In this document: positions 1 to 33,458 of the stretch, piece after piece
Layout: every line of letters begins with the position of its first letter
Numbering within the stretch: position 1 is the stretch's first letter
Virus record (IMG/VR): IMGVR_UViG_3300025102_000132
Location: 1-33,458 of that record
From: a virus
Reading direction: 5' to 3' (one strand)
DNA: 33,458 nucleotides
The notes under the pieces: generated by a model
What the model was told of the DNA's origin: nothing
What the model saw: the letters and a program-made list of their open reading frames with translations, nothing else
The model's database searches: none
Position numbers and translations under genes: made by a program

Positions 1-1
1 G

Positions 2-364
2 AACATGGCGCAGGCTGATATTAACAACAAACTTAGGGCTGATATGTCTAACCAAGGTTCAGCTTTAGCAGGATCACAACAGCGATTAGCTGCAGGTAAT
101 CAGTTAGCCAACCTATCAAACTTAGGATTTGGTATGGGTCAGCAGCTACAAGGTAACCTGGCACAAGATGGCGCAATGAAGCAGGGTATTAACCAGTTAT
201 TGATTGATGCGGTTAAGAATCAGTTTAACCAGCGATCACAAGCACCATTCCAAGGTATTGGATTGCTCACTCAGGCACTTGGTGCATCGCCTGTACCTCA
301 GACATCAACAACCAGTAAACAGCCTGGATTGTTTGATTATCTAACGCTAGGAGCATCGCTGTAA
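2..364 (+). CDS. C-terminal part of a virion protein (gene split by the window ends)
   Basis: The frame is open at the left edge and ends at 364. An ATG lies at 5, but no ribosome binding site can be seen and the Gln/Asn/Leu-rich sequence reads like the tail of a longer protein. The frame at the right edge (32766-33458) stops at the end of the window without a stop codon. If the final G and the first G are the same base, the two frames join without interruption into a protein of 351 residues. It contains no recognisable catalytic motif. It lies directly upstream of two further unknown virion-type genes, overlapping the next start by one base. A structural or ejected virion protein is inferred from position only. 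Confidence 0.6.
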   Translation, partial: NMAQADINNKLRADMSNQGSALAGSQQRLAAGNQLANLSNLGFGMGQQLQGNLAQDGAMKQGINQLLIDAVKNQFNQRSQAPFQGIGLLTQALGASPVPQTSTTSKQPGLFDYLTLGASL

Positions 365-777
365 TGTACGATCCTGCGAATGATGAAGAGGAGAAGAACA
401 GGGCAATCGCGCAGAAAATGTTAATTGCCAATGAGCTTAAAAAGTTACAAGCAAATGACATGGCATCAATTACGCAAATGGCTCCGACAATTCCAAATGT
501 AACGCCTGATGTAGCACTACCTCCTCCACCACAAACGATGATGGATCAGATGCGACCCTATATGAATAGCATGGGTCAGGCCGCACAGAATTACACACAG
601 GGGTTTATTGCACCCAATGTTGACCCTGTACAGCGTGGGGGTGGTCCTATGCGACCTACCTCTATTCCAATGGCTCCCTACGGCCAAGGTTTAGTCAATC
701 GTATGGGTGAGGATACAGACAGTGAGAAGCAAGACGTAATGATGAAAATTATTAAAGCTATGATGGGAGGCGCGTAA
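364..777 (+). CDS. Hypothetical virion-region protein, Met/Pro-rich
   Basis: A 137-residue protein whose ATG overlaps the preceding stop (TAATG) and whose stop overlaps the next start, so it is translationally coupled in the late operon. Residues about 5-35 look helical and charged. The middle (about 38-105) is rich in Pro, Met, Gln and Asn and probably extended or disordered. No membrane segment or enzymatic motif is visible and I do not recognise a family. Its position between the ends-spanning virion protein and the large ejection-type proteins suggests a minor virion or ejection component. That function is inference. Confidence 0.6.
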   Translation: MYDPANDEEEKNRAIAQKMLIANELKKLQANDMASITQMAPTIPNVTPDVALPPPPQTMMDQMRPYMNSMGQAAQNYTQGFIAPNVDPVQRGGGPMRPTSIPMAPYGQGLVNRMGEDTDSEKQDVMMKIIKAMMGGA

Positions 778-1886
778 TGCAACAGAAAGAAGAACAAATG
801 GGCTTGTTGGCGCGGCTAGGCAAGGGCATACAAAATTTGCGCTCTGATCCAGAGAGAATGGCTCGATTGCAAATGGGTTTTAACACCATGCGATTAAATC
901 CTGATCCTAACATTGCGGCAAGTGCTGCCAATACGATCAAGATGGCACAGCAAAAAAGACAGTCAGGTGTAGACGCTAATTCTACTATTGCTTATCTAAA
1001 CACGATGCCTGACAACCCTTTAGCTCAACAAGCATTAAAAGCAATACAAGCTAATCCTGCAATGGCAAAAGATATTTTTAGTTCATTTTTGAGTAATCAG
1101 TTTAAACCTAGAGCAATGAGTAAAAACATCGGTTCAATACAGGTTGCACAAACAGATATGACAGTTGGTAACACGCAATTAAAGGCAGGAGATCAATACA
1201 CAATTACTTATGATCCAAATGCAAATGGTGGTTATTCAGTCACTAATTTAGGTACGTCTGCTTTAACTGAAGAACAACAAGCAACACTTGAAAGTAAAAC
1301 TGAATTAGACCTTGCAGATAGACTTGCAGATAGAAAGATAGCAACAGACTTATCTAAAGACTTATTTAAGCAATATGACTCTCTTGATAAACAAGCAGCA
1401 AGCCTTCAAGAGATTAGAAATTTAATTGCTAATGAAGGGGCGATCACAGGCCCGATACGATCTAGATTGCCAACTTTTGATGCTGCAACGCAGTCACTGC
1501 GAACTATTGCAAATCAGCTTGGTATCCAAATTATTAATTCAGCTACATTTGGCGCATTAAGTGCAACAGAATTGCGTTTAGCATTGGAAACAGGATTTCC
1601 ACAAAACTTAGGCCCTGAAGCGGCTGTTGAGTACATTGATAAAAAACTAGCAGCACAAGCTAAATTGCGAAGTGAGTTGTTAAAGAAAGTTAATAAACTG
1701 CAAAGAATGCCGTTTTCGAAATATACATCGGAGCTACAAGATGAGTTAGAGCAAGAGTCGATGGTAGCAATGCCACCTAAAAACAATCAAAAATTGAACG
1801 CGGCTGCACTTGCACAAGGAGTCACAGTAGCAGAGCTTTGGGCAGATATGAATACCGCGCAAAGACAAGCATTTATAGGTAATTAA
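777..1886 (+). CDS. Putative internal virion/ejection protein
   Basis: A 369-residue protein starting at the base shared with the upstream stop. The N-terminal 35 residues are helical and basic, followed by an Ala/Gln-rich segment. A middle part (about 115-165) has beta-like character (GNTQLKAGDQYTITYDP). Residues about 170-215 and 275-320 are rich in Leu, Lys, Glu and Gln with heptad-like spacing and may form coiled coils. No catalytic motif was seen. Its place in an overlapping set with the 659-residue protein downstream, and just upstream of the portal gene, resembles the injection-protein blocks of podoviruses. The role is inferred from context. Confidence 0.6.
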   Translation: MQQKEEQMGLLARLGKGIQNLRSDPERMARLQMGFNTMRLNPDPNIAASAANTIKMAQQKRQSGVDANSTIAYLNTMPDNPLAQQALKAIQANPAMAKDIFSSFLSNQFKPRAMSKNIGSIQVAQTDMTVGNTQLKAGDQYTITYDPNANGGYSVTNLGTSALTEEQQATLESKTELDLADRLADRKIATDLSKDLFKQYDSLDKQAASLQEIRNLIANEGAITGPIRSRLPTFDAATQSLRTIANQLGIQIINSATFGALSATELRLALETGFPQNLGPEAAVEYIDKKLAAQAKLRSELLKKVNKLQRMPFSKYTSELQDELEQESMVAMPPKNNQKLNAAALAQGVTVAELWADMNTAQRQAFIGN

Positions 1887-1887
1887 G

Positions 1888-3867
1888 ATGACTGACCAAC
1901 AAGATAGAATTCTTGAAGAAGTTATAGCCAAACGAAATAAAAAAAATGAACCTGTTGTAGAGCAACCAGAAGGTTCTTTTTTAGGTAATTTGACTCGAAC
2001 CACATTAGGTCAAGGATTACTGCTTGGCTTCGGTGATGAACTTGAGGCTGGCTTTAGAGCAGCAGCGTCAAAATTAACAAATGATCCTCAAACGTACAAA
2101 GAAATTAGAGATGGTGTGCGTGAGCAAATAAAACAATTCCAAGCGCGCAACCCTGGAACAGCAATTACCAGTGAAATTGTCGGTGGTTTGATACCTACTG
2201 CAGCGATGCTTGTTGCAACACCCTTTACAGGGGGATCAAGTGGCGCAGGGGTAGCGGCTAACACAGGTCGCATGATGGCAGGTGCAAAAAGAGCATTAAA
2301 TGCAGCGCCAGTGAGTGGAGGTGCGGCTCTTGGTTACTCAGAATCTGATGACTTGGGTGGGTTAGCCTCTGACACAATTATTGGTGGTTTAGCAGGTGTT
2401 GTTGGCGCTGAAGGGTTACGGCAAGCAGCAAAAATAGCAGGTGGAAGTTACACAAAATTTAATACTTTTATCAGGAATAAGTATGGGAATGAGTATGTTG
2501 GTCCTGTTTCTGAATACCTCAATAAACTACGGCAACGTACCGGAAAAAGTGTAGAAGAGACCATCAAAGATATTGAAGATGGTGGTGTCATGGCTGAAGA
2601 TGATGCTTTGGTTGCAAGTTTGCGTTCTATCGCAGCCGAGGGCGGTGAGGCATCTGGAGACATTAAAAGGGCTGCAAGTGCGAGGGCTGATGAAACTATG
2701 CAGATTGCAGAACAATCTGTCAAAGATGCGTTAGCACCAGATATCGAAGATGCTAATGTGTTACGTGTTCTTGGAAGGGAAAGTGACAATCTCAGAGCAT
2801 CGCAGGGCGCAAGATACGAGTCCATTTACAGTGATGCAGGACCAATACCAAAATCATTAAGTGATCGCATTGTAGGCATGATGCGTGTCAATCCTGATGT
2901 TAGAAAAATGTTTACAGAAGACTTTATGTCGGAACGATTAACTAACCCAGGACTAAAACCATTATTTAGAATGGTGCAAAAAGAAGATGGCTCAGAAACA
3001 ATGGAGCTACTGCGGCCAATCACGTTAAAAGATGCAGAGGACTTTAGACGTAACTTGCAAGAAACAGCAAGTATGATTTTTGATTCACCAAACAAAAGAA
3101 ATGCGCCAGGTTTTAACTACATTGAAGCTGAAAAAACTATTAGGTCTTTAGTTGATAGGGCTAGTCCTGCCTTGAAAAATGTACGAAGTGATTTTGCAAC
3201 ACGTGAGTCTATTGATGCAGCAATTAAGAAAGGCAGACAGATGGCTGGCAAAAGTCCTGATGAGATAGCAGTCGCAATGGACGGTATGACAGAAGAGGAA
3301 TTGAAAGGCTTTAGGGCTGGTATGCAAATCACTATACGTAAAAAGATGTTGGACAGGGGTGGTACATTTAGCGCGAGCGCTGGTGGACTTGAGGTATCAA
3401 ACAGAACACCTAACCAAGTCATGCAAACAATTTTGCCTGAAGATCAAGCTGACAATGTAATAGGTGACTTAGCAAGGGCAGGCCGTGCAGCGCAAAACAA
3501 TGTGAAAGTTAAACCTGCAGGTGCTGCAATCACGCAGTTTACAGAGGCCGCAGGAGGTGAGCGAAGTGCTGTGGGAGCAGCGGCAAATGCAAGTCGTGCC
3601 GCACAGGGTGATCTTTTTGCTGCAGCTAATTTAGTAACAGATTTAATATCAACAAAACAATTAGGTTTAGATGATCGACAAACACAAAAGGTTGTTGAGA
3701 TACTGTTTTCAAGAGACCCAGACTTAGTACGATCTGCACTTACTGACACCACTAAAATGGGTGAGTTAAATCGCAAAATTAGTCAGGTCGCACAGGCTGT
3801 TGTGCAATTGGGTGACAATGTTGCAAAACGTCAAGCACCAGGTCTTATTAACAACTTAGGCCAGTAA
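1888..3867 (+). CDS. Large internal virion/ejection-type protein
   Basis: A 659-residue protein starting one base after the previous stop. Residues about 29-60 (FLGNLTRTTLGQGLLLGFGDELEAGF in part) and 95-180 are Gly/Ala-rich and moderately hydrophobic, with GG and GA steps typical of membrane-active ejection proteins. The remainder is long, helical and charged. The family of marine phage proteins with this kind of N-terminus is usually annotated as internal virion or injection protein; that is my recollection, not a search. No lytic transglycosylase motif could be found. It is the last gene before the portal, separated from it by 57 bases, the largest gap in this part of the operon. Confidence 0.6.
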   Translation: MTDQQDRILEEVIAKRNKKNEPVVEQPEGSFLGNLTRTTLGQGLLLGFGDELEAGFRAAASKLTNDPQTYKEIRDGVREQIKQFQARNPGTAITSEIVGGLIPTAAMLVATPFTGGSSGAGVAANTGRMMAGAKRALNAAPVSGGAALGYSESDDLGGLASDTIIGGLAGVVGAEGLRQAAKIAGGSYTKFNTFIRNKYGNEYVGPVSEYLNKLRQRTGKSVEETIKDIEDGGVMAEDDALVASLRSIAAEGGEASGDIKRAASARADETMQIAEQSVKDALAPDIEDANVLRVLGRESDNLRASQGARYESIYSDAGPIPKSLSDRIVGMMRVNPDVRKMFTEDFMSERLTNPGLKPLFRMVQKEDGSETMELLRPITLKDAEDFRRNLQETASMIFDSPNKRNAPGFNYIEAEKTIRSLVDRASPALKNVRSDFATRESIDAAIKKGRQMAGKSPDEIAVAMDGMTEEELKGFRAGMQITIRKKMLDRGGTFSASAGGLEVSNRTPNQVMQTILPEDQADNVIGDLARAGRAAQNNVKVKPAGAAITQFTEAAGGERSAVGAAANASRAAQGDLFAAANLVTDLISTKQLGLDDRQTQKVVEILFSRDPDLVRSALTDTTKMGELNRKISQVAQAVVQLGDNVAKRQAPGLINNLGQ

Positions 3868-3924
3868 CCACAATAATTTACTTATAACCGTCTTAACTGG
3901 CGGTATTTCTCGTGGAAAAAATAT

Positions 3925-6012
3925 ATGGAACTCAAAAAGCTTACTGAAGACGATATCAAGTCAATTGCAGCAGATGCCGTAGAAAACGCGGAGGATTTTG
4001 TTAATTCTGAAATCGTATCTGATCGACTAAAAGCACAACGATACTACGATGGAGAGGTAGATATCGGTGAGGAGGATGGTCGCTCACAGGTCGTATCGAC
4101 CAAGATAAGAGACAAGATTCGGGCCATAAAGCCAAGCCTTATGCGCGTATTTTTAAGCACTGACAAGCCTGTAGAGTTCGCCCCAATGGGACGAGAGGAC
4201 GCACAGTTTGCAGAGCAAGCTACAAAGTATGTCAATTACAAGTTTAATCAATTGCATGGCTATAGCGTTCTATCGGATGTGTTTTCAGACTCATTGCTAA
4301 AGAAGTGTGGTGTTGTTAAGTGCTATTGGAATATAGAGAAAGAAAGCGAGACATTTGACCACCAAGACCTGCCTGATGAAGAGTTCTCGATGATTGTCAA
4401 TGATCCTCGTGTTGAGGTGATTGAGCATACTGAGACTGTCGAGATAGAGATAGATCAGATGGGTATGGAGATGCAACGCACAAGCCATAACGTCAAGGTA
4501 TCAGTTACTGAAGAATACGGTGATTTAGTTATCGAATCTGTCCCCCCAGAGGAGTTCTTTATCTCATCAGATGCTACAGGTTTAGATGATGCTTACGCTG
4601 TTGTTCACAAGCGAGAAATGCGAGTAGGTGACCTGGTTGCAATGGGCTATGACTTTGAGGTTGTCTCTGAGCTAACAGGTGATGATACGGACAACTTTGC
4701 TGATGAAGAGAGATTTGAGCGTCAGAACTTTAGCTTTGATGATGATGAGCAACCCCTAGACCCAACCATGCGTAAGGTCATTGTATCTGAGGTCTACATG
4801 AAGATTGATGCAGATGGTACTGGTGTACCTGTTATGCACAAGATACTCCTTGGTGGTAGCGGTGATGAGTTGTTAGACGTTGAGCCTTGGGGTGATCTTC
4901 CCTTTGCCTTGTTTCAGCACGACCCAGAACCGCATACTTGGGTTGGGAATTCACTTGCAGATATTCTCTTTCAAGAGCAAGACGCAGCTACAGCAATGCT
5001 CCGTGGGGTCCTTGATAACGTGGCACTAACCAACAATCCTCGAACAGAAATTGTTGAGGGTATGGTTAATATCGATGACTTCCTAAACAACGAAATTGGT
5101 GGTGTTGTTCGGACAAAAGCTGGCGGTTCTGTGCAACCTTTGACCGTACCATTTGTAGCAGGTCAAACTTTGTCTGCTGTTGAGTATTTTGACAACCAAA
5201 TTGACCATAAAACAGGCGTATCTGCCGCATCTTCAGGTCTTGATCCCAATGCACTTAGAAACACCACAGCAACGGCTGTTAATGCCACCGTACAGGGCGC
5301 TGCAAGTCAAATAGAGGTAATGGCAAGGAATCTAGCTGAAGGCGGTGTATCGCAGTTATTTAAGCTAATGATGAAGTTGACCATTGAGAACTGTGACAAG
5401 ACAGAAATGATGGCAATTGCTGGTAGTGACTATATGCCTGTTGACCCACGATCTTGGAACAAGGAGATGGATGTTACGGTCAATGTTGGCCTTGGAACTG
5501 GCAGAGAGGGTGAGCGTTTAGCAGCCCTACAGCAAGCACTTGATATGCAGGTTCAGATATTTAGTAACTATGGCATAAACAATGGTCTCGTAGGCATGAC
5601 AGAGATACGCAACACCCTAGCCGATATGTTGGCCCTGGGTGGTCTTAGAAACATTAATCGTTACTTCAAGCCAATGTCGATGGAGCAAGAGATGATGCTC
5701 CAGCAGCAGGCACAAGCGCAAGAAGGTCAGGAGCCTATGGATCAGGCGGCTGCCTATCTGCAGGCAGAGCAACTTAAAGCGCAAGCAAAGTCTCAGACGG
5801 ACATGGCAAAACTACAAATTGACGCACAAAAGGCACTTGCAAAAGATGATCGAGAGCGTGATCAGATGGACCAAGATTTGCTTGTTAAGGCGGCAGAGAT
5901 ATACGGCAAGTACCAGACCAGTGTTGATGTAGCAGGGGTCAAGCAGGCACAAGCGATGCCTAGATACCCAGCGGCCTCACCTGTCCAAGCTGTTACTGGC
6001 GGTAGATTTTGA
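3925..6012 (+). CDS. Portal protein, P22-like
   Basis: A 695-residue protein recognised as a podovirus portal. The N-terminus has the typical acidic helix, then a YYDGE segment and a region around residues 45-60 where conserved Ser, Lys and Arg residues precede IRAIKPSLMRVF. The central part (FALFQHDPEPHTWVGNSLADIL) matches the wing/stem part of this family. The C-terminal 100 residues are Gln/Ala-rich and coiled-coil-like, as in P22-type portals with a barrel. The portal forms the dodecameric DNA entry ring and docks the terminase. The start follows a weak GGA box at 3914-3916. It is unusual that the gene lies far from the terminase genes and after the tail genes. Confidence 0.9.
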   Translation: MELKKLTEDDIKSIAADAVENAEDFVNSEIVSDRLKAQRYYDGEVDIGEEDGRSQVVSTKIRDKIRAIKPSLMRVFLSTDKPVEFAPMGREDAQFAEQATKYVNYKFNQLHGYSVLSDVFSDSLLKKCGVVKCYWNIEKESETFDHQDLPDEEFSMIVNDPRVEVIEHTETVEIEIDQMGMEMQRTSHNVKVSVTEEYGDLVIESVPPEEFFISSDATGLDDAYAVVHKREMRVGDLVAMGYDFEVVSELTGDDTDNFADEERFERQNFSFDDDEQPLDPTMRKVIVSEVYMKIDADGTGVPVMHKILLGGSGDELLDVEPWGDLPFALFQHDPEPHTWVGNSLADILFQEQDAATAMLRGVLDNVALTNNPRTEIVEGMVNIDDFLNNEIGGVVRTKAGGSVQPLTVPFVAGQTLSAVEYFDNQIDHKTGVSAASSGLDPNALRNTTATAVNATVQGAASQIEVMARNLAEGGVSQLFKLMMKLTIENCDKTEMMAIAGSDYMPVDPRSWNKEMDVTVNVGLGTGREGERLAALQQALDMQVQIFSNYGINNGLVGMTEIRNTLADMLALGGLRNINRYFKPMSMEQEMMLQQQAQAQEGQEPMDQAAAYLQAEQLKAQAKSQTDMAKLQIDAQKALAKDDRERDQMDQDLLVKAAEIYGKYQTSVDVAGVKQAQAMPRYPAASPVQAVTGGRF

Positions 6013-6266
6013 ATATAAAAGAGAAGGCTCAACGGTACGACCGTTTATCAAAGGATGATGTATTTATTGAGCTTTTACAGGATGTCAGGGATGACGCAGT
6101 AAGCGTATTTCTGGAGCAGTCTCGTGATGACGAGGCGATTCACATGGCGCGCAATTTAATTGATGCGCTTAATACAATCGAGACCAAGATCAACACCATA
6201 AAAATGGCCGATCTTGTCGATGACAAAAGGAAAACAGCACCGTGGAAACGACTGAAAACAATCTAG
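6009..6266 (+). CDS. Small hypothetical protein between portal and scaffold
   Basis: An 85-residue helical, charged protein. The likely start is a TTG at 6009 that overlaps the portal stop (TTGA), so expression depends on coupling to portal translation. The next in-frame ATG (6144) would remove the conserved-looking first half. The 3' end overlaps the scaffold GTG start by 25 bases. There is no membrane segment or known motif. Genes of this size between portal and scaffold are common in marine podoviruses, but no role is established. Confidence 0.6.
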   Translation: MNIKEKAQRYDRLSKDDVFIELLQDVRDDAVSVFLEQSRDDEAIHMARNLIDALNTIETKINTIKMADLVDDKRKTAPWKRLKTI

Positions 6267-7228
6267 ATGGCAGCATTGAATCTGCTGCAGAAGCACTCCT
6301 AACGCCAACCGAAACCGAAAAAGAACCAGAAGTTGTTAAAGAGGCTCCAGCTGAAGAGGCTGAAGTTGAAGAGACAGTTGAAGAGGAAGAAGAGGTAGAG
6401 GAGCAAGAGGAGTCCGAAGAAGACGAAAACGAAGACGAAATTAACCAGGACACTGAAAACGAAGACGATGCCGTTCAGTCGGAACAGTCTTTTACTGTCA
6501 AAATTGATGGTGAGGAAAAGGCTGTAACCCTAGAAGAACTCAAGCAAGGCTTTTCGGGCCAGAAATATGTCCAAAAGGGAATGCAAGAAAACGCCCAGAT
6601 GCGTAAGCAGACTGAGGAAGTTTATAACGCCCTTTTGCAATCTCGTCAGCAGGTAACTGATTTATTTCAGAAACTGCAAAATGGAGGCGCTGCTCGTCAG
6701 CCTGTCAAACCAGACCTAGCAATGCTAGACACCGATCCAATCGGGTATGTTGAGGCAAATGCTCGTTATGAGAATGATATGGCGGCCTATCAAACTGAGA
6801 TGCAGCAATTTCAACGTATTCAGAATGAACAGCTACACGCGCAGAATTTAGCACTAGAGGCGCACCGATCGCAGGAAATGTCCAAGCTATTAGAAATCAT
6901 GCCTGATTTGAAAGACCCTGATAAGGGTAAGGTTATGAGAGAGCAGATGTTGGCGGTTGGAACCGAGTACGGTTATAGCGGAGAGGAAATCTCTGCCATT
7001 GTTGACCATAGAGCTATCCGAGTTCTGGAGGATGCTAGAAAGTATCGTGAAATCGTAGCTGGGAAGTCTAAGGCCGTTGAGAAAGCGACTCAAAAAAAGA
7101 GAACGCAACCACTTAAAGCAGGCTCGAAAAAGGCCAGTTCACAGGCTAAAGAGTTGAAGACTAAACAAAACCGATTGAAACAAACTGGCTCAATTGATGA
7201 TGCTGTTGCACTGATATTGGGTAACTAA
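6242..7228 (+). CDS. Scaffolding protein
   Basis: A 328-residue protein placed directly between portal and capsid genes, as expected for a prohead scaffold. Residues about 20-80 are extremely acidic (long Glu/Asp runs), followed by a GEEKAVTLEELKQGFSGQKYVQKGM segment in shorter pieces, then a long Gln-rich coiled-coil stretch (about 115-220), and a strongly basic C-terminus (about 275-310). An acidic N-terminus, coiled-coil middle and basic capsid-binding tail is the usual scaffold plan. The start is GTG at 6242, supported by an AAAAGGAAAA box at 6225-6234; the first in-frame ATG would lose the N-terminus. No protease motif is evident, so the scaffold probably exits rather than being self-cleaved. 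Confidence 0.8.
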   Translation: METTENNLDGSIESAAEALLTPTETEKEPEVVKEAPAEEAEVEETVEEEEEVEEQEESEEDENEDEINQDTENEDDAVQSEQSFTVKIDGEEKAVTLEELKQGFSGQKYVQKGMQENAQMRKQTEEVYNALLQSRQQVTDLFQKLQNGGAARQPVKPDLAMLDTDPIGYVEANARYENDMAAYQTEMQQFQRIQNEQLHAQNLALEAHRSQEMSKLLEIMPDLKDPDKGKVMREQMLAVGTEYGYSGEEISAIVDHRAIRVLEDARKYREIVAGKSKAVEKATQKKRTQPLKAGSKKASSQAKELKTKQNRLKQTGSIDDAVALILGN

Positions 7229-7249
7229 TTTATACTTGAGGATTTTAAA

Positions 7250-8209
7250 ATGGCACAGCCAAGTAATACTTTTGACAGCTATGATGGGGCTAATTCCATC
7301 CGCGAGGACCTTTCAGGCGTTATTGAAAGCGTGTCCCCAGAAGAGACTCCTTTTTACTCAGCTTGTAAGAAGACCAAAGCAACCAACACTTACCATGAGT
7401 GGCAGACTGACGCTCTACGCGCTGCTGGAGCAAATGCTCACATTGAAGGTGATGCAACAACTGCTGAAGCACGTACTGCAACTACTCGTCTTGGTAACTA
7501 CACGCAAATCTTTAAAAATGCTGTAGTGGTTCCTGATACAGATGCTGGCTTGACTAAAGCAGGTAAAAATTCTGAGATGGCGTACCAAATCATAAAGGTC
7601 GCTAAAGAGCAAAAGCTCGATATAGAATTAAGTCTGTTCGCTAACAACGCACAAGTAGCTGGTAATGCTACTACTGCTAGAGAGCTTGCTGGTGTCCCAA
7701 CTTGGATGACTACTAATGACAGCTTTGCTTCTGGCGATTCTGGTGCTGCTCCTAACGGTACTGGATCAAATGCACGTACAGATGATGGCACACCAAGAGC
7801 TTTCACTCAGGCGTTGTTTGATTCCATGATGCAGTCAATTTGGACTGCTGGTGGTAACCCAGACACTGTATACCTCTCGCCTTTCCAAATGAACGTAGCT
7901 CTAGGCTTTACTGGTAACAACAACCAGCGTTCACAGGTACAGGCTGGTGATCAGAAAGTTGTTAAGTCATTGGACGTTTACATTACACCTTGGGGTACGG
8001 TTGAATTCCAGCCAAGCCGATTGATTCGTGGCCGTGATGTATTTATCTGCCAGAACGATATGTGGAATGTTGCTATGCTACGTCCAACTAAGAACGTAGA
8101 ACTTGCGAAAACTGGAGATAATTCTAGTAGACAAGTAACAACAGAACTGACTCTTGTTTCTAAGAATGAGGCAGCGTCAGGAATCATCTGTGATTTAACT
8201 ACTTCTTAA
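7250..8209 (+). CDS. Major capsid protein (SU10/DUF5309-like)
   Basis: A 319-residue protein that I assign to the SU10-type major capsid family (DUF5309, HK97 fold). The evidence is the opening (NTFDSYDGANSIREDLSG), the ISPEETPF-like loop near residue 28, the YTQIFKNAVVVPDT segment near 83-96, and the C-terminal PWGTVEF...DMWNVAMLRP block. It has a clear GAGG box at 7239-7242 before the ATG, follows the scaffold after a 21-base gap, and ends 15 bases before a strong intrinsic terminator. This fits a highly expressed capsid gene. No extra decoration or protease domain is fused to it. Confidence 0.9.
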   Translation: MAQPSNTFDSYDGANSIREDLSGVIESVSPEETPFYSACKKTKATNTYHEWQTDALRAAGANAHIEGDATTAEARTATTRLGNYTQIFKNAVVVPDTDAGLTKAGKNSEMAYQIIKVAKEQKLDIELSLFANNAQVAGNATTARELAGVPTWMTTNDSFASGDSGAAPNGTGSNARTDDGTPRAFTQALFDSMMQSIWTAGGNPDTVYLSPFQMNVALGFTGNNNQRSQVQAGDQKVVKSLDVYITPWGTVEFQPSRLIRGRDVFICQNDMWNVAMLRPTKNVELAKTGDNSSRQVTTELTLVSKNEAASGIICDLTTS

Positions 8210-8224
8210 TCGTTGTAACTAAAG

Positions 8225-8254
8225 CCTCACCCTCGCAAGGGGGTGGGGTTTTTT
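8225..8254 (+). terminator. Rho-independent terminator after the capsid gene
   Basis: A ten-base stem (8225-8234 with 8239-8248, one or two G-T pairs) closes on the tetraloop GCAA and is followed by six T (8249-8254). The free T run and GC-rich stem make it a strong intrinsic terminator for the capsid message. Transcription of the lysis genes downstream therefore needs read-through, for example by the Q-type antiterminator, or a separate promoter that I could not identify. Confidence 0.85.
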
Positions 8255-8266
8255 ATTGGAGTTTTT

Positions 8267-8524
8267 ATGGCAACACCACGCAAAGGCAAGGCAAAGGTAA
8301 AGGTAACGGCATCAGGTAAAAAGGTGTCATACGGTCAGGCTGGCAAAGCAAAGGGTGGTGGCGCAAGAGTAAAACCTGGTACTTCAAAGGGCGATAGTTA
8401 TTGCGCTCGAAGTTTAGGTATCAAAAAGCGTTTGCCAAAGTCAAAACAGAACGATCCCAACACACCAAATAATTTAAGTCGTAAGCGTTGGAAATGCGCT
8501 GGGGCGAAATCGCGGAGAAAATAA
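8267..8524 (+). CDS. Small basic protein, Lys/Gly-rich
   Basis: An 85-residue protein with about a third of its residues Lys or Arg. The start is the ATG at 8267, preceded by GGAG at 8258-8261; a GTG further upstream lies inside the terminator hairpin and is rejected. Most of the protein looks disordered. The central segment GDSYCARSLGIKKRLP and the end NNLSRKRWKC look conserved and each hold a Cys. Small proteins like this follow the capsid gene in several marine phages; whether they are virion DNA-binding components is unknown. It is the first of five consecutive Lys/Arg-rich mini-genes. Confidence 0.65.
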   Translation: MATPRKGKAKVKVTASGKKVSYGQAGKAKGGGARVKPGTSKGDSYCARSLGIKKRLPKSKQNDPNTPNNLSRKRWKCAGAKSRRK

Positions 8525-8527
8525 GCC

Positions 8528-8722
8528 ATGGCAAAGGGCGTTAATCATTACAGCAGAGATGGCACTGTGCATCGTGGTGGTGTTCACAAGATGGCAAATG
8601 GAGATATCCATACTGGCGCAAGACACACTGCAAAAAGCAAAAAACTTTTTCATTTTTCTGAGTTATCAAAAACAGCGCAGACAAAAGCACGTAAGTCGCG
8701 CACTACTACAAAAAGGAGATAG
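8528..8722 (+). CDS. Small basic His/Lys-rich protein
   Basis: A 64-residue protein starting three bases after the upstream stop. The first half carries regularly placed His and Gly residues (GVNHYSRDGTVHRGGVHKM), and the end is a string of Lys, Arg and Thr. Proteins with the pattern SRDGxVHxGGxHKMxxG occur in marine phages with no assigned function, as far as I recall. It is part of the basic mini-gene run after the capsid terminator, and its own GAG-type binding site is weak, so it is probably translationally coupled to the gene before it. Confidence 0.6.
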   Translation: MAKGVNHYSRDGTVHRGGVHKMANGDIHTGARHTAKSKKLFHFSELSKTAQTKARKSRTTTKRR

Positions 8723-8724
8723 TA

Positions 8725-8802
8725 ATGGCTAAAGGTCTCTATGCCAATATCCATGCAAAACGCAAAAGAATTCAGAAGCAGAAAGCTACTGGTAAAAGGT
8801 AG
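8725..8802 (+). CDS. 25-residue basic mini-protein (first half of a split family)
   Basis: An ATG at 8725 with an excellent AAGGAG at 8713-8718 opens a frame of 25 residues that begins MAKGLYANIHAKRKRI. This motif is the N-terminal half of a small phage protein of about 50 residues that normally continues into MRKPGxKGAPT. Here a stop codon ends the frame, and the second half is encoded separately in another frame from 8808. The two reading frames are separated by five bases. It is shorter than the usual gene-calling limit. Function unknown; the composition suggests nucleic-acid binding. Confidence 0.6.
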   Translation: MAKGLYANIHAKRKRIQKQKATGKR

Positions 8803-8807
8803 AGAAG

Positions 8808-8885
8808 ATGCGTAAGCCTGGCACAAAGGGCGCTCCTACCGCGAAAGCATTTAAACAATCTAAAAAAACTGCAAAGAGGAAATAG
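8808..8885 (+). CDS. 25-residue basic mini-protein (second half of a split family)
   Basis: The frame from the ATG at 8808 gives 25 residues starting MRKPGTKGAPTAKAFKQ. This is the C-terminal half of the family whose N-terminal half is encoded at 8725-8802. The Met lies exactly where the fused relatives, as I remember them, have an internal Met. A purine-rich AGAGAAG precedes the start at 8801-8807. Size and position agree with a gene fission that kept both halves translatable. It could instead be the product of an old frameshift in a dispensable gene. Confidence 0.55.
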   Translation: MRKPGTKGAPTAKAFKQSKKTAKRK

Positions 8886-8887
8886 TT

Positions 8888-8986
8888 ATGCCAAACGTAG
8901 CTGGAAAAAAATATTCGTACACCACAAAGGGCAAAGCTGCCGCTAAGAAAGCTAAATCTGCAATGAAAAAGAAAAGGAAAAAGTAA
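8888..8986 (+). CDS. 32-residue Lys-rich mini-protein
   Basis: The frame from 8888 encodes MPNVAGKKYSYTTKGKAAAK followed by a tail of mostly Lys and Ala. An AAGAGGAAA box at 8874-8882 lies just upstream and the stop overlaps the next ATG (TAATG at 8984-8988). Histone-like Ala/Lys composition suggests binding to nucleic acid or to the acidic cell surface, but I know of no tested role. Marine phages commonly carry very similar short proteins next to their capsid genes (recollection). Confidence 0.6.
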   Translation: MPNVAGKKYSYTTKGKAAAKKAKSAMKKKRKK

Positions 8987-9270
8987 TGCTTATAAAAGAG
9001 ACGATCACCCCTACTGAAAAGGGAATCGATATTAAAAAGACGTATGACAACAACGTCTATATTGAAGAGGCCAAGCAGATTCGTGATCAAGGTCTTGGTC
9101 AAACTGGTGAGAACCGTTTAGTAGGTCGTTTACCTGTACATTTGGTATCGCAGTGGATCAAGGAAGCAGGTATCTCATGGTCTGACAAAGCAGCTACACA
9201 GGACCTTATACGCAGAAAAATGCTATCAGGTGAGTTTGATAAGTTTAGAGTTTGGAAAGGAACTTATTAA
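8986..9270 (+). CDS. Conserved hypothetical protein, 94 residues
   Basis: The ATG at 8986 overlaps the preceding stop. The protein has a beta-like N-terminus (TITPTEKGIDIKKTYDN), a helical middle with NRLVGRLPVHLVSQW near residues 44-58, and a C-terminal helix ending in FDKFRVWKGTY. The blocks GENRLVGRLPVHLV and WxGTY look like features of a small phage family seen downstream of capsid genes, but I cannot name a function. Its stop shares a base with the next start, so it belongs to the same translational chain leading into the lysis genes. Confidence 0.65.
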   Translation: MLIKETITPTEKGIDIKKTYDNNVYIEEAKQIRDQGLGQTGENRLVGRLPVHLVSQWIKEAGISWSDKAATQDLIRRKMLSGEFDKFRVWKGTY

Positions 9271-9443
9271 TGGCATCTAACAAGGATTCTTTGTCAGTAC
9301 ACGAAGAAATATGCGCTTTGCGCTATGAACAAATACAGGCACGGCTAGATTCTGGTGCTGCTAAATTCGAAAAAATGGAGCGCATTATTTTTGGTATTTA
9401 TCCATTCATTCTTGCGGCTGTGGCGATTGGTAAGTGGCTATAA
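9270..9443 (+). CDS. Small tail-anchored membrane protein, holin-like
   Basis: The preferred start is the ATG at 9270, which overlaps the previous stop and follows AAAGGA at 9256-9261. The 57-residue product has an amphipathic, heptad-like N-terminus (about residues 8-38) and one membrane segment (about 39-56, IIFGIYPFILAAVAIGKWL). This plan resembles XhlA-type holin accessories. It sits directly upstream of the endolysin gene, one base from its start, which supports a lysis role. The topology is read from hydrophobicity only. Confidence 0.6.
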   Translation: MASNKDSLSVHEEICALRYEQIQARLDSGAAKFEKMERIIFGIYPFILAAVAIGKWL

Positions 9444-9444
9444 C

Positions 9445-9813
9445 ATGGAAGAGTATAAGTATTTCAAAATAGAAGATTTTGATTGTCAGGCAAGCGGTAA
9501 CAACGAGATGGACCCTGCCTTTATTCATAAATTAGATCAACTACGAGCTGCTTGTGGCTTCCCTTTTATCATTACCAGCGGATACCGCGATCCAGACCTA
9601 CATCCAATCGAGGCTGCAAAGCAAAAAAAGCCTGGGGGAAAGCCAGGACAACATAGCTACGGCATTGCTGCAGACATCATGGTAAATGGTGGGTCTCAGA
9701 GAATGACAATTGTCAAACACGCTGCCGCACTTGGATTCACAGGTATCGGCATTCACAAACAATTTATACACGTAGACACACGCAAATCAACCCCCATGCT
9801 TTGGGGATATTAG
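9445..9813 (+). CDS. Endolysin, M15-family peptidase (VanY/peptidase_M15_3 type)
   Basis: A 122-residue single-domain peptidase that should cleave peptide bonds in the peptidoglycan stem. The zinc-site motifs are in order: SGYR (45-48), then GQHSYGIAADI with His70 and Asp77, and IHVDTR with His109 and Asp111. These are the usual ligands and catalytic residues of this family. The start at 9445 lies two bases after the upstream stop; an upstream in-frame start would overlap the membrane protein gene. There is no signal peptide or cell-wall binding domain, so export needs the neighbouring holin. The length is typical of phage M15_3 enzymes. Confidence 0.88.
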   Translation: MEEYKYFKIEDFDCQASGNNEMDPAFIHKLDQLRAACGFPFIITSGYRDPDLHPIEAAKQKKPGGKPGQHSYGIAADIMVNGGSQRMTIVKHAAALGFTGIGIHKQFIHVDTRKSTPMLWGY

Positions 9814-9822
9814 GAGAAAGAA

Positions 9823-10131
9823 ATGAACGAAAAAGGATTGTTATTGCCTAGCTGGGCTATCCCACTGTGTATATCAGCAATAATTGGATTTGGGTCATAT
9901 CAGGTGGCAATAGCTGAAGCTGCAAATACCAAACTGACAGTAAAAGAACTGAAAGCTAAAGTTACTGAGGTAGCTAACGAGGCAGCCGACACCGGAATTA
10001 TAGCAGAAGTGAATAGCGCAAAAATTGCAGCTGTGGTTAAGGCCATTGAAAAAAACAGCGAAACCAATGAAAGAACTGCTGAATCACTAGACAAGCTAAT
10101 CATTTTATTGATGCAACAAAACGCAGACTAA
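9823..10131 (+). CDS. Single-pass membrane protein with coiled coil, spanin-like or holin accessory
   Basis: A 102-residue protein with a GGAGAAAG binding site at 9812-9819. Residues about 9-32 form a membrane segment (WAIPLCISAIIGFGSYQVAIA), followed by an Ala/Lys/Glu-rich helical domain with heptad spacing up to the C-terminus. An N-terminal anchor with a long periplasmic coiled coil is the plan of an inner-membrane spanin subunit. No partner lipoprotein with a lipobox is evident in the following genes, so this remains a suggestion. It is part of the lysis cluster by position. Confidence 0.55.
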   Translation: MNEKGLLLPSWAIPLCISAIIGFGSYQVAIAEAANTKLTVKELKAKVTEVANEAADTGIIAEVNSAKIAAVVKAIEKNSETNERTAESLDKLIILLMQQNAD

Positions 10132-10328
10132 TGAAACAGATAGCATTCGCACTTGTTTTTTTTATGCAAGATGGGAGTGTTGATGAGTCATTAACTAGGT
10201 TGTATGCCAAAAAACACAATTGTATTTATATGTGTCAAGAGTTGTCTAAATCATCCATTAACTACAAACCGATAAAGTGTACTTGTGAGGTACGTTTTGT
10301 CGATGCAAAGACGGTTCTAATCAGATGA
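10131..10328 (+). CDS. Small Cys-containing protein with hydrophobic N-terminus (paralogue 1)
   Basis: A 65-residue protein whose ATG overlaps the upstream stop. Residues 1-12 are hydrophobic (MKQIAFALVFFM) and could be a short signal or anchor. The body contains four Cys (HNCIYMCQ and KCTCE). The general pattern - hydrophobic start, HxC-Y near the middle, a Pro-Ile step and a second Cys near the end - recurs in the next gene, which suggests a tandem duplication. Similar little proteins occur in lysis regions of marine phages without assigned function. It overlaps the next start by four bases. Confidence 0.55.
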   Translation: MKQIAFALVFFMQDGSVDESLTRLYAKKHNCIYMCQELSKSSINYKPIKCTCEVRFVDAKTVLIR

Positions 10329-10537
10329 GAATCTTGGTTTTTGCATTAATGGTCGAAACCTTGAACGCAGGTGTGGTAGTTGAAACAGAAAATTTTGGCC
10401 TGTTCAGGGACATACACCGCTGTACGTATTTTTCTAAGGCGATATCGACTCAAAGCGAGGGTCTTTGGGAAATTCCTATACGCAGCTACTGCAAACCTCA
10501 ATGGGAGCCTAGAGACACAAAGAAAGAGATTTTTTAA
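10325..10537 (+). CDS. Small Cys-containing protein with hydrophobic N-terminus (paralogue 2)
   Basis: A 70-residue protein starting inside the end of the previous gene (ATGA overlap). The start MRILVFALMVETLNAG could be a cleavable signal peptide, with Ala-Gly at about 15-16. The HRCTYFSKAIS block and the later PIRSYCKPQW give two Cys that could pair in the periplasm. The same spacing of hydrophobic start, HxC-Y and PIxxxC appears in the preceding gene. Function unknown; a periplasmic lysis-associated role is possible from position. Confidence 0.5.
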   Translation: MRILVFALMVETLNAGVVVETENFGLFRDIHRCTYFSKAISTQSEGLWEIPIRSYCKPQWEPRDTKKEIF

Positions 10538-10645
10538 ATGAATGTATCAATGCAAGATTGGGAATGGTTTAGCGACACCTGGAAGGGTTTATTTTTAGCG
10601 CTTATACCTTTTTGTGTCGCAATGTATGTTTTAATTTTTAGGTAA
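10538..10645 (+). CDS. 35-residue membrane mini-protein
   Basis: The frame starts directly after the preceding stop (TAAATG) and encodes an N-terminal Trp-rich amphipathic part (DWEWFSDTWKG) followed by one membrane segment (LFLALIPFCVAMYVLIF) and a terminal Arg. It is too short for routine gene calling. It lies four bases before the holin gene, so it may be a holin modulator or an antiholin. Only the membrane segment and the tight packing support it. Confidence 0.5.
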   Translation: MNVSMQDWEWFSDTWKGLFLALIPFCVAMYVLIFR

Positions 10646-10649
10646 ACTT

Positions 10650-11024
10650 ATGTTACAAAATTTGATAGGACCAATCGCTAATCTTGCTGGTACGTTTTTA
10701 AAAAACAAGCAAGAAGAAAAACAAGCTAAACACCAAGCTAAAATGAGCGTTATTCAGAGCGATGCCAACTGGGAATCTAAGATGGCAGAAGCCTCTGGTA
10801 GTAGCTGGAAAGATGAGTATCTAGTATTGCTCCTAACAAGCCCTGTAGTGGCTATTATGTTCGGGGCGATGACTGACCAGCCTGAGATCATAGAACGCGT
10901 GAAATCGGGCTTAGAAACGCTAGAAATGCTGCCTGATTGGCTGTCCTACTTATTGTACGTAGCAGTCACCGCATCATTTGGTGTCAAGGGTGCTGACAAG
11001 ATAATGAAGATGCGTAACAAATAA
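10650..11024 (+). CDS. Holin (3TM, GTA-holin-like)
   Basis: A 124-residue protein with an N-terminal amphipathic part (LIGPIANLAGTFL), a charged Lys/Gln/Glu segment, the conserved block SWKDEYLVLLLTSPVVAIMF (about 51-70), and a second hydrophobic region (DWLSYLLYVAVTASFGVKG, about 96-114) preceding a Lys-rich end. This is the pattern of the three-membrane-segment holin family first described for gene transfer agents. It would form the inner-membrane lesion that releases the M15 endolysin. It is the last late gene, just before attP. Confidence 0.75.
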   Translation: MLQNLIGPIANLAGTFLKNKQEEKQAKHQAKMSVIQSDANWESKMAEASGSSWKDEYLVLLLTSPVVAIMFGAMTDQPEIIERVKSGLETLEMLPDWLSYLLYVAVTASFGVKGADKIMKMRNK

Positions 11025-11032
11025 GTAAAATC

Positions 11033-11095
11033 TGCATACATTGGACTTCTAAGTAATTGATACATAAAGGCGAAAAACTTCTAATTGCATACATT
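11033..11095. repeat. Left-side integrase arm-type repeats TGCATACATT (two copies)
   Basis: The ten-base sequence TGCATACATT occurs at 11033-11042 and again at 11086-11095, on the holin side of the tRNA-like core. The two copies are direct repeats. An eight-base repeat ACTTCTAA (11045-11052 and 11077-11084) lies between them. Tyrosine integrases of temperate phages bind such arm sites on both sides of the core. Confidence 0.7.
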
Positions 11096-11134
11096 AAAAC
11101 GCTATAACTCATTGATTTATATCATTAATAGTGA

Positions 11135-11182
11135 TGGCTTTTAACCAATTGGTCGCGCGTTCGAGTCGCGCACGGCCCACCA
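11135..11182 (+). other. attP: attP core: 3' half of a tRNA-Lys(UUU) gene
   Basis: The segment reproduces the 3' half of a tRNA: anticodon loop CTTTTAA (11138-11144, anticodon TTT at 11140-11142), the 3' anticodon stem CCAAT, a five-base-pair T stem (11155-11159 with 11167-11171) around the loop TTCGAGT, a seven-base acceptor strand, and discriminator A plus CCA (11179-11182). The bases upstream do not form a D arm or a 5' acceptor strand, so it is not a functional tRNA. Such partial tRNA copies next to an integrase gene restore the host gene after integration. The host tRNA-Lys gene is the predicted attB. An encoded CCA points away from hosts that add CCA only after transcription. Confidence 0.88.
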
Positions 11183-11228
11183 TTTTTACTGACATCTCAG
11201 CGATAGTACCTACTAACCTATCACCCTC

Positions 11229-11250
11229 TGCATACATTCCTGCATACATT
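11229..11250. repeat. Right-side integrase arm-type repeats TGCATACATT (two copies)
   Basis: Two further exact copies of TGCATACATT, at 11229-11238 and 11241-11250, separated by only two bases, lie between the tRNA-like core and the integrase stop codon. With the two copies on the other side they give a symmetrical two-plus-two arrangement around the core. All four have the same orientation. Confidence 0.7.
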
Positions 11251-11256
11251 AAACAG

Positions 11257-12390
11257 CTATTCTGGCGTATTTACACGCGGAATTGACTTGTCATATATGT
11301 CTAACATACGCCTTGATTTATGGCCTGTTGCCTCTAGCTTTTGATCTGCCGTACCTTGGGTATCGGTTGTGCCTCTTCTCTTCATATCATGTAGCCCAAA
11401 CCATTGCTCTTTTGTCATCAATTCTTCATCAATTGCATTGTTTAAAAAACGTCTCCAAACGGTTTGCCATCCACTAAGAGTAATTTGTTCTCCAGAGTTG
11501 TTGACTAGCAAATAACGGTCTTCTGGTTTCATTGGGTAAGGTCGGGATTTTTTGGCCCATATTGCATCACGATCAGCGATACATTGGTCAACAACAAATC
11601 GTAAGCGTGGTGTCCACCTGGTTATGTTGGTACGAGAACCCTTTGCTCTTTCGCACAGCAGCCCATCTTCTAAAATGTGAGCATCAGTCAGGTGTCTTGC
11701 CTCAATACCCCTTAAACGGTTCAAATAGGTCAATTCAAGGCTTTTCCATATAGCGTGAGGCACTGAGCCTTTTGTATGCGCTCTTCGTTTAGCGCCATCT
11801 AAGGCAAATCCTGTAAGGGTTGCAACCAATACACGATCTGGCAGTCGTTGTTTTGGTGTTAGTTTGGCAAGCTCAACTGTCGTAGCAGGGTTAGTATCCA
11901 TGTATCCACGATTAACACCCCAATTAAAAAGCCGTGAAAGATTTTGTTTAGCTCGATGAGATGTTGTCGTTCCATTGTTCTCATCAATCCTGTCGATAAT
12001 TTTTTGAACTAACTGCGGCCTCCACTGGTGACGATTTGTCAGTGGCAGCATAATTGCTTTGTTAGTTGATGGTATTTTGCTGATGATTTTGTGTGTGTTT
12101 TCGTGGCTTTTTTGGGATGACTTGCTCAGTTTTGACCACTGAGGTGAGTCTTTAAACTTATCTACTAGCCATTTGAATGACAATGTATCAGTGTCAGGCT
12201 CTTTGATGGCATCCCAAAGTTCTGCCATCGTTGCATCTTGACCAGCGATTCTGCGCGTTTTCCGTTTGTCATTCTCAAAGAATGAGACATACCAAAAATT
12301 ACTACGACTATTAAAATAACACCCTGTAGGAATTTTATTAACGTCAATTCCAGGTGGATATTTTTTAGAGCGTAGGCGTTTATTTGTCAT
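11257..12390 (-). CDS. int: Tyrosine-type site-specific integrase
   Basis: A 377-residue tyrosine recombinase that should insert the phage at a tRNA-Lys gene. The catalytic residues are visible: Arg227 in NRLRGIEARHL, Lys250 in the beta hairpin AKGSR, His334 and Arg338 in LHDMKRRGTTD, His357 in TGHKS, and the nucleophile Tyr366 in MLDIYDK. Residues about 70-170 form the SAM-like core-binding domain, and the N-terminal 60 residues with WYVSF and RKTRR look like the arm-binding domain. The gene ends beside attP and overlaps the DUF4224-like gene by four bases. It is the last gene of the leftward operon. Confidence 0.95.
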   Translation of the reverse strand: MTNKRLRSKKYPPGIDVNKIPTGCYFNSRSNFWYVSFFENDKRKTRRIAGQDATMAELWDAIKEPDTDTLSFKWLVDKFKDSPQWSKLSKSSQKSHENTHKIISKIPSTNKAIMLPLTNRHQWRPQLVQKIIDRIDENNGTTTSHRAKQNLSRLFNWGVNRGYMDTNPATTVELAKLTPKQRLPDRVLVATLTGFALDGAKRRAHTKGSVPHAIWKSLELTYLNRLRGIEARHLTDAHILEDGLLCERAKGSRTNITRWTPRLRFVVDQCIADRDAIWAKKSRPYPMKPEDRYLLVNNSGEQITLSGWQTVWRRFLNNAIDEELMTKEQWFGLHDMKRRGTTDTQGTADQKLEATGHKSRRMLDIYDKSIPRVNTPE

Positions 12391-12584
12391 GCAATATCGA
12401 CATAATTATTATTGTTGTCTGATGGTATACCAGCTTTTTCTATCAGTCCAATGGTAGTCCATGTTCCTTTTTTGCCAACAAAACACTGTATGCCCTGATT
12501 TCTCAGACACTTTAAAATGTCAGGTGTACGTTTATAGCCAGTGATAGCCTTTAACGCGTCGTGACTTACTACTTGATTGCTCAT
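12387..12584 (-). CDS. DUF4224-like small protein, possible excisionase
   Basis: A 65-residue protein with an N-terminal block ALKAITGYKRTPDILKCLRN and QGIQCFVGKKGTWTT, which follows the DUF4224 pattern (a Thr-Gly-Tyr/Arg segment, then a Leu-x-x-Gln/Asn-Gly-Ile turn). Members are small and found next to phage integrases. Its stop overlaps the integrase start (ATGA), the position where excisionases are often encoded. The DNA-binding or directionality role is inferred from context; no canonical MerR-type Xis motif is visible. Confidence 0.6.
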   Translation of the reverse strand: MSNQVVSHDALKAITGYKRTPDILKCLRNQGIQCFVGKKGTWTTIGLIEKAGIPSDNNNNYVDIA

Positions 12585-12871
12585 TGCTCTTCCTTTAGTT
12601 TTTTGGTTCTAAAAAATCCTTCATGTTGTTTGTTTTTTGCGTGAAACAGACGGGCGTAGTAGGCGATAAAATCATTACTAATTTTGAAATCATCACCCGA
12701 TGTTTCCATCGCCACTTCCCAACGAATTCTGTTGACGATCAGCCATGCACTTAAATGCGTATGGCCTTGTCGGATTGCATCTAACGCAAACCTCTCAAAC
12801 ATATCGTAAACGTGGGGGTTAGCCTTATGCCAACCCCACCATTTAAGTTTTGTCTCAGAATGGAATGTCAT
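12581..12871 (-). CDS. Conserved hypothetical phage protein
   Basis: A 96-residue protein with many Trp, His and aromatic residues: NPHVYDMFERFALDAIRQGH, then SAWLIVNRIRWEVAMETSGD and DFKISNDFIAYYARLF, ending FFRTKKLKEEQ. This order is typical of a small protein found in many temperate phages near recombination genes (from memory, without assigned function). The start lies 17 bases upstream of the SSB-like gene stop, and the end overlaps the next gene by four bases. I see no nuclease triad that I could defend. Confidence 0.65.
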   Translation of the reverse strand: MTFHSETKLKWWGWHKANPHVYDMFERFALDAIRQGHTHLSAWLIVNRIRWEVAMETSGDDFKISNDFIAYYARLFHAKNKQHEGFFRTKKLKEEQ

Positions 12872-13217
12872 CGAACGTAGGCTCTGGTGCAGGTTTTGCT
12901 TTTACTGCAGGTTCTGGAGAAAATAATTGGTCTGATATTTCTTTTGCAGGGCTTTTTTGTGGTGGAGCCTCTTTGACAATTGTCACGCCCTCACTCCAAA
13001 ATGCTTTCACATTTCCAACATAAGGCATCTTGATACCTGCATCACGCTCTTCTGAAGTTGTGCTTTGCTGTATGCCGCCATGTTGCCCATATTGATCGGG
13101 CTCCTCTGGACTTATAAAACAGGTTAGGTCAATGTACTCTGCGCCATTTTGTGACTTATAGGCACGACTCCTATCTATCTTGCTCAGATCGACTTTAAAA
13201 TTAACTGCAACTTTCAT
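12855..13217 (-). CDS. Single-stranded DNA-binding-like protein
   Basis: A 120-residue protein ending in DDIPF, preceded by a Pro/Ala/Lys-rich flexible linker (about 75-112). An acidic tail ending in a Pro-Phe tip is the signature by which SSB proteins recruit partners. The N-terminal 70 residues are beta-rich (VAVNFKVDLSKI, YIDLTCFISPEE) and could form an OB fold, but they lack clear sequence similarity to bacterial SSB. It neighbours the annealing protein gene, as in many phage recombination modules. The call rests mainly on tail and context. Confidence 0.65.
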   Translation of the reverse strand: MKVAVNFKVDLSKIDRSRAYKSQNGAEYIDLTCFISPEEPDQYGQHGGIQQSTTSEERDAGIKMPYVGNVKAFWSEGVTIVKEAPPQKSPAKEISDQLFSPEPAVKAKPAPEPTFDDIPF

Positions 13218-13459
13218 GCTCTTACTCCTCGTTTTTCTCTACACTTTTTAAAAAATAAATCTGCATCAAAAACAGCTTTATCGCTAAACAAATTCATAAA
13301 CACATCTGCTCCACGTAACTCAGCCATTTCTACCTCTTGTATTTCCAGCTCTTTCCGCAACTTAGCTAACCTGGAAACTGTTGCCAGATATTGCTTTCCA
13401 TCGTGTTGCATTAATCCTTTCTCTTCCTGATCTAACAGGTAACTTCCCATCTTGCTCAT
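13214..13459 (-). CDS. Hypothetical protein in the recombination operon
   Basis: An 81-residue, mainly helical protein with a predicted coiled-coil region (about 26-50, SRLAKLRKELEIQEVEMAEL) and a basic end. Both ends overlap neighbouring genes by four bases, which indicates tight translational coupling between the annealing protein and the SSB-like protein. I do not recognise a family. Confidence 0.6.
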   Translation of the reverse strand: MSKMGSYLLDQEEKGLMQHDGKQYLATVSRLAKLRKELEIQEVEMAELRGADVFMNLFSDKAVFDADLFFKKCREKRGVRA

Positions 13460-14070
13460 TCTGATAATCCTTTGTCTTTATCTACAGATGGTCTTCTTGG
13501 AAACTCATCACTTTTAATGACGGCTCTCTCCTTAGTGCTAAAAATCCCACCTTTGGTTGGTGCTTTCCAAAGCAAGTCTTGTATGTCAGAAGTGAGCGTT
13601 GACCATTCTTCACTTGCTCCTTCAAGATCGTTTAAGTAAATGTATTTTTTTATAGCGTGTATTGTTGGAAAACAAGCGCGTACACAATCGTTGTAATGAA
13701 TAAAAGAAGCGGTAGCGTCTAACACGTTTTGTTGGATGATGGCATTTGATACTTCATTAGCTGAAGCGTACTCTGTACCTGCAAAGCCTACGGCTGCAAG
13801 CGCACGACCAATTGATGAGGTTTCACAGTTCTCTACCGCGGAAGTCTTGTTAATATTGCTGCTACCGCGTACCTCCTCTGCATATCCAGTGCCACGAACA
13901 CGACCATCACTATCTTTAATGGTGGCCTTGATCACAACATTTGTCCCATCTGCTACAAGGTCGGTTTCAATTGACCAGTTTTTGTGTTGGTCAGATGCAA
14001 GAAATTCATTAACCCTGAGTGCTACAGTCTTGTAATCATTCTTGCCAATTTTAACGATGCCATCACTCAT
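13456..14070 (-). CDS. Putative single-strand annealing protein (Rad52/Sak-like)
   Basis: A 204-residue protein. The N-terminal half alternates beta strands (DYKTVALRVNEFL, WSIETDLVADGTNVVIKATI) with a conserved block: GTGYAEEVRGSSNINKTSAV followed by ENCETSSIGRALAAVGFAGT (residues about 61-99). The SAVExxETSAIGRALA motif recurs in phage proteins that structure-based comparisons put in the Rad52 annealing superfamily (my recollection). The C-terminal part is helical and less conserved, and the end is basic. Its neighbour is an SSB-like protein. It would anneal complementary strands during phage recombination. Confidence 0.55.
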   Translation of the reverse strand: MSDGIVKIGKNDYKTVALRVNEFLASDQHKNWSIETDLVADGTNVVIKATIKDSDGRVRGTGYAEEVRGSSNINKTSAVENCETSSIGRALAAVGFAGTEYASANEVSNAIIQQNVLDATASFIHYNDCVRACFPTIHAIKKYIYLNDLEGASEEWSTLTSDIQDLLWKAPTKGGIFSTKERAVIKSDEFPRRPSVDKDKGLSE

Positions 14071-14234
14071 ATCCAGTACCCCATTACTAATGATCCAAGT
14101 ATTAAAGATGCTGTAGTTACTAAAAAGATAACGCGTTCACGATGAGCGTTTTGCTCCACACGCTTAAAAGCAAGGTAACGATTAGCTCGTGCTTGTCTTT
14201 TATGGAATTCATAACACGCTAGATACTTATTCAT
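14067..14234 (-). CDS. Small C-terminally anchored membrane protein
   Basis: The 55-residue product begins with a basic helix (MNKYLACYEFHKRQARANRY) and ends in one membrane segment (VIFLVTTASLILGSLVMGYWI). The ATG at 14234 overlaps the end of the upstream gene by eight bases; a longer frame up to 14285 lies entirely inside that gene and is less likely. Early-operon membrane proteins can act in superinfection exclusion or host takeover, but nothing specific is seen here. Confidence 0.5.
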   Translation of the reverse strand: MNKYLACYEFHKRQARANRYLAFKRVEQNAHRERVIFLVTTASLILGSLVMGYWI

Positions 14235-14541
14235 GGCGTATCCTCCAAATGCGCTCGGCATAATCAAGCATATGGGATTGCACAAAACGCCCTAAGTCCT
14301 CGTGCTTTTGTTGCGCGATCATATCTAAGATGTCAGCTTTGAAATCTAATTCAGCAACTCTGTTTCTTGAATGATCCGAATGGTATTGCACACCATCTGC
14401 GCTAAATGCTTCCCAAAAAATGATGTCGCACTCTAAGGTCTCAAACAGCTCATGTAGCTCTGGATGTTTTTCATCGCCATCACAATCATCTGGCGCTGCA
14501 GTCCTAGCTGGGTCTTCATACTGAATGCTTGGGTTATACAT
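14227..14541 (-). CDS. Hypothetical acidic protein, first gene of the leftward operon
   Basis: A 104-residue protein rich in Asp, Glu and His with an acidic N-terminal region (EDPARTAAPDDCDGDEKHPE) and a helical rest. It is the first gene downstream of the predicted pL promoter and has a good AGGGAG site five to ten bases upstream of its ATG on the minus strand. In lambda this position is held by the antiterminator N, which is small and Arg-rich; this protein is acidic and shows no such motif. I do not recognise a family. Confidence 0.6.
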   Translation of the reverse strand: MYNPSIQYEDPARTAAPDDCDGDEKHPELHELFETLECDIIFWEAFSADGVQYHSDHSRNRVAELDFKADILDMIAQQKHEDLGRFVQSHMLDYAERIWRIRHE

Positions 14542-14560
14542 AGCTAACTCCCTTTTTACC

Positions 14561-14625
14561 GTGGTTAATGTATCTGTTTTGTGGTTGTTTTAACGTAGTT
14601 TAACCACATTTTGTGGAGATTGCAA
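14561..14625 (-). promoter_or_regulatory. Predicted pL promoter and operator region
   Basis: On the minus strand TTGCAA (14620-14625) and TAAACT (14597-14602) are 17 bases apart, each matching four of six consensus bases. The spacer contains a perfect inverted repeat CCAC-N5-GTGG (14604-14616), so a bound repressor would cover the promoter. GTGGTT half sites at 14561 and 14581 and TAACCAC at 14601 follow at 20-base steps. The TAACCACAnTTnGTGG motif recurs between the repressor and Cro genes. It drives the operon starting at 14541. Confidence 0.6.
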
Positions 14626-14763
14626 AGGATTTTATGCAAAAGTTTGCAGTTGTAACCCTTTACATTAGCTTAAATATCTGTTTTTATAGTAAACCGGCAG
14701 ACGATAATGATAATAGATTGCACCCAAAAAAATCATTTTGTGGTGATGGCGAAGGAATGTGAA

Positions 14764-14925
14764 ATGAAAGATAGCGATATCGAATTGTTGGTGGAAATTA
14801 AAAAACTAAATGACCAAGAGTTAAATATTGCAATCGATTTTTTTAATGGTGTTTTAGAAGAGCTTTTAAAATCGAAGTCGCTTGAGAAACGTCAGAATCT
14901 GACAAACGCGATACCTGCTGCATAA
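14764..14925 (+). CDS. Possible small protein convergent with the repressor
   Basis: A 53-residue frame from an ATG at 14764 with AAGGA at 14752-14756; the same frame is open from 14707 without a binding site. The product is helical and acidic-amphipathic (DSDIELLVEIKKLNDQELNI and following) and looks protein-like. Its last 83 bases overlap the 3' end of the repressor gene on the opposite strand, so its transcript would be antisense to the repressor message. It may be a real small gene, an antisense transcript, or a chance frame. I have no family match. Confidence 0.4.
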   Translation: MKDSDIELLVEIKKLNDQELNIAIDFFNGVLEELLKSKSLEKRQNLTNAIPAA

Positions 14926-15196
14926 GTAAATATAACTCTTTTTGCTTTTCTGATAAATCTTGATTTTCTATAAGTGCTTCTGAGGCAGTTGTTTCTAGCC
15001 CCAACAGATAAGCAGTTGAAACATTGAGAGCTTCTGCCAAAATTTTTGCCTGCTCAACTTTTAATATACGCAAGCCTGCCTCGTAATTTGCAATACGCGA
15101 TGTCGAGAGTTTTCCTTTTGTTTTTTCCGAAAGTCCTGCCAGGGTAAGTCCAGCAGTCTCACGCAATGTTTTTAGCCGTAAATGGGCAATGCTCAT
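14843..15196 (-). CDS. XRE-family phage repressor, short form (CI-like)
   Basis: A 117-residue protein with an HTH_3 domain in residues about 4-65: LKTLRETAGLTLAGLSEKT, then STSRIANYEAGLRILKVEQA and AEALNVSTAYLLGLE. A helical C-terminus (about 78-117) probably dimerises it. It lacks the LexA-like peptidase domain with its Ser-Lys dyad that lets full-length CI repressors self-cleave. It is transcribed away from the Cro-like gene and lies between two copies of the same operator motif, as expected for the lysogeny regulator. No clear ribosome binding site precedes the ATG, so a short or leaderless message is possible. Confidence 0.8.
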   Translation of the reverse strand: MSIAHLRLKTLRETAGLTLAGLSEKTKGKLSTSRIANYEAGLRILKVEQAKILAEALNVSTAYLLGLETTASEALIENQDLSEKQKELYLLMQQVSRLSDSDVSQATSILKALLKHH

Positions 15197-15239
15197 ACTA
15201 ATTATTTATCGACGTAGTTAATTATTACAATGAGGATTG

Positions 15240-15255
15240 TAACCACAGTTAGTGG
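15240..15255. promoter_or_regulatory. Predicted immunity operator between repressor and Cro
   Basis: TAACCACAGTTAGTGG contains the inverted repeat CCAC-N5-GTGG, and agrees with the pL operator TAACCACATTTTGTGG (14601-14616) at 13 of 16 positions. Weaker AACCA-type elements follow at 15263 and 15287, and a reverse half site TGTGGTTA is at 15367-15374 near the Cro start. Their arrangement fits a multi-site OR region; binding is inferred. Confidence 0.6.
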
Positions 15256-15313
15256 CTCAGGCAACCATTTTATCAATTAAATAAATAACCATTCAGTCGT
15301 GCATAGCTTAATA

Positions 15314-15342
15314 ATCACAAAATGAGGAAAAATATTTATACT
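15314..15342 (+). promoter_or_regulatory. Predicted pR promoter for the Cro/replication operon
   Basis: ATCACA (15314-15319) and TATACT (15337-15342) are 17 bases apart and match four and five of six consensus bases. Transcription would start near 15349. An inverted repeat GTATA-CAT-TATAC (15348-15360) covers the expected start. The surrounding DNA is very AT-rich and alternative hexamers exist, so the assignment is tentative. Confidence 0.4.
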
Positions 15343-15402
15343 TTTATGTATACATTATACACATTATGTGGTTAGATAGCTTAAACACATGGAGGTGAAG
15401 CG

Positions 15403-15615
15403 TTGAATCCTAGCAATGGAAAGACAAAATTTCAAACATATCTATCACACCTGGGCGATAACGAAGCTTCTAAAGTATTAGATATTCCAGAACGTAGTGT
15501 CAAAGCCTATCGGTTAGGGGAAAGAGCCCCTAAATTACAGGCCATACCAGCAATTGTAAGTGCTGCAGATGGTTGTCTTTCTTATGCGTGTTTCTTTGAG
15601 TCTTCCCATGAATAG
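15403..15615 (+). CDS. Cro-like HTH regulator
   Basis: A 70-residue protein with a helix-turn-helix pattern in residues about 12-50 (LSHLGDNEASKVLDIPERSV then KAYRLGERAPKL), in which EASKVLDI and ERSVKAYRLGERAP form the two helices. The start is TTG at 15403 with a perfect GGAGGTG at 15391-15397; the nearest ATG (15389) reads into a stop after five codons. It is divergent from the repressor and first in the rightward operon, the Cro position. Its stop overlaps the start of the replication gene. Confidence 0.65.
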   Translation: MNPSNGKTKFQTYLSHLGDNEASKVLDIPERSVKAYRLGERAPKLQAIPAIVSAADGCLSYACFFESSHE

Positions 15616-16234
15616 GGATTTTAAAGGTGTATGGATACCGCGTCATATTTGGTGTGATACAACTTTGAATTGGACGCACAAGCTACTGCTCGTTGAAATC
15701 GATTCGCTTGACACCTTAGACCACTGTTTTGCCTCGAACAAATACTTCGCTGAGTTTCTAGGCTTATCAAAAAGTCGTGTTTCAGAGGTAATCTCTGAGT
15801 TAGAAAAGCTCGGTTACATAAAAGTTCTACTCAAATACAAAGGAAAAAGTGTCGAAAAGCGAATTATTACGCTTACAAACAAGGTGGTCGGTTTACCGAA
15901 TAGGGGTGGTCAGGAAACCGAAGGGGGGTATTCGGAAAACGGTGAGGATATCAATACAAATATAAATATAAATAATAAGAAATTTATTGTCCCGACCATT
16001 GCAGAGGTTGAGGCATACAAGATCGAAGTCAACGCAGAGTGTTCACCCATTAAATTTATGAATTATCACCAATCACGAGGTTGGAAGGTCGGTCGTGGAT
16101 CGATGAAATGTTGGAAGTCGGCATTTAGGACTTGGGAAATGAACCACCACGAATTTAAAAAGGAGAAGGCAAATGGACGTACAGGCAGTAGTAAAGCAAC
16201 TCAAAACTACCTCGACATCAACGCCCAATTCTGA
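15608..16234 (+). CDS. Replication initiator-like winged-helix protein (lambda O analogue)
   Basis: A 208-residue protein starting at the ATG at 15608, inside the last codons of the Cro-like gene. The N-terminal domain (about 6-75: GVWIPRHIWCDTTLNWTHKL, then FASNKYFAEFLGLSKSRVSE and LEKLGYIKV) is a winged helix of the HTH_36 type seen in phage replication proteins. A linker rich in Gly, Asn and Glu follows, then an Asn/Ile run, and a C-terminal domain with NYHQSRGWKVGRGSMKCWKS. The Trp-containing C-terminal motif is common in primosome-associated phage proteins. The Asn/Ile-rich repeat-like linker (15955-15985) may be part of, or near, the origin. Confidence 0.7.
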   Translation: MNRDFKGVWIPRHIWCDTTLNWTHKLLLVEIDSLDTLDHCFASNKYFAEFLGLSKSRVSEVISELEKLGYIKVLLKYKGKSVEKRIITLTNKVVGLPNRGGQETEGGYSENGEDINTNININNKKFIVPTIAEVEAYKIEVNAECSPIKFMNYHQSRGWKVGRGSMKCWKSAFRTWEMNHHEFKKEKANGRTGSSKATQNYLDINAQF

Positions 16235-16622
16235 ATCGCCACGATCAGATAAGGAGCGTCAGGCAACTAACTACTTGTTTGGTTTGCTGGCTGTTGTGTT
16301 TGGTACTAAAAAAATGAACGTGACATTCCCAGATGAGATGCTCGTTGCGGCAAAACGAATGTACGCACCGCAGATAGTGAGATATACAAGAGATGAGATA
16401 GACAAGGGCATTGAGTTTGTTAAACAGGAGCGTAGCAAGGGTAACCAGGACTTTGAGTGGCCGAATATCGACAGGATTATCGGCACGATACGTGAGGCAA
16501 GCCGTTTACGTGAATTACATAAGCCCTACGTGCCAGAAAAGGCGTTGTTAGGGCATGACAAGGCTGTGGCTAAAAAGGCTGGTAGGGCGGCTCTGGATAC
16601 GATGAAGGAGATGTTTGCATGA
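16173..16622 (+). CDS. Replication protein P-like helicase loader
   Basis: A 149-residue protein whose ATG lies 62 bases inside the end of the initiator gene. After a flexible Ser/Thr-rich N-terminus, residues about 32-55 (TNYLFGLLAVVFGTKKMNVTF) and 68-110 (RYTRDEIDKGIEFVKQERSK and EWPNIDRIIGTI) follow the pattern of phage P-like proteins, which bring DnaB to the origin. No Walker motif is present, consistent with P rather than DnaC. Its position right after the O-like gene supports the call; sequence-level certainty is moderate. Confidence 0.6.
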   Translation: MDVQAVVKQLKTTSTSTPNSESPRSDKERQATNYLFGLLAVVFGTKKMNVTFPDEMLVAAKRMYAPQIVRYTRDEIDKGIEFVKQERSKGNQDFEWPNIDRIIGTIREASRLRELHKPYVPEKALLGHDKAVAKKAGRAALDTMKEMFA

Positions 16623-16870
16623 ACAAAATAACACGCCTAAAATTTATTGGTGAATCTAAAAAGTTTAACTCAAACCAATCCTACACTTTAAATCAGATCG
16701 CTGAGAAAACAAACACTCCGCTGTACAAGGTCCAAGCGCAGTTAAATGGCTGCACTGTGTTTGATGCAAGCGACATCACTGAAACAAAAAAAATCAAAAG
16801 CATTTACAAGCACTACCAGTGTCAGGCGCATGAAACTTCTGCAGCCTGGTTAAAAAAGGCGTTAGTTTGA
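16619..16870 (+). CDS. Hypothetical protein with a possible HTH
   Basis: An 83-residue basic protein whose start overlaps the previous stop (ATGA). The segment YTLNQIAEKTNTPLYKVQAQ could be a helix-turn-helix (NQIAEKT and LYKVQAQLNG), and a later part carries KHYQCQAHETSAAWLKKAL. No family is recognised. Its neighbours place it in the early replication/nin-like operon. A DNA-binding role is only a suggestion. Confidence 0.5.
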   Translation: MNKITRLKFIGESKKFNSNQSYTLNQIAEKTNTPLYKVQAQLNGCTVFDASDITETKKIKSIYKHYQCQAHETSAAWLKKALV

Positions 16871-17049
16871 TGTCTGCTATTGATGCCATAGCTAGAGCTA
16901 AAGTGATCAATGCTGCAGGTGATGATGCTTATATCTGTCAGCGTCAAAACGGCACGTTGTGTGTGTTGACTAAGCAAACAAAGAATTACTGGAAAAACAG
17001 AGATGCCGACATTTTAGAAATTTGTCGTGTGACGGACATATTTTTATGA
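16870..17049 (+). CDS. Hypothetical protein, 59 residues
   Basis: The ATG at 16870 overlaps the previous stop; a TTG one codon earlier is possible but not needed. The product (MSAIDAIARAKVINAAGDDA and so on) begins with an Ala/Ile helix and continues with a beta-like, Cys-containing part (YICQRQNGTLCVLTKQ). It overlaps the NinB-like gene by four bases. Function unknown. Confidence 0.5.
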   Translation: MSAIDAIARAKVINAAGDDAYICQRQNGTLCVLTKQTKNYWKNRDADILEICRVTDIFL

Positions 17050-17468
17050 AGGCAGTAGTGAGAAAAACCAATCAATCGCTCTTTGCTGCTAACGAAGCAA
17101 CAAGAAAGATTTTTGAAAAACTCCCACAACACGAAATCCTTATCGAATTTAAAAACCCAAATCAGCGCACAAACAAGCAGAACGACTCAATACACCTGTA
17201 CTGCGAGAGAATCGCTACAGCGGCAAATGACGCAGGATTTGAGATGGTTTTAAGCTCACAGGTCCTAAACGCTGATGTCAGCATCCCCTGGACAAAGCAG
17301 TTAGTCAAAGATCACATCTGGCGAAAGGTGCAGCTTGCTAAATATCCAGATATTGAAAGCACTACAAAGTTACAGAAAAACCAAGTCAGCGAAATAGCAG
17401 AAATTATTACACGACATTTAGGAGAGAACAGGGGGCTAAGTATCCCCTTTCCAAGTGATGACAAATGA
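17046..17468 (+). CDS. NinB-like/conserved phage recombination-region protein
   Basis: A 140-residue protein with the pattern RTNKQNDSIHLYCERIATAA (about 47-66), a DAGFEM turn, IPWTKQLVKDHIWRKVQLAK (about 86-105) and STTKLQKNQVSEIAEIITRH, then GLSIPFPS at the end. This order (RTxxQN, Trp-Thr, STTKL, RHLGE, PFPS) is characteristic of a common phage family located in nin regions, often described as NinB-related or hypothetical. The start is the ATG at 17046; an upstream in-frame codon is inside the preceding gene. A role in DNA recombination is inferred from context. Confidence 0.6.
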   Translation: MKAVVRKTNQSLFAANEATRKIFEKLPQHEILIEFKNPNQRTNKQNDSIHLYCERIATAANDAGFEMVLSSQVLNADVSIPWTKQLVKDHIWRKVQLAKYPDIESTTKLQKNQVSEIAEIITRHLGENRGLSIPFPSDDK

Positions 17469-17480
17469 GAGGTGGTAACG

Positions 17481-17579
17481 ATGGATTTATTTGCAGATGT
17501 ATTTATAGGCTTATTTTACGTTAGTTTTTTAGTTGCAACAGTTATGGACTGTTATTGGACATTGAAATATGGGCATTAA
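17481..17579 (+). CDS. 32-residue membrane mini-protein
   Basis: An ATG at 17481 preceded by GAGAGGTGG (17467-17475) opens a frame for 32 residues: a short acidic start, one hydrophobic segment (VFIGLFYVSFLVATVM) and a polar end with Cys, Tyr and Trp. It is below usual gene-calling limits, but the strong binding site and clean gap filling between the NinB-like gene and the methyltransferase support it. Function unknown. Confidence 0.5.
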   Translation: MDLFADVFIGLFYVSFLVATVMDCYWTLKYGH

Positions 17580-17594
17580 ACAAAAGGCAACATT

Positions 17595-18392
17595 TTGAAT
17601 GTGGATTCTGCCAAAGAATTACCTACTGTCCTCTCATTTTGTAGCGGATATGGTGGCCTCGAAAGAGGACTTGACCTTGCCGGATTTGAACATCGAGTCA
17701 TCGCTTATGTCGAGATCGAAGCCTACGCAATTGCGAACTTGGCAAACAAGATGGAAAGAGGGGAGTTATTACCAGCACCTGTTTGGTCGAATCTTAAAAC
17801 CCTGCCAGTGGAGCCTTTTCGAGACAGAGTTGACCTCATTACTGGAGGCTACCCATGTCAGCCGTTTAGTGCAGCAGGGGAAAGAAAAGGAGACAAAGAC
17901 CCAAGACACCTATGGCCTCACATACGGAGACACATCGAAGCAATTAGACCTGTTCGAGTCTTCTTTGAAAACGTCGAAGGACACATCAGCCTTGGACTCA
18001 GAGAAGTCATTAGCGACCTGGAAAGCCTTGGTTATAAAACAACGTGGGGAATATTCTCAGCGCGTGAAGTTGGCGCTCCGCACCAAAGAAAGCGAGTCTA
18101 TATTTTGGCGAACTCCATCAGCAAGCGATGCAGAGGGGGGGCATATGAGTCCGATGGGAGGGAAATGGAAGTTGAGCGATCAGGTTCATTACAGTTACAC
18201 GAATGGCCTAATCGACCTGATAAGTTACAACAAAACAGGGAAATATCGACAAGACATCAACCCGTATTTTCTAGAGAAATTGATGGGTGTGCCAATAGGG
18301 TGGACAGAATTAGGATGTTGGGAAACGGAATTGTGCCACAGACAGCCGCAAAAGCATGGACCACGCTCACCAAAAGGATTGGAGGAAGTTAA
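17595..18392 (+). CDS. DNA (cytosine-5) methyltransferase
   Basis: A 265-residue C5 methyltransferase. Its motifs are in order: I SFCSGYGGLERG (14-25, AdoMet binding), IV GGYPCQPFSAAG with the nucleophile Cys88, VI FENVEG (124-129), VIII QRKRVYIL (164-171) and X RIRMLGNGIVPQTAAKAW (238-255). The target-recognition stretch between VIII and X is only about 70 residues, so the enzyme is short for its class. The start is TTG at 17595 or GTG at 17601; a purine-rich AAAAGG is at 17582-17587. No restriction partner is adjacent, so it probably protects phage DNA or changes gene expression. The whole gene is overlapped by another open frame. Confidence 0.92.
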   Translation: MNVDSAKELPTVLSFCSGYGGLERGLDLAGFEHRVIAYVEIEAYAIANLANKMERGELLPAPVWSNLKTLPVEPFRDRVDLITGGYPCQPFSAAGERKGDKDPRHLWPHIRRHIEAIRPVRVFFENVEGHISLGLREVISDLESLGYKTTWGIFSAREVGAPHQRKRVYILANSISKRCRGGAYESDGREMEVERSGSLQLHEWPNRPDKLQQNREISTRHQPVFSREIDGCANRVDRIRMLGNGIVPQTAAKAWTTLTKRIGGS

Positions 18393-18417
18393 TGGGCATC
18401 AAACGAGAGGCTTGTGA
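17599..18417 (+). CDS. Overprinted protein in the +1 frame of the methyltransferase gene (candidate)
   Basis: A 272-codon frame runs through and slightly beyond the methyltransferase gene. It starts with ATG at 17599, four bases after the methyltransferase TTG, so both could use one ribosome binding site. It has a QLDLFESSLKTSKDTS block (115-130), DSEKSLATWK (133-142), QRGEYSQRVK (148-157), WRTPSASDAEGG (170-181) and INPYFLEKLMGVPIGWTEL (220-238). I remember proteins with this series of motifs as phage hypothetical proteins, and LMGxPxGWTxL at the end of some phage methyltransferases. Because part of the similarity may be a shadow of conserved methyltransferase motifs, coding is not proven. 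Confidence 0.5.
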   Translation: MWILPKNYLLSSHFVADMVASKEDLTLPDLNIESSLMSRSKPTQLRTWQTRWKEGSYYQHLFGRILKPCQWSLFETELTSLLEATHVSRLVQQGKEKETKTQDTYGLTYGDTSKQLDLFESSLKTSKDTSALDSEKSLATWKALVIKQRGEYSQRVKLALRTKESESIFWRTPSASDAEGGHMSPMGGKWKLSDQVHYSYTNGLIDLISYNKTGKYRQDINPYFLEKLMGVPIGWTELGCWETELCHRQPQKHGPRSPKGLEEVNGHQTRGL

Positions 18418-18781
18418 TAAGTGGTTTAGCGATGTTATCAGACTAAAAGCTAACCATACGTGTGAGTGTTGCCATAACCAGGATAGGCAGATGCATTGCT
18501 GTCATATCTATGGGAGGGGCGCAAAATCAGTGAGGTGGTCAATTGATAACGCGCTTTGTATGTGCAGCTATTGCCACAGATACTTTACTGAAAACCCCAT
18601 TGCATTCACAAATTTCTTACAAGTTTATTTAGGAAAAGGGCATATGGAAATGCTTAACGAGAAGTGGCGCGTTATTTTAAAAACTAACAAGCTGCTTAGA
18701 AAGGAGATCGCCAAACACTACAGGGAAGAGCATAAGAAAATGGTTGATGATGTTGGGTATGAGCCTGTGAGTTACAACTGA
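18392..18781 (+). CDS. HNH endonuclease-like protein (NinG/HNH type)
   Basis: A 129-residue protein with a zinc-binding HNH pattern: CECC (24-27), HCCHIYGRGAKSVRWSIDNA with His38 (35-54), and CMCSYCHRYF (56-65) providing the second Cys pair and a final His. The start is the ATG at 18392, which overlaps the methyltransferase stop and follows GGAGGA (18381-18386). A longer frame from 18356 is rejected. Such proteins lie in nin regions upstream of Q in temperate phages and may process recombination intermediates. A homing function is unlikely since no intron or intein is seen. The end overlaps the Q start. Confidence 0.7.
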   Translation: MGIKREACDKWFSDVIRLKANHTCECCHNQDRQMHCCHIYGRGAKSVRWSIDNALCMCSYCHRYFTENPIAFTNFLQVYLGKGHMEMLNEKWRVILKTNKLLRKEIAKHYREEHKKMVDDVGYEPVSYN

Positions 18782-19320
18782 TGGAAATTTTATCAATGTT
18801 AACTCCTGGATCACCACCAATCGATGGGGATACTATACGATCAACTGCGAAAAGTAGGATTTCTGCAGGTGATGTTGCCTCATGTCTCTGTCGTGTCGAT
18901 AGACACACCTATCTGTATGCGCTAAGTAAATACTGTTTGGATAATAGCTCAAGGGACGAGCTAAACGCGTTGTCAGTGAAGTATGCAACAACCCGACAAT
19001 ACAGCAAGCAAGCAACGGAGCCAGATGATGTGGTAGAGCGCCTAGCCCTTGCATCGTTGTGTTATTCAATATCACCTAGTCGATGCTCTTACTGTGGCGG
19101 CACAGGTGAGAGAAAAGTGGACTCTAAAGTTGTTGGTTGCACAGTATGTAGTGGTTCAGGCAACTCTGATATGTCTGTAAGGAAGTTAGCAGATGTGCTT
19201 GGTGTTGGTCGGTGGAGGGCAAAAAAGGTGTGGATGCAAAGATTTCAGTCATTAGTGTCAGACTATCAGATACGAGATGATGCGCTTTATTTAGCTATTA
19301 AACAGGGCTTACAGGATTGA
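18781..19320 (+). CDS. Q-type antitermination protein
   Basis: A 179-residue protein with a zinc-finger pair CSYCGGTGER (Cys102, Cys105) and CTVCSGSGN (Cys120, Cys123), followed by a helix-turn-helix (MSVRKLADVLGVGRWRAKKV, about 131-150). CxxCxGtG twice plus a C-terminal HTH is the signature of phage Q antiterminators. It is the last gene of the rightward early operon, and the next rightward genes are the late genes behind an intrinsic terminator at 20129-20150. It should load onto RNA polymerase at the late promoter and allow read-through. Confidence 0.82.
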   Translation: MEILSMLTPGSPPIDGDTIRSTAKSRISAGDVASCLCRVDRHTYLYALSKYCLDNSSRDELNALSVKYATTRQYSKQATEPDDVVERLALASLCYSISPSRCSYCGGTGERKVDSKVVGCTVCSGSGNSDMSVRKLADVLGVGRWRAKKVWMQRFQSLVSDYQIRDDALYLAIKQGLQD

Positions 19321-19341
19321 CAAAACTAAGAATCATTAATC

Positions 19342-19512
19342 TTATTGCTTAGATTGTAATAAATATTTAATTGCTAAAATCGTTTGTTGTTGCACAGGGT
19401 GGTCTTGTTCTAACCTAATGATCTGCCTGTTGGTTAGACCTAGTTTTTCTGCAAGCTGTAATTGAGTTAAGCCCAACTGTTGTCGGGCTTTTTTAAATTC
19501 AATGTTAGTCAT
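19342..19512 (-). CDS. XRE-type HTH mini-regulator
   Basis: A 56-residue protein on the minus strand, starting MTNIEFKKARQQLGLTQLQL. The HTH reads LGLTQLQLAEKLGLTNRQII then RLEQDHPVQQQT, which is a clear HTH_3 unit. It is the last gene of a three-gene minus-strand cassette, and its start overlaps the previous gene by eight bases. It is below common gene-calling limits. The perfect palindrome in the promoter of the cassette (19973-19987) is the obvious candidate for its binding site, giving autoregulation. It may instead be an antitoxin-type regulator. Confidence 0.8.
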   Translation of the reverse strand: MTNIEFKKARQQLGLTQLQLAEKLGLTNRQIIRLEQDHPVQQQTILAIKYLLQSKQ

Positions 19513-19780
19513 TTAAAATCTCATCCCAACAGATTCCTAACCCTACCTCTACCGTGTCTTCAAAATTTTCTTTTGCCTCTTTGATGGCATCGTGAATGTC
19601 ATGGTATGGCTCATTGTCTTCTAAATTATCTTCGTTGAATATATCTTCTGCAATTTGTAACGCTGTTTCGATTGTAACTATTGGTCTGATCCATCCATTC
19701 CATCTTTGCGGATGAACATCTATTGCCGCATAAATTGGCATAGATAAATCACCGTCAATTGAAAAGTTAATTTTGTTCAT
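19505..19780 (-). CDS. Hypothetical protein in the minus-strand cassette
   Basis: A 91-residue acidic protein: a beta-like first part (INFSIDGDLSMPIYAAIDVH, then WNGWIRPIVTIETALQIAED) and an acidic helical end (NLEDNEPYHDIHDAIKEAKE). Its start overlaps the stop of the first cassette gene by one base (TAATG). Similarity of its fold to a small toxin cannot be judged from the sequence, and no catalytic motif is visible. It lies next to the HTH gene, an arrangement common in regulatory or toxin-antitoxin-like pairs. The function is unknown. Confidence 0.6.
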   Translation of the reverse strand: MNKINFSIDGDLSMPIYAAIDVHPQRWNGWIRPIVTIETALQIAEDIFNEDNLEDNEPYHDIHDAIKEAKENFEDTVEVGLGICWDEILND

Positions 19781-19935
19781 TATTTTATCTCCAAAACATC
19801 TAATAATTTTTCATAAGTTTCTTGCCCACTTTCGGTCATTCTTTGAGTTTCCCAATCAAGGTCTAAAATTAAATCAATAATATTTTGTGTTTCTTTAACG
19901 CCCAACGCTTTTGCAATTTTATTTAGCTTAGTCAT
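19780..19935 (-). CDS. 51-residue hypothetical protein, first gene of the minus-strand cassette
   Basis: The frame starts MTKLNKIAKALGVKETQNII and continues as a helical, acidic protein to LLDVLEIK. A good AAGGAAAA lies a few bases upstream of the ATG on the minus strand. The stop overlaps the next start (TAATG), so all three cassette genes are coupled. It is shorter than usual gene-calling limits. It is the first gene downstream of the promoter at 19968-19996. Function unknown. Confidence 0.6.
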   Translation of the reverse strand: MTKLNKIAKALGVKETQNIIDLILDLDWETQRMTESGQETYEKLLDVLEIK

Positions 19936-19967
19936 AATTTTTCCTTGGTTAGTGTTTTGATGTAGTA

Positions 19968-19996
19968 ACTATATGACATTATGTCATGTAATGCAA
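19968..19996 (-). promoter_or_regulatory. Cassette promoter with embedded palindromic operator
   Basis: On the minus strand TTGCAT (19991-19996) and TATAGT (19968-19973) are separated by exactly 17 bases; the hexamers match four and five of six consensus positions. The spacer is almost filled by a perfect palindrome, ATGACATTATGTCAT (19973-19987; seven-base arms around a single T). A protein bound there would block polymerase. The HTH protein of the same cassette is the likely ligand. Confidence 0.7.
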
Positions 19997-20044
19997 GTAT
20001 TAATCTGTGATTTTTTAAATAATCTACACGTTGTGTTGTATTAC

Positions 20045-20128
20045 TAGCCACTTTGTGGTCAAATATTACCAAGATAGGGTTTCTGTCACTTAGCGACAAG
20101 AATTATTCTGTTTTATTCCCTTTTTTTA
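20045..20128 (+). promoter_or_regulatory. Candidate late promoter/leader region
   Basis: No ORF is seen between the cassette and terS. The region holds an inverted repeat CCAC-TTT-GTGG (20048-20058), a weak TTGTGG-16-TAGGGT pair (20053-20080), and a near-palindrome GTCACTTAGCGAC (20085-20097). It lies immediately before an intrinsic terminator and after Q, so it is where pR' and the Q-binding site should be. I could not assign the promoter hexamers with confidence. Confidence 0.35.
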
Positions 20129-20150
20129 GGCTGCTTTTGCGGCCTTTTTT
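20129..20150 (+). terminator. Intrinsic terminator before terS (tR'-like)
   Basis: A six-base-pair stem GGCTGC/GCGGCC (20129-20134 and 20139-20144, one G-T pair) with a TTTT loop is followed by six T (20145-20150) and then ATTT. It lies upstream of all late genes on the strand that reads them. In lambda-like phages this is the terminator that stops late transcription until Q modifies the polymerase. Confidence 0.75.
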
Positions 20151-20161
20151 ATTTGCTGACT

Positions 20162-20183
20162 CTGGGACTGAAAAGTACCCCAG
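20162..20183 (+). other. Hairpin with GAAA tetraloop before terS
   Basis: CTGGGACT (20162-20169) pairs with AGT (20074-type arm at 20174-20176) and CCCAG (20179-20183), leaving a two-base bulge (AC, 20177-20178) and a GAAA loop (20170-20173). It is placed between the terminator and the terS start, with no T run after it. It could be an RNA element, a terminase recognition structure or chance. Confidence 0.4.
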
Positions 20184-20197
20184 GGCTGGATATTGAT

Positions 20198-20563
20198 ATG
20201 GCTAGACCTACGGTTATCACTAAAGAGGTACTCTCGAAACTAGACACTGCGTTCTCTATGGGATGCACTGACCTTGAGGCGTGTAATTTTGCAGATATTA
20301 GCAAGGCTGCACTATACCGCTATCAAGAGAAGCACGAGGAGTTTAGAGACCGAAAAGAGGTCCTTAAAGCCAACCCCTTTATGCTGGCACGATCAGTGTT
20401 GATTGATGCACTGCATGATGGTGATGTAAACACCGCACATAAGATGATAGACCGTAAGGAAGGGTCTAAGGTAGCGGTAGACCACAGTAGCTCAGACGGC
20501 TCTATGAAGCCAACAATGATACAGCTAATGCCTGTTAGTCCTGATGACAACAGCGACGATTAA
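20198..20563 (+). CDS. Terminase small subunit
   Basis: A 121-residue protein: an N-terminal HTH-type domain (VITKEVLSKLDTAFSMGCTD then LEACNFADISKAALYRYQEK, about 6-45), a helical oligomerisation part with EFRDRKEVLKANPFMLARSV, and a flexible acidic tail. That order is typical of phage small terminase subunits, which recognise the packaging site and load the large subunit. The ATG at 20198 is preferred over an upstream TTG (20153) that would add residues overlapping the hairpin and has no binding site. It overlaps the large subunit start by 20 bases. Confidence 0.75.
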   Translation: MARPTVITKEVLSKLDTAFSMGCTDLEACNFADISKAALYRYQEKHEEFRDRKEVLKANPFMLARSVLIDALHDGDVNTAHKMIDRKEGSKVAVDHSSSDGSMKPTMIQLMPVSPDDNSDD

Positions 20564-21839
20564 TCTGCCTGAAAAGTTATTACCAGTGTTTGCTGGTGAA
20601 TGTCGTTACCGTGGGGCTTATGGAGGCCGTGGTAGCGGTAAAACAAGAACCTTTGCATTGATGACTGCGATCAAGGGATACCAGTTTGGTATGTCAGGCC
20701 AAGCAGGTCAGATACTGTGCGCTAGAGAGCATTTAAACTCATTAGATGAGTCCTCATTAGAGGAGATCAAGAGTGCTATTCGCTCTGTTGATTGGTTAGC
20801 TGACTACTACGAGGTTGGTGAGAAGTACATACGCTCAAAGGATGGCAATATTAGCTATGTCTTTGCAGGGTTAAGACGCAACCTAGATAGTATCAAATCT
20901 AAGGCAAGAATCATTATAGCGTGGGTAGATGAGGCAGAGCCTGTCTCTGAGGAGGCATGGCGTAAGCTAATACCAACGGTACGGGAAGAGGGCTCAGAGA
21001 TATGGGTAACCTGGAACCCTGAGAGTGTTAGATCATCTACTAATAAGCGATTTAGAGAAGACCCACCAGAGGATTCACAGATTGTTGAGCTTAACTGGCG
21101 CGATAATCCGTGGTTTCCACAGGTACTAGACACTGAAAGGTTAGCCGATAAGAAGGTTAGACCTGATGTCTACGATCATATCTGGGAGGGCAGTTATTTA
21201 GCAGCCCATGAGGGTGCGTACTATTCGCACTTGATTGAGGAAGCAAGGCGTGATGGTCGGGTTGGTAATGTCCACCACGACCCTTTGATGGAGACTAGAG
21301 CCTACTTTGATATCGGTGGTACTGGTGCTAAGTCAGATGCTACAAGTATCTGGACGGTGCAGTTCTACAAGTCAGAGATTAGAGTATTAGGTTATTACGA
21401 GGCGCAAGGTCAGCCACTAGCGACTCACGTTGCTTGGTTGCGTGACCAGGTACAGGATATTAAGACGGTTGTGTTACCACACGATGGTCGAACACACGAC
21501 AAGGTTTACTCAGTGAGTTACGAGTCAGCCCTACGCGATGCAGGCTTTAACGTCATTGTAGTGCCTAATCAGGGCAGTGGTGCTGCAGGTGCAAGGGTTG
21601 AGGCCGTTAGACGCATATTACCCTCAGTTTACTTCAACGAGCCTAATTGTAAGTCAGGTATGGAGGCGCTGTGCTGGTATCACGAGAAGAGAGATGAGGC
21701 GCGCAACATTGGGTTAGGACCTAACCATGATTGGTCATCACACGCTGCAGATGCCTTTGGAATGATGGCGGTGGTATACGAGCCACCAAATGCCTCATGG
21801 GGCAAGCCGTTACGAGTTAATTTGAAAGGTATTGTATGA
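20544..21839 (+). CDS. Terminase large subunit
   Basis: A 431-residue packaging ATPase/nuclease. Walker A is GGRGSGKT (27-34). Walker B is IIIAWVDE (123-130), with Glu130 as the likely catalytic carboxylate. The RNase H-like nuclease acidic residues are likely Asp256 in AYFDIGGTGAKSD, Asp314 in VLPHDG and Asp403 in SHAADAFG. The sequence belongs to the Terminase_3/6-type group. The gene overlaps both neighbours. Whether packaging is headful or cos-based cannot be decided; circular closure of the contig would fit headful packaging. Confidence 0.95.
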   Translation: MTTATINLPEKLLPVFAGECRYRGAYGGRGSGKTRTFALMTAIKGYQFGMSGQAGQILCAREHLNSLDESSLEEIKSAIRSVDWLADYYEVGEKYIRSKDGNISYVFAGLRRNLDSIKSKARIIIAWVDEAEPVSEEAWRKLIPTVREEGSEIWVTWNPESVRSSTNKRFREDPPEDSQIVELNWRDNPWFPQVLDTERLADKKVRPDVYDHIWEGSYLAAHEGAYYSHLIEEARRDGRVGNVHHDPLMETRAYFDIGGTGAKSDATSIWTVQFYKSEIRVLGYYEAQGQPLATHVAWLRDQVQDIKTVVLPHDGRTHDKVYSVSYESALRDAGFNVIVVPNQGSGAAGARVEAVRRILPSVYFNEPNCKSGMEALCWYHEKRDEARNIGLGPNHDWSSHAADAFGMMAVVYEPPNASWGKPLRVNLKGIV

Positions 21840-23326
21840 GCGATAGGATGGCAGGGATATTGGAGGAGATTGGTAGATATCTCCAGAGAGAGGAGCCAAT
21901 AAACCCAGAGATGATGCCACGCTCTTATATGCCTCAGTCTAACGTCATGTCATTAGCCCCTTACATGGCGAAAGGATTGATAAATGATGTTGCTCGGTAT
22001 GGTAAGCAAGCATTTACAGGTGAGGTATCAGACAGAGAATTATTGCCACAGCAGCCGCTGACAGGCGATGCAAAGGCCGTTGCCGATGCGTTTGGTTCTG
22101 GTGTTGGTAAAGTATTAAATTACCAAGTGCCGACCTTACAGGGATCACGATCAGTCATGGATGACATTAACATGGTCGTAGATGCCTATCAGGATGCGAG
22201 ACCAGGGATTGTTGAAGCATTGGGTGAGCCATCTGTTAATCGTGTTGAGGGTGCTGGCCTGTTGGGGTCGATGGTAATACCTGGTAGGGCAAATAAACTT
22301 CTTGATGCACCGACTGTAAACAGAGATATGGACTTGTTGCAGCGTGTTGGAGATGTAGATTCTGTTAACACAATGCGGCTGGATGTTGAACCAGGTGTTG
22401 ATCTGATCCCAGAGTCGCTCGTAAAAGCGCAAGATTTAGAAGGCCGTGGCTTTGTGTCAGGTATGGCTGATACCTCCAGAGGTGATTTATCTAAAGTTGT
22501 TGCGGTAAATGATCAACCAATTGACATGGTTAGACTTGGCGGTGTTGATTACATGAGACAACCGCAGAATGCAGATAAAGGTATTTTGTGGGCATCTGAT
22601 GCAGGTCAAGTATCAGGATTAACAAATGCTGCGAAAGCGGCTGAGTCATTGCCTGGTGTGTCGCGTTCCCCCGTGTACATTCCCTATGGGATGGGTGGTA
22701 AATCTACAGACTTTGCCACAATGACTGCTGATGTCATGGTTCCAATTGCAAAAGCAAATCTTAAAAAGAAAGACAAAAAGCGGTTAGATAAAAGAATTCG
22801 CCAAGGGGCTGGCAATAAAACAAACGAGTTTACACCTCAACCAGATTGGCCTGGCATTGATAGCCCAAAGGTTGATGAATGGTTAGCAAATGCTGGTGGC
22901 AACCGAAAGGCAGTGCAAAAAGCGATTGATGAGTTCAGAGATGAAGCTGGTATTAACCTATCGCAAGCTAGAGCGGCCATTGTTGACCCATCCCAACTTA
23001 ATCCAAGAGTTGGTGATTTACGCACGATAGGCATTATGGATATGGTAAATGCGCCAAGACCTGGTAACCATCCATCCTACAATACCGATATTATGGGCAG
23101 TTATTTAGGTCGCTTTGGAGAGGGAGCAAACCTACTAAGTGATCTCAATCCAATGATACGAACAACGCAAGCAGATTTCAGGCAAGAAATGGCAAGGCGT
23201 GGACACAACGTAGACGCACAAAAAGTACCATCTGCTGTAGGTAAAACTATGCAGCCTGGTTTAATTGGCTCATTTGATCAAGCTACTTTAGATGAGTTAA
23301 TTAAGAAAGGACTTATAGCGCCTTAA
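21836..23326 (+). CDS. Virion/ejection-type protein with a conserved phage domain
   Basis: A 496-residue protein starting inside the terminase stop (ATGA). Residues about 1-150 are variable. The central-to-C-terminal part (about 270-460) contains VYIPYGMGGKSTDFATMTAD, a basic Lys/Arg run, DWPGIDSPKVDEWLANAGGN, RKAVQKAIDEFRDEAGINLS, QARAAIVDPSQLNP and HPSYNTDIMGSYLG. I recognise this order from large ejection or polyvalent proteins of marine phages, where it sits as a C-terminal module. Here it is a stand-alone protein. Its function is unknown; ejection with DNA is a suggestion. Its 3' end overlaps a small opposite-strand gene. Confidence 0.6.
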   Translation: MSDRMAGILEEIGRYLQREEPINPEMMPRSYMPQSNVMSLAPYMAKGLINDVARYGKQAFTGEVSDRELLPQQPLTGDAKAVADAFGSGVGKVLNYQVPTLQGSRSVMDDINMVVDAYQDARPGIVEALGEPSVNRVEGAGLLGSMVIPGRANKLLDAPTVNRDMDLLQRVGDVDSVNTMRLDVEPGVDLIPESLVKAQDLEGRGFVSGMADTSRGDLSKVVAVNDQPIDMVRLGGVDYMRQPQNADKGILWASDAGQVSGLTNAAKAAESLPGVSRSPVYIPYGMGGKSTDFATMTADVMVPIAKANLKKKDKKRLDKRIRQGAGNKTNEFTPQPDWPGIDSPKVDEWLANAGGNRKAVQKAIDEFRDEAGINLSQARAAIVDPSQLNPRVGDLRTIGIMDMVNAPRPGNHPSYNTDIMGSYLGRFGEGANLLSDLNPMIRTTQADFRQEMARRGHNVDAQKVPSAVGKTMQPGLIGSFDQATLDELIKKGLIAP

Positions 23327-23464
23327 TATAATTTCTTGTTCGCTTTTAGAAACACCGTCTTGGTCCAAAAGGCTTTGTAAAACACCTTCTGTCCATTCAA
23401 GAGGGTCATGGCGAATTACCTCAATCCATTCAGTAGCATTATCGGATAATTGTATATTTTCCAT
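23297..23464 (-). CDS. 55-residue minus-strand protein inside the late operon
   Basis: A minus-strand frame beginning MENIQLSDNATEWIEVIRHD and ending YKSFLN, helical and amphipathic, with Trp, Leu and charged residues in protein-like order. It fills the only sizeable gap (23327-23496) in the late region and overlaps the preceding gene by 30 bases in convergent orientation. A TACAAT hexamer lies just upstream of its ATG, but no clear binding site. It could be a moron, a lysogeny-expressed function, or an antisense-acting gene. No family is recognised. Confidence 0.5.
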   Translation of the reverse strand: MENIQLSDNATEWIEVIRHDPLEWTEGVLQSLLDQDGVSKSEQEIILRRYKSFLN

Positions 23465-23496
23465 ACTTTATTGTAACAAAATTTACGAGAAATTAC

Positions 23497-24120
23497 ATGG
23501 CAATAACAACTTACAGCGAGCTTAAAACAAGCATTGCTGACTACCTCAATCGTGCTGATTTAACGTCAATCATACCGACATTCATTGCACTAGCAGAGGC
23601 ACAGATTAATCGTGATGTCAGGCACTGGTCTATGGAGAACAGGGCTACAACTAGCTTTGATGGCCAGTACGGTACGCGCCCATCTGATTGGGTAGCAACT
23701 ATACGTATGCATCTAACAGGTAACGGCACAAAGGCGATGAACCTGATTAGTCAGCAGGCGATGGCAGAGAAACGTGCTAATGACAATGATACTGCTGGTA
23801 CACCTATGTTCTATGCTCACTCTGAGTCACAGTTTGAGCTATACCCAACCCCAGATCAGGCAACAACAGCAGAGATACTGTATTACCAAAAGGTCCCTGC
23901 ACTAAGCGATAGCAACACAACTAACTGGCTTTTGTCTTATGCGCCTGATGTCTATCTGTATGGGTCGTTAATACATTCAGCGCCTTATCTTGCAGAGGAT
24001 GCTAGGACGGCTGTATTTGCACAGATGTACGGTGCATCGGTCAATCAATTAAACGAAAAGTCTGAGGAGTCAAAGACCTCTGGCAGTGGATTAAAATTAC
24101 GAGTGAGAGGTTTAGGATGA
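23497..24120 (+). CDS. Head-tail adaptor protein (P22 gp4-like family)
   Basis: A 207-residue protein starting MAITTYSELKTSIADYLNRA with LTSIIPTFIALAEAQINRDV, a sequence pattern I associate with phage adaptor (gp4-type) proteins that bind below the portal ring. The middle contains YYQKVPALSDSNTTNWLLSY, and the end has ASVNQLNEKSEES. A GAG box precedes the ATG. It overlaps the next gene by four bases. The adaptor is expected to connect the portal to the short tail. Confidence 0.7.
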   Translation: MAITTYSELKTSIADYLNRADLTSIIPTFIALAEAQINRDVRHWSMENRATTSFDGQYGTRPSDWVATIRMHLTGNGTKAMNLISQQAMAEKRANDNDTAGTPMFYAHSESQFELYPTPDQATTAEILYYQKVPALSDSNTTNWLLSYAPDVYLYGSLIHSAPYLAEDARTAVFAQMYGASVNQLNEKSEESKTSGSGLKLRVRGLG

Positions 24121-24497
24121 GCTTTACCAATTTTTTAGAGACAGAACTACTAGATCATGTGTTTACTAACAGCGCCTATACAGCGCCAAGCGCAGTGTAT
24201 CTGGGTTTATTTACTGCAGCGCCTAATGATACAGGTGGTGGTACTGAGTTATCAGGTAATGGTTATGCGCGTCAGACTATGGCGATGAGCGTATCAGGTA
24301 ACACGGCAACTAACTCTGCAGCAGAAGAATTTGCAACGGCAACAGGCTCCTGGGGAACCGTTACTCATGTTGGTGTATTTGATGCATCATCTAGCGGTAA
24401 CTTGTTGGCCTATGGTGCGTTGTCTGCGTCTAAAGCTATTGCAACTGGTGATGTATTCCGTATCCCAGCAGGTGATCTTGATATTACGCTAGACTAA
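24117..24497 (+). CDS. Conserved structural protein of phages (LGLFT family)
   Basis: A 126-residue protein with AVYLGLFTAAPNDTGGGTEL then SGNGYARQTMAM, a recurrent motif in small phage structural proteins near tail-fibre genes. The remainder is beta-rich with a VTHVGVFDASSSGNLLAYGA block. No enzymatic motif is present. In other phages the family is described as a fibre-related or baseplate-like protein, so a tail role is inferred. It overlaps the adaptor gene and is followed after one base by the repeat-rich protein. Confidence 0.65.
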   Translation: MSFTNFLETELLDHVFTNSAYTAPSAVYLGLFTAAPNDTGGGTELSGNGYARQTMAMSVSGNTATNSAAEEFATATGSWGTVTHVGVFDASSSGNLLAYGALSASKAIATGDVFRIPAGDLDITLD

Positions 24498-24498
24498 T

Positions 24499-25377
24499 AT
24501 GTTATACGGTGTCTATCGCTACGGACAGGCTGCATTCTCTACAGCCACGTTGCACGATGGTGCATCCACCCTTGTTGCAACATCACAGGTCCAAAGCTCT
24601 GGCACACGAGTTGTACAGGGTTCTGCAACCATTGGCGCAAGTGCTGGGGTTACCTCTAGCGCGTTAAAGGTTGTCGATGCAAGTAGCACGATTAATGCAA
24701 CTGCAGGCACAACAGCAAGTGCGGTAACTGTTGTTGATGCGATCTCTACGATTAGTGCAGCGACATCGCTAACATCCTCTGCTGTAACGGTTGTTGATGC
24801 GGCATCAGCCTTTGGTGCGACTGCAGGCACAACGGCCTCTGGATTACGCATTCACCAGGGGGCAAGTACCTCAAGTGCAAGCGCATCGGTTAGCACTTCA
24901 GGATTAAGAATATTACAGGGCGCATCTGCTGTATCGGCAGGCTCTAGCACACAGGTATCGGGTTCTGCATTACTTGCAGGTAGCTCTACGATCTCTGTAG
25001 GTAGCGCACAATCAACCTCTGCTTTGTTAGTTAGGCAGGGCATATCGACAATATCTGCAAGCTCATCATCTAGCATTCAGGCCACTAAAGTCGCAAATGG
25101 CGTGGCGATGCTTGGATCAACTGCACAGGTTGTTACGTTGGGTAACATCATTGCGGTAGGGGCTATGTCAAGCAGTACGGTCAGTTCGGCCACTGCAAGC
25201 GGAGTTATTTTGTGGGGCGACAGCCCTGAAGTAAGCACAGATTGGGAAAATATAGCGTCAGTATCCTCTACTTGGTCTGATTCTTCACAAGGCAGCAATA
25301 GCTGGTCAGACAGCAACGCTACATCAAACAATTGGACGAATACGTCCGACAACGAAAATTTATGGGAGGCCGCTTAA
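24499..25377 (+). CDS. Ala/Ser/Thr-repeat protein with C-terminal Trp repeats
   Basis: A 292-residue protein built almost entirely of approximate repeats of 20-22 residues resembling TTASAVTVVDAISTISAAT, nine or ten copies between about residues 12 and 215. Such regular Ser/Thr/Ala repeats with an alternating Val-Val-Asp step suggest a beta-solenoid or extended fibre. The last 50 residues switch to a pattern with a Trp about every nine residues (WENIASVSSTW, SWSDSNATSNNW, LWEAA). I recall similar Trp repeats at the C-termini of marine phage fibre proteins. It lies directly upstream of the large fibre gene. Function unknown; a fibre connector is plausible. Confidence 0.65.
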   Translation: MLYGVYRYGQAAFSTATLHDGASTLVATSQVQSSGTRVVQGSATIGASAGVTSSALKVVDASSTINATAGTTASAVTVVDAISTISAATSLTSSAVTVVDAASAFGATAGTTASGLRIHQGASTSSASASVSTSGLRILQGASAVSAGSSTQVSGSALLAGSSTISVGSAQSTSALLVRQGISTISASSSSSIQATKVANGVAMLGSTAQVVTLGNIIAVGAMSSSTVSSATASGVILWGDSPEVSTDWENIASVSSTWSDSSQGSNSWSDSNATSNNWTNTSDNENLWEAA

Positions 25378-28300
25378 ATGGCTGATACAACGACTTCAAC
25401 TTACTCACTGGTAAAGCCAGAGGTTGGTGCGTCTGCGGATACGTGGGGTACTAAGCTCAACAATAACCTGGATGCAATTGATAACCTTCTTGATGGGGGT
25501 GCTGCAGTTACGGGTATGGATTTAAACAATCCTGATATTGATGGCGGTACGATTGATGGCACAGTGATTGGTGGTACGACTCAGGCTGCAATTAGCGGTA
25601 CTACAGGTCAATTTAACACCTCACTAAACGTAGATGGTGGCATTGAGTTTAATTCGTTGTCAGGCACAGGCTCTGTAGCGATTACAGACATACTCGACCA
25701 AGATGATATGTCAGGTAATAGCGCAACGGCTTTAGCGACTCAGCAGTCCATTAAAGCCTATGTAGATGCACAACAGGACACGGTTGATACATTCGCAGAG
25801 GTTTTGGCCCTTGGTAACACAACAGGTGGTACAGATATTGTATTAAGTGCAGGTGACAACATAACAAACGCCTCTGGGGACCTAACAATAGACGTTGCAG
25901 GTAACATATCTCTTGATGCAGATGGTGGCAACATACTGCTTTTAGATGGAGGAACTAGATTTTCTAATATTTCTTCATCTTCAACTGATTTAGTTATACA
26001 AGCATCTGTTCAAGATAGAGATATATTTTTAAAAGGCAACGATGGCGGTAGTGTCATCACAGCCCTTACCCTTGATATGTCAGCGGCAGGTGCGGCTACG
26101 TTTAATGCAGGTGCTACGTTTGGTGGCAACGTCACAATACAAAAAGACGATGCTCTTATTTTTGTGAAGGAAACTGATGGAACTAACATAGCCGCTGTTG
26201 GTGACTTAACAGGTGCAGGTCAAGGTGGAGCGTTTTATTACAATCACGGTGGCACTGCTGTTATACAGTTAAAATCATATGAAGCATCACAAATAAATAC
26301 TGGAATGATTTTTAATGAAGGTGGTGCAGACCTAGACTTCCGCGTTGAGTCTAGCGGCAACGCTAATATGCTATTTGTTGATGGTGGTAATAATCGAGTA
26401 GGTGTTGGAACTGCGTCTCCTAGTAGTCAATTCGAAGTGCAAGGTACAAATACTAATAATAAAATAAGTTCATATTTTTCTGGTTTATATATAAGTGGCT
26501 TTCAGTTTTCAGACTTAAACGGAAGCATTTTCTATGACGCAGGTACAGATGATTTAACGGTTTCCGCAGGTCATGCAAATAGCAAACTTATTTTGGCATC
26601 GGGAGGCAGTACCGCACTTACCCTTCTTGCAGACCAAAGTGCTACATTTACAGGAGCAATTACAGCCAACGCAGGTGTGGTTGTAGATAACATTACAATA
26701 GATGGCAATGAGATTGACGTAAGTTCTGGCGACCTAACACTAGACGTTGCAGGAGAAATTAATCTTGATGCAGATGGTGGAAAAGTTAGATTTAAAGATG
26801 CAGGAACTGATATTGGATTTGTTAGTTTTGCTAACACAGACTTAACTTTTTACTCTTCTGTTCAAGACAGAGATTTAATATTCCAAGGCAATAGCGGCGG
26901 AAGCGCTATCACAGCCCTTACTCTTGATATGTCAGATGGTGGAAGTGCAAGATTTGCCCATGATTTAAGTATCGTAGACAACGGTCAAATTTTATTAGGT
27001 GCAGGACTAGATGGAAGAATTAGCAGTGACGGCACGAATTTAAATATTCTTGCAAACAACGGCGACCTAACACTAGATGTTGCAGGAGACATTGTTCTTG
27101 ATGCAGGTGGTGGAGAAATCGTATTAAAAGATGGTGGTACTTCTTTTGGTCAGCTTAAAGGGTCTACTTCTGACCTTATCGTACAGTCATTAGTATCTGA
27201 TAAAGACATTATTTTTAAAGGCAGTGATTCAGACGGAGAATCAGTTGTTACAGCCCTCACTCTTGATATGTCAGATGCAGGTGCGGCTACGTTTAGTGGT
27301 GATGTAAGCGTACCAAACATTTCTGTAGCAGATGACATCCGACACACAGGAGACTCTGATACCTACATAAGCTTTGAAGCTAACAATCAAACTTTCTACG
27401 CAGGTGGCACACGGACGCTTGATTTAGCTTCTGGTAGCGTGGTGTTTAATGAAGGCAGTGGAGACGTAGATTTCCGCGTTGAGTCTAACGGCAACGCTAA
27501 TATGTTGTTTGTAGATGGTGGTAATAATGTCGTAGGTATTGGAACTGGCGCACCTTCAGGGAGTGGTTTGCACGTTCATAACTCAAGTGCTGGTGAGCAG
27601 TATATCTCAAGCAGTAATTCTGCCTTGCGTTTCGTTTCTACAGGAGGCGCAAACTATATTCAAAGCGGAACTGCAACCTCGTCCTCTTCTGCCGCTGACC
27701 TTATTTTTACAAATGTTGGTGGCACGGGCGAAGTTTTCCGCATAGCCGCAGACGGCTCTCTATCCACCCCAACCGCAGGAAACTCTAACGTCCGTTTTGG
27801 AGCGAACGCAGGTAACAGCATTGCAAGCGGTGGTAATCAAAATACTGTTATAGGAGATGAAGCAGGTACTGCCATTACTACAGGTGATGAAAATGCGGCA
27901 TTAGGCTATTCAGCGGCAAGCACAGTCTCGGAAGGTATTAAAAACACCGCACTAGGCGCTTATGCTTTGCGGTTTGATACGAAAGGCTCACAAAGTGTTG
28001 CCGTAGGCCATCAGGCTTTGGCGGCTCAGAACTTTACTTCTGTAACTACTGCTCACAACGTAGCTGTTGGTGCTAATGCAGGTGTATCAGTAACTACAGG
28101 CGTAAAAAACGCCCTCATAGGTGGTTTAACAGGTGATGCAATTACAGATGCTGACGGTAATGCGGCTATGGGTCATTCTGCATTGTCTTCAAATGTTCTT
28201 GGAAGCTACAGCGTAGCAATTGGTTTTAGAGCTTTAAATAATCAAAATCCTGTAGATGGTAGCGGAAACAACACAGCCGTTGATATGTATAACACCGCTG

Positions 28301-29280
28301 TTGGTACTGACGCAGGTACAGCAGTAAGCACAGGCATAGAAAACACAATCGTTGGTGCTTTAGCAGGTGATTCACTGACTGATGCTGATTTTAACGTAGC
28401 TTTAGGTGCAGGAGCTTTAGGTGCAGATACTTTAGGAAGTAGGTCAACTGCTGTTGGTTATTTATCTTTATTTAATCAAAACTTTACTTCAGCAACAAAC
28501 AGCAATAACACAGCGATTGGTTACGCGGCAGGTACAGCAGTAAGCACAGGTATTAAAAACACATTTATGGGTGCGCTTGCAGGTGATGCAACTCAAACTG
28601 GGGAAGAAAATGTTGCAGTTGGTTATCAATCTTTATCAGGAATTAATGGAGATGCAAATACTGCTTGTGGTTCTTTAGCTCTTAGTACTGTTACTGGCGA
28701 CTCAAATACAGGGATTGGTAGAGCCGCAGGTTTTCAAATTACATCAGGGTCTAATAATATAGCAATTGGACTTGATGCTCTAAGAACAGGGAGTCCCGGA
28801 GGCGCTCAAACTACTGCATCTAATAAGATTGGATTGGGTGATGAAAACATTACTTCTGCCCATATCCAAGTAGATTGGACAGTAGCCTCTGATGCGCGTG
28901 ACAAGACAGACTTCACAGCCCTAGACCTTGGCTTGGACTTTGTTAAAGACCTAAAGCCTGTCACATACAAGTGGGATAAGCGTTCCAAGTATGGCGATAA
29001 AGAAGCTGATGGTTATGACCTTAATGCACAGACTCCAGATGGAACTCACAAAGAAAATTGGTTGGACATTGGTTTCAAGGCACAAGAAGTAGAAGCCCTT
29101 GAGATTGCCGCAGGTTACAACAAAGACAACAAAACCAACCTAGTCTCTAGCCACACTGAAGACGGCAAGCAGATGGGCTTACAGTACAGCAAGTTTGTAC
29201 CAATCCTAGTCAAAGCCATCCAAGAGCAACAAGCCTTGATTGAATCATTAACCGCAAGAATAGAAACCCTAGAAGGATAA
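25378..29280 (+). CDS. Tail fibre with C-terminal S74 intramolecular chaperone
   Basis: A 1300-residue fibre. The N-terminus ([20 protein letters not shown] then [16 protein letters not shown]) is the tail-attachment motif common in marine phages. The middle has three copies of an 80-residue module (about residues 163-245, 448-530, 560-645). Residues about 800-1140 are head-type repeats in which AVG/AIG, NTAxG and AGxAxTTG steps recur, as in trimeric adhesins. The end is a peptidase S74 chaperone domain: ASDARDK with likely cleavage Ser1171, [16 protein letters not shown], and [10 protein letters not shown], then a C-terminal coiled coil. It should trimerise and autocleave to give the mature receptor-binding fibre. 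Confidence 0.85.
25871..27300 (+). repeat. Three divergent coding copies of an 80-residue fibre module
   Basis: Copies at about 25871-26100, 26725-26960 and 27057-27300 encode [10 protein letters not shown], then a DADGG step, a DGGT segment, [10 protein letters not shown] and ALTLDMS in the same order. A shorter pair of near-identical segments (about 26336-26395 and 27471-27530) encodes [20 protein letters not shown]. The copies look like units of fibre growth by duplication or recombination. Confidence 0.7.
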
Positions 29281-29286
29281 ATAATT

Positions 29287-29532
29287 ATGAGTGAAGAAAG
29301 AACCGCAGAAGAAAAAGCGCAGATGTACAGCGCAATGCTAGGAAGCGTTAGCGTCATTACAAACGCCCTAGATTCAGAAAACGATTTCTGTTCTGACATG
29401 ACAGCCGAAGAAGTTAAAGAGCGTGTTATGAGAAGTTCAGGATACCTATCAGCAGGCGTAGCAATGGATGATTGGGGCAGTGAAGATATGTCCACCATCA
29501 ATGCCGCCATAACAGCCGCAGAAGCGGCATAA
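29287..29532 (+). CDS. Small hypothetical protein after the fibre gene
   Basis: An 81-residue protein, acidic at the N-terminus (MSEERTAEEKAQMYSAMLGS) with helical character, a FCSDMTAEEVKERV segment and an Ala-rich end. It lies six bases after the fibre stop. No membrane segment or motif is present. Position suggests a fibre assembly factor or virion protein, but this is unproven. Confidence 0.55.
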   Translation: MSEERTAEEKAQMYSAMLGSVSVITNALDSENDFCSDMTAEEVKERVMRSSGYLSAGVAMDDWGSEDMSTINAAITAAEAA

Positions 29533-29546
29533 AAAGGAGAAATAAA

Positions 29547-29855
29547 ATGGCAGTAACTTGGACAATCACAAACATGGAATACACCAACGACTCTGACAAG
29601 GGTGTAGTACACGCCGCTTGGTCAGCTTCAGAGACTGACGGAGACCACACAGGAACAGTATCGGGCATGGAGTCCTATACGCCTGACTCTAGTGCATCTG
29701 GTTATATTGCATATGATTCGCTAACAAATGCAAAAGTAGTGTCGTGGGTAAAGGCAACACTAGGTGCTGATGAAGTCACTCGTGTAGGCGAGAAGATAGC
29801 GGCTCAGATTGCTGAGTCAAAAACCCCCTCAACAGCATGGGGAAAACCGTTTTAA
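29547..29855 (+). CDS. Conserved small phage protein (cyanophage-type fibre-module family)
   Basis: A 102-residue protein starting MAVTWTITNMEYTNDSDKGV with VHAAWSASETDGDHTGTVSG, YTPDSSASGYIAYDSLTNAK and VVSWVKATLGADEV, ending TPSTAWGKPF. I associate this pattern with small proteins next to fibre genes in marine and cyanophages. AAAGGAGA at 29533-29540 is a good binding site. It probably adopts a small beta fold; the role in fibre assembly is inferred from the neighbourhood. Confidence 0.65.
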   Translation: MAVTWTITNMEYTNDSDKGVVHAAWSASETDGDHTGTVSGMESYTPDSSASGYIAYDSLTNAKVVSWVKATLGADEVTRVGEKIAAQIAESKTPSTAWGKPF

Positions 29856-29878
29856 TTTTTAACTAAAGGAGTAGCAAA

Positions 29879-30106
29879 ATGGGTAAAAAAGAAAAAACCC
29901 CAATTGTCATAAACGAAGTTGAATACACGCTAGAGGACATGACTGCAGAACAGCAGGTGATGGTCAACCACTGCGCTGATATTGAAAATAAGATACGCAA
30001 GATGCAATTCAATATAGATCAATTAGCAGGTGGTAAGGAGTACTGGATTACCAGGTTACAGCAGTCACTAAATGCAACACCTGAAGAAGTTGCTGCGGAG
30101 GCATAA
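29879..30106 (+). CDS. Small conserved phage protein with coiled coil
   Basis: A 75-residue protein: a basic start, then an EYTLEDMTAEQQVMVNHCAD segment and a helical, heptad-like part (IENKIRKMQFNIDQLAGGKE). AAAGGAG lies seven bases upstream of the ATG. Proteins of this type also occur in marine phage fibre modules, without assigned function, as far as I recall. It is followed by a tiny basic gene two bases later. Confidence 0.6.
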   Translation: MGKKEKTPIVINEVEYTLEDMTAEQQVMVNHCADIENKIRKMQFNIDQLAGGKEYWITRLQQSLNATPEEVAAEA

Positions 30107-30108
30107 TT

Positions 30109-30267
30109 ATGGGTATTTTTGCAAAGATATGGAATTTTTTAACAGGCAAGAAAGAGGTTAAGGAGCCTGTTAAGCAAGCAAAGCCTGCTAATGTTAAGCC
30201 AATCAAAAAGACAGCACCAAAGAAGAAAGCAGTAAAGCCTAAAGCAAGGCAAGTCAAAAAGTCTTAA
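30109..30267 (+). CDS. 52-residue Lys-rich protein
   Basis: The frame starts MGIFAKIWNFLTGKK, an amphipathic hydrophobic segment that could contact membrane or a partner, then becomes Lys/Pro/Ala-rich to the end (APKKKAVKPKARQVKKS). It lies between the fibre-module protein and the hub-like gene. It is just below the length limit of common gene finders. The composition resembles nucleic-acid binding or histone-like tails; its role is unknown. Confidence 0.55.
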   Translation: MGIFAKIWNFLTGKKEVKEPVKQAKPANVKPIKKTAPKKKAVKPKARQVKKS

Positions 30268-30294
30268 TCAAGACGTATTAATAAGGAACCCATT

Positions 30295-31767
30295 ATGGCG
30301 CTTGTAGCCCTAGAATTACCTGCTGGCATCTATAACCACGGGACAGAGCTTGACGCATCTGGTCGGTGGATAGACGGCAATTTTATACGCTGGCAGAACG
30401 GCTCTGTGCGCCCTATTGGTGGGTGGACTTTACGTAAGGCGACGGCAACTGCAACTGCGCCACGAGGCATGGTTGCGTGGATTGATCACTCTGCGGTAAC
30501 ACATATAGCTGTTGGTACGCACAACAAACTGTATGCGCTAAACCAAGGTTCTGCGGTCCAAGACATCACACCAGTAGGCTTTACTGCTGGATCGGTTGAT
30601 GCCCCTGCTAACTATGGTTTTGGTGGTTTAACTTACGGTAATGATCCCTATGGATCGCCAAGAGATGCTGCAGTACCAACACCAGCAACAACCTGGTCAC
30701 TTGATACGTTTGGTCAGCACTTAGTTGCTTGCTCGTCCTCTGATGGCAAGATATATGAGTGGCAGTTAAGTACCTCTGCGGTTGCACAAGTTCTAAGTAA
30801 TGCGCCAACAGGTAACAACGCAATAATGGTAACTGATGAGCGTTTTGTGTTTGCCTTGGCCTCTGGTGGCAACCCACAGAAAATTAATTGGTCTGATCGT
30901 GAAAATAACAATGTTTGGTCTGCAGCAACTACCAACCAGGCAGGTGACATAGAGTTACAGACCGCTGGTGAAATTGTGTGCGGTGTGCGATGTAAGGGCT
31001 CTGCATTGATTCTCACAACATTAGATGCTCATACTGCAACTTATGCTGGACCTCCTTATGTTTACTCATTTGAGCGAGTAGGCAGTGCTTGTGGTGTGAT
31101 ATCTGCAAAGTCTGCAATTGCAGTTGATCAAGGTGCTTTTTGGATGGGAACAGGTAGTTTCTTCCAATATAACGGTAACACTGTGCAAGAGATGCAGTGT
31201 GATGTCTCTGATTACGTATTCACCGATATTAACGAGGCACAACGATCAAAGGTCTGCGCGATACACAACTCGCAGTTTGGCGAGGTTTGGTGGTTCTATC
31301 CATCAAATGACTCAAACGAGAACAACAAGTATGTTGTCTATGATTACAAGGAAGGGCATTGGAATATAGGCTCCCTTGCAAGGACAACAGGAGTTGATTT
31401 AGGAGCGTTTAGATCACCCCTATGGTTTGACCCATCTGGCAACCTTTATAACCATGAATTCGGTTATACGCACGATTCTGCGCCTTATTTAGAGTCTGGT
31501 CCTATTGTTATGGGTAGTGGCGAGAACATTATGAAGGTCAACGAGATTATTCCTGATGAGAAGACCCAGGGAGAGGTCAGTTTAACCTTTAAAACACGTT
31601 TTTATCCCAACGGTGATGAGACAAGCCACGGACCGTTTACATTGGCTAATCCTACGGGTGCAAGATTCCAGGGTAGACAAGTTCGGATGCTAATTAACGG
31701 CTCAGAAATCAATAACTGGCGCGCAGGTAATATGCGGTTAAATGTTATTGAGGGTGGTAGGCGTTGA
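30295..31767 (+). CDS. Tail hub/stabilisation-type protein (P22 gp10-like)
   Basis: A 490-residue beta-rich protein starting MALVALELPAGIYNHGTELD and GRWIDGNFIRWQNGSVRPIG, a pattern I associate with podovirus tail proteins that plug or stabilise the head-tail channel. Several short beta segments of propeller character follow (HIAVGTHNKLYAL, TDERFVFALASGGNPQKINW, GAFWMGTGSFFQYNGN). In P22, gp10 follows the adaptor gp4 in assembly; the adaptor is at 23497 here. It overlaps the next gene by four bases. The match is from memory, not a search. Confidence 0.6.
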   Translation: MALVALELPAGIYNHGTELDASGRWIDGNFIRWQNGSVRPIGGWTLRKATATATAPRGMVAWIDHSAVTHIAVGTHNKLYALNQGSAVQDITPVGFTAGSVDAPANYGFGGLTYGNDPYGSPRDAAVPTPATTWSLDTFGQHLVACSSSDGKIYEWQLSTSAVAQVLSNAPTGNNAIMVTDERFVFALASGGNPQKINWSDRENNNVWSAATTNQAGDIELQTAGEIVCGVRCKGSALILTTLDAHTATYAGPPYVYSFERVGSACGVISAKSAIAVDQGAFWMGTGSFFQYNGNTVQEMQCDVSDYVFTDINEAQRSKVCAIHNSQFGEVWWFYPSNDSNENNKYVVYDYKEGHWNIGSLARTTGVDLGAFRSPLWFDPSGNLYNHEFGYTHDSAPYLESGPIVMGSGENIMKVNEIIPDEKTQGEVSLTFKTRFYPNGDETSHGPFTLANPTGARFQGRQVRMLINGSEINNWRAGNMRLNVIEGGRR

Positions 31768-32399
31768 GTTCACAGTTACCACCACCGATTGGTAATGATT
31801 GGAAGGTGTGGGGCAAAAAGTTAGTTGACACGATGCAGCTAACGCAGTCGCAGCTAAAATATTTTTTAACAGGTGACTCGGCCATTAACGAGGGACTACT
31901 TCTGTGGAATAACACAGGGTATCCAGTTATATCCAAAACAAACGCCTATCGGCAAATATTATTAGAGGGTGGCTGCGGTCAGTTTTATGCAACGCAAACA
32001 CAAACAGCCTCTAACGCTAACACAGCTACTGCGGTTACCTTTAACAGCGCGGCAACAGCAGATGGTCTTGCAATTGATGGTTCGGATGCGACAAAAATTA
32101 ACGTCACAGAAGCCGGATTGCTAAAAGTAGACATTACAGCACAAGCAACTGCTAGCTCAAGTTATACGGGGTACTTGTGGGTAAATGTGAACGGTACAGA
32201 TGGCTTTGCGGTAAAAAAATCTGTCAATGGTGATGACACGATCACTCACACAGCGCTTGTTACGGTTAGTGCTAGTCATTACCTAAAAGTTATGTATGCG
32301 GTATCAAACACAGGTTTGACGTTGCCGAACACAGCGGCATCATCGCCTATTCCAGCCATACCTGCAGTGCAAGTTGCTATTAGTCGCTGCAAACAGTAA
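31764..32399 (+). CDS. Putative tail/fibre protein
   Basis: A 211-residue protein starting at a TTG (31764) that overlaps the upstream stop; the N-terminus reads SSQLPPPIGNDWKVWGKKLV and the C-terminal half is beta-rich (ADGLAIDGSDATKINVTEAG, LLKVDITAQATASSSYTGYL). The second half looks like a small beta-sandwich module such as those found in fibre or decoration proteins. The gene ends one base into the next start. No catalytic residues are visible. Confidence 0.55.
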   Translation: MSSQLPPPIGNDWKVWGKKLVDTMQLTQSQLKYFLTGDSAINEGLLLWNNTGYPVISKTNAYRQILLEGGCGQFYATQTQTASNANTATAVTFNSAATADGLAIDGSDATKINVTEAGLLKVDITAQATASSSYTGYLWVNVNGTDGFAVKKSVNGDDTITHTALVTVSASHYLKVMYAVSNTGLTLPNTAASSPIPAIPAVQVAISRCKQ

Positions 32400-32764
32400 T
32401 GAACCTCAATGATGAACTTAATCGTTGCAGACCTTGGATAGAGTCAGCACTTGAGTACTCTGGCGGCACTCATTTATACGAAGACATCGTGCAGGGCATT
32501 GTCACTGGACGAATGCAGTTCTGGCCTGCAGAGAAGGGCTGTGCTGTAACAGAGATTATTGTATTCCCACGCAAAAAGATTTTTCACATTTTCCTAGCAG
32601 GCGGTGAGAAGAATCAGATAACCGACATGGATGACTCTGCGGTTGAGTTTGCACGGCAACAGGGCTGTACAGGCATGACAGTCGCAGGTCGTAGGGGTTG
32701 GGCAAGGGTTTTAAAAGAACAAGGGTGGACAGAGGCGTTCACAACACTAGCAAAGGATATTTAA
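32399..32764 (+). CDS. Conserved phage protein, GNAT-like (internal virion family)
   Basis: A 121-residue protein with ALEYSGGTHLYEDIVQGIVT, GRMQFWPAEKGCAVTEIIVF, FHIFLAGGEKNQITDMDDSA and TVAGRRGWARVLKEQGWTEA. The order (GTHxxEDI, RMQxWP, PRKKIFHIFLAGG, GRRGW) is characteristic of a small phage family distantly resembling GNAT acetyltransferases, commonly placed between tail and internal virion genes. The usual acetyl-CoA loop is not obvious, so enzymatic activity is doubtful. It is one base from the next start. Confidence 0.6.
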   Translation: MNLNDELNRCRPWIESALEYSGGTHLYEDIVQGIVTGRMQFWPAEKGCAVTEIIVFPRKKIFHIFLAGGEKNQITDMDDSAVEFARQQGCTGMTVAGRRGWARVLKEQGWTEAFTTLAKDI

Positions 32765-32765
32765 T

Positions 32766-33458
32766 ATGTCAGGTGGAAAAGGCGGTAGCCAAACAACACA
32801 GGTAGAGATTCCTTCATGGATTCAGCAGCCATCAATACGGAACATGGCAAGGGCAGAGGCTCTACAAAAGGTTGGTTATCAACCATACATGGGTCCTGAT
32901 GTCGCTGGATTTACTCAGCCACAGCAACAGGCAATGCAAAGCAATCTTAATGCAGCGGCTGCATTTGGTTTAGTGGACCCTGGATTAGACGCAATGGCAG
33001 GGATGCCAGAAGCAACACCGTTGACTTATGATGCTGATGGCTTACCAAGTCGGACAGGTTTACAAGGCTACTCCTCATACCCTATGTATCAAAAGGCAGT
33101 AGATGACTACGAGGCCGCTAACCCTGGTCAGGCGCGTCAATACAACAACTTATTTGTAAATCCCCAAAGTGGTCTTGGTGGTACTACTGGCACAGGCATG
33201 ATGGGCGGTGGTATTAACAGTGGTGGGCAAAACAACTCAGGTGCTGGTAGTCAGACAGGTGATCCAGGTGATGTCGGTCAATTTACGGCATTTGATCCTA
33301 CTAATTACTCAATATCTGATGCAAATCCATACGGTGTTAGTTTTACAGCGCAAGCACCTGATATGACAGGTTACATCACTGCTGATCAATTAGATCAACG
33401 TCTAAGTGCAATGCAACCTACTGCACCGCAAGATATGTCTGGTTTTGCAACAACTGAG
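32766..33458 (+). CDS. N-terminal part of a virion protein (gene split by the window ends)
   Basis: The frame starts MSGGKGGSQTTQVEIPSWIQ, followed by a segment with ARAEALQKVGYQPYMGPDVA, then a Gly/Asn/Gln-rich, probably flexible part (GGTTGTGMMGGGINSGGQNN). It runs to the last base without a stop after 231 residues. The Gly/Ser-rich start with EIPxWIQ and YxPYxGPDVA is common in marine phage proteins near the tail genes, of unknown function. It continues in frame into the frame at 2-364 if one terminal base is shared, giving 351 residues. Confidence 0.65.
   Translation, partial: MSGGKGGSQTTQVEIPSWIQQPSIRNMARAEALQKVGYQPYMGPDVAGFTQPQQQAMQSNLNAAAAFGLVDPGLDAMAGMPEATPLTYDADGLPSRTGLQGYSSYPMYQKAVDDYEAANPGQARQYNNLFVNPQSGLGGTTGTGMMGGGINSGGQNNSGAGSQTGDPGDVGQFTAFDPTNYSISDANPYGVSFTAQAPDMTGYITADQLDQRLSAMQPTAPQDMSGFATTE

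Follow-up and report, generated by a model that had tools for sequence, protein, structure and literature searches.

Two overlapping reading frames of a phage locus as the probable subunits of an M.EcoHK31I-type C5-cytosine methyltransferase

The window analysed here, a stretch of 33,458 nucleotides from a virus record (IMGVR_UViG_3300025102_000132), contains two long reading frames that occupy the same DNA on the + strand, where the parts of the locus described below are also located. This locus raises the question of whether both frames encode proteins and, if so, what the second protein contributes. Frame A extends from TTG 17595 to TAA 18390–18392 (265 codons, or 263 if GTG 17601 is used), and frame B, which is +1 relative to frame A, is open for 272 codons from ATG 17599 to 18417; these coordinates agree with a preliminary description of the locus, in which the ATG was placed four bases after the TTG and frame B was said to extend past the methyltransferase stop. 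A TGA in frame B (17596–17598) lies immediately 5′ of the ATG, so that no earlier start is possible in this frame. Genes for an integrase, a replication initiation protein, a terminase, a portal protein, a major head protein and a tail spike were recognized in the window, which is probably derived from a temperate tailed phage. We propose, with a probability of about 0.83, that a heterodimeric C5-cytosine methyltransferase of the M.EcoHK31I type is encoded here, its two chains being read from overlapping frames started a few bases apart; translation, assembly, target reading and the mechanism of the start are inferred. The preliminary description did not include the enzyme part that frame B supplies and frame A lacks, the M.EcoHK31I precedent or the twin start.

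Frame A (17595–18392) corresponds to the catalytic chain, referred to below as alpha. It matches PF00145 over residues 12–179 (E 2.4e-32) as well as phrog_363, and the catalytic domain of its AlphaFold model matches M.HaeIII and M.HhaI. Motif I (FCSGYGG, AdoMet binding; 17637–17657) is conserved in alignment A1, motif IV (GYPCQPFS, containing the catalytic Cys; 17847–17870) has a PCQPFS that is invariant in alignments A1 and A4, and motif VI (ENV; 17967–17975) is likewise invariant in both; these are followed by motif VIII (QRKR; 18084–18095), with R165, K166 and R167 invariant in A1, and by motif X (LGNGIVPQTAA; 18318–18350), with LGN..VP conserved in A1 and A4. Frame A and its relatives therefore meet the criterion for a C5-cytosine methyltransferase, namely the presence of motifs I, IV with PCQ, VI with ENV, VIII and X. 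The Pfam alignment of frame A ends with motif VIII, and in the alignment of relatives no motif IX was found in this frame, where only a linker of variable length separates motifs VIII and X; alpha residues 185–230 are unstructured in the AlphaFold model. The criterion for a single-chain enzyme, one chain that contains motif IX and a target-recognition domain between VIII and X, is thus not met. The earlier statement that frame A keeps all methyltransferase motifs holds for I, IV, VI, VIII and X but not for IX, and a motif-IX-like sequence is found in frame B instead. In Mycobacterium phage Seabastian (locus L016, 1198–1957), a frame change divides alpha into two genes, each annotated “DNA methylase”; the gene may be defective, or the split may stem from an error in sequencing.

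The product of frame B (17599–18417), referred to below as beta, is a protein of 272 aa that contains a candidate target-recognition module and a putative motif IX. The segment INPYFLEKLMGVPIGWTEL (18256–18312), in which P222, E226, M229, G230 and G234 are invariant among 52 beta proteins, is read as motif IX because its counterpart in a phage gene (L313), KLSSRFVEWMMGLPDGWV, is located in frame between motifs VIII and X and within a single PF00145 match (residues 11–301); this assignment rests on a short motif and its position. When the beta module and motif IX were grafted into alpha, the Pfam score rose by 3 to 7 bits and that of TIGR00675 by approximately 0, and the alignments did not reach motif IX. 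Upstream of motif IX lies a “WRTP” module (18106–18255), which is encoded by the same DNA as the alpha linker. Relatives have a variable number of modules beginning WPTP at this place, and the DNA that is read as WPTP in frame B is read as LADS in frame A. From their position and variability, the modules probably form the target-recognition domain; constraint in the module region is about equal in the two frames, so that alpha may also contribute to target recognition. A survey for module exchange identified 47 pairs of genes with similar module regions and an alpha identity below 60%, and among the 15 of these pairs that were listed, only L004/L009 involved the module, the others involving the motif IX–X segment; module shuffling between distant genes is therefore only suggested. 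As a separate observation, several genes (L272, L274, L289, L305, L306, L326 and others) have motif IX in the alpha frame, yet their +1 frame is open through motif VIII, contains 2–5 LPTP modules and ends close to motif IX. These genes apparently represent another division of the enzyme, in which only the modules would be placed in the second frame.

The division of motifs seen here has a precedent in M.EcoHK31I, the beta subunit of which is short and is read, from an internal start, in another frame of the alpha gene. The window locus resembles this system in that beta is located in an alternative (+1) frame of the alpha gene, and the criterion of overlap is met. According to a review (PMC3404938), M.EcoHK31I (YGGCCR; Lee, Kam and Shaw 1995) consists of two polypeptides, a small one with motif IX alone and a large one with motifs I–VIII and X; the criterion defined by this division is also met, with I–VIII and X in the alpha of the window and IX in beta. 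The two systems differ in that beta here starts at the start of alpha and covers the whole gene, with 272 aa in the window and 232–628 aa in relatives. They may also differ in the location of the target-recognition domain, which is assigned to the large subunit of EcoHK31I in the same review (PMC3404938), whereas the module pattern found here points to beta. M.AquI is another naturally split C5 methyltransferase, but its small subunit contains motifs IX and X (PMC3404938), whereas in the window motif X is in frame A (18318–18350) and the chains overlap in different frames, and the AquI-type criterion is thus not met. The absence of motif IX from frame A, together with the presence of motif IX and WPTP modules in frame B, is the basis for the two-subunit reading of the M.EcoHK31I type. 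In the absence of biochemical data, frame B is likely to encode the beta subunit of such a two-subunit enzyme.

A scan for frame B identified 517 relatives in viral contigs and at least 254 in bacterial and archaeal genomes; the genome counts were obtained with the pattern LNPx[WF][VA]ExLM and are lower bounds. Among the matches listed, beta overlaps an alpha in its +1 frame at all 80 genome loci that were kept, and these loci include Alphaproteobacteria, Verrucomicrobia, Bacteroidetes, Firmicutes and a MAG assigned to an archaeon. Judged by these predicted pairs, hundreds of phages and bacteria share a conserved alpha/beta arrangement. Frame-B homologues outside the overlap, which had been named earlier as a means of deciding the matter, were found only in part: no full-length beta away from an alpha gene was present among the 80 loci listed (80/80 overlap), but other C5 methyltransferases do contain the motif-IX sequence in frame. 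Most of the records seen annotate one subunit only, often alpha (as in Acinetobacter and Leptospira), and sometimes both are annotated. In the Sphingomonas paeninsulae plasmid NZ_CP032828.1 (L179, 1126–2217), it is beta that is annotated, as a hypothetical protein, and the alpha frame beneath it is unannotated.

The alternative that survives best is that frame B is real but encodes an independent overprinted phage protein with its own function, which is not a subunit of the methyltransferase. Several properties of beta are compatible with this: its N-terminal 110 residues do not resemble anything of known function, a Pfam search with beta matched no family, and no full-length non-overlapping homologue was found. 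A sequence search of beta against the PDB likewise gave no match. Its AlphaFold model, built from 52 aligned sequences, is of low confidence (pLDDT 57) and had no match among PDB structures in a Foldseek search; the best-predicted part is a long helix formed by residues 134–165 (17998–18093; pLDDT 76–91 over residues 131–160). Against independence, however, beta contains the very motif that is missing from alpha, its residues 76–190 match phrog_1008, labelled “DNA methyltransferase” (E 4.8e-17), it is accompanied by alpha at every one of the genome loci mentioned above, and M.EcoHK31I provides a precedent for the division. An independent function is thus considered unlikely.

A more sceptical explanation is that no protein is made from frame B, which would be a conserved shadow kept open merely by the methyltransferase protein and its codon bias. 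The finding that full-length frame B was seen only over an alpha gene (80 genome loci) is what this explanation would lead one to expect. Openness by chance had initially been judged from a simple count (61/64 to the power 272), and this estimate was improved upon by shuffling the synonymous codons of frame A, which leaves both the protein and its codon usage unchanged. When the window gene was shuffled 20,000 times, frame B contained a mean of 8.35 stops and a minimum of 2, whereas none is observed. Stop codons in frame B of close relatives, which would have refuted a second protein, were sought in 66 distinct genes fetched with frame A alone and hence chosen blind to frame B: codons 10–200 contain none, whereas about 271 are expected from synonymous shuffles. 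The result was the same when codons 10–90 (0 vs. 157.5 expected; lowest shuffle, 135) and 90–200 (0 vs. 113.6; lowest shuffle, 89) were considered separately. The third frame of the same genes, used as a control, contains 281 and 270 stops in these two regions, with 240.9 and 308.6 expected, and thus behaves as the shuffles predict. A larger set of 138 genes shows the same openness of frame B, with stops becoming frequent only from about motif IX onwards, where beta should end. The relatives are not phylogenetically independent. Distant overlap genes with a later beta start, examined as a separate set, have 68 frame-B stops within their first 80 codons (78.2 expected) and 2 in the remainder (39.7 expected); the early region is thus filled with stops where beta has not yet started, indicating that a methyltransferase sequence alone does not keep the +1 frame open. 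As a single-chain control for openness, 29 genes in which motif IX is in frame were also considered; they were dropped because the +1 frame of most of them is open as well, carrying LPTP modules and ending near motif IX, which makes the set mixed.

Selection on frame B at the protein level was also evident from the conservation of frame A at sites where its own protein imposes no constraint. The constraint at synonymous sites of frame A that had been proposed as a test proved to be strong: at 80–90% protein identity, divergence at fourfold sites of frame A is 0.233, compared with 0.547 in the genes that flank it on the same contigs, and at 70–80% identity the values are 0.301 and 0.594, respectively. 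The lowest divergence at fourfold sites (0.13) was found in codons 115–145. The similarity of the frame-B proteins exceeds that of synonymous shuffles by more than does the similarity of the third frame, chiefly in codons 5–65 and 115–176, and the excess is small in codons 90–115. The start codon of frame B is conserved among relatives, and the frame-B segments that had been likened to conserved phage proteins recur in them (alignment A2). The preliminary description had left open whether this is a real overprinted protein or a conserved shadow. The stop counts and the synonymous-site constraint support the former: hundreds of stops are predicted even by shuffles in which protein and codon usage are retained, the fourfold sites of frame A are constrained, relatives with a later beta start do carry stops in the early region, and the frame-B start codon is conserved. 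The shadow explanation is accordingly left with almost no probability, and is regarded as refuted by the shuffle and synonymous-site tests, so far as comparisons of sequences can refute it. Although no expression data exist, frame B very likely encodes a real protein under selection.

The start sequence in the window is TTGAATGTGG, and it contains a twin start, TTGAATGTG (17595–17603), in which TTG 17595 or GTG 17601 would serve alpha and ATG 17599 would serve beta; the corresponding sequence in most close relatives is ATGTG. A weak Shine-Dalgarno sequence, AAGG (17584–17587), is located at a DtoStart of 12 to the TTG, 16 to the ATG and 18 to the GTG; it suits the TTG better than the ATG or GTG, so that alpha may start at the TTG in the window. 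This start is not certain, since the frame-A GTG at the position of 17601 is the only possible start in many relatives. Most close relatives have the overlapping starts ATGTGG (ATG for beta and GTG for alpha) behind one Shine-Dalgarno sequence. ATGTG, with the ATG in frame B and the GTG in frame A, was found in 40 of the 66 distinct relatives obtained by frame A; in 22 of the 40, frame A read upstream meets a stop before any further ATG, GTG or TTG, and 18 have no alternative start in either frame. Many of the remaining relatives have equivalent starts (GTGTGG, TTGTGG or ATGACATGG), and relatives in Rhizobiales have NTGAATG, with the starts 4 bases apart. At L204, L218, L250, L266 and similar Rhizobiales loci, the start region is ATGAATGTGG, with two ATG in different frames 4 bases apart. 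The paired starts are no more than 6 bases apart in each case, including the window. Among 83 distinct ATGTG leaders, a Shine-Dalgarno sequence of at least 4 bases was found in 56, and the DtoStart to the ATG is 12, 13 or 14 in 41. The criterion for a twin start, a single Shine-Dalgarno sequence followed by two starts that differ in frame and are only a few bases apart, is thus met by the relatives and by the TTGAATGTG of the window. A single long protein produced by programmed frameshifting, in which ribosomes would leave frame A for B once motif VIII is read and return to it ahead of motif X, would account for the order I–VIII (A), IX (B) and X (A), which is that of a single-chain enzyme, but it requires two opposite shifts (shift signals were not searched for) and has no need of the conserved start codon and N-terminus that beta possesses; as beta has its own start, this explanation was set aside as scarcely credible.

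In E. coli, AUGUG at a DtoStart of 12/14 starts both frames, and a longer spacing favours the AUG (Kohl et al., 2022; PMC9841429); the overlapping starts of most close relatives of the window gene have the spacing for which dual initiation was thus reported. In that paper, Thermus rnpA-rpmH (AUGGAUG) is the only earlier bacterial case cited, and by 2022 ambiguous initiation had been described only for this gene pair and a few E. coli sites (PMC9841429). The locus described here resembles both the Thermus case and the E. coli AUGUG/GUGUG sites in that one Shine-Dalgarno sequence precedes two start codons that lie a few bases from each other and differ in frame, and the ATGAATG of the Rhizobiales relatives has the same spacing as the Thermus AUGGAUG. 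It differs from them in that the site is conserved across many lineages and in that both products appear to be subunits of one enzyme, whereas the alternative products in E. coli have not been shown to be functional (PMC9841429). Initiation of both subunits at one ambiguous site is probable, being fairly likely in the relatives and less certain in the window, although its use by ribosomes is inferred. Paenibacillus phages (Lily gp62/gp63, “g62 internal gene”) have the same alpha/beta overlap as the window, with both frames annotated, but beta of phage Lily starts about 61 codons inside alpha and there is no twin start.

Under the preferred reading, a heterodimeric enzyme of the M.EcoHK31I type, ribosomes would load at one leader and start at TTG 17595/GTG 17601 for alpha or at ATG 17599 for beta; with one leader and two nearby starts, both subunits would be made from one message in a ratio set by the Shine-Dalgarno spacing. 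Alpha would provide AdoMet binding, the catalytic Cys and motifs I–VIII and X, and motif IX, which alpha lacks, would come from beta, as would the WPTP module, the most likely reader of the target. Alpha and beta would then assemble into one enzyme, which would mark phage or host DNA at a site that is unknown. Protein-level selection on frame B, the division of the motifs between the frames and the conserved paired starts are supported directly by the present data. Enzymes of this kind have been described before; what is new is that the overlap runs from start to end, that the twin start is conserved and that the distribution is broad. Bacteria have few long overlaps on one strand in which both proteins are strongly supported, and the conservation of the present overlap in phages and diverse bacterial phyla makes selection on two frames directly measurable. 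The locus also offers natural test material for ambiguous translation initiation. A broader proposal, that these genes form an old, widespread and nearly fully overlapping class in which methyltransferase subunits arise from one ambiguous start and both frames read the specificity modules (as LADS in alpha and as WPTP in beta), is possible but tentative, and we do not consider it the likelier case; if the modules do function in both frames, the gain or swap of one DNA module would change both subunits at once. In most of the records seen one of the subunits is unlisted, which points to a systematic annotation gap, and C5 methyltransferases that are taken to be complete would consequently lack a part of the enzyme if cloned alone.

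The next gene encodes a NinG/Rap-like HNH nuclease (18392–18781; phrog_5034, E 7.3e-17) and overlaps the end of beta. Its first ATG is at 18356, but the alternative ATG at 18392, in a TAATG that overlaps the alpha stop, is the likely start, because it follows a GGAGG and overlaps the alpha TAA. The region 18781–19320 encodes a small protein that resembles anti-termination protein Q and has a DnaJ-like zinc motif, both on weak matches.
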